This document shows positions 1 to 64,000 of a stretch of DNA of 64,000 bases, piece after piece. A program made the position numbers and the translations under genes. The stretch's first letter is position 1. Each line of letters opens with the position of its first letter. The notes below the pieces were generated by a model, which worked only from the letters and a program-made list of their open reading frames with translations, did not search any database and was not told the DNA's origin. Source of the stretch: Flavobacteriales bacterium (GTDB taxonomy: Bacteria > Bacteroidota > Bacteroidia > Flavobacteriales_F > PHOS-HE28); NCBI GenBank assembly GCA_019638085.1, contig JAHBUL010000009.1, positions 1 through 64,000 on the forward strand, given 5' to 3'.

Positions 1-1
1 A

Positions 2-2338
2 GGCAACGGGACCTACGCTTGGAGCGGGCCCAACGGATTCACAAGCACAGAGCAGAACCCATCCGTGGGTGCCGCAGGAACCTACACCTTGGTGGTGACC
101 GGTGCCAATGGTTGCACAAGCACCGCTACTGCCCAAGTGGAGCAGGATGCTGAAGTGCCCGGTGCAACGGCACAGGGTGGAACGCTCAACTGCAACATCA
201 GCGAGATCATGCTCCTGGCTACCGGTAATGGAACCTACAGCTGGACTGGACCGAACGGCTTTATCAGCACCGAGCAGAACCCTGTGGTGACTGAAGCTGG
301 AACATACGTCCTCACCGTAACAGGCGCTAACGGTTGCACCAGCACCGCGAACGCTACGGTAAACCTCGACAACACTCTCCCAGGAGCACTAGCTGCTGGC
401 GGAACGCTCAACTGCAGCATCAGCGAGATCACCCTCCAAGGAACCGGCAATGGAACCTATAGCTGGAGCGGCCCTGCCGGATTCACTTCAAACGACCAGA
501 ACCCCACCGTATCTGCCCCTGGCTCATACACCTTGCTGGTGACAGGAAGCAACGGTTGCACTAGCACGGCCACTGCTGATGTGGAACAGGACAGCACCGT
601 ACCGGGAGCACAGGCGTTCGGCGGCACCTTGACCTGCGCTGCAACCAGCGTCACCCTGCAAGGTGTCGGCAACGGAACCTTCGCATGGACCGGACCGAAC
701 GGCTTCAGCAGCACAATGCAGAATGTCACCGTCACCGAGGTTGGCACGTACACGCTCACGGTGATGGGAGCCAATGGCTGCACCAGCACAGCTGATGCGA
801 TCGTTGACCAGAATATTACGGCACCTGGCGCCCAAGCTACCGGCGGCATGCTCGACTGCACGACACATACTGCGGTCCTTCACGGCTACGGTAACGGCAC
901 ATTCGCATGGAGTGGACCGAACGGTTTCAGCAGCACAATGCAGAACCCCGAGGTAGCTGATGCTGGAACGTACACCCTCGTGGTGACTGGTGCCAATGGC
1001 TGCACGAGCACAGCAACAGCATCAGTACTGCCCGAGGAATGCGGAGGTTGCGAAGCACCGATCATCATCTCATGTGCTCCGGCCGTGACCACCGTGGAGT
1101 GCGATGCTTCCATCGACCCGGAGGACATTGGCTTCCCCATCCTCCGTAAAGACACGGAATGCCCGCTGGTGAATTACTTCAACTACTACGATGAATTCAG
1201 CGGGATCTGTCCGATCACCGTCATCCGTCACTGGACATTCCGGGACGAAGCTGGTAACGAGGAGACCTGCACCCAGACCATCCTGATCGTAGACACACAG
1301 GCTCCGGTATTGATGAACGTGCCTGAGGACGTGACCGTGATCTGCAGCGATGTGCCCGAAGTCCCCAAGAATGTTTGGGCTTCAGATTGCAAGAACACCG
1401 TGGACGTTGAAGTGAACGATGTGCTGGTCGCTGGTCCGGACGAATCCACGTATACCATCGAACGCACGTTTACTGCAACCGATGCCTGCGGAAATACAGC
1501 TTCAGCTACCCAGGTGATCTCCGTGGTCGGCTGCAAAACCGCCTGCGAGACCCCGATCATCATCTCTTGTGCTCCGGCTGAAACCACTGTGGAATGCGGC
1601 ACCTCCATCGACCCGGAGGACATCGGTCTGCCGGTCACCCGCAAGAGCCCTGACTGCCCCGAGGTGAACTTCTTCACATACGAAGATCTGATCAGCGGTA
1701 CTTGCCCTGTGACCGTCAAGCGAACTTGGACCATAAGTGACGCTGATGGTAATGCGGAAAACTGCGTGCAAATGATCTATATCGTGGACACGGAGGCACC
1801 TATGCTCAGCTGTATGGACTACGAAGTGACCGTGGACTGTGACGCGATCCCGGAAGCTGAGAAATGCTCGGCAACGGACAACTGTGACAGCGACATGGAG
1901 GTGTTCATGACCGAGGAGACCGGCAAGGGGGATTGCGAGAGCGGATACACGATCACCCGCACCTACACTGCCGCTGATGCCTGCGGCAATACGGCAACCA
2001 CCGTGCAGATCATCCATGTGATCAGCGGTGGCAACGCACCAAAGGCCATGCAAACACCAGTGATCGACCCAGCGCCCATCACCCATGTACAGGTGGCCCC
2101 GAACCCCTTCCGCAAGCATAGCACCATCAGCTTTACGAGCGAAGTATCCGGACGCGCTACTGTAGTGCTGATGGACATGCTGGGTCACCAAGTGGCTACG
2201 CTGATGGACAAGGATGTTGAGAAAGGAGCGAAGATCAACTTGGAGTTCAAGCCGGAAAGTGAGAGCGGAGCCTTGTTCTTCTACCGTATCACACTGAACA
2301 ATTACCACACTACCGGAAAGATCATGTACCGACCTTGA
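2..2338 (+). CDS. T9SS-sorted repeat adhesin (5' partial)
   Basis: The reading frame is already open at base 2, so the N-terminus lies outside the window; 778 residues are visible. It begins with at least five Ig/PKD-like modules whose GNGTY/GNGTF motif recurs at bases 2, 224, 446, 668 and 890, an exact 222 bp (74 aa) period. Two cysteine-containing HYR-like blocks follow, each starting near PIIISCAP (about residues 355 and 517). The end (VQVAPNPF...IMYRP) is a T9SS type A C-terminal sorting domain, so the protein is probably exported by T9SS and anchored or released at the cell surface. A hairpin terminator follows at 2360. Its ligand is unknown; an adhesive role is inferred from the repeat architecture. 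Confidence 0.85.
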   Translation, partial: GNGTYAWSGPNGFTSTEQNPSVGAAGTYTLVVTGANGCTSTATAQVEQDAEVPGATAQGGTLNCNISEIMLLATGNGTYSWTGPNGFISTEQNPVVTEAGTYVLTVTGANGCTSTANATVNLDNTLPGALAAGGTLNCSISEITLQGTGNGTYSWSGPAGFTSNDQNPTVSAPGSYTLLVTGSNGCTSTATADVEQDSTVPGAQAFGGTLTCAATSVTLQGVGNGTFAWTGPNGFSSTMQNVTVTEVGTYTLTVMGANGCTSTADAIVDQNITAPGAQATGGMLDCTTHTAVLHGYGNGTFAWSGPNGFSSTMQNPEVADAGTYTLVVTGANGCTSTATASVLPEECGGCEAPIIISCAPAVTTVECDASIDPEDIGFPILRKDTECPLVNYFNYYDEFSGICPITVIRHWTFRDEAGNEETCTQTILIVDTQAPVLMNVPEDVTVICSDVPEVPKNVWASDCKNTVDVEVNDVLVAGPDESTYTIERTFTATDACGNTASATQVISVVGCKTACETPIIISCAPAETTVECGTSIDPEDIGLPVTRKSPDCPEVNFFTYEDLISGTCPVTVKRTWTISDADGNAENCVQMIYIVDTEAPMLSCMDYEVTVDCDAIPEAEKCSATDNCDSDMEVFMTEETGKGDCESGYTITRTYTAADACGNTATTVQIIHVISGGNAPKAMQTPVIDPAPITHVQVAPNPFRKHSTISFTSEVSGRATVVLMDMLGHQVATLMDKDVEKGAKINLEFKPESESGALFFYRITLNNYHTTGKIMYRP

Positions 2339-2359
2339 TCTTTGCCGAACCACAAGATG

Positions 2360-2387
2360 GAAGCCCTCGCCTTTGGTGGGGGCTTTC
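2360..2387 (+). terminator. Rho-independent terminator after T9SS adhesin
   Basis: AAGCCCTCGCC and GGTGGGGGCTT can pair around a short loop (with two G-U pairs), 22 bases after the adhesin stop. The downstream T-run is weak (TTTCGTC). It separates the adhesin from rarA and argues against the longer rarA start at 2342. Confidence 0.6.
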
Positions 2388-2402
2388 GTCGTTCAGTGTG
2401 GG

Positions 2403-2410
2403 TAATTTCG
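2403..2410 (+). promoter_or_regulatory. Putative -7 box of rarA (TAATTTCG)
   Basis: TAATTTCG fits the Bacteroidota -7 pattern TAnnTTTG with the T-to-C variant seen at other starts in this window. It lies 9 bases before the ATG at 2420, implying a very short leader. No clear -33 element was established. Confidence 0.4.
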
Positions 2411-2419
2411 CGGCACAAC

Positions 2420-3718
2420 ATGGAAACAACGCCACTTGCCGAACGGATGCGGCCCTCCACCCTGGACGAGATCGTTGGTCAGGAACACTTGGTGGGCCCT
2501 GATGGGATCATCCGGAAAGCGATCGCAGGCAAGATCTTGCCCAGCATGATCCTATGGGGGCCTCCTGGAGTGGGCAAGACCACCATGGCACGCCTACTGG
2601 CAAAGGAACTGGACCGACCTTTCCACACGTTGAGCGCCATCAGTAGTGGGGTGAAGGATATCCGCGAGGTGATCGGGAAGGCAGGAGGAAGCGGACTCTT
2701 TTCGCGCAGTGCAGTGCTTTTCATCGACGAGATCCATCGCTTCAGCAAGGCCCAGCAGGATTCACTGCTCGGTGCTGTGGAGAAAGGTGTGATCACTTTG
2801 ATCGGTGCCACTACGGAGAATCCATCATTCGAGGTCATTAGCGCATTGCTATCGCGGTCACAGGTGTATATCCTGAAGCCGCTCACCGTGGAGAGCCTCA
2901 CCGGATTGCTCCATCGGGCAATGCAAGAGGATCCGGAACTTCAGAAGGAAAAGATCGAACTGAAGGAGACCGATGCCTTGATGCGAGCCAGTGGCGGCGA
3001 TGCCCGAAGACTGCTGAACACCTTTGAGCTTTGTGTTCGGGCAGCCCGGCCATCCGGTGATCACGGCAGCGGAGATCACCCCATTCTGATCACCGATGCC
3101 TTGGTACATGAAGTGGTGCAGACCACTGCCGCCCGATATGATAAACAGGGAGAGCAGCACTATGACATAGTAAGCGCATTCATCAAAAGCATGCGCGGCA
3201 GTGATCCCAATGCAGCTGTGTACTGGCTTGCCCGTATGGTTGAAGGAGGTGAAGACCCCTTGTTCATTGCTCGGCGGATGCTGATCCTAGCCAGTGAGGA
3301 TATTGGAAATGCAGACCCGAACGCCTTGCTAATGGCCACCACGGCCATGCAGGCAGCCAAGATGATCGGCTGGCCCGAAAGCAGGATCGTGCTATCCCAA
3401 TGTGCTGTTTATCTGGCCTGTGCCCCGAAGAGCAACGCCAGCTACCTCGCCATCGGCGAGGCCCAGCAGATGGTGAAGTCCACTGGGGACCTGCCTGTTC
3501 CGATCCACTTGCGCAATGCGCCCACCAAGCTGATGAAGGACCTCGGTCATGGGAAGGACTATCAATACAGCCACGATGCTCCGGGCCATTTCTCCGAACA
3601 GGAATTCCTGCCTGCGGAATTGAGTGGCAAAGCCTTTTACAAACCAGGCGATAACCGGAGGGAGCAAGCCTTCGCCGCTTATCTCCAACAGGTCTGGGGA
3701 AGTAAATATGATAAGTGA
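2420..3718 (+). CDS. rarA: Replication-associated recombination ATPase RarA
   Basis: A 432 aa AAA+ ATPase of the RarA/MgsA/WRNIP1 family, which acts at stalled replication forks and is related to clamp-loader subunits. Walker A GPPGVGKTT is at residues 47-55 and Walker B LFIDEIHRF follows about 55 residues later, with sensor motif GATTENPSF and the family's C-terminal tetramerisation region (ASEDIGNADP, CAVYLACAPKSN). The ATG at 2420 is chosen because a terminator hairpin occupies 2360-2387 and the protein then begins METTPLAERMRP, typical of the family. It probably forms its own transcription unit. Confidence 0.95.
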   Translation: METTPLAERMRPSTLDEIVGQEHLVGPDGIIRKAIAGKILPSMILWGPPGVGKTTMARLLAKELDRPFHTLSAISSGVKDIREVIGKAGGSGLFSRSAVLFIDEIHRFSKAQQDSLLGAVEKGVITLIGATTENPSFEVISALLSRSQVYILKPLTVESLTGLLHRAMQEDPELQKEKIELKETDALMRASGGDARRLLNTFELCVRAARPSGDHGSGDHPILITDALVHEVVQTTAARYDKQGEQHYDIVSAFIKSMRGSDPNAAVYWLARMVEGGEDPLFIARRMLILASEDIGNADPNALLMATTAMQAAKMIGWPESRIVLSQCAVYLACAPKSNASYLAIGEAQQMVKSTGDLPVPIHLRNAPTKLMKDLGHGKDYQYSHDAPGHFSEQEFLPAELSGKAFYKPGDNRREQAFAAYLQQVWGSKYDK

Positions 3719-3720
3719 CT

Positions 3721-4167
3721 TCAATGCGCCCTTTCCGCTTCCATGAAGCTCCGGTGCATATCATAGATGATGCCCAAGCTCACCATCAAGCCCCCGATGG
3801 CCTGCTCAACGATCTGCCAGACAAGATCCACCACAACATGCTGGATGCCGTGGCTGGCAAAGGAAAGCCCCGATACGAGCACCACTAGGTAGATAAACAC
3901 GCCGATCACACTACCTACCAGCATGGCCTTTAACGGAAACGCTGTTTTAAGGGAGATCCACTCCCTCGCAATGGCCAAATGAACCGCCAGCGTAAGCAGC
4001 AGTCCGATAAACAAATAGGCGAGACTGGACAGACCGAAGTAGAGCCATGGATCCATCCGCAGATCGGATATATCCGTGAGAGCAAGGCCATGCCACACAT
4101 AGGAGATGCCGGACATCACCACTGCGCTCAAAAACCAAGGAAACAAGATGCGTCGTTTAAGCAACAC
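3721..4167 (-). CDS. Small four-helix membrane protein
   Basis: Family not recognised. The 148 aa product has four hydrophobic segments (ILFPWFLSAVVMSGISYVW; LYFGLSSLAYLFIGLLLTLAV; LVGSVIGVFIYLVVLVSGL; a weaker one around IVEQAIGGLMVSLGII), so it is probably an inner membrane protein. The start is uncertain. GTG at 4167 (or TTG at 4164) is chosen because an exact TAAATTTG box lies just upstream at 4198-4191; an ATG at 4242 would add 25 residues but would lie upstream of that box. It is convergent with rarA (2 bp between the ends) and divergent from the lipoprotein gene at 4255. Confidence 0.6.
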   Translation of the reverse strand: MLLKRRILFPWFLSAVVMSGISYVWHGLALTDISDLRMDPWLYFGLSSLAYLFIGLLLTLAVHLAIAREWISLKTAFPLKAMLVGSVIGVFIYLVVLVSGLSFASHGIQHVVVDLVWQIVEQAIGGLMVSLGIIYDMHRSFMEAERAH

Positions 4168-4190
4168 TTCGGGTGTTTTTACCCGGTTTG

Positions 4191-4198
4191 CAAATTTA
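4191..4198 (-). promoter_or_regulatory. Putative -7 box TAAATTTG
   Basis: The minus-strand reading is TAAATTTG, an 8/8 match to TAnnTTTG. A TTTG about 16 bases further upstream could be the -33 element. It would drive the membrane protein gene with a leader of about 20 bases to GTG 4167. Confidence 0.45.
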
Positions 4199-4254
4199 AG
4201 CCACAAGGCAGCAGCAAACCAGATGAATGTGCCTTGACCCATACCTTGCCGACC

Positions 4255-5859
4255 ATGCACCGACCGCTTTCCCGGACCGTGATCTCCTGCCTGCTCCTTC
4301 TGGCCATGTCCATCGCATCTTGCAGGAAGGATCGGCCCCAACCGCAATGGGACCTGGACATCTTGGCTCCCTTGATGACCACCTCGTTAACCATCGGGGA
4401 TCTCGTGCCGGACAGCATTCTGAGCGCAGATGCCCAAGGGAATGTCAGCATTCTTTACAGCGCCGAGTTGTTCTCGATATCGCTGGACACGGTTCTCACT
4501 GCACCCGACACCAGTTTCAGGTATGCCTATGCCTTACCGTTTCCCGGGCCGGTGCAATTCCAGCCCGGCGCCACGTTCAACACCAATGATGATGTGACGC
4601 ATTTCGATCTGGACGACCTACAACTTACTAAGCTGATCGTTCGCTCCGGCCAAGTGGATGTGGCTATTACCAGCATGATGAACGGTCATATCATCGGCAA
4701 CTTCTCGTTGCCGGGCGCATCGTTGAACGGCATTCCATTCAGCATCCAGCAACCACTTCCCCCAGGCACGCCTGGATCGCCCAGCATGGGCCACACCAGC
4801 AGGCCCTTGGACGGATATGTATTCGACATGCGTGGGCCGGACCAGGATGCCGTGAACAGCTTGGCCACACACATCAGCTATTCCAATTCGCCGGATGGGA
4901 ACATCATCTCGATCACCAACATGGACAGCCTTCTGGCTGTTGTGAGCTATTATGATATCGTCCCCCAATATGCCACCGGCTCCTTCGGCACGCGTACCAT
5001 TACCGTAGAGCCGGCAACCACCGACCTCGATCTCTTCCAGAACATAAGTGGGGGCTTGGATCTGGACCAAGTGACGGCCCAATTGAGGATCCGTAACGGC
5101 ATCGGCGTGGATGCCAGGGCGAACATCCATTACATCCGCTCCCATAACTCCTCCAATGGCAATGATGTGGATCTGATCGGCAGCTTCACCTCCGGACCGG
5201 TGAACATTGATCGGGCGACCGATCTTGGCAGTAGCTTCCAACCCGCGCTGAACAGCATCAACTTGGACCAAGGCAACAGCAATATTGACGTATTCCTCGA
5301 GAACTTACCTGACCAGATCGGCTATGCCATGGATATCACCATCAATCCGTTGGGGAACATCAGTAATGGTCATGACTTTCTTTATTACGACAGCAAATTG
5401 ACCGCTGAAATGGAGGTGGACATTCCACTTCGCTTGATCGCCACTGACCTGACCTTGCGAAAGACGGTGACCGTGGACCTACCGGGATCAGCTGATGCTC
5501 ATGCATGGAAAAGCGGTATGCTACATCTTTTTGCAGCGAATGGATTTCCGTTCAGTGCAGGCATCGAACTGGCCATAGTGGACCAGAATGGCCAGATCCT
5601 TGCCGTACTTGCCCCGGGAGGCACGGTTGGTTCGGGGGTAATGGGTTCGGATGGTTTCGTATCCGCAAGCTCCTCAAGCCAAGTGGATGTGGAGGTGACC
5701 CCAACCCAAATGAACTTACTCCAACAGAACGGGAAGTTGCTTATCACGGCCACCTTCAACACAGCCGACCAAAGCCAGCATGTGCAGATCCTCGAGCGAT
5801 ATCGCATGGACCTGCAATTGACCGTTGATGCCAATTACACCGTGAATGGCGATGAATGA
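4255..5859 (+). CDS. Exported lipoprotein of unknown function
   Basis: The 534 aa product starts with a lipoprotein signal peptide (VISCLLLLAMSIASC, lipobox Cys near residue 21) followed by KDRPQPQWDLDILAPL. The body is rich in beta-strand-like segments and contains no motif I recognise. The opening resembles Bacteroidota envelope lipoproteins that begin with a statement of the form 'WD.DILAPL', but I cannot assign a family. ATG 4255 is chosen because it places the signal peptide at the N-terminus. It overlaps the next gene (barrel-like, 5846) by 14 bp, suggesting that the pair is co-transcribed and works together in the outer membrane. Confidence 0.8.
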   Translation: MHRPLSRTVISCLLLLAMSIASCRKDRPQPQWDLDILAPLMTTSLTIGDLVPDSILSADAQGNVSILYSAELFSISLDTVLTAPDTSFRYAYALPFPGPVQFQPGATFNTNDDVTHFDLDDLQLTKLIVRSGQVDVAITSMMNGHIIGNFSLPGASLNGIPFSIQQPLPPGTPGSPSMGHTSRPLDGYVFDMRGPDQDAVNSLATHISYSNSPDGNIISITNMDSLLAVVSYYDIVPQYATGSFGTRTITVEPATTDLDLFQNISGGLDLDQVTAQLRIRNGIGVDARANIHYIRSHNSSNGNDVDLIGSFTSGPVNIDRATDLGSSFQPALNSINLDQGNSNIDVFLENLPDQIGYAMDITINPLGNISNGHDFLYYDSKLTAEMEVDIPLRLIATDLTLRKTVTVDLPGSADAHAWKSGMLHLFAANGFPFSAGIELAIVDQNGQILAVLAPGGTVGSGVMGSDGFVSASSSSQVDVEVTPTQMNLLQQNGKLLITATFNTADQSQHVQILERYRMDLQLTVDANYTVNGDE

Positions 5860-7096
5860 TCGCTGCTTGTGGTGGATCCCATTGGTCATCCCCGTATTTG
5901 TATCGGCCCAAGTGGACAGTACTGAGCTGCCCTTCACAGGTCCCGACCACCGCTTCACTATAGAGGCCATTGGCTCCTATGATTCCAACGTGATCTACAA
6001 CGACCTGGTGATGGGTATTTATCGGGGCGGTCCCCTGAGCGGCGAGGTGCGCAAAAGGACATTGGATGTGCTGGGTAGTGGGAACCGCGCTGGATCTGAA
6101 CAGGAAGGAACAGCCACATACACATGGGGGGACAGCCTCTTTGGCCGATCCGGCCTGAGACCACGCTTCAGCATGGGCTACCGGGACTTTTTGGGGATGC
6201 GCTTTACGCGTGATGCGTTTGCACTTTCCTTTTTCGGCAATGCAGCTTTCGAAGGAAGAACCGCACACATTGGCCCCAGCAACTTCGAGCAGATCAATTA
6301 TCAAACATTCAGCTTCGGGGTGGAGGACCGGCGGACCGGTTCATTCCTTGAGCTGGGTGTGGTGAACGGAAGGGCGTTGAACTCGGGACAACTACACACT
6401 GCGGACCTGTACACTGCAATGGACGGGCGTTACCTGGAACTCGAACTGGACGGCAATTATCATAGAAGTGATACGGGAAGCACGGGACTTTCCAATGGTA
6501 TCGGTGCAGTGCTCTCCATGCAGTGGAGGAAACCGCTGCAATTGTTCCAGTCGCCCGGGGCGCTCTCCATCACGGTAACGGACTTGGGATTTATTGCTTG
6601 GAACCCGAATTCCCTATCGGTGACGAAGGACTCCACGATCAGGTTTGAAGGTTTGGAAGTATCCGGGATCTTGGACTTGGACGACCTGATCCTGAATGAA
6701 AACACCCTCCAGGATAGTCTCGGATTGGGCTACTCGAAAGGCGGCTATCTCCGGATGCTTCCCGCCAGGATGGAAGCCAAACTCGAATTCGGAAGAGAGT
6801 ACAAGGGGCATTCCGCTTTTCTGCGATCCGCTTATGCCGTATCGGTTGACTATCGACTTCTTCCGGGCTATGTCCCCTATGCCATAGTGGACAGGAATTT
6901 GGAGCTCACCAAATGCATCATGGTGCAGGTAGGCGCGGCATATGGCGGTTTTGGGGACCTACGCGCTCGTCTTGGGCTACAAGCCCTCCTCGGGAAACAT
7001 GTTGGCATCCGCCTTGGGACACCCAATCTTATCGGTCTCGCTTCCGGTCAGGCCCGGGGAAAGGCGGTCGCAGCCAATATTGAAATGGTCTGGTAA
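5846..7096 (+). CDS. DUF5723-like outer membrane protein
   Basis: The 416 aa product has an N-terminal signal peptide (WWIPLVIPVFVSAQ) and alternating aromatic/glycine beta-strand segments (ARPRFSMGYRDF, FALSFFGNAAFEG, VSVDYRLLPGYVPYA, VGIRLGTPNLIGLAS), resembling the Bacteroidota DUF5723 beta-barrel family. The start is 5846, or possibly the ATG at 5852; either overlaps the lipoprotein gene upstream, so translation is probably coupled. Outer membrane location is inferred. No ligand or transport role can be read from the sequence. It ends 12 bp before the convergent gene at 7109. Confidence 0.7.
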   Translation: MAMNDRCLWWIPLVIPVFVSAQVDSTELPFTGPDHRFTIEAIGSYDSNVIYNDLVMGIYRGGPLSGEVRKRTLDVLGSGNRAGSEQEGTATYTWGDSLFGRSGLRPRFSMGYRDFLGMRFTRDAFALSFFGNAAFEGRTAHIGPSNFEQINYQTFSFGVEDRRTGSFLELGVVNGRALNSGQLHTADLYTAMDGRYLELELDGNYHRSDTGSTGLSNGIGAVLSMQWRKPLQLFQSPGALSITVTDLGFIAWNPNSLSVTKDSTIRFEGLEVSGILDLDDLILNENTLQDSLGLGYSKGGYLRMLPARMEAKLEFGREYKGHSAFLRSAYAVSVDYRLLPGYVPYAIVDRNLELTKCIMVQVGAAYGGFGDLRARLGLQALLGKHVGIRLGTPNLIGLASGQARGKAVAANIEMVW

Positions 7097-7108
7097 ACGA
7101 AGCAAGGC

Positions 7109-8215
7109 TCAGTTCTCGGCAAGGGCCTCGCTCTCGTAAATGAGCTTTGAGCAACTCGTACCGTTCTTGAAATAGAACACCCCACTGTACTTACGGGCTA
7201 CGCGGCGGTATTCGGTGCTACGTTCTCCCTGTTGTACTTTGATGACCGTAACCACCTCGTTCGGCTCCACGATCACATCATGATGTCTTATTACCGTTTC
7301 CGGGGATGGCTCGAACTTCGGCCTGGGCTCCACCCCTTTCCTTGGCACCGCCGCCTCTACGGGTGAGTGCTCCTCTTCCATGCGCGGCGCAGAGGACCTG
7401 CGCTGTTCCGCACCTTCCATCGGCTTGGAGTGCATGCTGGCCCTTACCGGTTTAGCAACAGGAACCTTTCGTTCCGGCTTTACTGGCGCTGGTTCAGGTT
7501 TTGAAGGAGGTGGAACTTCAGACACAGCGGGCGCCGCCTTTGCTTGTGCCGGTTCGGGAATGGGGGCATCCTGCTTGGCCTCTGCCTTGGCTTGGGTCGC
7601 TGCTTCCTTAGCAGCGCGTGCATCGGCTTTGGCCTTTTCCTTGGCCTCCTGATCCTTGCGTTTCCGAGCATCGGCCAGTTCACGCTCCTCTTCCTTCTGC
7701 TTCATGTCCAGTTCTGCCTGCGCCGCTTCCAAAGCACTCTGTATGCTTTTGGTATAGTCCGTATCGTAATCGAAGTCGACCAAAGCTGCATCATATCGGA
7801 TCATGCCTACCGGTTGATTGAATACCACGGTGTTCATGCCGTCATATTGCTTGAACAGGGAAACCACGAAATCGAACGGAGTGAAGCCGATCTGCGCAGC
7901 TGTAGCAGGAACGTACGTATTGAACGACAGCTTCTTCGTCACAAAGCCATCCTTCTCAAAGGAAAGCACATAGTTCTTGTTCAATTCCATCTCCATGGAA
8001 AACCGATTGAGATCGGTGGAGATGGTCCGGTGCTTCTCACCATCCATATACACCACCATACGGCAGCCATCCAGCCCCGCACCTTCCACTTTCAAGCGGC
8101 CGTTGATGGTGAATTTGGCTTGGGCCATGGCCACGGTAGTAACCACCACGGCGAGCATGACCCACAAGGCACGTAACAGGCGCAATCGTACGGGGCCGGT
8201 CATCTGTCGGATCAC
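7109..8215 (-). CDS. Exported carboxypeptidase-regulatory-like protein with Lys/Ala/Glu stalk
   Basis: The 368 aa product has a signal peptide (VMLAVVVTTVAMAQ), a carboxypeptidase-D-regulatory-like N-terminal domain (FTINGRLKVEGAG...YVLSFEKDGFVTKKL) and a block (FKQYDGMNTVVFNQPVGMIRYDAAL) shared with the products at 26044 and 28744. About 60 residues of charged coiled coil follow (KQKEEERELADARKRKDQE), reminiscent of TolA stalks, then a Pro-rich linker and a C-terminal domain ending in VFYFKNGTSCSKLIYESEAL. The GTG start at 8215 overlaps the stop of the 40 aa ORF upstream (GTGA); ATG at 8203 is the alternative. Function is unknown; periplasmic or outer-membrane-linked location is inferred. 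Confidence 0.75.
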   Translation of the reverse strand: MIRQMTGPVRLRLLRALWVMLAVVVTTVAMAQAKFTINGRLKVEGAGLDGCRMVVYMDGEKHRTISTDLNRFSMEMELNKNYVLSFEKDGFVTKKLSFNTYVPATAAQIGFTPFDFVVSLFKQYDGMNTVVFNQPVGMIRYDAALVDFDYDTDYTKSIQSALEAAQAELDMKQKEEERELADARKRKDQEAKEKAKADARAAKEAATQAKAEAKQDAPIPEPAQAKAAPAVSEVPPPSKPEPAPVKPERKVPVAKPVRASMHSKPMEGAEQRRSSAPRMEEEHSPVEAAVPRKGVEPRPKFEPSPETVIRHHDVIVEPNEVVTVIKVQQGERSTEYRRVARKYSGVFYFKNGTSCSKLIYESEALAEN

Positions 8216-8334
8216 GACGCCAGTATCGCAGTTGAAATAAGTCCTTTCGCAAGCATCGCGGCCACTAAGCCCACCACGAGGACACCGGCCATGATCAATG
8301 TGCGTACGGCCACGGAGTTGTTCGGCTTTACCAT
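8212..8334 (-). CDS. 40 aa single-helix membrane peptide, coupled to the next gene
   Basis: A 41-codon ORF (ATG at 8334, TGA at 8214-8212), previously easy to miss because of its size. The product starts MVKPNNSVAVRTLIM and continues with one hydrophobic helix (AGVLVVGLVAAMLAKGLIST). Its TGA overlaps the GTG start of the downstream exported protein as GTGA, which suggests translational coupling. There is no recognisable family. The ordered amphipathic start, single transmembrane segment and overlap make it more likely real than chance, but short ORFs in GC-rich DNA need independent support. Confidence 0.5.
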   Translation of the reverse strand: MVKPNNSVAVRTLIMAGVLVVGLVAAMLAKGLISTAILAS

Positions 8335-8444
8335 GATCAAAAGAGTTTCCACCCTTTACGTACTTACTACAGGAAAAGGTTACGAAAACCCGCCTTCAAG
8401 TAGAATGAAACCACTGTAGATCTCTTGCGTATGAACGGTTTGAA

Positions 8445-8972
8445 ATGACACGTACCCTCTTTCTGCTTACCGCACTTCTGATCACCCGGATTTTGCCGGC
8501 GCAAGGAACAGCGGTGCCTCCGGAGACTGTTGATGAACTTTTCCACAAGGGTGAACAAGCATACCGGAACGGGGGATACACCCAAGCGATCCAGTTGTAT
8601 ACATCAGTTTTGGAAATCGACCCGGAATACCTGAATGCCTACCTCCAACGAGGGTTTTGCCACAGCCTACAACGTGAATATGAGGACGCCATCGCCGACT
8701 TCTCATCCGTGATCAACCGCAAGGAAGACCACTTATGGGCCTATACGAGCCGGGGAAGCGCCTACGGCAAACTGGGAATGCAAGATCTGGCGATGCAGGA
8801 TTTCAATACGGTACTTCGCTTGGATCCACGGAATCAGGAAGCCTACAACAACCGCGGCTGGGCCAAGAAGGCATCGGGCGATATCAAAGGTGCTTGCGAG
8901 GATTGGCACACGAGCCGAAAGATGGGCAACGCCGAAGCCAAGATCATCCTGAAGAACAACCGATGCAAATGA
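8445..8972 (+). CDS. Exported TPR protein
   Basis: The 175 aa product has an N-terminal signal peptide (LFLLTALLITRILPAQG) followed by three TPR units: VDELFHKGEQAYRNGGYTQA, EYLNAYLQRGFCHSLQREYE and HLWAYTSRGSAYGKLGMQDL, with a partial fourth at AYNNRGWAKKASGDIKGA. TPRs mediate protein-protein contacts; the partner is unknown. The last unit (GACEDWHTSRKMGN) is common in Bacteroidota TPR proteins with a Sel1-like end. The stop overlaps the next start as ATGA at 8969, so the two genes are translationally coupled. Confidence 0.85.
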   Translation: MTRTLFLLTALLITRILPAQGTAVPPETVDELFHKGEQAYRNGGYTQAIQLYTSVLEIDPEYLNAYLQRGFCHSLQREYEDAIADFSSVINRKEDHLWAYTSRGSAYGKLGMQDLAMQDFNTVLRLDPRNQEAYNNRGWAKKASGDIKGACEDWHTSRKMGNAEAKIILKNNRCK

Positions 8973-9373
8973 TACGCACACTCCTGATCACCGTCCTGGT
9001 CCCATGGCTCTGGATACCAGCTGCCGCTCAAGACCAGAGTTATGCCGATTGCTTGGTAAAGGCCACTAGCAGTTGGGGCCAACCTTGCGATAAATGTGAG
9101 ATCTACTCCGGCTACAAGCGCGATTACAGCACCGTATACCAACTCGAACTGCGGAACATCTGCGGTGAAATGATGGAGGTGAAGGTGGCCATGGAAGAAA
9201 GCAATGGCACGTGGCGCACCTTTCCGGTAAAGGTTCTGGCCGGAGGCGATACCCTGGCGACATTCGCATGCCGCGGCACGGGCAAATACCTCTATTGGGC
9301 CCGCAGGGTGAATGATACCGAGATCCTGCTCCCTACCGATGGAGAGATCGTGAGTGCCTATCCGGGCAGGTGA
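8969..9373 (+). CDS. Small exported protein coupled to the TPR gene
   Basis: The 134 aa product has a signal peptide (LLITVLVPWLWIPAAAQ) and a compact mature domain with four cysteines (DCLVK, QPCDKCE, RNICGE, FACRGTG), probably disulfide-bonded in the periplasm. Family not recognised. ATG 8969 is chosen because it forms an ATGA overlap with the stop of the TPR protein; an in-frame ATG at 8963 adds two residues. Co-translation suggests that the two products interact. Confidence 0.75.
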   Translation: MIRTLLITVLVPWLWIPAAAQDQSYADCLVKATSSWGQPCDKCEIYSGYKRDYSTVYQLELRNICGEMMEVKVAMEESNGTWRTFPVKVLAGGDTLATFACRGTGKYLYWARRVNDTEILLPTDGEIVSAYPGR

Positions 9374-9507
9374 ATGTGAACCCGGTCTGCTACTAGTGGA
9401 TTTCGGGAGTTGCATTCCATCCACGCGCATTTGTTGATAGGATGCGACCGATGCCAATTTTGGAAACATGTGGCATGGCTACTTTGGTCCAAGCATAAAA
9501 ATGGACC

Positions 9508-9900
9508 ATGTCTCTTAAACACATGCATATCGGTCGCACGGCAACCTCGCCGGAGATCGAACTGGATCTGGAACGGGGCACCATTGATATCATTGGTCGA
9601 TCCCTTCCCGCGAACAGTGAGCTTTTTTATGATCGCGTGTACAGGTGGCTTGAGGAGTACCTGAAGGAGCCTCGTGAAAAGACCATCGTGAACATGCGGA
9701 TGGACTACTTGGACACCAGCAGTAGCAAGCATTTCTACAACATCTTCGATCGCCTGAGCACGGCGAATGAACACGGCAGTGTGGTGCAGGTGAATTGGCA
9801 CTATGAGATCGGAGATGAGGAAATGGCGGAAACAGGCAAGGATTATCAGAGCCTCTTTCCCATGCAGTTCAACTTTATTGAGGTGAAGGACCTGTTCTAG
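9508..9900 (+). CDS. SiaC-like (DUF1987) regulatory phosphoprotein
   Basis: The 130 aa product matches the SiaC/DUF1987 family: opening with SPEIELDLERGTIDIIGRSLPANS, a core YRWLEEYLKEPREKTIVNMRMDYLDTSSSKHFYNI and an ending with HYEIGDEEMAETGKDY. In Pseudomonas SiaC is phosphorylated by the kinase SiaB and dephosphorylated by the phosphatase SiaA, and stimulates the diguanylate cyclase SiaD. The conserved LDTSSSK segment contains the phosphoacceptor region. No siaA, siaB or siaD gene lies nearby, so its partners must be elsewhere or different. It is a cytoplasmic, STAS-like-fold protein by family inference. Confidence 0.8.
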   Translation: MSLKHMHIGRTATSPEIELDLERGTIDIIGRSLPANSELFYDRVYRWLEEYLKEPREKTIVNMRMDYLDTSSSKHFYNIFDRLSTANEHGSVVQVNWHYEIGDEEMAETGKDYQSLFPMQFNFIEVKDLF

Positions 9901-9966
9901 GGTTTGCCCTACTCCACTTCCGGCCCGTCGTTACTGCGTACAGCAATCCAGTCAGGGACAAAAAGA

Positions 9967-9998
9967 ACAAGCCCTTCAACTTTCGTTGAAGGGCTTGT
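9967..9998 (-). terminator. Terminator of tRNA-Arg
   Basis: A perfect 14 bp stem (ACAAGCCCTTCAAC / GTTGAAGGGCTTGT) around TTTC. On the minus strand it is followed by TCTTTTTG, so it terminates the tRNA-Arg transcript; it could also stop readthrough from the siaC-like gene on the plus strand. Confidence 0.85.
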
Positions 9999-10008
9999 CA
10001 CTGTATTG

Positions 10009-10082
10009 TGGACCCGTAGGGAGTCGAACCCCAAACCTCCTGATCCGTAGTCAGGTGCTCTATCCAATTGAGCTACGAGTCC
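10009..10082 (-). tRNA. tRNA-Arg (ACG)
   Basis: The minus-strand cloverleaf has acceptor GGACTCG paired with CGGGTCC (one G-U), D-arm AGCTCAATTGGATAGAGC, anticodon loop CTACGGA with anticodon ACG, and T-loop GGTTCGACTCC. The discriminator base is A and CCA is not encoded. It decodes CGU/CGC and CGA after A-to-I editing at position 34. Confidence 0.95.
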
Positions 10083-10144
10083 TGAATGTGCTTAAGGAGT
10101 GAACTATCATATCCAAAAGCGGGCGCGAATATAACACCTTGCGT

Positions 10145-10951
10145 TTAACGTGGCTTGTAATACTTCATCGCCTCGGGCATATAGGCCTTCAGATCAGCGA
10201 TGCGTCGTTCGTCGCTTGGGTGGGTGCTCAGGAATTCCGGTGGCTTGGCCCCTCCCTGTGCGGCCATGCGTTCCCAGAATGCAGGAGCCACACGGGGATC
10301 ATAACCTCCCATGGCCATGAAGACCAGCCCCATCTTGTCCGCCTCGCTTTCCTGCTTACGCCCATACGCCAACATACCCAATTGGCCACCCACGCCGTAG
10401 GCTTGGAGGAACAGGTCTGATGCAAGGGATGGGTTCTCCGCAGTAAAGGCCTGCAAGGTGAGTCCGGCACCCTGCACTGCCAGTGCTTGGCTCATCCGCT
10501 CGTTTCCATGCCTCGCTATGGCATGGGCGATCTCGTGCCCCATCACAAGAGCCAAACTCGCTTCATCCTGGGCCACAGGCAAAAGCCCTGTATACACGAC
10601 CACCTTACCACCGGGCATGCACCATGCGTTCACCATGGGATCGTCCACCACATTAAAATCCCACTCGAAATTGGCCACCCGGTCCGCAGCATCGTGTTCC
10701 TTCAGGAATGTAGTGGCTGCTGCGGCCAAGCGGTTACCGATCCCCTTTACCAAGACCACCCTTTGGTCTGAGGAAGGAAGCGGTGGATGTTCCTTCAGGA
10801 AGTTCTGATATTGTGTAAAGCTCATGCTCATCATCTCCCCTTCCGACAGCAAATTCAATTGGCTGCGCCCGGTAATGGGCACTTTTGAGCATCCCGCCAG
10901 CAGTGCAAGCATGATTGGCAGAGCGAGCAACCTGCTCCTGATCGATCTCAT
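10145..10951 (-). CDS. M48 family metallopeptidase lipoprotein
   Basis: The 268 aa product has a lipoprotein signal (LPIMLALLAGCSK, lipobox Cys at about residue 21) and the zinc-binding motif HEIAH (in LVMGHEIAHAIARHGNER), with the downstream Glu ligand probably in SEADKMGLVFMAMGGYDP. This is the architecture of soluble periplasmic M48 peptidases such as BepA/LoiP/YcaL, which act on misassembled outer membrane proteins. Substrate cannot be read from the sequence. The start ATG overlaps the clpS stop (ATGA), so it is translationally coupled to a cytoplasmic proteolysis adaptor. Confidence 0.92.
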   Translation of the reverse strand: MRSIRSRLLALPIMLALLAGCSKVPITGRSQLNLLSEGEMMSMSFTQYQNFLKEHPPLPSSDQRVVLVKGIGNRLAAAATTFLKEHDAADRVANFEWDFNVVDDPMVNAWCMPGGKVVVYTGLLPVAQDEASLALVMGHEIAHAIARHGNERMSQALAVQGAGLTLQAFTAENPSLASDLFLQAYGVGGQLGMLAYGRKQESEADKMGLVFMAMGGYDPRVAPAFWERMAAQGGAKPPEFLSTHPSDERRIADLKAYMPEAMKYYKPR

Positions 10952-11229
10952 TGGATTTCAGCTGAAAGGCCGCGGTCGCAGAGGGCTTCACACATGGGTC
11001 GTAATACTTCGAAAGCCCCGCGCTTCACGCTGCATTTACCGGTATAATGCACAAGCCATGCGCATTGTTCGGCCTGCAAGGGCTCATGGTCGCAAATATC
11101 CATCAAGCTCACGATGACATGTTCGAAGGTGTTCACATCATCATTATGCAGAATGATCTCCTTGGCCTTCACATCGATGACCAGTGTTTCCACCTCAGAC
11201 CATTTCTTCTCCTTTCGCTGCGTGCTCAT
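10948..11229 (-). CDS. clpS: ATP-dependent Clp protease adaptor ClpS
   Basis: The 93 aa product carries the ClpS core LHNDDVNTFEHV, whose Asn-Asp pair contacts the N-degron, and AWLVHYTGKCSVKRG with the conserved His. ClpS delivers N-end-rule substrates to ClpAP; clpA is not in the window. The start MSTQRKEKKWSE at 11229 is chosen over the longer ORF from 11265 because the family begins just before a charged, flexible N-terminal tail. Confidence 0.93.
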   Translation of the reverse strand: MSTQRKEKKWSEVETLVIDVKAKEIILHNDDVNTFEHVIVSLMDICDHEPLQAEQCAWLVHYTGKCSVKRGAFEVLRPMCEALCDRGLSAEIQ

Positions 11230-11440
11230 TTCCCTTCCTCTTCTGCATGCGAAGATAAAGAGCACGTCCAGTAAACGCTACAACGTACCATTCATGACCT
11301 CACCCGACCATTTGGACACCCCATACAGTTCATCCATGGCTTCCGGTCCCACAACCTGACCCGCTATCCGGGGAGGATCCGCATGGTTCATGAACGCCCC
11401 GTCATATTTCGATGAAAATGATCGGACAAGACCCGTTTCC

Positions 11441-14400
11441 TTACTGCGTGGCCAGTGCCGGATCCACCAGGATCTCCCGCCCGAACTTGGCCAACAGCGC
11501 TCTTGCATCCCGTATGGGAATGCGCTTACCATTGAGGTAAGCCGTAACGAAGGCATCACTTACGCCGAGGGCCACAGTGCCGCTTCGGCGCTGCACCGCT
11601 TGGCCTTCATTCAGGAAAATGCCGGTGGTGTACCGGATCTTCCCCGTAGTGGTAAGTTCGCTGTTGAGCGGTGTAATATTGAACAGGCGGTCCAACGCAG
11701 TGGGTTTGCTATAAACCCCTACCTGAACTGTGAAGAAGAGTCCCTTCACCGCCTCCACTTGCTTGGCTGGCGCAGCAGCAGGGTCGTTGTAATATTCCGC
11801 AGCGTTGTCGGATGGTTTGAAAGCGGCCAGCACCTCTCCTGCAGTGGTGGGATATTCGGCCAGTACAGCATCTCCAGGTGATGCTTGGGGAATAGTGGTG
11901 GTAACGGGCTCAGCGGTAACAACCGTGGTAGTTCCTGAGGAAGTGGCTATTGAATTGCCAGTGTTGGTAGCAGGGGGTGATGCTGTTGATGTTTCCGGTG
12001 CAGCACCGGGTATCGTGTTCTGAGCGAGCATGGCGCGCTCGGCCTGCATCGCTTCGCGCAAGGGCACCCGCTTGCCATCCATGTAGGCTACGACGAACGC
12101 ATCCCGATATCCACGGTCGCGCACCTTTGCTCCCGCCTCGGAAGCACTCTGCGCACTGGTGAACATTCCGGCCGTATACCGCACCAGCCCGTTGCCTGCA
12201 TGCTCCCCTGTCACTGGGGTCATATCGCTGAACGCCTCCAAGGGAAGTTCGTTCCGGAAGGCACCTACTTGCACCTTGTAAACAATCCCCACCGGCATTG
12301 GCACATCGATCGGAATGGCTTCCTCCCTTGGGGCGGCACGCTCTTCAAACTGGAACACATCCCTTGCCAAGGGCTTATTGAATGGTACCGGGGATCTGTC
12401 CATAGCGGTGCTCACACCCGCCATGCGCTCGGGTCCTTCACTTCTTACACGAACCGGGGGCTCCTCCGGTATTGCCCGCTTCGGGACCTCCACCTCAACT
12501 GATGCTATTCGCGGTTCTTGAGTGGCCAAGCTCTCTGGTGTTCTCGTTGACCGAACCGCTGTATCGTGCAAGGAAGGCGCTACGCGTTCCTGTACGTTGC
12601 TCCCCTGATCGGGCTGTGGTGTTCCCACGGCGGCCGCATGCTCTTCTTCCCGGGTGTTCCGAGCTACTGCAAGCTGTTCCTGCTGAGCTTGTTCCTGGTC
12701 TGCTAATGCAACCGTAGTGGAAGATGGCGATGGACGCGGTCGCGTGCGGGCAAGCAAGGGTTCGGTACGTCGCTTGCCTTGCTCAAGATCCATGATCATT
12801 GCGGATCGGTCTGCTGGCATGCCCTGCATCAAAGTGGCCGCTTGGGCATCGTTCAAGATGGAGGATGCTATCAATTTATCGGCTTCGGCATGCAAGGAAT
12901 CCGATCGGAGGGTAAGCGCATCAGCACGTGCTTCCAACTTCTGCACTTGTTCACGATTCCTTGTTTCACCCTCTGGAGTATTATTCCGCAATTCACCGGC
13001 CTCCTCTCGGAGGATCGTTGCCAGGGTTTCACCACCTTCGGCCTCATTCCGGATCGCAGCGGCTTCAGTTCGCTCTTGTATGGAACGGCCCTTCATCATG
13101 AAGTACTTGCGCTCCTCCTCCCCGTTCATCACCGTATTGCGCTCCTGCGCATCCAAGTAATAATAGCTATCCAAGTACGCAGCCAGCACTGCACTATCGG
13201 CCCTCACCGGAGCAACTGTACTTAAAGCAGTACCATGTGTTGCTTCTTCCTGATCAGTACGTTCAGTTTTCGGCTCCGCGGCGGTGATAACCTCACTTGG
13301 GACCTCCCGAGCTTCCACCGTTACGCTATCAATTCCAGTGTTCCGCCCCGGAACGCCTGACGCAACTGGTTCCTTAGGCTCTTCACTTGTACGGGCTGTG
13401 GACTGCTCCCCAGCCGGAGTTTCTTGGACAGCATCTGCACTGTCGCTCATGGCAATTGAGGGAGTAGCAAATGCGGAGGGATACATCCGCTGCTCCACTT
13501 CTTCATAGGTCAATGCTTCGCCAGGGGTGGCTTGACCGCTCAACAAGTAGCTACGCACCGTATGTGAACGATCATAATCACGCAAGGCCTTCAGCTCCTC
13601 GGCATACGCTTGGCGGTAGAGGGAATTCCGCTTGAAAATATCCCGAGCATCATCCGCCTGCTTACGGAAATTCTTGGCCTTGCCCATGGATGCATCGGCA
13701 GCCTCCACGTAGGACCTCCCCATCTGCATCAGCGGCTCATCAGGCGCAAACCCTTGTTTCGCCAAGCTCTTGTTCAAGACCTTCGCACTATCCTTGGCCA
13801 CGGCATATTCGCTCATGCTGATAAAGGCCAAGCGTTGACCCAGGTCCACATTATGGATCAACATATCGTCGATCTTCCGGTCCACCTGTTGGCGCAGCTT
13901 ATCATAGTTCTTACCTGCCGGGGTCTCCGCGAGGACGATCTGCATGCTGTCGATCTCCAACTGCATGTCTTCCCCGATCTGGAGGTCCCGATCCTTCATG
14001 GCAACAGCCTCCTCGCTTTTGGAAGAACGCGGTTGTAATGGGCTGGCATAGATCTGATCCAGATCGTCACTTAATGTGATATAGGAATCATTATGGGGGG
14101 ATTCCGGGACCGATCGGCCTTGGACGCGATCCTGCACCGCAGCCTGACCGGACAGTTGCGCATCCTCCAATGCCTTGGTTTCCGTAGCTGCATATTCTTG
14201 ATCCACTTCGGCCAAGGCTTGCGCAGCATTTTCCACATGTACGGTCTTCAGTTTCCTCCAACGCTCCATTCGCGGGAGCAATTCATCCGCTTGTTCAGGG
14301 TGCTCCTCTAAGAATGCAAGGATCTTGGCGGTCTGAACATCAATGCTATCGACCAACTGCATCTCCAGGGCATGGAGCATGCTGGCCTTCTCACGCGCAC

Positions 14401-17400
14401 TGGCGGGTCCCTCCAAAATGGTCTTCCGCCTCAAGTTAAACCCCGGAAAGGCCTCCTCTGCCAATTCCTCATCCAGGATCGACATATCAAACTCCAGGAA
14501 TGTGTACTCGTGCATGTCCTGCACACGGGTCGCCTTGGCGAGGGTACGTGCTTCATCATCTTTCTCATGGAAAGCAGCGATCAACGCTTTCTGCTGTGCG
14601 ATGGCCTGATCAAGGCTGTCCCTTCTCGAACGCGTCTTCTCACCCTGGCGTAATTGCTCCAGTTCAGCAAGTTTATTGGCCATCAGGAATGCGGTCTCAT
14701 CCGCAGGGGTGCTCAACTCCTGAACGGGTGCTCCTCCCTCTGCCGAGGCCACCTCTTGATGCTTATTGGAACCTTCGGGAATAGCGTTGCCTATCTGATC
14801 CGCTGACCGGGCTTGACCTTTACTTTGTTCGGTCTGGAGGCCTCCACCCTTCTCCACACCCTGCTGTTGAGCCTGAGCGAGTGCGTTCCCGGATCCAGAC
14901 CCGCCACGCTCATCGGCTTGTGCAGTGCCAGCCTCTTGAGCATCCGTTCCGGCAACTTGGTCCTCCTGTTGCTCCGGGGTCTGGATGCTCTCGGCCAGGG
15001 CCGTTCCGTTATCGGGTCGTTCTTGGTCTGTACGCACTGTACCCTCATTCAGCACACCATCCGCATTGTTGGTCTGCCCATCGCTACCAGCCAGTGCATT
15101 GGCCTCGGTAGCCGATGAGGTCTTGGACTGAGGTTGCGTACTATCCCGATTCAATGAAGATGAAGCCTGTTCCTTGGTCCCATCAGCAGAGGTAGTTGAT
15201 TTTGCTGGTGTATTCTTAGCTACTGTCTGTGTGTCCGCAGTTCGGGTGCTTGTGGTGATGCCGGCCAATGTTTGCCCCCCACCCCAATTGAACATTTGCC
15301 TTTCTCGTTCCTCCGCAGATACAGTGCTGATCGGGTCGTATTGCGCATCGATCACCAATGCCATGTTTCCTTCCTTGACCTGGGCCAAACGCTGCTCAAG
15401 GCTTGCCAGCGATTCCTTTTTCACGGTTTCAGCGGTGCGGGTATCAGGGGAATTGCTCAAATACCTCATCAATTGCACTTGTCCCCGTACCAAGGCGGCA
15501 TTTTCCTCGGCCTCTTGTGCTAGCGTGTATGCCTTCTCCACTTCATCGTGCAAAGCCTTTTGCTGTTGCTTCAACGTGGACAATTGTGCATTGAGGTCTT
15601 CCTTTTTACGCCCCTTCGCATTCTCTACCTCACGTGCCAAGCGTCCTATCCGGTCGGCAAGGATGTCCTCATCCCCCCGGAGCGCCGCTGCCTGCCTCAT
15701 TCTGCGAGAGGCCTCCGTACTTGCATCGGATGCAGCACGTCGCATCCGCTCGAGTTCATCCTCGGCTGCATCAGGCCCATTCCGTTCATCAATACTGGCC
15801 TTTAGCTGCTTCAAGGCAGTGGTGGCCTTCGATTGGTCGTTCATGGCCTGGGCTTGGACTAATTCAGCGGTTAGTGCGTCAGCCGCTATTGCGCGTTTCT
15901 TGTTCAGCGCGCCTGCTTCACCGATCTCCGTTCCGGTTCGATAGGCAGCTCGGGTCCGTGCTCCGGCTTCCAACGAACGCTGCTTCGCTTCCGCAGCCTC
16001 GCGCATCAGGCTGGTCTTTTCAGCCTCATCCACCGTGGCATCAGCCTGGTCCATCAACGCAGCCGCCCGCTTGGTCTCAGCCTCCGCCATTCCTATGTTT
16101 TCCAAGGCCAGCCCAAAGGCTGCGTTCTCCTGTTGCTCTTGTTCCACGGCCAGTACCGTGATCATTTCGGCCTCTTGAGCAGCCAGATCAATGGCCTTGC
16201 TCATGGTCATGGTGCCATCAAAGCCGGCAGCCTGTAGCGGGTCCTTGGGCGCGGAATCCTGTGGAACCACTTGAGCTTCTGCTTTCTCCCCCGTTACATC
16301 CAGCTTGGCCCGCCTACGGATCTCATCCAACGCCAAGGCCATTACATCCTCATCCAAGGGTTCGTCGAAGTAGTTCTTCACATCCACTTTTTCACCTCCC
16401 CGTTCCACGAGTTTGATCTCCTGCTTAAAGGCGGTGGGCTTATGCGCGGAAGGAATTTCAATGGTTTCCAGATGCGACCGCCCGCTTGGCCCACCTTCCA
16501 CCAGGACCTTGTACTTCCCGCCACGGGGAAGGGCAAGCACATACTCACCGTTCATGTCGGTGGTAACATCCGCAACGCGCTCCCGGGTAAGGTCATCCTC
16601 CACGATGATCCGTGCCCGACGATCAGTGGGATCGAATGCAGAGGCGTACGTCCCCTTCAGCACGGTGATGTTGATCGGTGTTTGGGTAGTACCCACCCGG
16701 TACACGTTCACCATACCCTGTTTGCTATCACGATCACTTGCAAAACAAGCTTGCTTGCCATCGGGACCCACGATGTAGAGCAACTCATCCCCTGGGGTGT
16801 TCACGGCAAAATCCATGTTCTCCGGAGCACCGAATACGTCCATGCCTTTATCGTAGGTACTCCTGAACACATCGTAGCCCCCCATGCTGTTATGCCCCTT
16901 ACTGCAGAAGTAGAACGTCCTTCCATCGGGTGCCATCACGGCATAGTCCTCATCCAGATCGGTATTGATGTACCCCGCCAACTTAACCGGCGTGGCATAG
17001 CTGCCGGTAGGCAATAGTTCACTCCGGTAGATATCCCTGCCGGTCCTTCCATCCTTGCCGTAGCTACTGAAGAAGATGGCCCCCCCCTTTGTTGGCAAGT
17101 AGGTCAGGAACGCCTCTCCGCTCTTGCGATCGATGTTGGAGAGCAGCTCCGTAGGCGTCACCACGATCTTGCCCCCGATATCGCTGAGATCATAAAAACG
17201 GAAGAAGTCCGCTGCATCCACTTCCAGCTTATTCAGCACCTGGATGTCCTTGAGATTGCTCAGGAGATATTTACCGTTCCTGCATTGTTGCTCCAAGGCA
17301 TCGACGGGAAAGCGGGTCAGTAATTTTTTATCTGCTGTACCCCGGTAATGCTTATAGGCGGAAATGGCTTCATCGAACTGGTAATCGAGCTGGTACGCAC

Positions 17401-17719
17401 GCCCGAGGAAGTACCATGCCAAATTCGGTGTTGTCGGCCCTGCGACGGAAAACTTCAGATAACCGATGGCCTTGGATTTTTCTTCCCCGCCATACAACGC
17501 ACATGCACCGTACTTGTAATTGAGCACATGATCGTGAGGGGAAAGGCTCACCAATTGGGAGTACATCGGAAAAGCCTTGGCGTACTCACCTTTTTCGAAC
17601 AAGGCATCGGCTTCGCTCTGCAAGGCAACATCACCCCCTTGTGCATGGCCGCTGATGGCCACTACCGCCATACACAACGATACCAGTGTGGCACGAACGA
17701 TATGGATGCGGCCTTTCAT
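11441..17719 (-). CDS. Giant exported TPR-PD40-CRD-coiled coil protein with two SPOR-like domains
   Basis: The 2092 aa product starts MKGRIHIVRATLV with a signal peptide cleaved near GHAQG. TPR-like repeats occupy about residues 30-170, a PD40/WD40-like propeller about 190-390 (GRDIYRSELL; PDGRTFYFCSKGHNSMGGYDVF; FASDRDS) and a carboxypeptidase-regulatory-like domain about 395-470. A long Ala/Glu-rich coiled coil and Ser/Thr/Gln linkers fill the middle. The end has two SPOR-like repeats: VYKVQVGAFRNELPLEAF (about 1810) and FFTVQVGVYSKPTALDRL (about 1995), each followed by AYMDGKRVPLRE or AYLNGKRIPIRD. The first three domains are in PorE order. Start overlaps the plsY stop (ATGA). Function is inferred only. 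Confidence 0.85.
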   Translation of the reverse strand: MKGRIHIVRATLVSLCMAVVAISGHAQGGDVALQSEADALFEKGEYAKAFPMYSQLVSLSPHDHVLNYKYGACALYGGEEKSKAIGYLKFSVAGPTTPNLAWYFLGRAYQLDYQFDEAISAYKHYRGTADKKLLTRFPVDALEQQCRNGKYLLSNLKDIQVLNKLEVDAADFFRFYDLSDIGGKIVVTPTELLSNIDRKSGEAFLTYLPTKGGAIFFSSYGKDGRTGRDIYRSELLPTGSYATPVKLAGYINTDLDEDYAVMAPDGRTFYFCSKGHNSMGGYDVFRSTYDKGMDVFGAPENMDFAVNTPGDELLYIVGPDGKQACFASDRDSKQGMVNVYRVGTTQTPINITVLKGTYASAFDPTDRRARIIVEDDLTRERVADVTTDMNGEYVLALPRGGKYKVLVEGGPSGRSHLETIEIPSAHKPTAFKQEIKLVERGGEKVDVKNYFDEPLDEDVMALALDEIRRRAKLDVTGEKAEAQVVPQDSAPKDPLQAAGFDGTMTMSKAIDLAAQEAEMITVLAVEQEQQENAAFGLALENIGMAEAETKRAAALMDQADATVDEAEKTSLMREAAEAKQRSLEAGARTRAAYRTGTEIGEAGALNKKRAIAADALTAELVQAQAMNDQSKATTALKQLKASIDERNGPDAAEDELERMRRAASDASTEASRRMRQAAALRGDEDILADRIGRLAREVENAKGRKKEDLNAQLSTLKQQQKALHDEVEKAYTLAQEAEENAALVRGQVQLMRYLSNSPDTRTAETVKKESLASLEQRLAQVKEGNMALVIDAQYDPISTVSAEERERQMFNWGGGQTLAGITTSTRTADTQTVAKNTPAKSTTSADGTKEQASSSLNRDSTQPQSKTSSATEANALAGSDGQTNNADGVLNEGTVRTDQERPDNGTALAESIQTPEQQEDQVAGTDAQEAGTAQADERGGSGSGNALAQAQQQGVEKGGGLQTEQSKGQARSADQIGNAIPEGSNKHQEVASAEGGAPVQELSTPADETAFLMANKLAELEQLRQGEKTRSRRDSLDQAIAQQKALIAAFHEKDDEARTLAKATRVQDMHEYTFLEFDMSILDEELAEEAFPGFNLRRKTILEGPASAREKASMLHALEMQLVDSIDVQTAKILAFLEEHPEQADELLPRMERWRKLKTVHVENAAQALAEVDQEYAATETKALEDAQLSGQAAVQDRVQGRSVPESPHNDSYITLSDDLDQIYASPLQPRSSKSEEAVAMKDRDLQIGEDMQLEIDSMQIVLAETPAGKNYDKLRQQVDRKIDDMLIHNVDLGQRLAFISMSEYAVAKDSAKVLNKSLAKQGFAPDEPLMQMGRSYVEAADASMGKAKNFRKQADDARDIFKRNSLYRQAYAEELKALRDYDRSHTVRSYLLSGQATPGEALTYEEVEQRMYPSAFATPSIAMSDSADAVQETPAGEQSTARTSEEPKEPVASGVPGRNTGIDSVTVEAREVPSEVITAAEPKTERTDQEEATHGTALSTVAPVRADSAVLAAYLDSYYYLDAQERNTVMNGEEERKYFMMKGRSIQERTEAAAIRNEAEGGETLATILREEAGELRNNTPEGETRNREQVQKLEARADALTLRSDSLHAEADKLIASSILNDAQAATLMQGMPADRSAMIMDLEQGKRRTEPLLARTRPRPSPSSTTVALADQEQAQQEQLAVARNTREEEHAAAVGTPQPDQGSNVQERVAPSLHDTAVRSTRTPESLATQEPRIASVEVEVPKRAIPEEPPVRVRSEGPERMAGVSTAMDRSPVPFNKPLARDVFQFEERAAPREEAIPIDVPMPVGIVYKVQVGAFRNELPLEAFSDMTPVTGEHAGNGLVRYTAGMFTSAQSASEAGAKVRDRGYRDAFVVAYMDGKRVPLREAMQAERAMLAQNTIPGAAPETSTASPPATNTGNSIATSSGTTTVVTAEPVTTTIPQASPGDAVLAEYPTTAGEVLAAFKPSDNAAEYYNDPAAAPAKQVEAVKGLFFTVQVGVYSKPTALDRLFNITPLNSELTTTGKIRYTTGIFLNEGQAVQRRSGTVALGVSDAFVTAYLNGKRIPIRDARALLAKFGREILVDPALATQ

Positions 17720-18366
17720 AACTTTGAAGTTGACCTGCCCAGCAGGTCCATGCGGCTCTCGTTTCCTTTCACCAAGCGGCCGATATTTTGGCGGTGTGTA
17801 TAGAAGACGACGACACAAAGTAGCCATGCAAAGATCTTCATCACCAAACTGGGTTCATGAAAAACCAGCGTGACCGCCACTGGAAAAGCGATCGCAGCCA
17901 CCAAGGATGCGAGCGACACGTAGCGCGATATGATGAAAATGATGAAGAAGACGATGATGCAGATCAATGCTGAACCGGGGTGTATGGCCAATATGCCTCC
18001 CAACGAAGTAGCAATTCCCTTGCCACCCCGAAAGCCTGCAAATACAGGATAGAGGTGTCCCACGACGGCCGCTGATACGAGAAGTACCCGTAAAAGGGTC
18101 CATACATCGGAATAGGGCTCGGCACCGCTCCATATAGGCAGCAGGCGGACGGGCAGGAAACCCTTCAGAACATCGAGCAATAGAACGGGCACACCTGCTT
18201 TCGGACCGAGCACACGGAAGGTATTGGTGGCGCCGGCATTATGGCTTCCATGCTCGCGGATGTCCACACCGAAGAACCCTTTGCCCCACCACACGGAACT
18301 GGGTATGCTCCCGCATAGGTAGCTGATGGCCATCGCCGTGATCCCGTACATCCAAGGAAACTCCAT
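17716..18366 (-). CDS. plsY: Glycerol-3-phosphate acyltransferase PlsY
   Basis: The 216 aa multi-pass membrane enzyme transfers an acyl group from acyl phosphate to glycerol 3-phosphate, giving lysophosphatidic acid, the first step of phospholipid synthesis. Family motifs are present: SYLCGSIPSSVWWGK, GSHNAGATNTFRVLGPKAG and GHLYPVFAGFRGGKGIAT. Several hydrophobic helices follow. Its acyl-phosphate supplier PlsX is not in the window. It lies 2 bp after the 1482 aa gene and overlaps the giant protein gene (ATGA). ATG 18366 (MEFPWMYG) and 18351 (MYGITAM) are both possible starts. Confidence 0.95.
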   Translation of the reverse strand: MEFPWMYGITAMAISYLCGSIPSSVWWGKGFFGVDIREHGSHNAGATNTFRVLGPKAGVPVLLLDVLKGFLPVRLLPIWSGAEPYSDVWTLLRVLLVSAAVVGHLYPVFAGFRGGKGIATSLGGILAIHPGSALICIIVFFIIFIISRYVSLASLVAAIAFPVAVTLVFHEPSLVMKIFAWLLCVVVFYTHRQNIGRLVKGNESRMDLLGRSTSKL

Positions 18367-18368
18367 GC

Positions 18369-21300
18369 TTACAGTCCGAATCGGTCGCGGAATTCGTCCA
18401 CTTTGCGTTTGTTCGTCAAGATGAATTGATAGTCCGATTCTCCCTTTTTACCGGAGAATTGCCGTTTGTCGTCCTTCAGGTCGCTGATCATCGTATTGAA
18501 CTCAGCGTTGCTGCTGTACGCGTACATATAGTTCCTCGCGTATTGGAAGAACCAATAGGTCTGGTTATCCAGCATGAGCAACACGGTCATTACATCACCA
18601 CTGCGCTTACGCTGGAATTCCACCTTCCCTTTCAAATAGCGGTACACCGGTTTCTTCAGCACCGTACCCAACCCGAGCTGCCCCGTGGTCTGCCACGCTT
18701 CATCTTTAGCGCTCCACTCCAAGTTCAGGTCGCAGAACACCAAGGCCTTCACCAACTCATCCGGTAGCCTTTTGATCTCTCCCTTTATACTGAGCTCACT
18801 GATCAGCTTATCGCTCCTTTCCTTACCAAGCAGTTCGCGCAACGACCGCTCATAAGGGGTCTTGGACAGATCCACCTGCTTCTGCTCGGGATACGCCACG
18901 ATATCGGCCACCATCTTCTCCAAGGCATTGTCCAAGAATGGGAAATCCGCCAATAGCGTCACCCGTTCGGTTGCCGTGGAATTATCCCCTCGGTATTCCA
19001 ACATGCCATAAGCATCCACTTTCACCTGTCCTAGTTCCACGCCTTGGCTGATCTGGCCATCGGCAGAGAGCAGGCATGTTTCCGTGGAAAGGGCCACCAA
19101 GTTGCCAGGGAGGTCGCTTTGCCGGATCTTGTCCTTGTTCGAGATGAGATAGGACTTCTTCACCTTATCGAAGAACAGCAAGCCTTTAGCACTGATGATG
19201 TCCCGGTCAGCCTTGTCCTCCTTGCGGCTTAGGAATGTTCCGTAAGTGTTGAATGGATCATCCTTGGTCATATAGATGCCTGCTCCCACCGGGAAACCTT
19301 GCGCATCCATCAGGGAATCGCTGACGGGAATGAAAACCTCGGCTGGATCGATCTTTCCGGTGAAGCCCATCCAGTTCCGGGATATGCCAGCACAATCGTG
19401 CTTGATGCGGGTGTTGCCTGTGAATGTGAGCTCTTTGCTGGTCGCTTCCAAAAGCACATCCCCGAAGAAATCGAAGGCAGGGCTTAACTGAAAGTTCTCC
19501 TCCTGTGGAACTCGACCCAATGCATAGGTTTGGAATGAGGTGTCCACGTTGACATTCTTCATGTTGATCGGGAAGGTCTTCCCGGTCTCGTCCTTGTAGT
19601 CATAAATACCCGAGCCGCTGTACTGCCTGCGTGCAGAGATGTTCACCGTGGCGCTATGGATGGTGTGGTACTTGTTCACGAAGTTGGCGGTAATGGTTGC
19701 ATCGACCAGCGGATCCATTTTCGCATTTCGGCCGATTCGCACCCGCATGCTATCCGGGGTGATCAAGGCATCGGCCACTTGGATATACTGCACATCGTTG
19801 GCCGTGATCAGGTGTTTTTTCAGGTCGTACCGGGCCTTGGGCGCCATGAACCGGAGCGAATCCTGATCGGGGTTCACACTGATGAAATTGCTACCGGATA
19901 GCTGCAGGTCCTCGTTGCCCGCAGAAGCGGTGCGGTCGCTTTCAAGTTCGATATCGCCTTGATCCATGTACCATTTGAAGCGGTCCATGAAGCACACATA
20001 CTGATTGTATGGAAATTCAACCTTCGTCTCGCTTCCGTTGCTGACGAATTCACCAATGCGTTCATCGAGTTTCACAGTGGCATTCACGTTATCGGTCCGG
20101 AAAGCGATGCTTGCGGTATCCCCTTCCGTAAGGCGGAAATCACTGGTATCCGCATGCACGTTCATGGTCTTGAAGTCGAATAGCTTGGAATTGAGCGTGG
20201 CATTGGTGAAATCCACCAGTCCTGCACCACTCATTCCGCTGGGGCTCAGCTCGGTCTTTCCATAGAGGTACGCTTGTTTGTCATACATCACCATCGGTGC
20301 CTCCAGATTGCGCGCCATCAGCACATCCTTTGCCGGCTCCAGACGCAGGAATACCTGGGCAGCCTGCACATTGGGTACGTTCAAGGTTGGGCTCGAAGCC
20401 GCACCATTGTACAGGGTATCCGCCACCCCGAAGGTGGTATCCGGCGTGAACACCAGGTCCTTGCTGCGCGCAATGGTTGTGAGGTAGCTGAGGTCGCCCT
20501 CGCCGTGCAGACCTTGGTTATCCAGTTTCAAGGTCTCCGAGAATTTGGCCTTCTTTCCATAGAGCGGGAGGCCGCCCTCGCCTGTAGGTCGAACAAAGCC
20601 CAACGCGTAGTCCTCTTGCAACCGCAAGGTCTCTCTTATGTCAGGGAATATGCCTGCGCTCATCAGTGTACCATCGAACTTCAGGCCCTCGTTACTGAAA
20701 TTATCCAAGCTATCGAGCATGAAGGGATCGCTCTTGTAGTAGAATTTGTCGCGGATATATGCCCCGTTCTGGATGGTACTCCGATCATAGAAGACGAAGC
20801 TCTCCTGCGTGCTGTTGAACTTGGGATACTCCGGGTACTTCTCTTGTTGCAACCCGTTCTTGTTGGAGGGAGCGTCGATCTCCAAGGTGCCGGTAACGTT
20901 CTCCAGGACGTTCTTCACCTTCACCAACCCGTGACGGCCATTCCCATCAGGCTCGAAGCTTTCGGCCAGAAAGCCCACACTATCCACGTTGAGGAGATCG
21001 ATCACGAAAGGCGCATAATGGAAGTAATACTCCTTGCCGTAGTACGTGAGCTTACCCGCCTTCACCATGCCCCCGAAGCTGAAATCCCGATCCTTCTTGA
21101 TGGTCACCAATTTCTCGGCCGGATAGACCTTCACATCCTGTGAATCACTTAATGTAATGCGAGATACCCCCTTGAGTACCAGGTCATTATTTAGCAAATT
21201 GATGGTCCCGTTCACCCCGTCGGGGCTGTTGCTATTGAACTGGAGCACATCGTAATCCATCCGACCGGCACTGGAAAGAATATGCTGAAGCAATCGGGGC

Positions 21301-22817
21301 AGCAAGGTCACCCGGTCATCCTCAACGTCGTAGTACAAGTACCCCTTATTGGCCATGTCGATGAGCATGGGTTTCACCTGAGGCATCTGCAATTTGGCAT
21401 ACCGTGCGAAATCCTGCGCGTAGAACTCCTCCCCGGACTGTTTGCTGAATTCGCGAAGGCGGGACAAGGGGTGTACATTATCGATACCGAGCATCGCCGT
21501 GTACCGGCGTTGTTCAAAGTAATTGAAGCTCTCGAAGGAAGTACGCGTTTGGGTAGTGCCTTGCATATTACCCAATTGCAATAAGGGGTCCCCCTGTTTC
21601 CAACGGAATTCCTCGAAATACATGTCCAGCTGGTGATAGGTATCATAAAAGGGCCCTTTGGATAAGCCCTCATCCCGCTTGATCAGGGTGAGCTGCTTCT
21701 TGTCGCGCATGAAGCGGAGCGTTACACTGGGGTGGTAGATGGAATCCTTGTCCAGCTTAATAGTAACTGCCACATCTTCACTGGATACTTTGTCTGGTTC
21801 GATGGTAAACACAAGCCCCTTGGTTGTGATGAACGGTTTGCCTTCCCGCTTGAAAATGAGGGTAGCCGGCTCAGCCATGGTCCCATAGCCCTGTAGCTTG
21901 GCCCCTTGCATGGTAAAACCGCCTTCGAAATCGATGTCAGGCACGATCTCATTGATCCGCTTACGCAGATCGTAGCTCTCAAAACGCGGATAGCTGGCGG
22001 ATGTCTCCGTGACATTGGCTCTCAGCTTATCCACCACCGTACCCAGCAGGACCTTGTCGAAATAGGGATCGGTAAAGCCCACGCTATCGATTGACACTTC
22101 CGTTGTTTTGAGCTTCAGCGAATAGCCGTGCGCCCATTTCACGAATGTGTGATCAGGTGCCAATCCAGCTCGCCGCCACGTGATCGTGCCTCCTTTACCC
22201 ACCCAAAGGTCTGTAAGCGGATAGTATGTGCCGCTGGTGCTTTCGATCACGGAGCTATCCGTTCTGGAAGACCAGACCAGATCCATTGTGTTGAACTCCA
22301 CTTTGGGTACACTATCAAATGCGAAGGTGAATTTTCCGGCACGTGCTCGCCAATTAGAACTCGCGGTCGTGTAGAGGACATTGTTCGAGAGGAGCCCATT
22401 GCTCATATCGAGATAATCGGTGAGGTCCTGCTTGCGCGATGACCGCCCGGCTTGTTCCAATCCTTTGAGCCAAGCGTCAAGCTCTGCGGAAGAATGCCCT
22501 TTCAACGGGAAATTAGCGGCCGTATTCAACATCTCCTTGAAATCCGGAATGGCGGAAAAACGCTTCTTCGCCATCGTGTTGGAGATGGCGACGATGCGTG
22601 AACGTTGGTCCTGGCTCAGGTTGGGCCCATTCCAGAACGGAGTGAACACCGTTTCCACGAAGGCGGTTCCTTCCTTCTTGTTCGCGCCTACCAAAAAGCT
22701 TGTGATCTCGCTCAGATAGGCAGCTTGATCATTGGAGAACACTGGTGCTTGGGCCCATGCGGAGAATGACCCTATCAGCATACTAGCAGCAAGAATGACT
22801 ATCCGGAATGATCTCAT
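18369..22817 (-). CDS. 1482 aa exported protein of unknown function
   Basis: I do not recognise the family. After a signal peptide (IVILAASMLIGSFSAWAQ) the protein has a helical N-terminal segment of about 120 residues, then hundreds of residues of short beta-strand-like segments with recurring 'ADALI.PDSMRVRIG', 'DLVLKGVSRITLSDSQDVKVYP' and 'GKLTYYGKEYYFHYAPFVIDL' patterns that suggest a repetitive beta architecture such as a solenoid or jellyroll (OstA/LptD-like in feel, not demonstrated). There is no T9SS tail. ATG 22817 overlaps the prmA stop (ATGA), and plsY follows after 2 bp, so it is embedded in a housekeeping operon and probably acts in the envelope. Confidence 0.8.
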   Translation of the reverse strand: MRSFRIVILAASMLIGSFSAWAQAPVFSNDQAAYLSEITSFLVGANKKEGTAFVETVFTPFWNGPNLSQDQRSRIVAISNTMAKKRFSAIPDFKEMLNTAANFPLKGHSSAELDAWLKGLEQAGRSSRKQDLTDYLDMSNGLLSNNVLYTTASSNWRARAGKFTFAFDSVPKVEFNTMDLVWSSRTDSSVIESTSGTYYPLTDLWVGKGGTITWRRAGLAPDHTFVKWAHGYSLKLKTTEVSIDSVGFTDPYFDKVLLGTVVDKLRANVTETSASYPRFESYDLRKRINEIVPDIDFEGGFTMQGAKLQGYGTMAEPATLIFKREGKPFITTKGLVFTIEPDKVSSEDVAVTIKLDKDSIYHPSVTLRFMRDKKQLTLIKRDEGLSKGPFYDTYHQLDMYFEEFRWKQGDPLLQLGNMQGTTQTRTSFESFNYFEQRRYTAMLGIDNVHPLSRLREFSKQSGEEFYAQDFARYAKLQMPQVKPMLIDMANKGYLYYDVEDDRVTLLPRLLQHILSSAGRMDYDVLQFNSNSPDGVNGTINLLNNDLVLKGVSRITLSDSQDVKVYPAEKLVTIKKDRDFSFGGMVKAGKLTYYGKEYYFHYAPFVIDLLNVDSVGFLAESFEPDGNGRHGLVKVKNVLENVTGTLEIDAPSNKNGLQQEKYPEYPKFNSTQESFVFYDRSTIQNGAYIRDKFYYKSDPFMLDSLDNFSNEGLKFDGTLMSAGIFPDIRETLRLQEDYALGFVRPTGEGGLPLYGKKAKFSETLKLDNQGLHGEGDLSYLTTIARSKDLVFTPDTTFGVADTLYNGAASSPTLNVPNVQAAQVFLRLEPAKDVLMARNLEAPMVMYDKQAYLYGKTELSPSGMSGAGLVDFTNATLNSKLFDFKTMNVHADTSDFRLTEGDTASIAFRTDNVNATVKLDERIGEFVSNGSETKVEFPYNQYVCFMDRFKWYMDQGDIELESDRTASAGNEDLQLSGSNFISVNPDQDSLRFMAPKARYDLKKHLITANDVQYIQVADALITPDSMRVRIGRNAKMDPLVDATITANFVNKYHTIHSATVNISARRQYSGSGIYDYKDETGKTFPINMKNVNVDTSFQTYALGRVPQEENFQLSPAFDFFGDVLLEATSKELTFTGNTRIKHDCAGISRNWMGFTGKIDPAEVFIPVSDSLMDAQGFPVGAGIYMTKDDPFNTYGTFLSRKEDKADRDIISAKGLLFFDKVKKSYLISNKDKIRQSDLPGNLVALSTETCLLSADGQISQGVELGQVKVDAYGMLEYRGDNSTATERVTLLADFPFLDNALEKMVADIVAYPEQKQVDLSKTPYERSLRELLGKERSDKLISELSIKGEIKRLPDELVKALVFCDLNLEWSAKDEAWQTTGQLGLGTVLKKPVYRYLKGKVEFQRKRSGDVMTVLLMLDNQTYWFFQYARNYMYAYSSNAEFNTMISDLKDDKRQFSGKKGESDYQFILTNKRKVDEFRDRFGL

Positions 22818-23665
22818 GCAGCGTGTTGCGTAATGGTCCGTACCCATCGTGAAAAAGCCCATTCACCATCGTGCAGTTGTTGCACGTTGGTCAATCCGGC
22901 CTGTTTGGCGGCCTGTGCCATGATGGCTTCGTCCGCAATAACAAAGCCACTGAGCAGCAGGTTTCCTCCTTCTGCCAAAGCACCCACCAGGTAGGGCATG
23001 GCATGTACCAGTGTATTGCGTTCGATGTTCGCCAAAATAGTATCGTATTCAGCGCCACTTTCCAGATCAGTGCCGTCCTTTTCCACCGTAATGCGGGTAC
23101 ACTTGTTCATCTCCACGTTCTCACGGGCATTGGTCACGGCAGTGGGATCGTTATCGATGGCGATAATTTCGGTCGCCCCCAGTCGTTCCGCCAGTATGGC
23201 CAGCACACCTGTGCCACACCCCAGGTCACATACACGCTGGCCGGTAAGGTCCATTCCCATCATGGAGCGTACCATCATCCGGGTGGTGGCATGGTGCCCT
23301 GTTCCGAAGGCCATGCGCGGGGTGATCACCAGATCGTGCTCATAGCCGGCCACTACCGGATGGAATTCGGCCCTGATGCGAACCTTGCCGTCCACTTCAA
23401 CCGGCTGGAACTCCTGCTCCCATCGCGCATTCCAGTTCACCTCAGGTACTTCCCGCACGGTGTGCGACACGGATACATGAGGGTCCCGCGCAACCATTAA
23501 TCGATCCAGAGCGGAACGCTCGAACTCGGCCGTTGGCACGTATCCCTTCAGCCCGTGCGAAGTTTCCTCAAAGCCTTCATACCCCAGCTCCATCAGTTCA
23601 ACCATCAACAGGTCGCGCCACGGCTCCACTGGTGCCACAAGGAAATCCACTTCGGTGTAGCGCAT
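22814..23665 (-). CDS. prmA: Ribosomal protein L11 methyltransferase PrmA
   Basis: The 283 aa SAM-dependent enzyme methylates ribosomal protein L11. Motifs: RMAFGTGHHATTRMM, the SAM-binding DLGCGTGVLAILAERLGA, IDNDPTAVTNARENV, and the catalytic-region TILANIERNTL. The start overlaps the tpiA stop as TGATG. The gene sits in the tpiA-prmA order found in Bacteroidota, and its own stop overlaps the start of the 1482 aa protein. Confidence 0.95.
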   Translation of the reverse strand: MRYTEVDFLVAPVEPWRDLLMVELMELGYEGFEETSHGLKGYVPTAEFERSALDRLMVARDPHVSVSHTVREVPEVNWNARWEQEFQPVEVDGKVRIRAEFHPVVAGYEHDLVITPRMAFGTGHHATTRMMVRSMMGMDLTGQRVCDLGCGTGVLAILAERLGATEIIAIDNDPTAVTNARENVEMNKCTRITVEKDGTDLESGAEYDTILANIERNTLVHAMPYLVGALAEGGNLLLSGFVIADEAIMAQAAKQAGLTNVQQLHDGEWAFSRWVRTITQHAA

Positions 23666-24456
23666 CAGGCGGCGGTCTTTATGCGCTGAGCAATGCGCAT
23701 GAGCTCAATGAACTTTTCCGCTACCAAAGCAGCTCCGCCGATCAAGCCTCCATTGATATCGCTTTCAGCAAAAATGCCTTCGGCGTTCTCCGGCTTGCAG
23801 GAACCACCATAGAGAATTGGGATCCCTGCGGCCATGCCACCGGACAGTGCTTGCAACTCGGCCCGGATGAAGGCGTGAACTTCTTGAGCTTGCTCCGGTG
23901 TGGCCGTAAGGCCGGTACCGATGGCCCATACGGGTTCGTATGCCACAACCACCTTTGCCACCTCCTCAGGAGAAAGCGCGCCCAAGGCAGTATGTATTTG
24001 GGTGGACACCACATCGCGGTATCGGCCCTCCTCCCGCTCCTCACGGCGTTCGCCACAGCAATAGATCGGTTGAAGTCCATGCTTCAGGAGCAATGACACC
24101 TTTCGCCCCACCACTTCATCGGTTTCCCCGTAATACTCACGGCGTTCGCTGTGACCCACAATGCAGGCTCCCACGCCCATCGACCTCAACATCGGGACGC
24201 TCACTTCACCGGTGAACGCGCCGGATTCTTCCTGGTGACAGTTCTGTGCTGCAATGATGATGGTTGATGGACCATCAGCCGCTTTTTTGACCTGTTCCAC
24301 AGCTGCGGCAAGAAAGGGATATGGAGGTGCCACGATCATCTGTACATCCCCTTGGTCTGCAGCGGACCACCCGACGAGCGCCTCCATCAGGTTACCTGCC
24401 TCCGTGGCATCGGTATGCATCTTCCAGTTCCCTGCAACAATTGTCCTCGTCTTCAT
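23665..24456 (-). CDS. tpiA: Triosephosphate isomerase
   Basis: The 263 aa enzyme interconverts dihydroxyacetone phosphate and glyceraldehyde 3-phosphate. Catalytic residues are visible: Lys in GNWKMH (residue 11), His in CIVGHSERREYYGE, and Glu in VVAYEPVWAIGTG; the phosphate-binding GGSCKPENA and GGLIGGAAL are also present. The start is MKTRTIVAGNWKM (24456); a second ATG three bases upstream is equally possible, and the longer ORF from 24492 is unlikely. Length is normal for the family. Confidence 0.96.
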   Translation of the reverse strand: MKTRTIVAGNWKMHTDATEAGNLMEALVGWSAADQGDVQMIVAPPYPFLAAAVEQVKKAADGPSTIIIAAQNCHQEESGAFTGEVSVPMLRSMGVGACIVGHSERREYYGETDEVVGRKVSLLLKHGLQPIYCCGERREEREEGRYRDVVSTQIHTALGALSPEEVAKVVVAYEPVWAIGTGLTATPEQAQEVHAFIRAELQALSGGMAAGIPILYGGSCKPENAEGIFAESDINGGLIGGAALVAEKFIELMRIAQRIKTAA

Positions 24457-24555
24457 CATCCTCGCTATTGTGAATACAAAGATCGCCGACAAGATGCTAC
24501 GGCCGCAGCCCGGCCGGACTGTTTGTCAACGAATTGTGCTTGGCAGGCCGTTCAC

Positions 24556-25896
24556 TCACTTCAGCGCCTTTGCCGCCTCCTTGAATGTGGGCACATCGTT
24601 GCAATGCCACTTTCCCCGCACGGTGCCTTCCTGGAACAGGACCACACCAGGGTTGCTGCGGATCACCGTCTTCAAGGTCACCTCGTCACAGGTGAGGTAC
24701 TCGAACATGTTCTGATTGGCATGGCGGAACTCCTCCGACTGGTCATATGAGCTGCTTGTAACGCCATAGACGCGCCATCCGGCCTCTTCAGCTTTGGCCG
24801 CCAACGCATTGATCGCGGGTTGACAATCGGTGCGTGTATCCTTGATCGTTTTGGCCACCACCAACAAAACCGGCTCTGGTGAGGTCAGGATATCATCGGT
24901 AAGATCGTCACCTTCCGCATCATAGAGCATGAAATCCTGCACTTGGGAAGCGATACCGGGCTCCACCTCTACCACCCGGGTACTGCCGTCCACGAATTCA
25001 TAGTCGGGATTGTCCCATGGATAAGGCTCCGAGGTGTTGAATTCCTTGACCTCGCCGGTGGTCTTGTTGCGGTAGCTCACATAGTTGATATTCACCGGCG
25101 GTTTGGCTTCTTGCTGCTGCTTGGGAATGCTCATTCCCACTGCGTAAGGGCGGTAATCACGAACGGGCAGATGGGCTACGCAGTACCACATGAAAGCCCC
25201 TGTGACCACGGCAACCCAGGCCGCCGTGAACCATTCGCCACGTGGCCCTTCCGTCATCCGCTTGATCCCCAAGTAGCCTGCAAAGACGACCACTGCGAAA
25301 AGCAACGGGAACCACCAGTCGAACACCCAGCAGTAGAATGCCAACAAGAGCAGCGATGCTGGTAACAGTGCCAGATCATCCCCCCAAGTATTGAAATGGA
25401 TGCGTTTGCGGAAGATGAACAGTGGAAGCACGAACACCAATAGCACCATGTCCTTGGAGAAGCTTTCCCAAGGGGTCATGGGCCTACCGAGAGATCCTTT
25501 CATCGCATCACCGAAGCAGCCACAATCGGTCACGCAGGTCACATCGCGCATTTCGGTGACACCGTTGACGATCACCTCATACTTACCCATCGGGTCGCAA
25601 GTCGCCGTGTACATGGTAAGCCAGCCGAAGAAAATGGTAAGCAATAACAGGGTCCACGTGGCCAGCTTCATCCTTCCGCCCACCAGAACGGCAAAGCCCA
25701 GGACCACTTCCGCCAAGCAGGCCAGCATGGCCAATGCAAGTGAGAACGGAATAAGCCAGGGTAGGCCCAATGCGCTGGCCGCGAAATACTCCTCCAGTTT
25801 GAAACTGAAACCGAGCGGGTCATTGGCCTTGATGAGACCGCTTATAATGAAAGTGGCACCGACGAGGATGCGGCTGATCAATATGAGGATGCGCAT
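24556..25896 (-). CDS. BT_3928 family membrane protein (DoxX-like plus thioredoxin-like)
   Basis: The 446 aa product begins with a DoxX/MauE-like membrane domain (SRILVGATFIISGLIKANDPLGF...EYF) of about four helices, with cysteines VTCVTDCGCFGDAMKG that recall redox-active pairs. More helices follow, then a C-terminal soluble region (from about residue 330) resembling a thioredoxin-like fold (LLVVAKTIKDTRTDC...GVVLFQEGTVRGKW). In Bacteroidota this family typically neighbours tpiA, as here (100 bp). The redox role is inferred; no CXXC active site is evident in the C-terminal half. Confidence 0.88.
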   Translation of the reverse strand: MRILILISRILVGATFIISGLIKANDPLGFSFKLEEYFAASALGLPWLIPFSLALAMLACLAEVVLGFAVLVGGRMKLATWTLLLLTIFFGWLTMYTATCDPMGKYEVIVNGVTEMRDVTCVTDCGCFGDAMKGSLGRPMTPWESFSKDMVLLVFVLPLFIFRKRIHFNTWGDDLALLPASLLLLAFYCWVFDWWFPLLFAVVVFAGYLGIKRMTEGPRGEWFTAAWVAVVTGAFMWYCVAHLPVRDYRPYAVGMSIPKQQQEAKPPVNINYVSYRNKTTGEVKEFNTSEPYPWDNPDYEFVDGSTRVVEVEPGIASQVQDFMLYDAEGDDLTDDILTSPEPVLLVVAKTIKDTRTDCQPAINALAAKAEEAGWRVYGVTSSSYDQSEEFRHANQNMFEYLTCDEVTLKTVIRSNPGVVLFQEGTVRGKWHCNDVPTFKEAAKALK

Positions 25897-26043
25897 GATT
25901 GGTTGACCGGAGGTGGCAAAATGGGTTTGAGCTTCACATCCACCACGGTTCGGGCGAATTTAATCTTCTCGGCCAACCGGGGACGCTGACGTTGGGAAAG
26001 GTTGCCAATATGGAGAGGCAAGACCTTCAATTGGCAGCATTGC

Positions 26044-26607
26044 TCAGCGGCCGTGCAGCACCAAGTAGGAGCTGAGTTCCGTGCGAATACCAGCCGTGGG
26101 CTGAAGTAATCCGGGGTAATGCTGGTCGTAGTCTGCCATCAATTCGAGCACATCCGCTGTTATCGATCGCTCATACTTCACGCTCCAGCGCGTAAGCCCC
26201 GTGGCCGGCTCGAAATAGGCCATACCCAACGGCAGGTCGAAGAAGGACAGATCTATTCCATCACGGAAAGCGGGGAGTCGCATTTCGATCTCCAAGTTGC
26301 TCGTTCGGCCATCCCCTTCCCACTCCATCCCATGCGTGTCCACGGTAATGCATTTGCCTTGGTGCCCGGGTGCATCCACGCGTATCACGTAAGCACCTTG
26401 GTTCTCCAATGAAATGCTGTACTTCCCCGCTCCATTGGTAATGAGGACACGCTGGATCACACCGTCCTTATAGATCCGTACCCGGGCGGAGGCCAATGGC
26501 TGCTGCGTTCCGTGATCCGTTACCATGCCATTCAGCCGCAGCCTGAACGCTTCGGCCTCATGGCTGAATGCCAGCAAGGCAATGATTAGGGCGAGCAAAG
26601 TGCGCAT
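26044..26607 (-). CDS. Exported carboxypeptidase-regulatory-like protein (paralogue)
   Basis: The 187 aa product has a signal peptide (LLALIIALLAFSHEAEA) and a carboxypeptidase-D-regulatory-like beta sandwich (GMVTDHGTQQPLASARVRIY...NGAGKYSISLENQGAYVIRVDAPGH). The second half, MRLPAFRDGIDLSFFDLPLGMAYFEPATG...YERSITADVLELM, aligns by eye with the products at 28744 and 7109, so the three form a paralogous family. ATG 26607 is preferred because it puts the signal peptide first and has an exact TATTTTTG box 35 bases upstream. Role unknown; envelope location inferred. Confidence 0.75.
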   Translation of the reverse strand: MRTLLALIIALLAFSHEAEAFRLRLNGMVTDHGTQQPLASARVRIYKDGVIQRVLITNGAGKYSISLENQGAYVIRVDAPGHQGKCITVDTHGMEWEGDGRTSNLEIEMRLPAFRDGIDLSFFDLPLGMAYFEPATGLTRWSVKYERSITADVLELMADYDQHYPGLLQPTAGIRTELSSYLVLHGR

Positions 26608-26642
26608 GGGGCGTATTCGTGAGGTTCCATTTCGATGGCTGG

Positions 26643-26650
26643 CAAAAATA
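26643..26650 (-). promoter_or_regulatory. Putative -7 box TATTTTTG
   Basis: Minus-strand TATTTTTG is an 8/8 match to TAnnTTTG, 35 bases before the ATG at 26607. It supports the short start rather than the ORF from 26709. Confidence 0.45.
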
Positions 26651-26787
26651 TCCGCACCAACACTGGGATCCAAGGCTGATCTGCCCGTTTCAACGCAATA
26701 CGTCAACATTCACTTGTTCATTTCGTCGCACCTTTTCGCACCACATACCCTCATAATGCCGATCTTGGCGGCAATCTGACCTTACCC

Positions 26788-27321
26788 ATGGCTCCACAAT
26801 TTCGCATTTTGCTCCTGCTCCCGCTTTTTGCTTCACTCACTATCCAAGCCCAGGATGTTCGTGTGGTCACGCGTGTGGTCTCCGATACGGTCCCCGCTTG
26901 GAAGACGTGGAAAGCCGATGGGTTTTCCATGAATCATCCGGGGAAATGGACCGTGGACGTGACCGTTATGGGCGATACTGTGGTCGTGTTCCGTAAAGGG
27001 ATCAAAGGAGCTGACCCTACAACTCCGGAGGTGGCCGTTATTGTGCAAGGCATGGACGGCAGGTTCGCGCCCCTGCCGAAGCGGTTGAAGAAGTCCGATC
27101 TGAAGGATGTGGAGTTCATTCAAAATGAAAGCTCAGAGATGGCAAGCTCTTCCCGTGCTGAGTACCGATGCAAAGACAAAGGGGCCAACATCCATGTCCT
27201 GGAGCAGTTGGTGGAAAAGGGAGATCGTTCCTACCTCCTTACTTATATGGCCCCTGCAGAGGCATATGACGAATACCTCTTCCTGGCCGAGGCCATGCTG
27301 AATTCCTTCTCAGCGCCGTAG
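26788..27321 (+). CDS. Exported PsbP/DcrB-like hypothetical protein
   Basis: The 177 aa product has a signal peptide (ILLLLPLFASLTIQAQ) and a domain with WKADGFSMNHPGKWTVDV and a later EQLVEKGDRSYLLTYMAP...EYLFLAEAMLNSF, the pattern of PsbP/DUF1795-like (DcrB) alpha-beta domains: a peptide stretch 'f..yP.gW' and a closing 'y.lty.a....y......' segment. Function is unknown. It converges on DUF1599 with a 12 bp overlap of the 3' ends (27310-27321). Confidence 0.75.
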   Translation: MAPQFRILLLLPLFASLTIQAQDVRVVTRVVSDTVPAWKTWKADGFSMNHPGKWTVDVTVMGDTVVVFRKGIKGADPTTPEVAVIVQGMDGRFAPLPKRLKKSDLKDVEFIQNESSEMASSSRAEYRCKDKGANIHVLEQLVEKGDRSYLLTYMAPAEAYDEYLFLAEAMLNSFSAP

Positions 27322-27864
27322 TGCCTCTTCCTCGTTCATGAGGATGAGGGCGAACACGGCGTAGTTGATGATATCGAGGAAGTTGGCGTCAATGCCTTCA
27401 CTCACCAGTGTTTGACCTTTATTGTCCTCGATCTGTTTTATCCGAAGCAGTTTCATCAGGATCAGGTCCACCAGCGAGCTGATCCGCATGCTGCGCCAAG
27501 CTTCTCCATAGTCGTGGTTCTTGCGTTGCATCAGACTGCGCGCTGTGCCTATCTGTTCCTGCACCAGCGCTGCTGCTTCCATCGGCTTCAGGTCGGGTGT
27601 TTCCACCACACCCTTCTGCAGTTGCACAAGAGCCATTGCGGCATAGTTCACCATACCAACCAGTTCCGGGCGGATACCTTCATCCACCTTGCTCTCTCCT
27701 ACCTGCTGCAAGGTCCGTATGCGTTGCGCCTTGATGAAGATCTGATCGGTAAGGGATGAAACCCGCAGAATCCGCCACGCCGTTCCATAATCCTTGGCTT
27801 TCTTCACGAAGATCTCCATACAGGCTTCCGTGGCCTGATCATATTGCTGAAGTGTTTTTTCCAT
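27310..27864 (-). CDS. DUF1599 protein with tandem internal repeat
   Basis: The 184 aa product is built from two copies of the same motif: KKAKDYGTAWRILRVSSLTDQIFIKAQRI...MVNYAAMALVQL and QRKNHDYGEAWRSMRISSLVDLILMKLLRI...IINYAVFALILM. DUF1599 is known mainly from Bacteroidota, with no established biochemistry. ATG 27864 (MEKTLQQYD) is the start; the upstream ORF extension is unlikely because folP starts divergently at 27893, only 28 bp away. Confidence 0.88.
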   Translation of the reverse strand: MEKTLQQYDQATEACMEIFVKKAKDYGTAWRILRVSSLTDQIFIKAQRIRTLQQVGESKVDEGIRPELVGMVNYAAMALVQLQKGVVETPDLKPMEAAALVQEQIGTARSLMQRKNHDYGEAWRSMRISSLVDLILMKLLRIKQIEDNKGQTLVSEGIDANFLDIINYAVFALILMNEEEALRR

Positions 27865-27892
27865 GTGCCGGGGACTGCCCGAACTTTGGGGC

Positions 27893-28735
27893 ATGAATGG
27901 CGGCGAAGATATTGCGTGGTGCCTGCGTGGTCACTTAGTGCATCGCAAGCGACCTTTGGTGATGGGGATCATCAATATCACCCCGGACTCATTTTACCGG
28001 AAAAGCCGACATGGATCGGTCTCTGATGCATTGCGTACGGCTGACCGCATGCTGGAGGCTGGTGCTTCAATTCTCGATGTCGGCGGTGCCAGCAGCCGAC
28101 CGGGATCCACTGAACTCCCTGAGGCGGAAGAACGGGAGCGGGTTCTTCCGATTGTGGTGGCCTTGGCCGAACGGTTCCCCGGCACGCTGATCAGCATTGA
28201 CACCTGGCAGGCCCATATTGCCGCAGATGCCGTAGCGGTCGGAGCCAGCATGGTGAACGACATCAGTGCAGGCTTGATGGATCCAAAGATGCTGGGCACC
28301 GTAGCGGGTTTGCGCGTACCATATGTACTGATGCATATGCAAGGCACTCCCCGAACCATGCAACGCGCACCTCACTACACCGATGTACTGTCCGAAGTGG
28401 TGAAGTTCCTCAGCGAGCGGGTCCTGGCAGCCCGGCAAGCCGGTATTGCCGATGTGATCGTGGATCCCGGCTTTGGCTTCGGAAAGGACCGAGGCCACAA
28501 CTTCGCATTGTTGAAAGGGTTAAGAGGCATCAAAGCGTTGGGGGTGCCCGTCCTGGTGGGTCTTTCGCGTAAACGCATGATCAACGAAGTGCTGGGCACC
28601 GTGCCTGAGACCGCCCTGAACGGCACCACTGTGCTCAACACCATCGCCTTGCAGCATGGCGCGGATATCCTGCGGGTGCATGATGTTCAGGAAGCTGTGG
28701 AAGCAGTGAAGTTGCTGGATGCCTTTGCTGCCTGA
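27893..28735 (+). CDS. folP: Dihydropteroate synthase FolP
   Basis: The 280 aa enzyme condenses p-aminobenzoate with 6-hydroxymethyl-7,8-dihydropterin diphosphate to form dihydropteroate in folate synthesis; it is the sulfonamide target. Motifs: VMGIINITPDSFY, ILDVGGASSRPGS, SIDTW, VNDISAG, IVDPGFGFGKD and VGLSRKRMI. In place of the usual folP start, ATG 27893 (MNGGEDIAW) is chosen; the ORF's earlier ATG at 27863 would run into DUF1599. A box GAACTTTG at 27881 (7/8) sits only 4 bases before the ATG. Confidence 0.95.
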   Translation: MNGGEDIAWCLRGHLVHRKRPLVMGIINITPDSFYRKSRHGSVSDALRTADRMLEAGASILDVGGASSRPGSTELPEAEERERVLPIVVALAERFPGTLISIDTWQAHIAADAVAVGASMVNDISAGLMDPKMLGTVAGLRVPYVLMHMQGTPRTMQRAPHYTDVLSEVVKFLSERVLAARQAGIADVIVDPGFGFGKDRGHNFALLKGLRGIKALGVPVLVGLSRKRMINEVLGTVPETALNGTTVLNTIALQHGADILRVHDVQEAVEAVKLLDAFAA

Positions 28736-28743
28736 ACGAAAGA

Positions 28744-29307
28744 TCAGCGGTAGACCTCCCGCTCTCTTCGGTCACGGCGCTTGTAATACCCACGATAGGT
28801 CTTCTCGTATTCGTCCATCACCTTGGAGAATACCGGTCGCATCTCCGTGGTATAAGGCATGTCCCAGCTCATGTTCCGCACACTGGCCTTGAATGCGGCC
28901 AGCCCCAATGCTTCATCGAATGCACTGAGGTCCACATCGGCGAGCCAAGGGAACAAGGTCATCTGCAGGTCCATTTCATAGAACGGCACATCCGGATATG
29001 CCGGTATTTCCCGAGTGTCGATCACCACATGCTTGGTCACCATGTTCTTTTTGCTGAACCAGACCTCATATTTCCAGCCGCGCTCCAATTCGAACTTATA
29101 GCGTCCGTCGCCACGGGTTATCTGCTGCTGATCCTCTTGCCCGGCCTTAAGTACGCGGACCAAGGAACTCTTCACGGGGTCCCCCGAAAAAAGCTCGGTT
29201 ACCTGGCCCGAAAGGATCACACTGAAGCGCTGTGCCTTCGCTTCCGTGGTGAACACCATGGTAAGCAACAGGGCACTAATCCCTAGGGCTAAAAAGTTCG
29301 ATCGCAT
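28744..29307 (-). CDS. Exported carboxypeptidase-regulatory-like protein (paralogue)
   Basis: The 187 aa product has a signal peptide (FLALGISALLLTMVFTTEAKAQ) and a carboxypeptidase-D-regulatory-like domain (LSGQVTELFSGDPVKSSLVRVLKAGQ...GRYKFELERGWKYEVWFSKKNMVTKHV). The C-terminal half, MDLQMTLFPWLADVDLSAFDEALGLAAFKAS...WDMPYTTEMRPVFSKVMDEY, matches the paralogues at 26044 and 7109. The ATG at 29307 is followed by a proper signal peptide. A TATTTTTG box ends 4 bases upstream, suggesting a nearly leaderless mRNA. Confidence 0.75.
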   Translation of the reverse strand: MRSNFLALGISALLLTMVFTTEAKAQRFSVILSGQVTELFSGDPVKSSLVRVLKAGQEDQQQITRGDGRYKFELERGWKYEVWFSKKNMVTKHVVIDTREIPAYPDVPFYEMDLQMTLFPWLADVDLSAFDEALGLAAFKASVRNMSWDMPYTTEMRPVFSKVMDEYEKTYRGYYKRRDRREREVYR

Positions 29308-29311
29308 GGTA

Positions 29312-29319
29312 CAAAAATA
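29312..29319 (-). promoter_or_regulatory. Putative -7 box TATTTTTG
   Basis: Minus-strand TATTTTTG (8/8) ends 4 bases before the ATG at 29307, which would place the transcription start at or next to the start codon. A TTG about 24 bases further upstream may be the -33 element. Confidence 0.4.
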
Positions 29320-29398
29320 CCCCGGCGAATTTGTCCTCTCCCGCAAGAACTCCAACCGGCCCCATGCGGAATACATTAGCACCGACCGAAACAGCACT

Positions 29399-30451
29399 AT
29401 GCCCATCACGCTTTCCAAGTTCCGGCGCCGTACTCGGCGGACCCTCCGTATCACGGCGGCGTGGATGTTATTGTCCGTTTGCACATCCTTGTTCGAGGCC
29501 AATGTGATCTCCGGGATCGGCATACCTCCAGCACAGTTAACGATCTTGCTCCATCACTTGATCAGGGCACTGGTTGGCGGGTTGTTGATCGGTGGGGGGT
29601 ATATGTTCCTGCTACATGACCGTTTGCGGAACCTTCCATTTACGCTCGGTGCCCTGTTCGTGCTGGGCCTGCTGCTGCTCGGGACGGTCGCCTTGCACAG
29701 CATCTTTCCTAATACATGGCTCAGCTCCTCGCATCACTCCACGAACGGATGGTATTTGATCGGTCAATTCCTGTACTGGGCGTTGCTGATGATCGGAACC
29801 ATGGTGATGCTGCGCCTGAACGACCTGTACGGCAGCGGCTCGGTGAGCGACCTGTTGGACCGCTACCGGAAACCCCGCCAGGAGTTGCGGATATTCATGT
29901 TCCTGGACATGCGCTCCAGCACCTCTGTGGCCGAAACCCTTGGTGATACCCGATACTTCAAGCTGCTCAACGACCTCTATGCTGATATCACCGATCCGGT
30001 GATCTATTCGGAGGGTGAGATCTATCAATACGTAGGAGACGAGATCAGTGTGAGCTGGAAACTGAGCCGTGGGATCCGCAACGACCGCTGCATCAAATGT
30101 TTCTTCGCTATCCGGGGAAAACTGCGAGCGCGGGCGGAATACTACCGGGATACCTATGGCATTGAGCCGGTCTTCAAGGCCGGCTTCCACTATGGCCGGG
30201 TCACCAGCGGTGAGGTGGGCATGGTGAAGCGGCAAACCATCTTCAGTGGCGATGTGGTGAATACGGCGGCGCATATCCAGGCCAGTTGCAATGAACTGGG
30301 TGTGGACAATCTGGTGAGCAAGGAGTTGCTGGATATTCTCTCCTTGCGCTCGTTGATCTACGATATCAAACCCATGGGCAGCATCCCCTTGAAAGGGAAG
30401 CGGGTAGCTGTTGAACTCTATACGCTTTCCCTCGCCGCCGAGGCTCAGTAG
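29399..30451 (+). CDS. Membrane-bound class III nucleotide cyclase (divergent active site)
   Basis: The 350 aa product has four hydrophobic helices (about residues 17-36, 46-72, 80-100, 118-140) and a C-terminal class III adenylate/guanylate cyclase domain from about 164. Metal-binding Asp170 (FLDMRSST) and Asp214 (YVGDEI) are present, and Asn288 (VVNTAA) also. But the position usually Lys (K..VGD) is Gln210, and the transition-state Arg of N-x3-R is His292 (VVNTAAH). The class III fold is clear; activity is uncertain. ATG 29399 is chosen because MPITLSKFRRRTRRTLRI matches the start of the neighbouring cyclase. Confidence 0.85.
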   Translation: MPITLSKFRRRTRRTLRITAAWMLLSVCTSLFEANVISGIGIPPAQLTILLHHLIRALVGGLLIGGGYMFLLHDRLRNLPFTLGALFVLGLLLLGTVALHSIFPNTWLSSSHHSTNGWYLIGQFLYWALLMIGTMVMLRLNDLYGSGSVSDLLDRYRKPRQELRIFMFLDMRSSTSVAETLGDTRYFKLLNDLYADITDPVIYSEGEIYQYVGDEISVSWKLSRGIRNDRCIKCFFAIRGKLRARAEYYRDTYGIEPVFKAGFHYGRVTSGEVGMVKRQTIFSGDVVNTAAHIQASCNELGVDNLVSKELLDILSLRSLIYDIKPMGSIPLKGKRVAVELYTLSLAAEAQ

Positions 30452-31545
30452 TGGCTGTACAACTTACCTTTCCACCAAACCTTGGTATCACCACTATTGC
30501 TGCGGAAGGTCACGGTCCCGGGGTATACATCGAAATGCCCAATGCCCGCCTCCTTGCTCACCGTAATGCGCTGGCCTCCTTGGTAAAGCTGGAGCACATT
30601 GCGTGTATCCAGCCATACCACCATACCTCCCACAGCAGCCCACTTTGCAGGCATGTTGCGCTCCAAGGTCTCCACCGCACCATTGCTGAAGACCTTGAAC
30701 ATGTCCTGGTCGCGGAAGACCACCACACTATCGCGCACCCAGTATTCACCCGGGGCGAAATCCATGATATCCCACATGCGTCCACCTTGGAAGCACCGGA
30801 ATGCACCCGTGGCATTCACGAAGGCAACGAGCCCTTCACCCACTTGGAAGCTTGCCGGTTTAAACGCTTCAACGTCATACTCATACCCTTTATCGAAAAC
30901 CCGGAAAGTGTCGTCGTATTCATCCATGAAGGCTACGATATCTCCTCCGGGAACCGAGCGTGATGGATCGGTGCCATTGCAAAGCACCGATACCTTCCCC
31001 CGATAGAACAAGAGTACGCGTCGCCCTCCCTGATCATAGAGAAGCAGCGTGTTCGAGCCCGCCTTCCACACCACGTCCTCACTTGTCATAAGCACATCCG
31101 CGATCGGCATGTCCTTTCCGTTCCAACGGGCCATCAGGTTCTGCTGCATCAAATCGTGATAGGCGATAATGCTATCGCTCACGGTATATCGTCCCACACT
31201 CCTGCACAACGTGTTAGCACCATCCCCCGCAGGGATCCGGAGAGCCGGTCCGCTCTTCCATGCAAGCATGTGCTTTGAGGTGGACACCAGCGCCGACTCA
31301 CCACGCTCCAGAGTGGTTGACTTCCCCTTTGTATAGAGTTTCAGATCCCCTGCATCAGTGATATATACCAGTTTGTCCCCTCCTTGGAACACGGCTTGGG
31401 GTTTCCGACCTTCCAATTGGCGAAAGCTGCCGTTCTCGAACGCCACCAGATTTCCGTATGCACTGATCACCGGCACCGGTGTCTGCGCGCTCATGGTGGT
31501 TATACTCGCTGCACAGAGGAATACATATGTCCACGATCGCTTCAT
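30445..31545 (-). CDS. Exported propeller-like protein between the cyclases
   Basis: The 366 aa product has a signal peptide (YVFLCAASITTMSAQ) and about eight short repeats of the type 'DLKLYTKGKST', 'DTFRVFDKGYEYDVEAF', 'DMFKVFSNGAVETLE' and 'NVLQLYQGGQRITV', consistent with a beta-propeller-like fold. No family name is assigned. It overlaps the upstream cyclase gene at 31542 as ATGA on the same strand and overlaps the plus-strand cyclase by 7 bp at its 3' end. Coupling to a cyclase suggests a periplasmic sensor or partner, which is inference. Confidence 0.75.
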   Translation of the reverse strand: MKRSWTYVFLCAASITTMSAQTPVPVISAYGNLVAFENGSFRQLEGRKPQAVFQGGDKLVYITDAGDLKLYTKGKSTTLERGESALVSTSKHMLAWKSGPALRIPAGDGANTLCRSVGRYTVSDSIIAYHDLMQQNLMARWNGKDMPIADVLMTSEDVVWKAGSNTLLLYDQGGRRVLLFYRGKVSVLCNGTDPSRSVPGGDIVAFMDEYDDTFRVFDKGYEYDVEAFKPASFQVGEGLVAFVNATGAFRCFQGGRMWDIMDFAPGEYWVRDSVVVFRDQDMFKVFSNGAVETLERNMPAKWAAVGGMVVWLDTRNVLQLYQGGQRITVSKEAGIGHFDVYPGTVTFRSNSGDTKVWWKGKLYSHY

Positions 31546-32609
31546 ATCACTTTCACTGTTCCGGCGATCTCCCGCCTGCGTTTCACCTCCCGGATGATCA
31601 TCTGGCGCTTACCACCTTTCACACGCAGTAGCACCGGTTCACCGAACTCATAGTGTTGGTCGGCTTCAGGCATGCGATCCAGCAGGTCCTGCGTGACCAT
31701 CAGGTCCACCTTTTGGTTCTTGGCCATCGACTGAACACGGCTCGTGGTATTCATTACATCCCCACTCAGGTCGATCGCGCGTTTGATATGCCCCACTTGG
31801 GCAGTGATGACCCTTCCACCATGGAGACCGCCTCGGAACTCCGGAGCAACCCCGAACTCACGCATCATCTGGTGTCGATGCGACTCGATCCGTTCCATGA
31901 TATCGAAGAACAGTGCCAAACAATTGTAGTGGTTCGTGCCGGAGCGCATGGTCCAAGTAAAGATCACCTCATCACCCACGTACTTGTGGATCTCCGCATC
32001 GTGCCGGAGCACGGCATCGGTCATCAGGGAGAGGGTGGTATTCAGGAAACGGAAATATAACAGATCACCCAGTCTTTCATTCAGGGCCGAACTTCCGACC
32101 AGGTCGATACTGAGCACCACTCGCTCGGCCTCCCGTGGCTTATCGTACCAACCCAGCAGAAAGCCCATGAAGAACCTTCGCCCCATGAACTCTTCCACCT
32201 GCACCACCAAAATGGCTACGGAGGTGACCACCACCACTTGCAATGCAAACCGATAGATCCCGATGGAGGCCGCGGTCTTGGCAAAAGGCATCCAATCCCC
32301 GTTACCCATGGATAAGGCATGGCCACTACTGGCCAGCATGGCGACGGCCAATAATGCGATGGTAAAAAGATTGACGGCCAGTGCCTTCCCGATGAACTGA
32401 AGCGGTATGGCCAAGGACCTGAACCGTCTTCCGAAGAGGAATTCCTCCAAGACACCCGTCCATGTGCCCAGAAAGACCCAACCCAGGAAAAGGTTCCTAT
32501 CGAGCGTACCACCGAAGAGGGACAGCACCGTGCCTACAGTGGCCGTTACCAAGGCATACTTCAGCAGCTTGCGCAGCTTGTAGCGGGTAATGGCGGATAT
32601 CCGTTTCAA
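31542..32609 (-). CDS. Membrane-bound class III nucleotide cyclase
   Basis: The 355 aa product has about four hydrophobic segments (residues 16-34, 40-55, 76-96, 113-137) followed by a class III cyclase domain. The catalytic set is complete: Asp169 (SIDLVGSS), Lys209 (IHKYVGDE), Asp212, Asn287 and Arg291 (DVMNTTSR). The start is set at TTG 32609 (KRISAITRYKLRKLL), because a TATCTTCG box lies just upstream at 32634-32627; TTG at 32645 would add 12 residues. The product resembles the cyclase at 29399 along its whole length, so the two are paralogues. Its stop overlaps the start of the propeller gene. Confidence 0.85.
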   Translation of the reverse strand: MKRISAITRYKLRKLLKYALVTATVGTVLSLFGGTLDRNLFLGWVFLGTWTGVLEEFLFGRRFRSLAIPLQFIGKALAVNLFTIALLAVAMLASSGHALSMGNGDWMPFAKTAASIGIYRFALQVVVVTSVAILVVQVEEFMGRRFFMGFLLGWYDKPREAERVVLSIDLVGSSALNERLGDLLYFRFLNTTLSLMTDAVLRHDAEIHKYVGDEVIFTWTMRSGTNHYNCLALFFDIMERIESHRHQMMREFGVAPEFRGGLHGGRVITAQVGHIKRAIDLSGDVMNTTSRVQSMAKNQKVDLMVTQDLLDRMPEADQHYEFGEPVLLRVKGGKRQMIIREVKRRREIAGTVKVI

Positions 32610-32626
32610 AATAGGGGGAAGAACGG

Positions 32627-32634
32627 CGAAGATA
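32627..32634 (-). promoter_or_regulatory. Putative -7 box TATCTTCG
   Basis: Minus-strand TATCTTCG fits TAnnTTCG and lies 17 bases before TTG 32609, deciding the start choice for the cyclase. The divergent methyltransferase gene has its own CATCTTTG at 32651. Confidence 0.35.
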
Positions 32635-32662
32635 GGATGGTGCAATGGCTCATCTTTGCAGC

Positions 32663-33346
32663 ATGTCTTGGGTAAAGTCCCTTTTGAGCTATGCCTGGCC
32701 GGTTACAGTATGGGAAGGCCCAGGGAAATACGGACCGCTGCGCTTGATCTATGAGGGGGGGCATTTGGTGGTGAACAGCGGCCATGCCAACCAGAGCTAT
32801 GGGAATCTTCACGCCATCTGGCAGCAGAGCTTGGATGATCAACCGATCGCACAGCTCGATCCGCGTTCGATCCTTATTCTAGGATTCGGTGCCGGAAGCT
32901 CGGCACATATCCTGCGGAAGGAAATGGGACTGAAAGCCCCGATCGTTGGTGTGGACGGCGACCCGGAAATGCTCCGCTTAGCCCACACTTACTTCAAAGT
33001 GGATCGCTTGAAGGACTTACGGTTGGTGCTGATGGATGCACTCTCATTTGTCCGGGAACACGAAGGAACGTACGATCTTGTGCTGGTGGACCTCTGCCAC
33101 GAATTGGACCTGGCACCTGGGGTGGATGAGGAGCCTTTCATTGCGGGCCTCCGAAAATGCACGGCACCGGAAGGCCTGCTCTGTTTCAATACAGTGGTTT
33201 ATGATACCAAGAGCCGCGCACGCAGCCAACGAGTCAGTGAACGATTACGTCTTCATTTCGACCATGTTGAGGAACATCTATATCAAGGCATCAACAGGGT
33301 GTTGACCGCCAAGCGGAAAAAGCCTGTGCCCGTTGACGTCCCCTAA
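32663..33346 (+). CDS. Spermidine-synthase-like SAM-dependent methyltransferase
   Basis: The 227 aa product has a Rossmann-type SAM-binding core: SILILGFGAGSSAHIL (motif I), IVGVDGDPEMLRLAHTYF (acidic loop) and DLVLVDLCHELD with a later LRKCTAPEGLLCFNTVVYD. The N-terminal beta segment (YGPLRLIYEGGHLVVNSGHANQSYG) is that of spermidine synthase-like proteins. Substrate not determined; the polyamine-binding residues cannot be checked by eye. ATG 32663 is preceded by CATCTTTG 4 bases upstream, again a short leader. Confidence 0.8.
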   Translation: MSWVKSLLSYAWPVTVWEGPGKYGPLRLIYEGGHLVVNSGHANQSYGNLHAIWQQSLDDQPIAQLDPRSILILGFGAGSSAHILRKEMGLKAPIVGVDGDPEMLRLAHTYFKVDRLKDLRLVLMDALSFVREHEGTYDLVLVDLCHELDLAPGVDEEPFIAGLRKCTAPEGLLCFNTVVYDTKSRARSQRVSERLRLHFDHVEEHLYQGINRVLTAKRKKPVPVDVP

Positions 33347-33386
33347 GGCCAATCGGCCCGAAATTTGTCTGAGCATACTCATCAAT

Positions 33387-36300
33387 TTGAACACACTTCG
33401 CATATCAAGGTGGATCGGGCCGTTTTTGCTCTTGGCGGTGCTGGTCGCCCCGGCATCGCATGCCCAGCCCGTTTGTGCCATCGATCTAGGCATGGACCAG
33501 ATGATCTGCCAAGGGGAGTCCGTCACCCTACAAGGCCCTTCTGGATACAGCAGCTACCTATGGAGCAATGGGGCCACCACGCAGGACATTACTGTATCTG
33601 CTGGCGGGGACTACTGGTGCGAGGTGAGCTATCCAAGCGGGAATTTGGTGACAAATGGGGATTTTTCAGCGGGAAATACGGGATTTACCTCGGAGTATTT
33701 CTATTCAGCCATATCGGTGCAGAACGAAGGGTATTATACCGTTGGTTCAAATGCCAGTTGGTACCACACGCAATTCCAAGGGACGGGCAACGGTAATTTC
33801 CTGATCGCAAATGGAGGGTATGGTAGCTGGAGCAACAATCAAGTCGATGTGTGGTGCCAGACAATACAATGTTGCCCAGGTCAGACCTACACTTTGAGTT
33901 TTCGGGCACGTACCCTTACCAATGCACTGCCAGCCAGAGCGGTTTGGATGATGGATGGTGTGCTGGCACAGTGGCCGGACATGACATTTCCTGCCTACAA
34001 TGCGGGATGGCAGCAGTTCAACACCACTTGGACAGCAGGCCCGGGCCAAACCAGTGTAACAGCCTGCATTCACATGACCTCCGCCAATGGTATCGGTGAT
34101 GATTTCGGCCTTGATGATATCAGCATCTCGGGAACGGTTGTCCTGCGCGATGAAGTACACGTCACTGTAACACCTCTACCCACTGTTGACTTGGGTGTGG
34201 ATCAAACCCTGTGCGTCGGAGAGACCTCGAACCTGAACGCCACGGTTCCCGGCGGCACCTACCTCTGGCAGGACGGCAGCACCAGCCCCACCTATAATGT
34301 ATCGGCTCCAGGGAGCTACAGCGTCACCGTAACCGCACAGAATTGCTCGAACTCCGACCAAGTGAACGTTGCCTACAACCCGCTGCCCACAGTGGACCTT
34401 GGCCCGGATACCATGCTCTGCACCGGTAGCACGCTCAACCTGTCCACCTTTGGCCCCGGGTACAGTTACCTGTGGCAGGATGGCTCCACGGCATCCTCCT
34501 TCACGGTGAATGCACCCGGCCTGTACTGGGCGGAAGTGACCCTGAATAACTGTAGCTTCAGGGACTCCATTCAGGTGGGATACAAGCCCCTGCCGATGGT
34601 ATCACTCGGGAACGACACGGCCATCTGTGCGGGCTCCACACTCACTTTGGACGCATCAGTACCGGGAGCGACCTACCTCTGGCAGGATGGCAGTACAGCC
34701 CCCAGCTTCACGGCTTCAGTATCGGGGAACTATCAAGTGGAAGTGGATCTGAACGGATGCACGGTCCAGGATACTATCCAGGTCATCGTGAACCCCCTAC
34801 CTGTTGTTGATCTCGGGCCTGACCAAGTGGTCTGCCCAGGGGCCACAGCCACTTTCGATGCCACAACCGCCGGTGCCACCTACCTCTGGAGCGATGGCAG
34901 CACCGCCGCTACGCTCACCACCGATCAACCCGGCAACTACGCCGTGCAAGTGACCGTGAACGGATGCACCGCCTCCGACGCAGCCGAGCTGACGAATTTC
35001 ATCCTACAGACCGTGGACCTTGGTGCGGACCGGACCATCTGTGCCGGGGAGAGCACTATGCTGGGTGTGCATGTGCCCGGTGCGGCATATCTCTGGAATA
35101 CTGGAGCCACCACGGATTCCATTCTGGCATCCGTTACAGGTAATTATTGGGTGGAAACAACCCTGAATGGCTGCGCTGTCCGAGACTCCATCGAACTGAG
35201 CGTTACGCCGCTTCCCTTAGTAACACTCGGCCCTGATCAGCAGGTCTGTCCCGGGAGTACGGCCACCTTGGATGCCACAACCGCAGGTGCGACCTACCTC
35301 TGGAGCAATGGAGCCACCACTCCTTCGATCACCGTAGACGTGGGGACATGGACTGTGGCCGTTACTGTGAATGGATGCACGGGATCCGGTGCCGCCACCA
35401 TCACGGAACTCACGCCGCCGAGCGTTGATCTCGGGCCTGACCAAGTGGTCTGCCCAGGGGCCACAGCCACTTTCGATGCCACAACCGCCGGTGCCACCTA
35501 CCTCTGGAGCGATGGTTCCACCGCCCCTGCGCTCACCACCGATCAACCCGGCAACTACTCTGTGCAAGTGACCGTGAACGGATGCACCGCCTCCGACGCA
35601 GCCGAGCTGACGAATTTCATCCTACAGACCGTGGACCTTGGTGCGGACCGGACCATCTGTGCCGGGGAAAGCACTATGCTGGGTGTGCATGTGCCCGGTG
35701 CGGCATATCTCTGGAATACTGGAGCTACCACGGATTCCATTCTGGCATCCGCTACAGGTACTTATTGGGTGGAAACAACCCTGAATGGCTGCGCTGTCCG
35801 AGACTCCATCGAACTGAACGTTACGCCGCTTCCCTTAGTAACACTCGGCCCTGATCAGCAGGTCTGTCCCGGGAGTACGGCCACCTTGGATGCCACAACC
35901 GCAGGTGCGACCTACCTCTGGAGCAATGGCGCCACCACTCCTTCGATCACCGTAGGCGTGGGGACATGGACTGTGGCCATTACTGTGAATGGATGCATGG
36001 GATCCGGTGCCGCCACCATCACGGAACTCACGCCGCCGAGCGTTGATCTCGGGCCGGACCAAGTGGTCTGCCCAGGGACTTCGGCCACCTTCGATGCCAC
36101 AACCGCCGGTGCCACCTACCTCTGGAGCGATGGTTCCACCGCCCCTACGCTCATCACCGATCAACCCGGCAACTACTCCGTGCAAGTGGCCGTGAACGGA
36201 TGCACCGCTTCGGATGCCGTTACGCTCAGCTATTTCAATCTGCAAACCGTTGATCTCGGGCCGGACCGCACGATCTGTGCCGGCGAAAGCACCATATTGG

Positions 36301-39017
36301 GTGTGCATGTGCCCGGTGCCAGTTACCTGTGGAACACGGGAGCTACCACCGATTCGGTCTCAATTTCCGTCGCCGGGACATATTGGGTGGAAGCCTCGGT
36401 CGGTGGCTGTGCTGCCCGCGATAGCGTCGAGGTATCGGTGAGTCCGTTGCCTGTTGTCACCTTCTCCGACCAGCAGGTATGTCCTGGAAGTACTGCCACC
36501 TTGGATGCCACAACCGCAGGTGCGAGCTACCTGTGGAGCACTGGCGCCACCACACCCTCGCTCAACGTGGGCGTGGGCATCTGGAGCGTAGCTGTTACTG
36601 TGAATGGATGCACGGGATCCGGCGTAGCAAGCATAACGGAACTCACCCCACCCAGTGTAGACCTTGGACCGGATACACTGCTCTGTCCCGGGGAATTCTT
36701 GGTCCTTGATGCCGGACAAACGGGGGCCACCTATCTGTGGAGCACGGGTGCCTCCACCGCGAGCATCACCGTAACATCCGCCTCTACCGCTACCGTAACG
36801 GTAACCGATGCTCAAGGCTGTTCCTCATCGGATGCAATCACCATCTCCTACGCCAACCCCGGCACGCTCTCTTTGGGTCCTGACATCACCTTTTGCTCTG
36901 GCAGTCAGATCATCCTGGATGCCACCATGCCCGGAGCAACCAGCTACCTCTGGAGCAATGGGGCAAGCAATACGACATTGACCACCAGCACGGCCGGAAC
37001 CTATTGGGTCTCCATCAGCCAAGGCCAATGCACCCTCAGCGATACCGTGGTCCTTCATTCTGTTACTTCCCCCTCCATCACCCTTGGGAACGATACCACC
37101 CTCTGCCCCGGAGAAACCTTGCAATTACAAGTGCCTTCCGCAGGTGTTCAGTTGGAATGGCAGGATGGTACACAGGCAGATGCTTTCCTTGTAGAGGATT
37201 CAGGCAACTACTGGGTTGCAGCCACCAATGCGGCCGGTTGCACGGATACCGCATTCGTGCAAGTGACGTACCTCGGGGCAAATGCCTTTGATCTGGGTAC
37301 TGATACCTTGCTGTGCGATGGTGCCTCCATCCAGTTGAATGCGGGTCTTCCGGGTGGCTCCACCCTATGGAGCGGGTCCAGCACGGCATCAACAGCTATA
37401 CTCACCGTGAACTCCGCAGGTCTTTATATCGCCACTACTACCGTTAGCGGCTGCGCCTTCACTGACTCCATCACAGTTTCAATGGTCCCCCTACCCACCG
37501 TGGACCTGGGACCTAACACGCACTTTTGCGAGGGTAGTTCGTTGGAACTGATAGCCAATGGGGTTGCACTTCAGTGGGATGATGGGTCCAACTCACCAGT
37601 ACGGACGATCACCGAGGAAGGCACCTACTGGGTGCAGGTGACCGAGAATGGATGTAGTGCAGCGGACACCATAACGGTAACACAAGTTCCCTTACCGCTG
37701 TTGAACCTGGAGCCTGATACGGCACTCTGTTCCACGGAACAGCTCTTTGTGGATGTTACCGTGCCCGGGGGGAGCTACTTGTGGAATGATGGGAATACCG
37801 ATCCTGTTCGCTCGTTGCCCACCGGCATTTGGAATGTGGAGGTGATGGCTACTGGTTGCGCCATCAGCGATACAATTCGCATCCAGGAATTGCCTTCACC
37901 GCAATTGGCTCTGCCCAACGACACCACTTTGTGCGCGGGAGATGTGTGGACGATCGATGTAGCCCAACCGGATGCCAGCTATTCCTGGTCCACAGGCTCT
38001 ACCTCCTCTTCACTGCTGGTGAACAGCCCAGGGACGTATGGGGTTACCGTGGATATTGAGGGCTGCGTAGCATCTGCTCAGGTGGTTGTGTCCATTGTGG
38101 ATATGGATCAATTCTCGTTGGGCCCGGATACCATGCTATGTCCCGGAGCCAGCCTTGAGCTGAATGTGGGTATTCCCGGTGCGGTCGTGCTTTGGCAGGA
38201 CGGCTCCTCAGCTCCCATGCGCATCATTGATTCCCCAGGGAGCTACCAAGCCACTGTGACCGTAGGAAGTTGTACCGCCCAAAGCGCGGTGGATATCGGA
38301 TTCACGCCACTGCCCCAACCTGACCTAGGGGCGGACCAGGTGTTGTGCGCGGGTGACACGGTATTGCTATCCATCGACCCGGGAGCCGCGCAAGCGATAT
38401 GGAGCACAGGTGGGACCGGACCCGAACTGTCAGGTACAACTTCGGGCCTCTACGCTGTTGAACTGATGCTGGACGGATGCATCTCCTCGGATGCCGTACT
38501 TCTGACCTTCCATCCGGTGGTTGACCAATTGGACCTTGGTCCCGATCAGGATGTGTGCCCGGAGTATCCGCTGCTATTGAATGCTACCACCCCCGGGGCA
38601 ACGTACGCTTGGAACAATGGCTCTCATCAGCCCACCTTGACCGTGACCCAGCCGGGAACTTATTCCGTGTCCATCTCGGGCACCTGCATCCAAGCGGCGG
38701 ACACCATCATCATCGTGGCGGGTGCATGCACACCGTTGGTCCACATCCCGAATGCGTTCACCCCGGACGGGGATCAGATCAACGATCGTTTTTCCCCAAC
38801 GCTGATAGAGCCTGTGCGTAGCTGGACCTTTATGATCTTCGACCGATGGGGCGAGCTGATCTTTTCAACCACCGATCCCGAAGATTCATGGGATGGTACG
38901 TTCCGGGGCAAGGAAGCTCCGATCGGCGTATACGTCTGGGACCTCCACTACGAAGCCATTACCCGTGGAGGTGTGGTACAGAAACAGCAGCGTGGTTCCG
39001 TGACCTTAGTCCGGTGA
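33387..39017 (+). CDS. Giant T9SS type B adhesin with Ig-like repeats
   Basis: The 1876 aa product has a signal peptide (IGPFLLLAVLVAPASHAQ), a carbohydrate-binding-like jellyroll segment (residues about 85-250, NGDFSAGNTGF...DFGLDDISISG) and more than twenty Ig/PKD-like modules of about 68 aa built on 'VDLGPDQ.VCPG.....DA...GATYLWSDGST'. It ends with a T9SS type B (gliding-motility-associated) domain: IPNAFTPDGDQINDRF, FDRWGELIF and WDGTFRGKEAPIGVYVW. Such proteins are exported and surface-attached adhesins. TTG 33387 is the probable start, after GAAATTTG at 33360; TTG 33333 adds 18 residues and would overlap the previous gene. Ends 12 bp inside the convergent gene. Confidence 0.85.
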   Translation: MNTLRISRWIGPFLLLAVLVAPASHAQPVCAIDLGMDQMICQGESVTLQGPSGYSSYLWSNGATTQDITVSAGGDYWCEVSYPSGNLVTNGDFSAGNTGFTSEYFYSAISVQNEGYYTVGSNASWYHTQFQGTGNGNFLIANGGYGSWSNNQVDVWCQTIQCCPGQTYTLSFRARTLTNALPARAVWMMDGVLAQWPDMTFPAYNAGWQQFNTTWTAGPGQTSVTACIHMTSANGIGDDFGLDDISISGTVVLRDEVHVTVTPLPTVDLGVDQTLCVGETSNLNATVPGGTYLWQDGSTSPTYNVSAPGSYSVTVTAQNCSNSDQVNVAYNPLPTVDLGPDTMLCTGSTLNLSTFGPGYSYLWQDGSTASSFTVNAPGLYWAEVTLNNCSFRDSIQVGYKPLPMVSLGNDTAICAGSTLTLDASVPGATYLWQDGSTAPSFTASVSGNYQVEVDLNGCTVQDTIQVIVNPLPVVDLGPDQVVCPGATATFDATTAGATYLWSDGSTAATLTTDQPGNYAVQVTVNGCTASDAAELTNFILQTVDLGADRTICAGESTMLGVHVPGAAYLWNTGATTDSILASVTGNYWVETTLNGCAVRDSIELSVTPLPLVTLGPDQQVCPGSTATLDATTAGATYLWSNGATTPSITVDVGTWTVAVTVNGCTGSGAATITELTPPSVDLGPDQVVCPGATATFDATTAGATYLWSDGSTAPALTTDQPGNYSVQVTVNGCTASDAAELTNFILQTVDLGADRTICAGESTMLGVHVPGAAYLWNTGATTDSILASATGTYWVETTLNGCAVRDSIELNVTPLPLVTLGPDQQVCPGSTATLDATTAGATYLWSNGATTPSITVGVGTWTVAITVNGCMGSGAATITELTPPSVDLGPDQVVCPGTSATFDATTAGATYLWSDGSTAPTLITDQPGNYSVQVAVNGCTASDAVTLSYFNLQTVDLGPDRTICAGESTILGVHVPGASYLWNTGATTDSVSISVAGTYWVEASVGGCAARDSVEVSVSPLPVVTFSDQQVCPGSTATLDATTAGASYLWSTGATTPSLNVGVGIWSVAVTVNGCTGSGVASITELTPPSVDLGPDTLLCPGEFLVLDAGQTGATYLWSTGASTASITVTSASTATVTVTDAQGCSSSDAITISYANPGTLSLGPDITFCSGSQIILDATMPGATSYLWSNGASNTTLTTSTAGTYWVSISQGQCTLSDTVVLHSVTSPSITLGNDTTLCPGETLQLQVPSAGVQLEWQDGTQADAFLVEDSGNYWVAATNAAGCTDTAFVQVTYLGANAFDLGTDTLLCDGASIQLNAGLPGGSTLWSGSSTASTAILTVNSAGLYIATTTVSGCAFTDSITVSMVPLPTVDLGPNTHFCEGSSLELIANGVALQWDDGSNSPVRTITEEGTYWVQVTENGCSAADTITVTQVPLPLLNLEPDTALCSTEQLFVDVTVPGGSYLWNDGNTDPVRSLPTGIWNVEVMATGCAISDTIRIQELPSPQLALPNDTTLCAGDVWTIDVAQPDASYSWSTGSTSSSLLVNSPGTYGVTVDIEGCVASAQVVVSIVDMDQFSLGPDTMLCPGASLELNVGIPGAVVLWQDGSSAPMRIIDSPGSYQATVTVGSCTAQSAVDIGFTPLPQPDLGADQVLCAGDTVLLSIDPGAAQAIWSTGGTGPELSGTTSGLYAVELMLDGCISSDAVLLTFHPVVDQLDLGPDQDVCPEYPLLLNATTPGATYAWNNGSHQPTLTVTQPGTYSVSISGTCIQAADTIIIVAGACTPLVHIPNAFTPDGDQINDRFSPTLIEPVRSWTFMIFDRWGELIFSTTDPEDSWDGTFRGKEAPIGVYVWDLHYEAITRGGVVQKQQRGSVTLVR
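34806..36655 (+). repeat. 618 bp tandem DNA repeat inside the adhesin gene
   Basis: Three copies begin at 34806, 35424 and 36042 (GTTGATCTCGGGCC...), an exact 618 bp (206 codon) period, each holding three Ig-like modules. Copies 1 and 2 are nearly identical by eye with fewer than about 20 differences; copy 3 is more diverged, and a module on from 36660 is more so. Confidence 0.9.
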
Positions 39018-41135
39018 CACTTCGCTGAAGCCATCCTCCTTCCAGAGAATACCGGCATCGGCCAATCGCAGATATGCGAACTTGTTTCCTTTGATCGCTT
39101 TCATCAAGCCCTTATCCACCGGGCTTATACTGTCGTACTCCAATGGGATCAGGACCTTTCCCGTACGGTCCACTACCCCTGTTCCATTTTCATCGCTGGC
39201 GATCAGAATACCATTGGTGATATCACTCAAGTTGGTGAATTTCGGTTTGATCACTTCTGTTCCGAGGCTATCCACCAATCCGAAGAGCCCTCCAACCTCC
39301 ACCCGCGCATAACCACCGTGGAACTCCCATGCCTGATCGTATTTGAAATCAACCACGGCGGCCATGGAGCGCTTGATATAACCCCACTTGTTCTTCCGCT
39401 TCACAGGGATCAAACCATTCTCCACCAACCCGATATCAGCATATTGTGGCTGGATCACCCGGATCCCTGCGGTATCAACCAGCCCCAGCTTACCACCCAC
39501 GAGAACACGGGCCAGACCATTATGGAAATCACCCATGTTCATGGTAAGCGCGTTGGCTTCAAAGCGCTGTGGTATCACCCATTGCCCTGAAGGGCCTACA
39601 TAACCGGCCTTGCCTTTATCGATCACCAATGCCAGGCTGTCGTTCAGGGTGCCTACATGGTCATGCTCCACGGCCAATACGATGTCTCCAAAGCGGTTGA
39701 TCAAGCCCATGCCACCTGCCTTGCGCACCCTGGAAAGAGGCATGGCCATGAAACCTTCCACCCAATCGTACTGGAATGGCACCACCAACCCGCCTTTCAT
39801 GTCGATCACCCCGCTCTGGTCATCCTTGGTCACCACCGCAAGTCCGTTGTGGAAGCGCATGGCCCCATCGAACGAGAAGGGGATCACTTCAGTCCCCGCA
39901 TCATCGATATATCCGTACTTGCCTTGCTGGGAGGCAGCAGCCAACCCGTGGTCGAACTCTCCGACCTCGTCGTACTCGATAGGGATCACCAACTTGCCGT
40001 TGCGGTCCACTGCACCTTGCATCCCGTTCAGTTCCACCGTGGCCATCCCTTCTCGGAAGTCCAGAACATCATCAAAAATGAAAGGGATAACGGACTTTCC
40101 CATCTTGTTGATCGTCCCGCTCCTACCATCCTTCCCCACCTGTGCTTGCCCACTCACGAACGGTTCGGCATAATCAAATTCAGCCTTGATGCGCTCCAAG
40201 CCGGTGTCGTCGATATAGCCCCACTTACCATCCTGCCGGAAAGGGTACAACACCAAGCTCGCCACCTTGTAATCGTTCATCAGTTCATTGATGTACGGGT
40301 AATCAGGGTAGTCCGTGAGGAAGCGTGTGATGTTGGCCACACTAAGGTCCTTGGTGTAGATATCGTATATACTTCGCCAAGCTTCAGGAACATTGGGGTT
40401 GTCCGGATAGCGGCGTATGAATGCAGCAAATTCCCCCGCAGTCCCGTTCGGCGTGTTCAATTTCAGTAGCATGTCCTCCGCATCCCGCACATAGGTGTTC
40501 TGCGGATGCTGCTTGATGAAGGACTCATACTGGGGGATCGTGCCCTGCGGCGTGGCTTCCCGATAGATCGCTTCCTGTAACCGCGAGCGTGCACCATACG
40601 CTTCCTTGGCTTCGGGATAGCGCTCCAGAAAAGTCCGGTAGGCTGTTGAAGTATTCACGCGGCGTGCTTCGTTGAAGGCCAATTCATCACGCCTATCCTT
40701 GGCCTGTGACACCATGTTGCTTCCCGCGTACTGCTCGATGAAGCGTTCGTATTCCTCCAAGCGATCAATATCCACCACCTGTTTCCAAACGATCGTGCTT
40801 ACATGCTCAAATTGCTCCTGGATAGCTGCGGAATCCACTCCCAGTTTCACGATCTTGCGCTTGTCCCGGTCGCTCAAGGTGCTATATGCGGCCATCGAAC
40901 GCTGAATGGCCGCATGGCTGGAATCAAGCTGATAAAAGGGATTGTCCGCCCTTCCGGTGATCACGCTCAAACCATACCAAGCCGCGGCAGGATGTCTCTT
41001 GGTCTGCTTCTCGAACAGCTCCTTTGCCTTGAAGTAATTGTGTACCTCCAACGCCGCAAAGGCCTTGTCCAATGGACCGGCGAAAGCACCTGTACTCAGC
41101 ACACACAGCGTGAACACCACCTGCCATCGCCTCAT
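39006..41135 (-). CDS. Exported WG-repeat protein with TPR-like N-terminus
   Basis: The 709 aa product has a signal peptide (WQVVFTLCVLSTGAFAG), an N-terminal TPR-like region (residues about 20-290; AFAALEVHNYFKAKELFEKQ, YESFIKQHPQNTYVRDAEDML, FLTDYPDYPYINELMNDY) and at least eight WG repeats such as KWGYIDDTGLERI, KYGYIDDAGTEVIP, KLGLVDTAGIRVI and KWGYIKRS, forming a propeller. WG repeats are protein or ligand binding modules of unknown target. The last 12 bases overlap the adhesin gene's stop from the opposite strand. ATG 41135 (MRRWQ) gives a better signal peptide than 41147. Confidence 0.85.
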   Translation of the reverse strand: MRRWQVVFTLCVLSTGAFAGPLDKAFAALEVHNYFKAKELFEKQTKRHPAAAWYGLSVITGRADNPFYQLDSSHAAIQRSMAAYSTLSDRDKRKIVKLGVDSAAIQEQFEHVSTIVWKQVVDIDRLEEYERFIEQYAGSNMVSQAKDRRDELAFNEARRVNTSTAYRTFLERYPEAKEAYGARSRLQEAIYREATPQGTIPQYESFIKQHPQNTYVRDAEDMLLKLNTPNGTAGEFAAFIRRYPDNPNVPEAWRSIYDIYTKDLSVANITRFLTDYPDYPYINELMNDYKVASLVLYPFRQDGKWGYIDDTGLERIKAEFDYAEPFVSGQAQVGKDGRSGTINKMGKSVIPFIFDDVLDFREGMATVELNGMQGAVDRNGKLVIPIEYDEVGEFDHGLAAASQQGKYGYIDDAGTEVIPFSFDGAMRFHNGLAVVTKDDQSGVIDMKGGLVVPFQYDWVEGFMAMPLSRVRKAGGMGLINRFGDIVLAVEHDHVGTLNDSLALVIDKGKAGYVGPSGQWVIPQRFEANALTMNMGDFHNGLARVLVGGKLGLVDTAGIRVIQPQYADIGLVENGLIPVKRKNKWGYIKRSMAAVVDFKYDQAWEFHGGYARVEVGGLFGLVDSLGTEVIKPKFTNLSDITNGILIASDENGTGVVDRTGKVLIPLEYDSISPVDKGLMKAIKGNKFAYLRLADAGILWKEDGFSEVSPD

Positions 41136-41254
41136 TGATCCGATCATGCCGCGAAATTATCGTCAAATGCACTTACCGAGGACCACCACGTTGAAACACC
41201 GCTCCAGGACGGGGGACGATTTTCTCCCATCCACCTGACCATCACAAAACCTCC

Positions 41255-41998
41255 TTAGTTCATACTGTCATAGGCACCCTTGAATTCAGGGTCGTCCATG
41301 AAGGCATCCTTTCCACTCTCCAGTGCTGCGCGGGCGCCGCTCTTATCGCCTTTGGCATCCAGGTATTCAGCGTAATGGATCAGTGCATTCTTCATCAATT
41401 TCTTCTGGTCTTGCGGGAGTCTACTGATCCCACCTGAGGCCTCCAATGCCTCTTTATACTTCGCGATGCTCTCATCACCATCCTTGGCCAGGTTGGAATT
41501 GTATTGTGTCAAGGCCAACATCAGCCAGGGTCCTGGGTTCTCGGGGTAATACCGCGTCATGGAATCAAAGTAGCGCTTGGCCTTGCTCATTTCCTTCGGC
41601 CCTCCCTCGTAAAAGTTCATTCCGGTCTCTTGGGCCATCGTGTTCAGCTCGCTCCAATAATCCTCATAGTTGTTGAAGAACTCCAAGTTCTTGTCCTTCT
41701 TCCGGTACTTCTCGGCCCACTTCAGCGCATCCCGATCCGCCTTCTTGTATTCAGGCATCTCTTGGTATTTCGGGATCTTGCTCATCTCATACAGGCACAT
41801 GCTCATGTACAAATAGGGCAAGGGATCCTTCTTTGTCTTGTCGTTCTGTGTGTACCGCTCGGCCCTTACCAGGCAATCCTCATACTTTTCGTCAACGTAC
41901 TTGACCAACAGGTCGTCGTATTGCTTGTCCTGTGCTTGAACGTTGGTGGTGGTGAACGCCACGAGGGCGGTCAGTGAAATGAGAAGAAGCCTCTTCAT
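41255..41998 (-). CDS. Exported TPR-like protein
   Basis: The 247 aa product has a signal peptide (LLLISLTALVAFTTTNVQAQ) and a helical body with TPR-like features (YDDLLVKYVDEKYEDCLVRAERY; PWLMLALTQYNSNLAKDGDESIAKYKEAL; ALIHYAEYLDAKGDKSGARAALESG). Family not recognised. It is rich in Lys, Asp and Tyr. It shares its divergent intergenic region (about 105 bp) with trmD and is separated from the WG-repeat gene by 120 bp, so it is a single gene. Confidence 0.75.
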   Translation of the reverse strand: MKRLLLISLTALVAFTTTNVQAQDKQYDDLLVKYVDEKYEDCLVRAERYTQNDKTKKDPLPYLYMSMCLYEMSKIPKYQEMPEYKKADRDALKWAEKYRKKDKNLEFFNNYEDYWSELNTMAQETGMNFYEGGPKEMSKAKRYFDSMTRYYPENPGPWLMLALTQYNSNLAKDGDESIAKYKEALEASGGISRLPQDQKKLMKNALIHYAEYLDAKGDKSGARAALESGKDAFMDDPEFKGAYDSMN

Positions 41999-42089
41999 GG
42001 AAGTATCGTTTTGGTGGTGCTTTCTACGGCAAGATCGATGCCGAAGGTATGAATGCGTCCATTCCGTATGGGAAACCCGCGTCCAGCGG

Positions 42090-42097
42090 TACTTTCG
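42090..42097 (+). promoter_or_regulatory. Putative -7 box of trmD (TACTTTCG)
   Basis: TACTTTCG fits TAnnTTCG and ends 6 bases before the trmD ATG at 42104, one of several boxes positioned almost on the start codon. Confidence 0.4.
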
Positions 42098-42103
42098 CGG
42101 TCC

Positions 42104-42793
42104 ATGCGCATCGACATCATCACTGCTCTTCCCAGCTTATTGGACAGTTATTTCAATGACAGCATCCTGCGGCGCGCCCAGCAGAAAGGCTTGGCCGAAG
42201 TACACATCCACGACCTCCGTTCATTCTCTGAGGACAAGCATAAGCGCGTGGATGACTATCCGTTTGGAGGCGGCGCGGGCATGGTGATGTCCATTCCTCC
42301 CATCCACAAGGCCATCACCTGGCTGAAGAGCGAACGGGACTATGACGAAGTGCTGTACATGAGCCCGGATGGCGAATTACTGGACCAGCCGATGGTGAAC
42401 CGGATGAGTTCCATGGGGAACTTGATCCTGCTGTGCGGCCATTATAAGGGCGTGGATGAGCGGGTGCGAGAACATTTGATCACGCGCGAGATCAGCATCG
42501 GCAACTATGTACTTAGCGGAGGGGAGTTACCTGCGGCGGTGCTCAGCGATGCACTGATCCGTTTGATCCCTGGTGTACTTGGAGATGAGACCAGCGCGCT
42601 TTCGGACAGCTTTCAGGATGGGCTCGTAGCCCCGCCTGCGTATACCCGCCCGGAAGAGTTCAGCGGCTGGAAGGTACCCGAAGTGCTCATGAGCGGCCAT
42701 GCCGCCAAGATCCAGGAATGGCGCCATCAACAAAGCGTGGAACGCACGCGGGAACGCCGTCCGGGGCTCCTCGGAGAAAATGATCAGGGGTGA
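42104..42793 (+). CDS. trmD: tRNA (guanine-N1)-methyltransferase TrmD
   Basis: The 229 aa enzyme makes m1G37 in tRNAs, preventing +1 frameshifting. Family motifs: [14 protein letters not shown] region (here [15 protein letters not shown]), [13 protein letters not shown], the trefoil-knot SAM site [13 protein letters not shown] and [18 protein letters not shown] 42104 ([18 protein letters not shown]) matches the family start; the longer ORF from 42053 is unlikely. rplS lies 78 bp downstream in the same direction, the common trmD-rplS order. Confidence 0.95.
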
Positions 42794-42839
42794 ATCGACG
42801 CCGGATGAGGAATTCTCCTTAATATTGCGCCCCCAAACG

Positions 42840-42856
42840 GCGGGGTTGACCCCCGC
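42840..42856 (+). promoter_or_regulatory. Stem-loop in the rplS leader
   Basis: GCGGGG and CCCCGC pair around TTGAC, 15 bases before the rplS ATG. A TAATATTG box (one mismatch) at 42820-42827 would start transcription about here, making the hairpin the 5' end of the message. A regulatory or mRNA-stabilising role is speculative. Confidence 0.3.
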
Positions 42857-42871
42857 AAATCGCTGAGCGCC

Positions 42872-43294
42872 ATGGACAAGATCAAGCAACTGGAAAAAGA
42901 ATGGGCCCCTGTAAAGCAGCAGGCCGACTTCAATGCTGGTGACACCGTCACCGTACACTACCGTATCAGCGAAGGAAACAAGGAGCGGATCCAGCAATAC
43001 CAAGGCGTTGTGATCCAGCGCAAAGGTACCGGCAGCACGGCCACCTTCACCGTTCGCAAGATGAGCGGATCCGTTGGAGTGGAGCGGATCTTTCCGATCG
43101 CTTCCCCCTTCCTGGAGAAAGTGGAAATAAACAAGCATGGGGACGTGAACCGCGCGCGTATCTTCTACATCCGTGAGCGTCGCGGCAAGAGCGCCCGCAT
43201 CAAGGAGAAGCGCATGACCGTGGCCAAAGAGGCTGCAAACGCTGCATCCAAGGCTGATAAGAAAGCCAAAAAGGCCACTACAGCAGCCAAGTAA
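42872..43294 (+). CDS. rplS: 50S ribosomal protein L19
   Basis: The 140 aa product has the L19 core: [59 protein letters not shown] and [12 protein letters not shown]. It is longer than the usual 115-120 aa because of a Lys/Ala-rich C-terminal tail ([23 protein letters not shown]). L19 sits at the 30S-50S interface. ATG 42872 gives [11 protein letters not shown], typical of Bacteroidota L19. It is followed by a terminator. Confidence 0.95.
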
Positions 43295-43304
43295 GCACGT
43301 CGAC

Positions 43305-43338
43305 CCTTTACCTGAAAGGTCCCGCCATGGTGGGGCCT
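43305..43338 (+). terminator. Terminator after rplS
   Basis: AAAGGTCCCGCCA pairs with TGGTGGGGCCTTT (G-U pairs included), followed by CCTTTTTT. It ends the trmD-rplS unit 11 bases after the rplS stop. Confidence 0.8.
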
Positions 43339-43449
43339 TTCCTTTTTTACCGACCGGCCGAAACCTGCTCTATTCAGCTGAACTTGGATGCCATGCCCGC
43401 TATTGGTGCGCTGCAACCAATGAGCACTTCATCGCCCGGACACGCCTGA

Positions 43450-44349
43450 TCACCGGTTCCCCTTCATCATCTCCAGATACTGGTTGATGTGCCCGGGATC
43501 GATGATCTGCAACGTATTGTACACCTTGGCCCGTTCCTGGGGATCGGAGCCCTTGAAGAGTTCCACCAGCTCGTTGTATTTGGCATTGAACAACACCTGT
43601 AGGTTATAACTGCTGGGCTTGGCCTGATGAACGGACTTGAGGGTTTCGATCGCTGCTGCACAAGCCTTGCGCCCTTTCGCCACATCCGTTGCCATTTCAT
43701 CAAAGCCGTTCCTGTGATAATCATAGAGGAACTGACGCAGCGGCCGGAATGCACCTTGCTGCTGATTGTCGATCAGCCAATACCGGTTCTTCTGGTCCTC
43801 GAAAGCCTTCCATCCGGATTCACTCGCATTCTGCGCATTGCTCACCACGGTCTGCGCCATGGCATAGAAATCACTTCCACCCAATGGTGAATAGGTGTCC
43901 CCATCCAGCCCGAGTATGAAATAGGCGTAGAATGCGACCACGGAGGACAGGTTGTTGGTGAACCGCTCCGGAGCGAAATCGATCTGGGTGTTCTCCAAAA
44001 AGGTGAACTGCACGTTGTTGTCGACGATCTCCACCACGGGGCTGAGGTAGTCCGAGCCATACACGGGCCGGGAGTAGATCACCTGCAACGTGCCTTGGAA
44101 ACGATCGGATGAGCTTTGCTCGTTGATCGTGAGCAGCATGTTGCAGTCGATGCGTTCGCTGGGGCTGAAGTTCAGCGCGGTCCAGCGGCGGGTGTTCATC
44201 AACTGGGTGATGCTGGTCTCCATGCTCTGGAACACGCGCTTGGGCGTGCTCTGGATCTTGGGAGCGATCACCGACACCGTACAGTTGAACTCCTGCGCTT
44301 GGGCGGTTGCTACAGCGAACACGAACAGCAGGAGGATCTTACTTCGCAT
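43450..44349 (-). CDS. DUF4835 family exported protein
   Basis: The 299 aa product has a signal peptide (LLLFVFAVATAQAQ) and the conserved start EFNCTVSVIAPKIQST of DUF4835, a Bacteroidota-specific family, with MNTRRWTALNFSPSERIDCNML, and VVAFYAYFILGLDGDTYSPLGG. The family's biochemical function is unknown; in these genomes it sits after coaBC. It overlaps coaBC by 11 bp and belongs to the bamD-rpoZ-coaBC-DUF4835 operon, so an envelope role next to BamD is plausible. Confidence 0.9.
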   Translation of the reverse strand: MRSKILLLFVFAVATAQAQEFNCTVSVIAPKIQSTPKRVFQSMETSITQLMNTRRWTALNFSPSERIDCNMLLTINEQSSSDRFQGTLQVIYSRPVYGSDYLSPVVEIVDNNVQFTFLENTQIDFAPERFTNNLSSVVAFYAYFILGLDGDTYSPLGGSDFYAMAQTVVSNAQNASESGWKAFEDQKNRYWLIDNQQQGAFRPLRQFLYDYHRNGFDEMATDVAKGRKACAAAIETLKSVHQAKPSSYNLQVLFNAKYNELVELFKGSDPQERAKVYNTLQIIDPGHINQYLEMMKGNR

Positions 44350-45562
44350 GGGTCAAAAGCTTTTCTACACGGTCCAGGATCGCGATGGCCACATCGGCCT
44401 TCGACAGCAACGGCAATTCCGTGGCATTCTTATCCGTATCGATCAAGGTCACCTTATTGGTATCGTACCCGAATCCTGCACCGGGGTCGTTCAAGGAGTT
44501 CAATACGATCAGGTCCAAGTTCTTTTTCACCAGTTTGCCCTCGGCGTTGCGAAGCTCATTTGCTGTTTCCAGCGCAAAGCCGACCAATAGCTGTCCTTTC
44601 TTCTCCCCTCCCATCCAGGCGAGAATATCCTCGGTGGGTTCCAGTTCCAAGGCCGATAACCGGTCCTGCTTCTTCATTTTGGTATCAGACACCTGGGCGG
44701 GTCGCCAATCGGCCACCGCAGCGCTCAAGATCGCAACGGCCGTATCCGGGAAGCGTTCCTTCGCCGCCACGGCCATTTCCGCTGCCGATGTCACATCCGT
44801 ACGCCGGATGCCCGAATGGTTGGTGGTCAATTCAACCGGACCGGTGATCAATTCCACTTCCGCTCCACGGGCAGCAGCCTCCTCAGCCAGTGCGAAGCCC
44901 ATCTTGCCCGAACTGCGGTTGCCGATGAAACGCACGGGGTCGATCGCCTCGTGCGTGGGTCCCGCCGTAATGAGCATCTTCACACCAGCAAGGTTGGATC
45001 GGCCCATCACAGCATCGATCAGCTGACCCGTAATGGCCTCCGGCTCGGTCATACGGCCTTCACCGACAAGGCCACTGGCCAATTCACCTTCATCTGGCCC
45101 GATCATGGTCACCCCCCTGCCTTTCAACAGTTCGATGTTCCTGCGTGTCACCGCATTCCTGTACATCTCCAGATCCATGGCCGGTGCCACGTATACGGGG
45201 CATTCAGCACTGAGCCAGCAGGCCAGCAGGAGATCATCACAGAGGCCATGTGCCATCTTGGCCAAGGTGTTCGCGGTGGCCGGAGCGATCAGGATCAGGT
45301 CGGCCCAACGCGCCAAGTGGACATGATCATTCCACGTGGCAGTGCCGGGAGCACGGTCCACCATTTCAGTGAGCACAGGTCGCTTGCTCAAGGTGGAAAG
45401 CACCAAAGGAGAAACAAAATCGTGGGCGGCAGCGGTCATCACCACCTGCACTTCCGCACCTGCCTTCACCAAGGCACGCACCAAAACGGGGGTCTTGTAT
45501 GCCGCAATGCCACCGGTAACTCCCAGTAGCACCTTACGTGGAAGGACGCGTTCCGCACCCAT
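44339..45562 (-). CDS. coaBC: Bifunctional phosphopantothenoylcysteine decarboxylase/synthase
   Basis: The 407 aa bifunctional enzyme makes 4'-phosphopantetheine for CoA: the N-terminal CoaC flavoprotein ([18 protein letters not shown], catalytic His in [24 protein letters not shown]) decarboxylates, and the C-terminal CoaB ([25 protein letters not shown], and [12 protein letters not shown]) ligates cysteine to 4'-phosphopantothenate with CTP. Length is normal. It lies 14 bp downstream of rpoZ. Confidence 0.95.
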
Positions 45563-45576
45563 CCTTCAGCTATGAA

Positions 45577-45912
45577 TTACTCGGCTGTTTTCGCCACCGC
45601 TTCGGGGCGACGGAAAACGATACGGTCCTCCAGCATCTCCTCGATGGCAATGGCGGCAGGCTTGGGCATCCGCTCAAACTGCTTGCTCATCTCGATCTGC
45701 TCGCGGTTCTCGTAGATCTCCTCAATGTTCTCACCGCTCACGTTGAATTCCTCCAACCGCGTGGTCAGTTCCTCCTTGATCTCCACCGCGATCTGGTTGG
45801 CCCGTTTGCTGATGACCACAATGCTTTCATAGATGTTCTCTGTCTCCTTGTCCAATTGGTCCACATTACGTGTGACCGTGGTCTTGGGAGCACTCAGGTA
45901 CTTCGGGTTCAT
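45577..45912 (-). CDS. rpoZ: RNA polymerase omega subunit
   Basis: The 111 aa product is the Bacteroidota form of omega (RPB6-like): NVDQLDKETENIYESIVVISKRANQIAVEIKEEL and KPAAIAIEEMLEDRIVFRRP. Omega helps beta' folding and RNA polymerase assembly. Its start overlaps the bamD stop by 4 bases (ATGA), and coaBC follows after 14 bp. Confidence 0.9.
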   Translation of the reverse strand: MNPKYLSAPKTTVTRNVDQLDKETENIYESIVVISKRANQIAVEIKEELTTRLEEFNVSGENIEEIYENREQIEMSKQFERMPKPAAIAIEEMLEDRIVFRRPEAVAKTAE

Positions 45913-46718
45913 GGTGTGGGTATGCGTTGTGTTCGTTTATGCTGGGAGGTTAGATCCCGGAGCAATGCACGGGCTTGTGGAAGACGTGCGCTTTCTGGAA
46001 AAGCGTCCGCGAAGGTATTGAACGATCTGATACCATCCTCAATTCGTTCCGCCTTCTTGCTTTCCACGCTATTTATAGCCAGATCGTGATCGGCCTGTAG
46101 GATGCTGAACAAGGCCTCCTCCCGGTAGACCGAATTCGGCCATTTACGCAGAAAGCCCTTGAACGCCTCACTGGCCGAGCGGTAGTAACGGGTTCGGAGG
46201 TACTGCTGCGCCGCTGTGTAATCCTTTTTTTCCAGTTTCAGGCGCAGCTCGTCGATCAGTGTAATGCAGGAATCCTTCAGCGTGGTCTCCGGATAGCGCA
46301 CCATGAATAGCTCCAGCTTGTCGATGGCGGCATGGGTATCCCGTTGGTCCAATTCGTACTCAGGGGATTCCTTGTAGTGGCAATAGGCGGCCAGAAAGGT
46401 GCATTGCTCGGCATGTTCGCTGTTGCGGAAGGTCTTGGCGAAATTCCCCAGGTAGTAGCTCGCCATGATGTAATCCTTCATGCCGAAATAGCCCATGGCA
46501 TAGTAGTAGCTCACGGGCTCATAAAGGGTATCGCCCCGGGTAAGGCTGAGCAATTCCTCCAGCAGCGGCATGGCCCGGTCGTAATCCGGTTTCTCCATGT
46601 ACTGCACGGCCATGCGGTACTTGTACTGCACATCGGTGCTTTTCACCGCCTTGCTGAACTCGCTACAGGAGCCGAGCAACAGGGCGGCGACCAAGGAAAG
46701 AAAGAGGGAAATGCGCAT
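45909..46718 (-). CDS. bamD: Outer membrane protein assembly factor BamD
   Basis: The 269 aa lipoprotein (LAALLLGSCSEF, lipobox Cys near 18) has TPR-like repeats (YKYRMAVQYMEKPDYDRAMPLLEELL; YFGMKDYIMASYYLGNFAKTF; LRTRYYRSASEAFKGFLRKWPNSVYREEALFSIL) as in BamD, an essential Bam complex component binding BamA at the periplasmic face of the outer membrane. ATG 46718 is preferred; TACATTTG lies 9 bases upstream. The gene opens the bamD-rpoZ-coaBC-DUF4835 operon. Confidence 0.93.
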   Translation of the reverse strand: MRISLFLSLVAALLLGSCSEFSKAVKSTDVQYKYRMAVQYMEKPDYDRAMPLLEELLSLTRGDTLYEPVSYYYAMGYFGMKDYIMASYYLGNFAKTFRNSEHAEQCTFLAAYCHYKESPEYELDQRDTHAAIDKLELFMVRYPETTLKDSCITLIDELRLKLEKKDYTAAQQYLRTRYYRSASEAFKGFLRKWPNSVYREEALFSILQADHDLAINSVESKKAERIEDGIRSFNTFADAFPESARLPQARALLRDLTSQHKRTQRIPTP

Positions 46719-46727
46719 AGCGGGCGG

Positions 46728-46735
46728 CAAATGTA
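46728..46735 (-). promoter_or_regulatory. Putative -7 box of the bamD operon (TACATTTG)
   Basis: Minus-strand TACATTTG is an 8/8 match to TAnnTTTG, ending 9 bases before the bamD ATG at 46718. Confidence 0.45.
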
Positions 46736-46954
46736 GGCTTCATCCAACGGTGAACAGTGCTCTTTTCGCATGTGGGCGGGATGGTGTTGGAATAGGAGAA
46801 GTTACTTCCAAGGATCCATGGCCGGCGAATCCAGCGTCGCAGCTGCTTCTAAGGGGATCCGCAACACGCACCGATCGTCATTCATGCTGTCGATCCCGCA
46901 CATCCGGTTCCTTCCCGATACAATGCATGTCGCCCGTCAGAACAGAGAGGATCA

Positions 46955-48463
46955 TCATTCCACCACGAATCTACCACCGGATATCCACCGCGTGGCATCG
47001 CTGAGGTGCAGGTGGTACAGCCCCGCCGGCAGTTGCCCAATGGCTAATTGCTGCCGAATGCCGTGCCATGCCTGTGTTTCCACCAACTGCCCTAAGCTGT
47101 TCACCACGGTCAGCTTCAGCTCGCCTTGCGGGGTAAAGCTCGCGGGCAGGTTGAGTTCCAGTTGCAGGGTGCCGCCTTGTGGCACGGGGTTGGGGTACAC
47201 GCGCAAGGCATCCCGCGTGTTGGTGATCTGCGTTTCCATGCCGGTGACCATGTTGCAGCCCGGCTCTATGCAGCCCATGCTGTCGGTTTTTACCACCCAC
47301 ACATGTTGCCCATATACACCTGCAATACCCAAAGCAACACCCACGGCGATAAAGCCGCCATCCGGGGTGGGTTGCACATCGCTGAAAAGTCCTTTGCCAT
47401 TGCTTACCGAATCATCGGCATATTGGTAGTTGCGCATCCATAGGCTATCACCCGTACCCGTGGTGCGCAGTATTGCACCGAAGTACGAACTGCCAGGAAC
47501 CAAGGTATGCCCCACGGCGATGAGGTCGCCTCCGGGTTCTATTTCCTGCCCCACCAAAAGCAAACAGCCTTCGCACTGGGTGCCATACGTATGCGACCAA
47601 ATGATGGATCCATCCTCACGGCTTAGCTTGGCCAAGTATTTAACGGAATTGCCAACGGCTGTTCCCCAGTTGGAGGCGACCAGAATGTTCCCGTCACCGA
47701 GTGTCGTTATATGGGCTTGGACCTCATCGTACACGCTGCCCCAGATCTTGCTCCATTGTACAGCCCCGGTGTCGTTCAGACTTTGAACCCACATCTGCTT
47801 GTCCGAATTGCTTTGCCTCCATTCACCGCCCATGAAGTATCCGCCAGTTGAAGCATACATATCAATGGAACTTGCAACATCCACACTCGGGCCTCCATAT
47901 GTTTTCACCCATTGCAGAATGCCTGCGGGGTCTGTTTTCAAGATGAATGCATCAATATAGCCCACCGTGCTGGTCTCCCCGCACAACACATATCCGCCAT
48001 CGGGTGCCTGTTTGGCTTGGCGCCCGATCCAAGAGCGACCCGGTAGCGGTAGTTCCCGTTGATCGCTTATATGTCCGTTCTGGTCGTACCAGTAGAGCGT
48101 AGCGCGGTTCGTATCGCCCAAGGCGGCGGTGCTACCCCCAATAATACCGCTGCCCGAACCGAACGGGCCGCTGGCATTTGTCCAACCCACGTAGGTCGCT
48201 CTTTCAGGAAGGATCAGTCGTGAAGTATCAAGGGGTTCTCCGTTGGCGTTGATCCGGATGCTGGTGACCACGGAACTGTATAACAAGCTGTCCAGATAGG
48301 ATGAATTGCTGAAGATCACGTAGGTGGAATCCGGAAGTAGTTCAACCGACCACCCCATATCCGAGCGACCCCATGCATCATACCGGGCATTAAAGGTTTG
48401 TGCGCTGGCCTGCTTGTGCAGGCCAGCGCACATCGTCAAAAGGAAGAAGCGCAGGTTGCGCAT
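46955..48463 (-). CDS. T9SS type A sorted protein with repeated Trp-rich motifs
   Basis: The 502 aa product has a signal peptide (FFLLTMCAGLHKQASAQ) and repeated 'ILKTDPAGILQWVKTYGG', 'QSLNDTGAVQWSKIWGS', 'LAKLSREDGSIIWSHTYG' segments, as in propeller-like proteins of Bacteroidota secreted by T9SS. The C-terminus (LRVYPNPVPQGGTLQLELNLP...GLYHLHLSDATRWISGGRFVVE) is a type A sorting domain. It is probably surface-exposed; the function is unknown. It follows the fragment at 48465 with one base between that stop and its start. Confidence 0.85.
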   Translation of the reverse strand: MRNLRFFLLTMCAGLHKQASAQTFNARYDAWGRSDMGWSVELLPDSTYVIFSNSSYLDSLLYSSVVTSIRINANGEPLDTSRLILPERATYVGWTNASGPFGSGSGIIGGSTAALGDTNRATLYWYDQNGHISDQRELPLPGRSWIGRQAKQAPDGGYVLCGETSTVGYIDAFILKTDPAGILQWVKTYGGPSVDVASSIDMYASTGGYFMGGEWRQSNSDKQMWVQSLNDTGAVQWSKIWGSVYDEVQAHITTLGDGNILVASNWGTAVGNSVKYLAKLSREDGSIIWSHTYGTQCEGCLLLVGQEIEPGGDLIAVGHTLVPGSSYFGAILRTTGTGDSLWMRNYQYADDSVSNGKGLFSDVQPTPDGGFIAVGVALGIAGVYGQHVWVVKTDSMGCIEPGCNMVTGMETQITNTRDALRVYPNPVPQGGTLQLELNLPASFTPQGELKLTVVNSLGQLVETQAWHGIRQQLAIGQLPAGLYHLHLSDATRWISGGRFVVE

Positions 48464-48464
48464 G

Positions 48465-48767
48465 CTACTTCACGCTGCTCAGCTTCACCACGCCGATCCG
48501 GATGCCATCGCAACGCAACGTGGCCACGTTCAGGCCCGGGGTATGCCAAGGGAGTTCCAGTATACCGTTCTGTGGGGCCAGGGTCCGGGTAAGAAGGAGT
48601 TTGCCCTCGTCGGTAAAAAAGTTGGAACTGTGTGATGAAATGTATGTGAGGGACGGCATACAGGAAGATCGGTTTGGTGAGGGGCAATCGAGGCTGAAGT
48701 TAGTTTGCAGGCTGCAATTGGCGAATTCCCAATAACGTCGAGCTAATTCATCGCCGGTATTGGAACC
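48465..48767 (-). pseudogene. Probable remnant of a T9SS-sorted protein
   Basis: An open frame ending at 48465 encodes NTGDELARRYWEF...FFTDEGKLLLTRTLAPQNGILELPWHTPGLNVATLRCDGIRIGVVKL, whose last 40 residues resemble the tail of a T9SS type A domain ('pGlnv..lr.dg....k'), but it lacks the YPNP motif, a signal peptide and a clear start. The stop is one base before the next gene's ATG. I interpret it as a decayed or truncated gene; a short real gene with an unusual start is possible. It fills most of the 396-base gap 48468-48863. Confidence 0.4.
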
Positions 48768-48824
48768 TGACCCGTCGAAGCCACTTCGTAATGGGCATCC
48801 GGAAATCGGATTCGTCCTTCGATC

Positions 48825-48832
48825 TACCTTCG
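48825..48832 (+). promoter_or_regulatory. Putative -7 box TACCTTCG
   Basis: TACCTTCG fits TAnnTTCG and lies 31 bases before the ATG at 48864. Confidence 0.4.
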
Positions 48833-48863
48833 CCGCCGGAAATAGTGACATCATTCCGCTATC

Positions 48864-50108
48864 ATGAACGACATATTCGACAAGATCCGCAAGGACGCTG
48901 GCCCCATCGGCCGCCATGCCAAGCAAGCGCATGGTTACTTCGCATTCCCCAAGCTCGAGGGTGAGCTCGGCGCGCACATGACCTTCCGCGGCAAGGAAGT
49001 ATTGGTGTGGAGCCTTAACAACTACTTAGGCCTGGCCAACCATCCGGAGATCCGCAAGGTTGACGCACAAGCCGCTGCTGACTGGGGGCTCGCCTACCCG
49101 ATGGGTGCCCGCATGATGAGCGGCCAAACCAAGTACCACGAGCAGTTGGAGGACCAGCTGAGCGAGTTCATGCAAAAGGAGGATACCTTCCTGCTGAACT
49201 ACGGCTACCAAGGTTGCATGAGCTTTATCGATGCCGTACTGGGCCGCCACGACGTATTGGTGTTCGACAGCGAAAGCCATGCTTGCATGATGGACGGTGC
49301 GCGCCTCCACTCGGGAAAGCGCTTCATGTTCCAGCATAACGACATGGCCAGCTTGGACAAGCAATTGGAACATGCCAAAAAGGTGACCGAACAATCCGGC
49401 GGTGGTATCATGGTGATGACCGAAGGCGTGTTCGGCATGGCCGGTGACCAAGGTAAATTGAAGGAGATCGTGGAGCGGAAGGCGAAGTACAACTTCCGCC
49501 TCTTTGTGGACGATGCCCACGGCTTCGGCCAAATGGGCGAGCACGGTCGTGGTACCGGCGACCACCAAGGTGTACAGGACCAGATCGACGTTTACTTCGG
49601 CACCTTCGCCAAGAGCATGGCCAGCATTGGCGCGTTCATCAGCGGTCCGGAGGACGTGATGATGTACATGCGCTACAACATGCGCAGCCAGACCTTCGCC
49701 AAGAGCCTTCCACTTCCCATCGTGATCGGGGCCATCAAGCGCCTGGAGATGATGCGCACCATGCCCGAGCTCGGCGAAAAGCTCTGGCAGGTCACCCATG
49801 CCCTGCAGAACGGGCTGAAGGAGGCCGGGTTGGACATCGGCACGACCAACAGTTGCGTGACGCCCGTCTACCTGAAGGGCGGCGTGCCCGAAGCCACCAA
49901 TGTGGTGGTGGACCTGCGGGAGAACCACGGCATCTTTTGCAGCATCGTGGTATACCCGGTGATCCCGAAGGGCGAGATCCTGCTGCGCCTGATCCCCACG
50001 GCAGCACATTCCCTTGACGATGTGAAGCGCACCATTGAGAGCTTCAAAACGGTGAAGACGAAGTTGGAGGCCGGCGAATACAAATCGGAGACGATCGCGA
50101 GTTTTTGA
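48864..50108 (+). CDS. Serine palmitoyltransferase-like PLP enzyme (alpha-oxoamine synthase)
   Basis: The 414 aa PLP-dependent enzyme belongs to the alpha-oxoamine synthase family, which includes serine palmitoyltransferase, KBL and BioF. The PLP lysine is in FGTFAKSMASIGAFI, the Asp/His pair in DDAHGFGQMGEHGRG, and the N-terminal NNYLGLANHPE plus GARMMSGQTKYHEQLED are typical. In Bacteroidota this enzyme usually makes 3-ketosphinganine for sphingolipids; the sequence alone does not settle the substrate. It has a TACCTTCG box upstream and no operon partner. Confidence 0.85.
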   Translation: MNDIFDKIRKDAGPIGRHAKQAHGYFAFPKLEGELGAHMTFRGKEVLVWSLNNYLGLANHPEIRKVDAQAAADWGLAYPMGARMMSGQTKYHEQLEDQLSEFMQKEDTFLLNYGYQGCMSFIDAVLGRHDVLVFDSESHACMMDGARLHSGKRFMFQHNDMASLDKQLEHAKKVTEQSGGGIMVMTEGVFGMAGDQGKLKEIVERKAKYNFRLFVDDAHGFGQMGEHGRGTGDHQGVQDQIDVYFGTFAKSMASIGAFISGPEDVMMYMRYNMRSQTFAKSLPLPIVIGAIKRLEMMRTMPELGEKLWQVTHALQNGLKEAGLDIGTTNSCVTPVYLKGGVPEATNVVVDLRENHGIFCSIVVYPVIPKGEILLRLIPTAAHSLDDVKRTIESFKTVKTKLEAGEYKSETIASF

Positions 50109-50141
50109 GGGTGTATTGCCGGAGGTAGCGGTTTTGGTTTT

Positions 50142-50282
50142 ACCGCCAAGACGCTAAGAGCGCCAAGTTCACACCACGCATTTCAATGCGTCTGATTCAT
50201 ATCGGACCGTGGCGCCCGTTGCGGTCAACTCTCTTGTCGGCTCCTCCGGCCAACCCCTTTGCGCGCTTAGCGTCTTGGCGGT
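50142..50282 (+). repeat. Inverted-repeat element E3 (GCCAAGACGC family)
   Basis: A 141 bp intergenic element bounded by arms 50142-50163 and 50261-50282, 22 bp with one mismatch. The arms contain the word CCGCCAAGACGCTAAGAG and its complement. Between them I see no ORF. It fills the gap between the SPT-like gene and doxX. It resembles short, repeated, non-coding sequences widely seen in environmental bacterial genomes; that comparison is from memory. Confidence 0.7.
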
Positions 50283-50305
50283 TGTAGACCCCCGCGCTCT
50301 TCACC

Positions 50306-50704
50306 CTACCGGAAGCTCAACCTCCCCAGGCTGTATTTCCCGCTGCCGATGAAGAAGATGACGATGAAGGCCATCATATAGATGAACGCGAGTTCCTGCT
50401 TGGCAAAGGGAGCATCACCATTCTTCATGAAGGCGGCCACAGCCATGCCAATGATCACGGGAATGGTGGCAACGCGCGTCCAGAGACCAAGCACCACCAG
50501 TATCGCACAGAACACTTCCGCGAAAAGGATGAGTGAGAGGCTGATGGTATGGCCCATCCCGATCGGATCGTAAAAGGTGCCGGAAAGCTCGCCGAAATTC
50601 ATGAGCTTAACGATGCCGTGGTGCCATAGCAGGGTACCACCCGCAGTAAGGCGGAGCAGCAAGGCCCCCAGATCAAAGGAGACTTCGTCGGAATTAAGCA
50701 GCAT
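50306..50704 (-). CDS. DoxX family membrane protein
   Basis: The 132 aa product has four transmembrane helices in the DoxX pattern: LGALLLRLTAGGTLLWHHGIVKL, ISLSLILFAEVFCAILVVLGLWTR, VATIPVIIGMAVAAFM and LAFIYMMAFIVIFFIG. DoxX proteins are small membrane proteins, often redox-associated. ATG 50704 (MLLNSDEVSFDLG) is chosen; the longer ORF from 50836 would extend into the region upstream of the beta-barrel gene. The gene is alone and divergent from it. Confidence 0.88.
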   Translation of the reverse strand: MLLNSDEVSFDLGALLLRLTAGGTLLWHHGIVKLMNFGELSGTFYDPIGMGHTISLSLILFAEVFCAILVVLGLWTRVATIPVIIGMAVAAFMKNGDAPFAKQELAFIYMMAFIVIFFIGSGKYSLGRLSFR

Positions 50705-50874
50705 GTGAGGTGTGGAATTCGCATCAAACCTAGTGAGTACGCCTGCAAGGATGAAAATCCTCTGGCTGGATCCTTTCCACAACGCATGGTGCAGATCTAT
50801 GTTGGCAATACATGGAATGGTGGAGCCGCACCTCACGAACAGTGGCCCATCTTTGCAGCAACAAAAACAAGAAA

Positions 50875-51468
50875 ATGGTTCTGAAGAAAGTGATCAAAGG
50901 CATCGGGCTTCTTGCAGCGACAGCCTGCATCCCCGTGTTGGCCCATGCCCAATTCGACGAAGGGGACAATGTGCTCGGAGTAGGTGTTGGCCTTTTCGGC
51001 GGTTACAACGTTGGCTGGAACGGTTCAGGGGTAAGCCAATCACCAGCCCTAAACCTCCATTTCGACCATGGGATGGGAGAACTTGGGCCTGGAACCTGGG
51101 GCCTTGGAGGCTACGTCGGGTATAAGACCATTAACTACAACAGCAATTACATCTACTACAATTACGACTATAACTATACCTACTTGGTGTTCGGTGTTCG
51201 TGGAACCTGGCACTATAATGAGTGGCACGGGAACAGCAAGCTTGATACGTATGGCGGCATCATGCTTGCATACCGCTCGGTGTCCTATAAGGACAAGACG
51301 GACTATGGTCCCTATGGAGACCCGCACACCTATTCCTATTCCGGAAGCGGAATCGGGTTCAGTGGCTTCCTCGGTGCTCGTTACTACTTCACCGATAAGA
51401 TCGGTGCCTATGGAGAACTCGGTTATGGGCTTAGCGCCTTTCAGATCGGTCTTGCCGTGAAACTGTGA
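50875..51468 (+). CDS. Outer membrane beta-barrel protein
   Basis: The 197 aa product has a signal peptide ([18 protein letters not shown]) and amphipathic beta strands ending in ...[21 protein letters not shown], the C-terminal aromatic/hydrophobic pattern of barrel proteins. A Tyr/Asn-rich run ([21 protein letters not shown]) sits in the middle. A CATCTTTG box lies at 50848. Family and ligand not assigned. A terminator follows at 51491. Confidence 0.8.
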
Positions 51469-51490
51469 TCCCTTGTGTTCTCGAACGTCA

Positions 51491-51515
51491 AGGCGCCCCG
51501 CGAGGGGCGTTTTGC
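51491..51515 (+). terminator. Terminator after beta-barrel gene
   Basis: CGCCCC and GGGGCG pair around GCGA, followed by TTTTG, 25 bases after the stop. Confidence 0.75.
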
Positions 51516-51544
51516 ATTCTGGTCGTCAGCTCCTTCAACCGACT

Positions 51545-51552
51545 TACCTTTG
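51545..51552 (+). promoter_or_regulatory. Putative -7 box of thrS (TACCTTTG)
   Basis: TACCTTTG is an 8/8 match to TAnnTTTG, 41 bases before the thrS ATG at 51594. It probably drives thrS-infC-rpmI-rplT. Confidence 0.5.
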
Positions 51553-51593
51553 CCGCCCTTATTCCGCCACTTGTACGGTGGAAAGCGAGAAGA

Positions 51594-53543
51594 ATGAAGA
51601 TCAATGTTACCCTCCCGGACGGAACGGTCCGCGAATATGAGAAAGGTGCAACGGCCATGGATGTGGCCCTTAGCATCAGCGAGGGCCTGGCCCGCAACGT
51701 ACTTTCCGCCAAAGTGGATGGTGAAGTACGCGATGCCAACCGCCCCTTGCCCGGCGATTGCACTGTGCAACTGCTCACGTGGAAGGACGACGAAGGCAAG
51801 GCCACGATGTGGCACAGCAGCGCACACCTCCTCGCCGAGGCCGTGGAAGCACTCTATCCGGGATCGAAATTCGCCATCGGCCCCCCCATCGAGAACGGTT
51901 TCTATTACGACATCGACCTAGGTGACAAGATGATCGGCGATGGTGACTTCAAGGCCATCGAACAGAAGATGAAGGAACTGGCCGCGAAGAAGGAAAGCTT
52001 CATCCGGCGTGAAGTACCCAAGGCCGAGGCCATTGCCTATTTCACGGAGAAAGGCGACGAATACAAGCTCGAGTTGATCGATGATCTGGAGGATGGCACC
52101 ATCAGCTTCTACACACAGGGCAACTTCACCGACCTCTGCCGTGGCCCACACCTGCCGGACACCAGCTACATCAAGGCCATCAAGGTGATGAGCGTGGCCG
52201 GTGCGTACTGGCGCGGCGATGAGAAGCGTAAGCAGCTCACCCGCTTGTATGGCATCACCTTCCCCAAGCAGAAGGAATTGGATGAATACCTCGTGCTGCT
52301 GGAGGAGGCCAAAAAGCGCGACCACCGTAAGCTGGGCAAGGAACTCGACCTGTTCACCTTCAGCGAAAAGGTGGGTGCTGGCCTACCCCTCTGGCTTCCG
52401 AAAGGTGCAGCCTTGCGTGAGCGCTTGGTGAATTTCCTGAAGGACCTTCAGGAAAAAAGCGGCTATCAGCAGGTGGTGACACCGCACATCGCCCACAAGG
52501 ACCTCTACGTTACCAGCGGGCACTACGACAAATACGGAGCGGACTCCTTCCAACCGATCCGCACCCCGGATCCCGGTGAGGAATTCTTCCTCAAGCCGAT
52601 GAACTGCCCGCACCACTGCGAGATCTACAAGAGCCGGCCACACAGCTATAAGGACCTTCCGGTCCGCTATGCCGAATTCGGCACCGTATACCGCTACGAA
52701 CAAAGTGGGGAGCTGCATGGACTCACGCGCGTGCGAGGCTTCACGCAGGATGATGCACACCTCTTCTGCACGCCCGAGCAGGTGAAAGAGGAGTTCATGA
52801 AGGTGATCGACCTGGTGCTGTTGGTGTTCAAGGCATTGAACTTCACCAACTACGAGGCCCAGGTGAGCTTACGTGACAAGGAGGACCGTACGAAATACAT
52901 CGGCAGCGACGAGAATTGGGAAAAGGCGGAAAACGCCATTATGGAGGCCGTTGCCGAAAAAGGGATGAACACGGTGGTGGAATATGGTGAAGCTGCCTTC
53001 TACGGCCCCAAGCTGGACTTCATGGTGAAGGATGCCTTGGGCCGCAAGTGGCAATTGGGCACCATCCAGGTGGACTACAATTTACCGGAGCGCTTTGAGC
53101 TGGAATATGTTGGCGCTGATAACCAGAAGCACCGGCCGGTGATGATCCACCGGGCACCTTTCGGTTCACTCGAACGCTTCGTTGCCGTACTGATCGAGCA
53201 TACCGCCGGCCGCTTCCCATTATGGCTTGCACCCGAGCAGGCGATCATCCTTCCGATCAGCGAAAAATTCAACGAAACGGCGCATCAGGTGGGAGAATTG
53301 CTCAAAGAATGCGATATTCGCGCTGTTATTGACGAGAGGAACGAAAAGATCGGTCGGAAGATCCGCGATGCGGAAATGGCCAAAACGCCGTTCATGCTCA
53401 TCATTGGCGAAAAAGAAGCCGGAGCAGGTACTATTTCCGTTCGCGAACATGGCCAAGGCGATCTTGGGTCCATGACGCCGGCCCAGTTCAAAACGCTGGT
53501 GGAGGAACGCATAAAGGCCAGCCTTTCCGGCTCAGTGAACTGA
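51594..53543 (+). CDS. thrS: Threonyl-tRNA synthetase
   Basis: The 649 aa class II synthetase has an N-terminal TGS domain ([18 protein letters not shown]), the editing-domain motif [17 protein letters not shown], the zinc/active-site [11 protein letters not shown], motif 2 [24 protein letters not shown], motif 3 within [21 protein letters not shown], and a C-terminal anticodon-binding domain. ATG 51594 is preferred to the ORF start at 51465, which lies before the terminator hairpin. It leads the conserved thrS-infC-rpmI-rplT order. Confidence 0.97.
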
Positions 53544-53568
53544 TCAATAAAACGAATCAACAACAAGT

Positions 53569-54168
53569 TTGGCAAAACGACCCCCCTTCCGCCCTATGGG
53601 CCCCCGCCCTCCCCGCCCCGCTGGAGGCCGCCGTCCACGTGGACGCGTTGTCCGTGAGGACCCCCACCGCATCAACGACCGCATTTACGGCGTGCCCGAA
53701 GTGCGCGTGGTCGGTGAAGACATCGAACAAGGTATTTATCCGATCGAGGAAGCCTTGAGAATGGCCGAGGAAAAAGGCCTCGACCTTGTGGAGATCAGTG
53801 CGAGCGCGGACCCCCCCGTGTGCCGGATCATCGAGTACAAGAAATTCCTGTACGACCTTAAGAAGAAGCAGAAGGAGATCAAGGCGAAGCAGGCCGTGAT
53901 CGAGATGAAGGAGATCCGCTTCGGCCCCAACACGGACGAGCACGATCTCAACTTCAAGCTCAAGCATGCCCGTCGCTTCCTGGAGGAAGGCCACAAGGTG
54001 AAAGCGTTCGTCTTCTTCAAGGGGCGCACCATCGTGTTCAAGGAGCGCGGTGAGATCCTGCTCCTGAAATTCGCGCAGGAACTGGAGGATGTCGGTGTAG
54101 TGGAGAGCATGCCCAAACTGGAGGGCAAGCGGATGATGATGTACCTTATTCCGAAGAAGAAGAAGTAG
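53569..54168 (+). CDS. infC: Translation initiation factor IF-3
   Basis: The 199 aa product has the IF-3 N-terminal domain ([44 protein letters not shown]), the linker, and the C-terminal domain ([22 protein letters not shown]). A Pro/Arg-rich head ([22 protein letters not shown]) precedes it. TTG 53569 is the probable start, as infC often uses a rare initiator that IF-3 itself discriminates against. ATG 53596 would shorten it by nine residues. It follows thrS by 25 bp. Confidence 0.95.
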
Positions 54169-54272
54169 ACCCTGCGACAAGGAGGCCGAAAAGAAAAATC
54201 GACGGAACACCCGAAATCCGGGAAAATTGACGAAATTCGCGCCCCCTAGTACGCTATCAACACAGAGAGGCC

Positions 54273-54464
54273 ATGCCTAAGATGAAGACGAAGTCCGGTG
54301 CCAAGAAGCGGTTCAAGCTTACGGGCACGGGCAAAGTGAAGCGCAAGCATGCGTTCCATAACCACATCCTTACCAAGAAGCACAAGAAGCGCAAACGCAA
54401 CTTGCAGAAGACCACGTTGGTGCATAGCCACGACGAGAAGGCCATCCTGCTGCTCCTGAAGTAA
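54273..54464 (+). CDS. rpmI: 50S ribosomal protein L35
   Basis: The 63 aa product starts [28 protein letters not shown], the L35 signature, and is highly basic. A GAGAGG stretch upstream is a plausible ribosome binding site. It sits between infC and rplT as in most bacteria. Confidence 0.97.
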
Positions 54465-54563
54465 GACCGTTTCCCGCCGGGTACACAGGCGGGGTCAACC
54501 AGGGCCTGAAGCACCAAAGAGCCGTCACCGCACGGACGCTCTAGCCCGAAAACAAAGAGAAAG

Positions 54564-54908
54564 ATGCCACGCGCAAAAAACAAAGTCGCCAGCCGCGCCC
54601 GCCGCAAGAAGGTACTTAAGAAGGCCAAAGGCAATTGGGGCCGCAGGAAGAACGTGTTCACCGTAGCGGTGAACACGGTAGAGAAAGGGTACAACCACGC
54701 CTACATCGGCCGCAAGGTGAAGAAGCGCGACTTCCGTGCCCTCTGGATCCAGCGTATCAATGCAGCCGTCCGCGAGCACGGCCTCACCTACAGCGTGTTC
54801 ATGAACAAGCTGAAAATGGCCGAGATCAACTTGGACCGTAAGGCCCTCGCCGAGATCGCCTTCAGCGATGCCGAAGGCTTCAAGGCCATCGTTGACAAAG
54901 TGAAATAG
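54564..54908 (+). CDS. rplT: 50S ribosomal protein L20
   Basis: The 114 aa product starts [23 protein letters not shown] and contains [30 protein letters not shown], typical of L20, which binds 23S rRNA early in assembly and in many bacteria represses the infC operon mRNA. No leader structure for that control was identified here. Terminator follows. Confidence 0.97.
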
Positions 54909-54934
54909 ATCTTGCCGGAACTGATCCGGTGCTG

Positions 54935-54966
54935 AAGGGCCATTCCGTGAGGAGTGGCCCTTTTTC
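54935..54966 (+). terminator. Terminator after rplT
   Basis: AGGGCCATTCC pairs with GGAGTGGCCCT around GTGA, followed by TTTTTC. It ends the thrS-rplT unit. Confidence 0.85.
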
Positions 54967-55127
54967 GTTGTCAGATGTTGGTTGTCAGGGCGACAGAGCG
55001 TTCAAGTAGCCACTGCGCAACGATGGTATTCCACTTTAGCCCGCCAAAAGGAGGGCTGACAATCGGTAGGAGAACAACTGCCGACAGCGGCCGTACGCCG
55101 GACATCTAACAACGGACAACCGACAAC
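54967..55127 (+). repeat. Inverted-repeat element E1 (GTTGTC family)
   Basis: The left arm 54967-54988 and the right arm 55098-55127 consist of GTTGTC-type words in inverted orientation. The right arm reaches the stop codon of the exonuclease gene. Its 30 bases match those at 55849-55878 in E2 at 27 positions, in the same orientation, so the two elements are copies. No ORF is seen inside. Confidence 0.7.
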
Positions 55128-55732
55128 TATCGCCCCAACACCGTCACCTTCCCCCCAGGTGTCCGGTGCTCCTGTGGATTCAAGCCACCGCATTTCAGGC
55201 GGCTTTGCTTCAGCAGATCCTCTACCGATGAACTGCCGGTCTTTCTGCTTGCGCAGAGCACCAGCTTTGCTGCAGCCTCGGCATCATTCCCCGCGCGGTG
55301 GTGCGTGAAGCGGATGCCATGCATGTTGCACATCGGCCCCAAGCCGTATCCCTTGTGCCCCGGCCACACCCGGCGACAGAGGCTCACGCTACAGAAATAG
55401 CTGAAGGTGGGAAGCGGAAGCCGATGACTGAGCAGGGTGCTGCGCAATACGTTCATGTCGAAAGCGGCGTTGTGGGCCACGATCATGTTGCCTTGCATCA
55501 GCGGCATGGCCTCTTCCCATACTTCAGCGAAGCTGGGCGACTGCGCCACATGCTCCGGTCGGATACCATGTACCGCAATGGTGAACGGGGAGAAATAGGG
55601 CCACTGCCGCGGCTTGATCAACCAGTTGCGAACCTCGCTGATCTCGCCGTTGCGCACAATGGCCAGTCCCATCTCGCAGGGGCTGTCCGGATCGTTGGTG
55701 GCGGTCTCGAAGTCGAGGGCGATGAGGTTCAT
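55127..55732 (-). CDS. DEDDh 3'-5' exonuclease (DnaQ-like)
   Basis: The 201 aa product has the DnaQ/epsilon-type exonuclease motifs: ALDFETATNDP (Exo I, D and E), VAHNAAFDMNVLR (Exo II), and HRAGNDAEAAAKL (Exo III, H and D). It may be an RNase T/DNA polymerase proofreading-like nuclease; the substrate cannot be read. It lies between two copies of an inverted-repeat element and is separated from dapA by 155 bp. Confidence 0.9.
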   Translation of the reverse strand: MNLIALDFETATNDPDSPCEMGLAIVRNGEISEVRNWLIKPRQWPYFSPFTIAVHGIRPEHVAQSPSFAEVWEEAMPLMQGNMIVAHNAAFDMNVLRSTLLSHRLPLPTFSYFCSVSLCRRVWPGHKGYGLGPMCNMHGIRFTHHRAGNDAEAAAKLVLCASRKTGSSSVEDLLKQSRLKCGGLNPQEHRTPGGKVTVLGR

Positions 55733-55758
55733 TCTTGATTTCGTGGAATCTTGGATTT

Positions 55759-55879
55759 AGTTGTCAGTTGCCAGTTGTCAGGTCGGAACTTGGAGCTCCA
55801 GGGGCATAACGATACTTCAGCGCACTGTACGCGAGCAAGCGTCGGCAGCCGGACAACTTACAACTGACAACCGACAACT
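55759..55879 (+). repeat. Inverted-repeat element E2 (GTTGTC family)
   Basis: Left arm 55759-55782 (AGTTGTCAGTTGCCAGTTGT...) and right arm 55849-55878. The right arm shares 27 of 30 bases with E1. It lies between dapA and the exonuclease gene, upstream of the exonuclease on its strand. No ORF is seen. Confidence 0.7.
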
Positions 55880-55887
55880 GGACCCCA

Positions 55888-56781
55888 TCACATCTTCACC
55901 ACTTCCGTATCCGCCAAGGCTTGATAGATCTTCTTGGCCGTTCCTTCACTTACCGGTACCAGCGGAAGCCGCATGTGGACATCGCACAGGCCCAGTGCCT
56001 TCAGCACTTCCTTGATCCCGCCCGGATTGCCTTCCACGAAGAGGAGCGTGATCAGTTCGATAAGATTGAGGTGTTCCTTTTGTGCGGTCTGGAAGTCTCC
56101 TTTCAGTGCGGCATGGACGAGCCTGGCAAATTCCTCCGGAAGGCCGTTGCCCACCACACTGATCACGCCATCGCCACCCAAAGCGAGGATCGGCAGGGTG
56201 AGCGCATCGTCGCCGCTGATCACCAGGAAATCCTCGGGGCGATGCTTCAAGATCAGCCCCACTTGGTCCAAGTTGCCGCTAGCCTCTTTGATGGCGATGA
56301 TATTCTTGAAGTCACGGGCCAAGCGCAGGGTGGTCTCTGCCGCAATATTGCTCATCGTACGGCCCGGCACGTTGTAGAGGATGATCGGTCGAAGGCTCAC
56401 TTGTGCCAGCGCTTTGTAGTGCTGATAGATGCCTTCCTGGGTCGGTTTATTATAGTACGGGCTCACGCTGAGGATCGCATCCACGCCATCCATATCGAAA
56501 GCCTGCAGCTGCTCCACAACTTCGGCCGTATTGTTACCGCCGATGCCGAAAACGATAGGTATCCGGTTGTGTACCACCTCAATGACCTGAGCCAGTAGGT
56601 GCTTCTTTTCCTCGGTGGAAATGGTGGCGCTTTCACCTGTGGTACCCATCACCACGAGGTAATCGATGCCGCCGGTGATCTGGTGTTCGATCACTTTGGC
56701 CAGTGCGGCATGATCAATGGCGCCATTGGCGCGAAACGGCGTTACCAAGGCCACGCCAAGGCCACGAAATCGGTTGTCCAT
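55888..56781 (-). CDS. dapA: 4-hydroxy-tetrahydrodipicolinate synthase
   Basis: The 297 aa enzyme condenses pyruvate with aspartate semialdehyde in the lysine/diaminopimelate pathway. The Schiff-base Lys is in NIIAIKEASGNLD, the Tyr in ILYNVPGRTMSNIA, the pyruvate-binding GTTGESATIS and GGDGVISVVGN are present. Length is normal. It is 7 bp downstream of the DUF6913 gene and in the same operon as ligA. Confidence 0.96.
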   Translation of the reverse strand: MDNRFRGLGVALVTPFRANGAIDHAALAKVIEHQITGGIDYLVVMGTTGESATISTEEKKHLLAQVIEVVHNRIPIVFGIGGNNTAEVVEQLQAFDMDGVDAILSVSPYYNKPTQEGIYQHYKALAQVSLRPIILYNVPGRTMSNIAAETTLRLARDFKNIIAIKEASGNLDQVGLILKHRPEDFLVISGDDALTLPILALGGDGVISVVGNGLPEEFARLVHAALKGDFQTAQKEHLNLIELITLLFVEGNPGGIKEVLKALGLCDVHMRLPLVPVSEGTAKKIYQALADTEVVKM

Positions 56782-56788
56782 TGCCCTA

Positions 56789-59391
<2,603 letters not shown>

Positions 59392-59400
59392 TCACAAAGA

Positions 59401-60261
59401 TCACTTCCAAGCGTGAATGAAACGCGGGTTTCCGCTCAGATCATGGAACACCTCCACTCCGGTGAAGCCTTTCGTATTGATCACTGCCGCTGTTTCCGGC
59501 GCATACCGGTAGTGGGCCTCAAACCAGAGCGCATCGCCGGGATGTCCCGTCGGACCTACAACAGCGGCAATGGCGCGATAGAATTTGTGCGGGTCATCAT
59601 CTTCCACAAAAAGCGCAAGATGAGGCTCATGTTGAAGGACCTGTTCCTGCATGGAGGATCGATCCCCTTGTGGCACATAGGGTGGGTTGCTGACCACCAA
59701 GGTCTGCCCTGGGCACCATGCATTCTTCAACAGCGGCAATAATTCCGGACCGAGTGCATCGCACTCCATCCATTCCACCTGGAGGTGGTTTGCGGCCGCA
59801 TTGGCCTTGGCCACTTCCAGTGCCTCGGCACTCCGATCCATGCCCATCACCTTTGCTTTGGGGAACGCCTTCTTCAAGGCCAGCGCGATGCAACCACTTC
59901 CTGTGCCGATGTCCACAATGAGTTCAGGAGCATGGTCATGGGAGCGGACGATGCGTTCCACCAGTTCCTCGGTTTCCGGACGGGGGATCAACACCCGGCG
60001 ATCCACCGCAAGCCGCAATCCATGGAAATCCACATGCCCCAATGCATACTGAATAGGTTCACCGGACCGGATGCGTTCCAGGGTTTCCGTGAGCATGCCG
60101 ATCTGCTCTCCGGAAAGTTCGCGATCCAGTTCCAGCATGGAAATACCGATGCGATCCTGAAGAACAACCCGAATGATGGCGCGGGTTTCCGCTTGACCAT
60201 GTATGGCCGACAATGCCTCGCGGTATTGATCAACCCATGCTTTTACGGTGTGGTGGTTCAT
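59401..60261 (-). CDS. prmC: Peptide chain release factor N5-glutamine methyltransferase PrmC
   Basis: The 286 aa SAM-dependent enzyme methylates the GGQ glutamine of release factors. It has the SAM motif DIGTGSGCIALALKKAFP, the catalytic NPPY in VVSNPPYVPQGDR, and the N-terminal domain (LELDRELSGEQIGMLTETLERIRSGEPIQYALG). It ends 24 bp upstream of ligA and is in the same direction. Confidence 0.95.
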   Translation of the reverse strand: MNHHTVKAWVDQYREALSAIHGQAETRAIIRVVLQDRIGISMLELDRELSGEQIGMLTETLERIRSGEPIQYALGHVDFHGLRLAVDRRVLIPRPETEELVERIVRSHDHAPELIVDIGTGSGCIALALKKAFPKAKVMGMDRSAEALEVAKANAAANHLQVEWMECDALGPELLPLLKNAWCPGQTLVVSNPPYVPQGDRSSMQEQVLQHEPHLALFVEDDDPHKFYRAIAAVVGPTGHPGDALWFEAHYRYAPETAAVINTKGFTGVEVFHDLSGNPRFIHAWK

Positions 60262-60405
60262 TCCGGGCCAAGATGGTACAAATGTGGGGAGCGTAATCCC
60301 CGATCCAACCTGGTCTTCCGGTTCAACCCCTCATGATACCTGCTGTATTCGCTACAAAAGGGAAATCGGCAGGGTACTTGCCTTTCAACTGCAAAATCGT
60401 CCAAC

Positions 60406-61026
60406 ATGAACATGCTCAAGTCACTCCTCGCTTTTGGCTGCATAGCCTTGATCCCCACGCTTTCCTCTGCCCAGGAGATCCGTCTTTATGGTGGGTATAA
60501 CGGCTCCAACGTGTCCAAGGCAGGAACAGAACAGTGGGTAGGCCGGGCGGGCTACCAGTTCGGTGCTGATCTAACGATCGGTAGCCAGTGGTTCCTGAAG
60601 CCGGGCATTGAATTCATGGTGCGGAACCTGAACTATACTGTTACCGGGACCGCACCTGATGGCAGCACGACCATTCCTAACACAGAGTTTGAGTATACCA
60701 GTCGTTCCCTGCGAATACCGGTAATGTTGGGCGTTCACCTGATGGACCCGGACAACGATCCGGCCGTGAATTTCTATGTCATGGGTGGTCCATCTGCTTT
60801 GATGAACTTGAACGCTGACCTGAACAATGATGCCTTGACGGCGGAAACGAATTCCACCCAATGGTATGTTGGCTTTGGTGGTGGCTTGGAGCTGAGTTTC
60901 CTGTTCGCGGAGGTGGGTTATGATGTTGCGATGAGCAATGTTTTCAAAGGCGATGATTTCCAAACCAACCCCAAGGTAAATTTCATACACGCAAATGCCG
61001 GTGTCCGGTTGAAGCTGGCCAGATAG
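60406..61026 (+). CDS. Outer membrane beta-barrel protein
   Basis: The 206 aa product has a signal peptide (LLAFGCIALIPTLSSAQ) and OmpA-like/porin-family barrel strands (LYGGYNGSNV, AGYQFGADLTIGSQWFLKPGIEFMV, YVGFGGGLELSFLFAEVGYDVAMSN), ending in FIHANAGVRLKLAR. It is of the PorT/OmpW-like barrel family type common in Bacteroidota (outer membrane beta-barrel, PF13568-like). Ligand unknown. Confidence 0.8.
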   Translation: MNMLKSLLAFGCIALIPTLSSAQEIRLYGGYNGSNVSKAGTEQWVGRAGYQFGADLTIGSQWFLKPGIEFMVRNLNYTVTGTAPDGSTTIPNTEFEYTSRSLRIPVMLGVHLMDPDNDPAVNFYVMGGPSALMNLNADLNNDALTAETNSTQWYVGFGGGLELSFLFAEVGYDVAMSNVFKGDDFQTNPKVNFIHANAGVRLKLAR

Positions 61027-61134
61027 GGTCGTGGGGAACACGGTTCATGCCGTCCGGCTCCGCTGGGTTAACAAGCACTTGAATTTTCACCTCGGGGTTC
61101 CATTTGATATCGGCGCTTCCGATATTTGCATCCC

Positions 61135-61210
61135 GGGGCAGTAGCTCAGCTGGCTAGAGCGCCGCGTTCGCAATGCGGAGGTCGAGAGTTCGAATCTCTT
61201 TTGCTCCACC
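61135..61210 (+). tRNA. tRNA-Ala (CGC)
   Basis: Acceptor GGGGCAG pairs with TTGCTCC, D-arm AGCTCAGCTGGCTAGAGC, anticodon loop TTCGCAA with anticodon CGC, T-arm GAGAGTTCGAATCTCTT. Discriminator A at 61210; CCA not encoded. A TAnnTTTG-like box (GATATTTG) is at 61121. Confidence 0.93.
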
Positions 61211-61215
61211 CTTGA

Positions 61216-61247
61216 AGCCCTTCTTTTTCGAAGGGCTTCGGCTTTTG
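61216..61247 (+). terminator. Terminator after tRNA-Ala
   Basis: A perfect 10 bp stem GAAGCCCTTC / GAAGGGCTTC with a TTTTTC loop, followed by GGCTTTT. The stem core GAAGGGC recurs in the tRNA-Arg terminator. Confidence 0.8.
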
Positions 61248-61258
61248 GCTACTTCGGG

Positions 61259-61266
61259 TAACTTCG
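61259..61266 (+). promoter_or_regulatory. Putative -7 box of tRNA-Ser (TAACTTCG)
   Basis: TAACTTCG fits TAnnTTCG and lies 25 bases before the 5' end of tRNA-Ser. Confidence 0.4.
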
Positions 61267-61291
61267 CGCCCCGTTCATCGGACGCACTTTT

Positions 61292-61379
61292 GGAGAGGTG
61301 GCAGAGCGGTTGAATGCGGCGGTCTTGAAAACCGCTTTACCTACGGGTAACGGGGGTTCGAATCCCTCCCTCTCCGCCA
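61292..61379 (+). tRNA. tRNA-Ser (TGA)
   Basis: Acceptor GGAGAGG pairs with CCTCTCC, discriminator G, with CCA encoded at 61377-61379. Anticodon stem GCGGT/ACCGC and loop CTTGAAA give anticodon TGA. The long variable arm (TTTACCTACGGGTAAC) is characteristic of tRNA-Ser. Confidence 0.95.
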
Positions 61380-61399
61380 ACGCTGCCCGCAGTCACTCT

Positions 61400-61510
61400 T
61401 GAACCACGGACCGTGCTTCGCGACGGCGCGTGCACACGGTTAAGCACGGATTCATTCATGGAACACGCGGAAGCCCCGAAACCAAATGGATGCCGCGGGT
61501 CCGTGGTTCA
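61400..61510 (+). repeat. Inverted-repeat element E4 (CCACGGA family)
   Basis: A 111 bp element bounded by perfect 13 bp arms TGAACCACGGACC (61400-61412) and GGTCCGTGGTTCA (61498-61510), with CACGG/CATGG/CGCGGA words inside. No ORF is seen. It lies between tRNA-Ser and the convergent gene at 61536. Confidence 0.7.
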
Positions 61511-61535
61511 TCCCCGCCGGATCTGCCCCTCCGCC

Positions 61536-62573
61536 CTATTCCACCGGGTAATAGATATTCGTGACCCATTTTGTAGTGTCGGGCTCCTGGCCCGGATCGG
61601 TCACGAATTCCTCTACCACGGGTGAGCGCAGTTTCAGGCCCTTGGCCTTCATCATGTCATAGATGGCTTCGTGAGCCTCCTTACTTTTCTCCGGAGAACC
61701 ATTGTATGCGATCATCAGGGCCTTGCCTGCCGGCACGGTCACGATCTCACACCCGGGTACCCGCACATCCGGACCTGCAGTTATGGGCGCTCCCGCGAAT
61801 ACATCGGTCTTCCGATCGACGGTATCGCGCTTGTAATACAAGGCCGTTGGACCGCCCGCCAACTTCACATCCGCCTTTTCGATCGCTTGTTTGGATTGCG
61901 GGAACACCTTGCTGAAATAGGCACCCATGCCGCCCCACTTCACCATGTCCCGTTTGCCTGCATATGTTACCTCGGGCCTCTCCACGGTCTCTATCCGGAA
62001 ACCTCGGTAGGTATTCGCCTTGTCCTCTTCCGCCAGTTTGATCGCATCGAGTTCGGCCAATGATCGCAGCTGCTTCAAGCCGTCCTGCAGATCAGGCCCA
62101 ATGATCGTGTCGATGTCATTGAATACAAGATAGATGCGCTTGAAGAAATCATTACTGCTCTCAAATGTCCACGTTACATGGGTGCTATCCATCAAGGAGT
62201 TCAACTTTAGTTCCAGTTCGGCCTGCTGTTGATATGGCTCACTGAAGTGGACCTCCAGTTTCACGCGCTTATTGGGTACCAAACCAGTGTCGATCTCACT
62301 GGATGCCTCGTCCTTCTCACGCCAGGTTCCATCCTGACCTACTTCAACGGTTTGCCCGGAATAGATCAATTTACTGTTTGCATCCTTCCTGTTCCATGGA
62401 TTCCACTCTTCCATGCGCTGAAGGGATGAGGCGTGAGCGTATACCACTGGCGCAGTTGCGTGGATCACCACTGAACGTGTGACGATGGAACGCTTAGGTC
62501 CGATGAGCCCTAGGATCGCTCCCAAGGCGATCACGGCAACCAGAATGATCAGAAGCGTTTTCAATGCGCGCAT
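61536..62573 (-). CDS. SRPBCC protein with GyrI-like C-terminal domain
   Basis: The 345 aa product starts with a membrane anchor (LLIILVAVIALGAILGLIG), then an SRPBCC/polyketide-cyclase-like helix-grip domain (VVIHATAPVVYAHASSLQRMEEWNPWNRKDAN...EVHFSEPYQQQAELELKLN), and from about residue 195 a GyrI-like/AraC effector-binding domain (VERPEVTYAGKRDMVKWGGMGAYFSKVFPQ...LMIAYNGSPEKSKEAHEAIYDMMKAKGL...). The combination occurs in Bacteroidota. Small hydrophobic ligand binding is an inference. ATG 62573 (MRALKTLL) is chosen over 62672. Confidence 0.85.
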   Translation of the reverse strand: MRALKTLLIILVAVIALGAILGLIGPKRSIVTRSVVIHATAPVVYAHASSLQRMEEWNPWNRKDANSKLIYSGQTVEVGQDGTWREKDEASSEIDTGLVPNKRVKLEVHFSEPYQQQAELELKLNSLMDSTHVTWTFESSNDFFKRIYLVFNDIDTIIGPDLQDGLKQLRSLAELDAIKLAEEDKANTYRGFRIETVERPEVTYAGKRDMVKWGGMGAYFSKVFPQSKQAIEKADVKLAGGPTALYYKRDTVDRKTDVFAGAPITAGPDVRVPGCEIVTVPAGKALMIAYNGSPEKSKEAHEAIYDMMKAKGLKLRSPVVEEFVTDPGQEPDTTKWVTNIYYPVE

Positions 62574-62683
62574 GGACTGAAATTTCCCGAAAGATGCGGG
62601 TTCCCGTGAAAACCACCGTAAGAAGATGGCTGCATTGACTATCCTTGGCATGATTTTCCCAAGGACCTCCAAAAACCACCAAC

Positions 62684-63268
62684 ATGCGTTCGACCACCAC
62701 CCGTCTTGTCCGCCCCTTCCTGTTTCTTCCTTTGGTAGGGCTTCTGGCGTTCTCTCTTCCCTCCTGCAAAAGCAGCAGCCCTGCGGGGGAAAAAGTGAAG
62801 ATGCCCTTTACAGGCAACAAGTATGAGAGCAACAACCGCTTTTTCCGGGGCACGGGGAGCGGTGTCAGTGTAAAGCAGAACATTGCACGAGGCAAGGCGG
62901 ATATCGATGCCAAGAACCAATTAGCCGCGCAAGTGCGAACGAACATCCGGGCTGTTACGGACCAGTACTTGGCCCAGACGGAGAACGCCGAAGCCGCTGA
63001 TGTGGCGGATAAATTCCAGTCGTTGGTCCGTGAGGTGATGAACACCGATGTGGCGGATATGCGGAAGATCGGTGAGGAGACCCGCTATAACGAGACCACG
63101 AAGGAGTACACACAATATGTGGCGTACGAGATCAAGAAGAACGCCATGTTCCGCTTCATGAAGAAGCAGGCCAAAACGGACGACAAGATCAACGAGGTGA
63201 CCCGGAAGAAGATCGAGGAGATCCTGGACGAAGAGATCAAGAAGGCGGACCTGGAGGATCACGATTGA
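62684..63268 (+). CDS. LPP20-like lipoprotein
   Basis: The 194 aa product has a lipoprotein signal (FLFLPLVGLLAFSLPSCK, lipobox Cys near residue 28) and the LPP20-like core RGTGSGVSVKQNIARGKADIDAKNQLAAQVRTN...EYTQYVAYEIKKNAM. A charged helical tail ends the protein (KKIEEILDEEIKKADLEDHD). LPP20-type lipoproteins are outer membrane or surface lipoproteins of unknown function. A TATCCTTG box (7/8) lies at 62640-62647. Confidence 0.8.
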   Translation: MRSTTTRLVRPFLFLPLVGLLAFSLPSCKSSSPAGEKVKMPFTGNKYESNNRFFRGTGSGVSVKQNIARGKADIDAKNQLAAQVRTNIRAVTDQYLAQTENAEAADVADKFQSLVREVMNTDVADMRKIGEETRYNETTKEYTQYVAYEIKKNAMFRFMKKQAKTDDKINEVTRKKIEEILDEEIKKADLEDHD

Positions 63269-63288
63269 TCACTCTAGAGGACTCGTTT

Positions 63289-64000
63289 TCACCGTCGCCT
63301 TGACTTCACGCCAAGCACGCCCAGCAGACCTCTGGTGAATTCGCGCATGGCGGTCCGTCCGAGCTGGCGCACCATGGTATTTTTACTGATGTCCTCCAGC
63401 ATGCTCGGCTCCTTCTTGGTGGTTTTGCTCTTAGCGGGCTTGGCCGGTGCGGCCTCGATCTGTTGATGATCGCGAAGGCGTTTCTCCAGGATCTCGGCTG
63501 CGCTCTCGCGATTGATCACCTCATTGTACTTCGTCACCAGTTGGGAGCGGGCCACCAAGGCTGAAAGCTCGTCCGGTGTGAGGATGTCCATGCGTGTACC
63601 CGGTGCACGCACCAGTGTGTGGGCTAGCGGCGTGGGCATACCCTTATTACCCAGTACGGTTACCATGGCCTCGCCAATGCCCATGGAAGTGAGCAATTCC
63701 TCGGAGCTATAGAACTCGGTGAGGGGATAGTTCTGTGCGGTTTTCTTGATCGTGGTGCGATCCTTGGCGGTGAAGGCGCGCAACGAATGCTGCACCTTCA
63801 TGCCTAGCTGGCCGAGCACACTATCCGGAACGTCGCTGGGATCCTGGGTACAGAAGTAGATACCCACCCCCTTGGAGCGGATCAACTTGATGATGCTTTC
63901 GATCTGGTCCAGCAACGGCTTGGTGGCATTGTCGAAGATCAAGTGAGCTTCATCGATGAAGATGACCAGCTTGGGTTTGTCGGCATCACCCACCTCCGGA
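63289..64000 (-). CDS. HerA-like DUF853 ATPase (5' partial)
   Basis: The C-terminal 237 residues of a HerA-like (DUF853) ATPase; the N-terminus lies past the right edge, because the frame stays open to 64000 before GTG 63993. Walker B is KLVIFIDEAHLIF, and CTQDPSDVPDSVLGQLGMKVQHSLRAFTAKDR is a motor-core signature, followed by a positively charged linker and the C-terminal conserved LGVLGVKSRRR. The family is related to DNA-pumping HerA/FtsK ATPases; its cellular role in Bacteroidota is not established. Co-directional neighbours upstream are unseen. Confidence 0.88.
   Translation of the reverse strand, partial: PEVGDADKPKLVIFIDEAHLIFDNATKPLLDQIESIIKLIRSKGVGIYFCTQDPSDVPDSVLGQLGMKVQHSLRAFTAKDRTTIKKTAQNYPLTEFYSSEELLTSMGIGEAMVTVLGNKGMPTPLAHTLVRAPGTRMDILTPDELSALVARSQLVTKYNEVINRESAAEILEKRLRDHQQIEAAPAKPAKSKTTKKEPSMLEDISKNTMVRQLGRTAMREFTRGLLGVLGVKSRRR

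Follow-up and report, generated by a model that had tools for sequence, protein, structure and literature searches.

A large, widely conserved putative envelope protein, mostly of Flavobacteriales, with predicted tandem SPOR domains

Background

PorE is a T9SS-associated anchor that ends in an OmpA_C peptidoglycan-binding domain. In Porphyromonas gingivalis, PorE (PG1058) contains a TPR domain, a beta-propeller, and a carboxypeptidase-regulatory-like domain (CRD) in this order [PMC7192894, PMC5053529], and the protein carries N-terminal lipidation [PMC7192894]. The OmpA-like proteins of the CHU_0125 family (NF053607) are a second group of close relatives, which match the N-terminal half of the protein that we describe here, although this protein ends in SPOR and not in OmpA_C.

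SPOR domains in known proteins bind denuded peptidoglycan. Denuded glycan strands are enriched at the division septum in known bacteria, and SPOR proteins may act away from the septum too. In RlpA, the residues that contact the glycan are Q270, F274, and R309 [PMC6895207].

In the present study, we analyzed a 64,000-nucleotide window (contig JAHBUL010000009.1) from a Flavobacteriales bacterium and examined one giant protein encoded in it. The sequence data point to a large, widely conserved envelope protein, found mostly in Flavobacteriales, in which a front part with the domain order of PorE is joined to SPOR units. We found no description of this TPR-propeller-CRD-SPOR architecture in the literature searched, which consisted of open-licence papers only.

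Results and discussion

The gene and its product

The first-pass annotation had reported an open reading frame of this size without naming a strand. The reading frame is real and lies on the minus strand: translation from position 17719 gives 2092 amino acids, and the plus strand of the same segment contains 28 stops. The features of the locus are listed in Table 1, in which the cleavage site of the signal peptide was placed by eye.

Table 1. Features of the giant gene and its neighbors (window positions; residues refer to the giant protein)
Feature	Position	Strand	Residues and remarks	Basis
M48 metallopeptidase gene	10145..10951	minus		PF01435, 5.7e-34; synteny
clpS	10948-11229	minus	between the giant and M48 genes
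Giant protein gene	11441..17719	minus	2092 aa; signal peptide, no lipobox
SPOR unit 2	11495..11749	minus	1991-2075	unit similarity, alignment, model, second aligner
SPOR unit 1	12041..12295	minus	1809-1893	Pfam, profile, model, Foldseek, second aligner
Charged, Ala-rich segments, probably helical	12740..16222	minus	about 500-1660; Pro/Ser/Thr/Gly-rich linkers between
CRD	16370..16675	minus	about 349-450	Pfam in relatives, AlphaFold strands
PD40 beta-propeller region	16676..17251	minus	157-348	PF07676, 3.2e-07; AlphaFold all-beta
TPR domain	17261..17638	minus	28-153	Pfam TPR_2, PDB TPR matches, AlphaFold helices, Foldseek
Signal peptide	17639..17719	minus	1-27; cleavage ...SGHAQ-GGD	sequence
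plsY	17716..18366	minus	ATGA overlap with the giant gene	TIGR00023 over cut-off
Exported protein, family not assigned	18369..22816	minus	about 1480 aa; start in ATGA overlap
prmA (presumed; named from reading of the sequence)	22814..23665	minus		ORF, junction, synteny
tpiA (presumed; named from reading of the sequence)	23665..24492	minus		ORF, junction, synteny

All 34 homologues of the giant protein have a signal peptide without a lipobox (the lipobox pattern occurred in 0/34 N-termini), and the AlphaFold model shows a hydrophobic N-terminal helix at residues 3-23. The protein is probably exported, soluble, and periplasmic. Such a helix at the N-terminus, separated from the SPOR tail by a long periplasmic stretch, would also suit a division protein of the FtsN/DamX type. 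In such a protein, the helix would stay uncleaved to anchor it in the inner membrane, and the SPOR tail would direct wall synthesis by sensing septal glycan. However, the giant protein has a cleavage site of the AxAQ kind, hardly any cytoplasmic residues precede the helix, and the same genome encodes a separate HU-CCDC81-SPOR protein that could fill the division role. We regard the FtsN/DamX-type reading as quite unlikely.

Front part and middle

The order TPR, PD40, and carboxypeptidase-regulatory domain, which had been proposed at first reading, was borne out by Pfam, by Pfam matches in relatives, and by AlphaFold. In the model, which covers residues 1-560 (mean pLDDT 83.4), a TPR-like helical domain is followed by beta domains. 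TPR_2 scored 1.4e-04, which is under the Pfam cut-off; in Foldseek, the TPR region matched the TPR domain of CHIP with a TMt of about 0.7. The carboxypeptidase-regulatory domain gave no Pfam match in the giant protein of the source genome itself, but a beta domain stands at this position in the AlphaFold model, and among 24 aligned family members CarboxypepD_reg was matched in four and CarbopepD_reg_2 in one. The N-terminal model as a whole had no PDB match in Foldseek, which returned just TPR and beta pieces.

The middle of the protein is probably helical, and the model contains a helix at residues 506-559. The "long coiled coil" of the first-pass annotation was an over-reading, as linkers interrupt residues 500-1660 and the heptad-like periodicity is weak (z up to 2.2 against shuffled sequences).

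SPOR units

The C-terminal units, previously called SPOR-like, are supported as SPOR domains by sequence profiles, predicted structure, and ligand positions. PF05036 scored around its cut-off of 21 bits (22.6 bits in the genome search and 19.8 bits in the full-length scan) and matched 11 of 24 family members (best 2.3e-12); no OmpA domain was matched in the full-length Pfam scan. A PDB search with a profile of 30 homologues gave the SPOR domain of CwlC as the sole match (E 0.0086). The two units share 37% identity (E 3e-19), and a chance SPOR match was ruled out by this identity together with the family-wide conservation.

In the AlphaFold models, both units lie mostly above pLDDT 85-90 and resemble the SPOR domains of CwlC, DamX, and RlpA. 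The best Foldseek match was CwlC (prob 1.00, TMt 0.67, E 0.033). A second structural aligner placed CwlC (Z 6.3), DamX (5.0), RlpA (4.9 on unit 2), and DedD (4.3) among its top eight matches, although Z values below 8 can arise from common folds. The models almost lack the first helix of the SPOR fold, and past the last strand they have a hairpin and a helix that are conserved; thus, the units look like a subtype. The fold and the ligand positions are common to the giant protein and to RlpA, DamX, DedD, FtsN, and CwlC, whereas the giant protein differs from these in its tandem units of the subtype with helix 1 nearly missing and in its large TPR/propeller front.

When placed on RlpA by motif rather than by superposition, Gln1817/Gln1999, Phe1821/Tyr2003, and Arg1847/Arg2029 fall at Q270, F274, and R309, respectively. 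The alignment of 30 sequences shows no variation in either the two Gln or the two Arg columns. Units of so divergent a subtype, which have little of helix 1 and score weakly in Pfam, might have lost glycan binding and mediate protein-protein contacts alone. The invariance of Gln and Arg at known ligand positions argues against such a loss, which we consider very unlikely, and we keep the reading that the units bind glycan.

Relationship to PorE and the T9SS

The giant protein and PorE are related by sequence. Residues 211-406 fall in the PorE profile (NF052230; 9.1e-17, 60.6 bits) and in the CHU_0125 profile (NF053607; 3.7e-20, 72 bits), far under the NCBIfam cut-offs (a curated score over 600 bits for the former and 620 for the latter). 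However, the giant protein lacks OmpA_C and a lipobox, is about three times as long as PorE, and has two SPOR units. The source genome encodes a separate PorE-like protein with TPR, PD40, CRD, and OmpA, and NF052230 had matches in 58/58 genomes searched. In trees built from the N-terminal region common to both, the giant proteins group in a clade separate from that of PorE, and both clades hold sequences from the same genomes. The giant protein is not a PorE orthologue, and a replacement of PorE by the giant protein was ruled out by the co-occurrence and the trees.

The first-pass annotation had suggested a PorE in which OmpA_C had been swapped for SPOR. The SPOR part of this suggestion is supported by the comparisons above, whereas the swap is not supported, given the separate PorE-like protein, the profile matches in all genomes searched, and the trees. 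Our T9SS survey covered SprA and PorE. SprA was found in 58/58 relatives searched, among them about eleven outside the genus with no giant-type match; thus, the co-occurrence of SprA and the giant protein is uninformative.

The giant protein might still act alongside PorE as a T9SS-associated anchor that fastens T9SS or gliding complexes to the wall by SPOR rather than by OmpA_C. The match of its front part to the PorE profile and the presence of SprA in 32/32 giant-bearing genomes tested are in keeping with this. On the other hand, PorE-profile proteins occur in every relative and apart from the giant protein in the source genome, some SprA-positive genomes are without the giant protein, and no T9SS gene was recognised in its cluster. 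We judge such an anchor to be rather unlikely. A reading as T9SS cargo was ruled out, as Pfam found no cargo-type C-terminal domain.

Distribution and gene cluster

By our count, strong matches to the giant protein occurred in 31 of 34 genomes of the same genus and in 12 of 23 more distant members of the class. When named genomes were scanned, relatives of the SPOR tail were found to be encoded in 489 stretches; 80 were kept, mostly titled as Flavobacteriales or Bacteroidota MAGs, and in nearly all complete reading frames of these 80 loci the same N-terminal half is joined to the SPOR tail. Nearly all full-length homologues have two or three SPOR units, two being usual in the genus and three occurring in many others. 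The full SPOR tandem is rare in an even sample of the phylum.

One record titled Glaciecola amylolytica (CP034120.1, L166) holds the gene cluster of the giant protein together with SprA and is thus probably mislabelled. The same may be true of some MAG records that bear the names Chryseobacterium gleum or Chitinophaga pinensis.

In the window, tpiA, prmA, the gene for the protein of about 1480 residues, plsY, and the giant gene follow in succession with overlaps or a two-base gap; clpS and the M48 gene come next, and a terminator-like site lies past M48 at 9966-9999. The operon coupling to plsY noted at first reading holds, as the start of the giant gene lies within the ATGA overlap. The order of the unassigned gene, plsY, the giant gene, and M48 is conserved in several other families, with some loci lacking plsY, and M48 is the downstream neighbor in most homologous loci. 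The protein of about 1480 residues gave no match in Pfam, NCBIfam, and PDB searches; its homologues in other families are 35-41% identical to it, and it is better conserved than the giant protein. As the neighbors include housekeeping genes, this context says little about mechanism, and any link of the giant protein to lipid synthesis or to the M48 protease would be conjectural.

Proposed role

A role of the giant protein at the cell wall may fairly be inferred. We think it rather probable that the protein is a periplasmic scaffold, whose TPR and propeller domains dock partners and whose tandem SPOR domains hold denuded, probably septal, glycan. In this scheme, partner envelope proteins would dock at the front part with its TPR, propeller, and CRD domains, the long and probably helical middle would extend across the periplasm, and the SPOR domains would hold peptidoglycan strands stripped of peptides. 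The giant protein would in this way link an envelope protein complex to the septal or remodelled wall. One cell would then use the TPR-propeller-CRD scaffold with two wall-binding ends, OmpA_C and SPOR, and the question of how such Bacteroidota tie the envelope to the dividing wall becomes directly testable.

Other SPOR proteins of the genome

Other proteins of the same genome also carry SPOR units. An Amidase_3 protein (L214:4737-6296), belonging to the enzymes that generate denuded glycan, has a C-terminal SPOR domain of the same subtype as the giant protein, which PF05036 missed. An OMP barrel protein (L215:7068-9149) combines TSP_3 repeats with two or more SPOR units in the place usually taken by OmpA; it resembles the giant protein in this envelope architecture, but its front is a beta-barrel with no TPR or propeller. 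Of 30 relatives, 26 gave matches to it, some of them to the barrel part alone.

Profiles of TolB and Pal gave nothing over the curated cut-offs in the genome, although these models may not suit the phylum, and 18 OmpA-type domains were counted. It is conceivable, but in our view doubtful, that this lineage of Bacteroidota uses SPOR-based tethers (the giant protein, the OMP barrel, and the amidase) to denuded septal glycan in place of the work of Tol-Pal/OmpA.

The gene of the OMP barrel protein adjoins one for a 478-residue protein (L215:9173-10609) that has a single SPOR unit, again of this subtype, and next to which a reading frame of 1868 residues reads like an alpha-2-macroglobulin.
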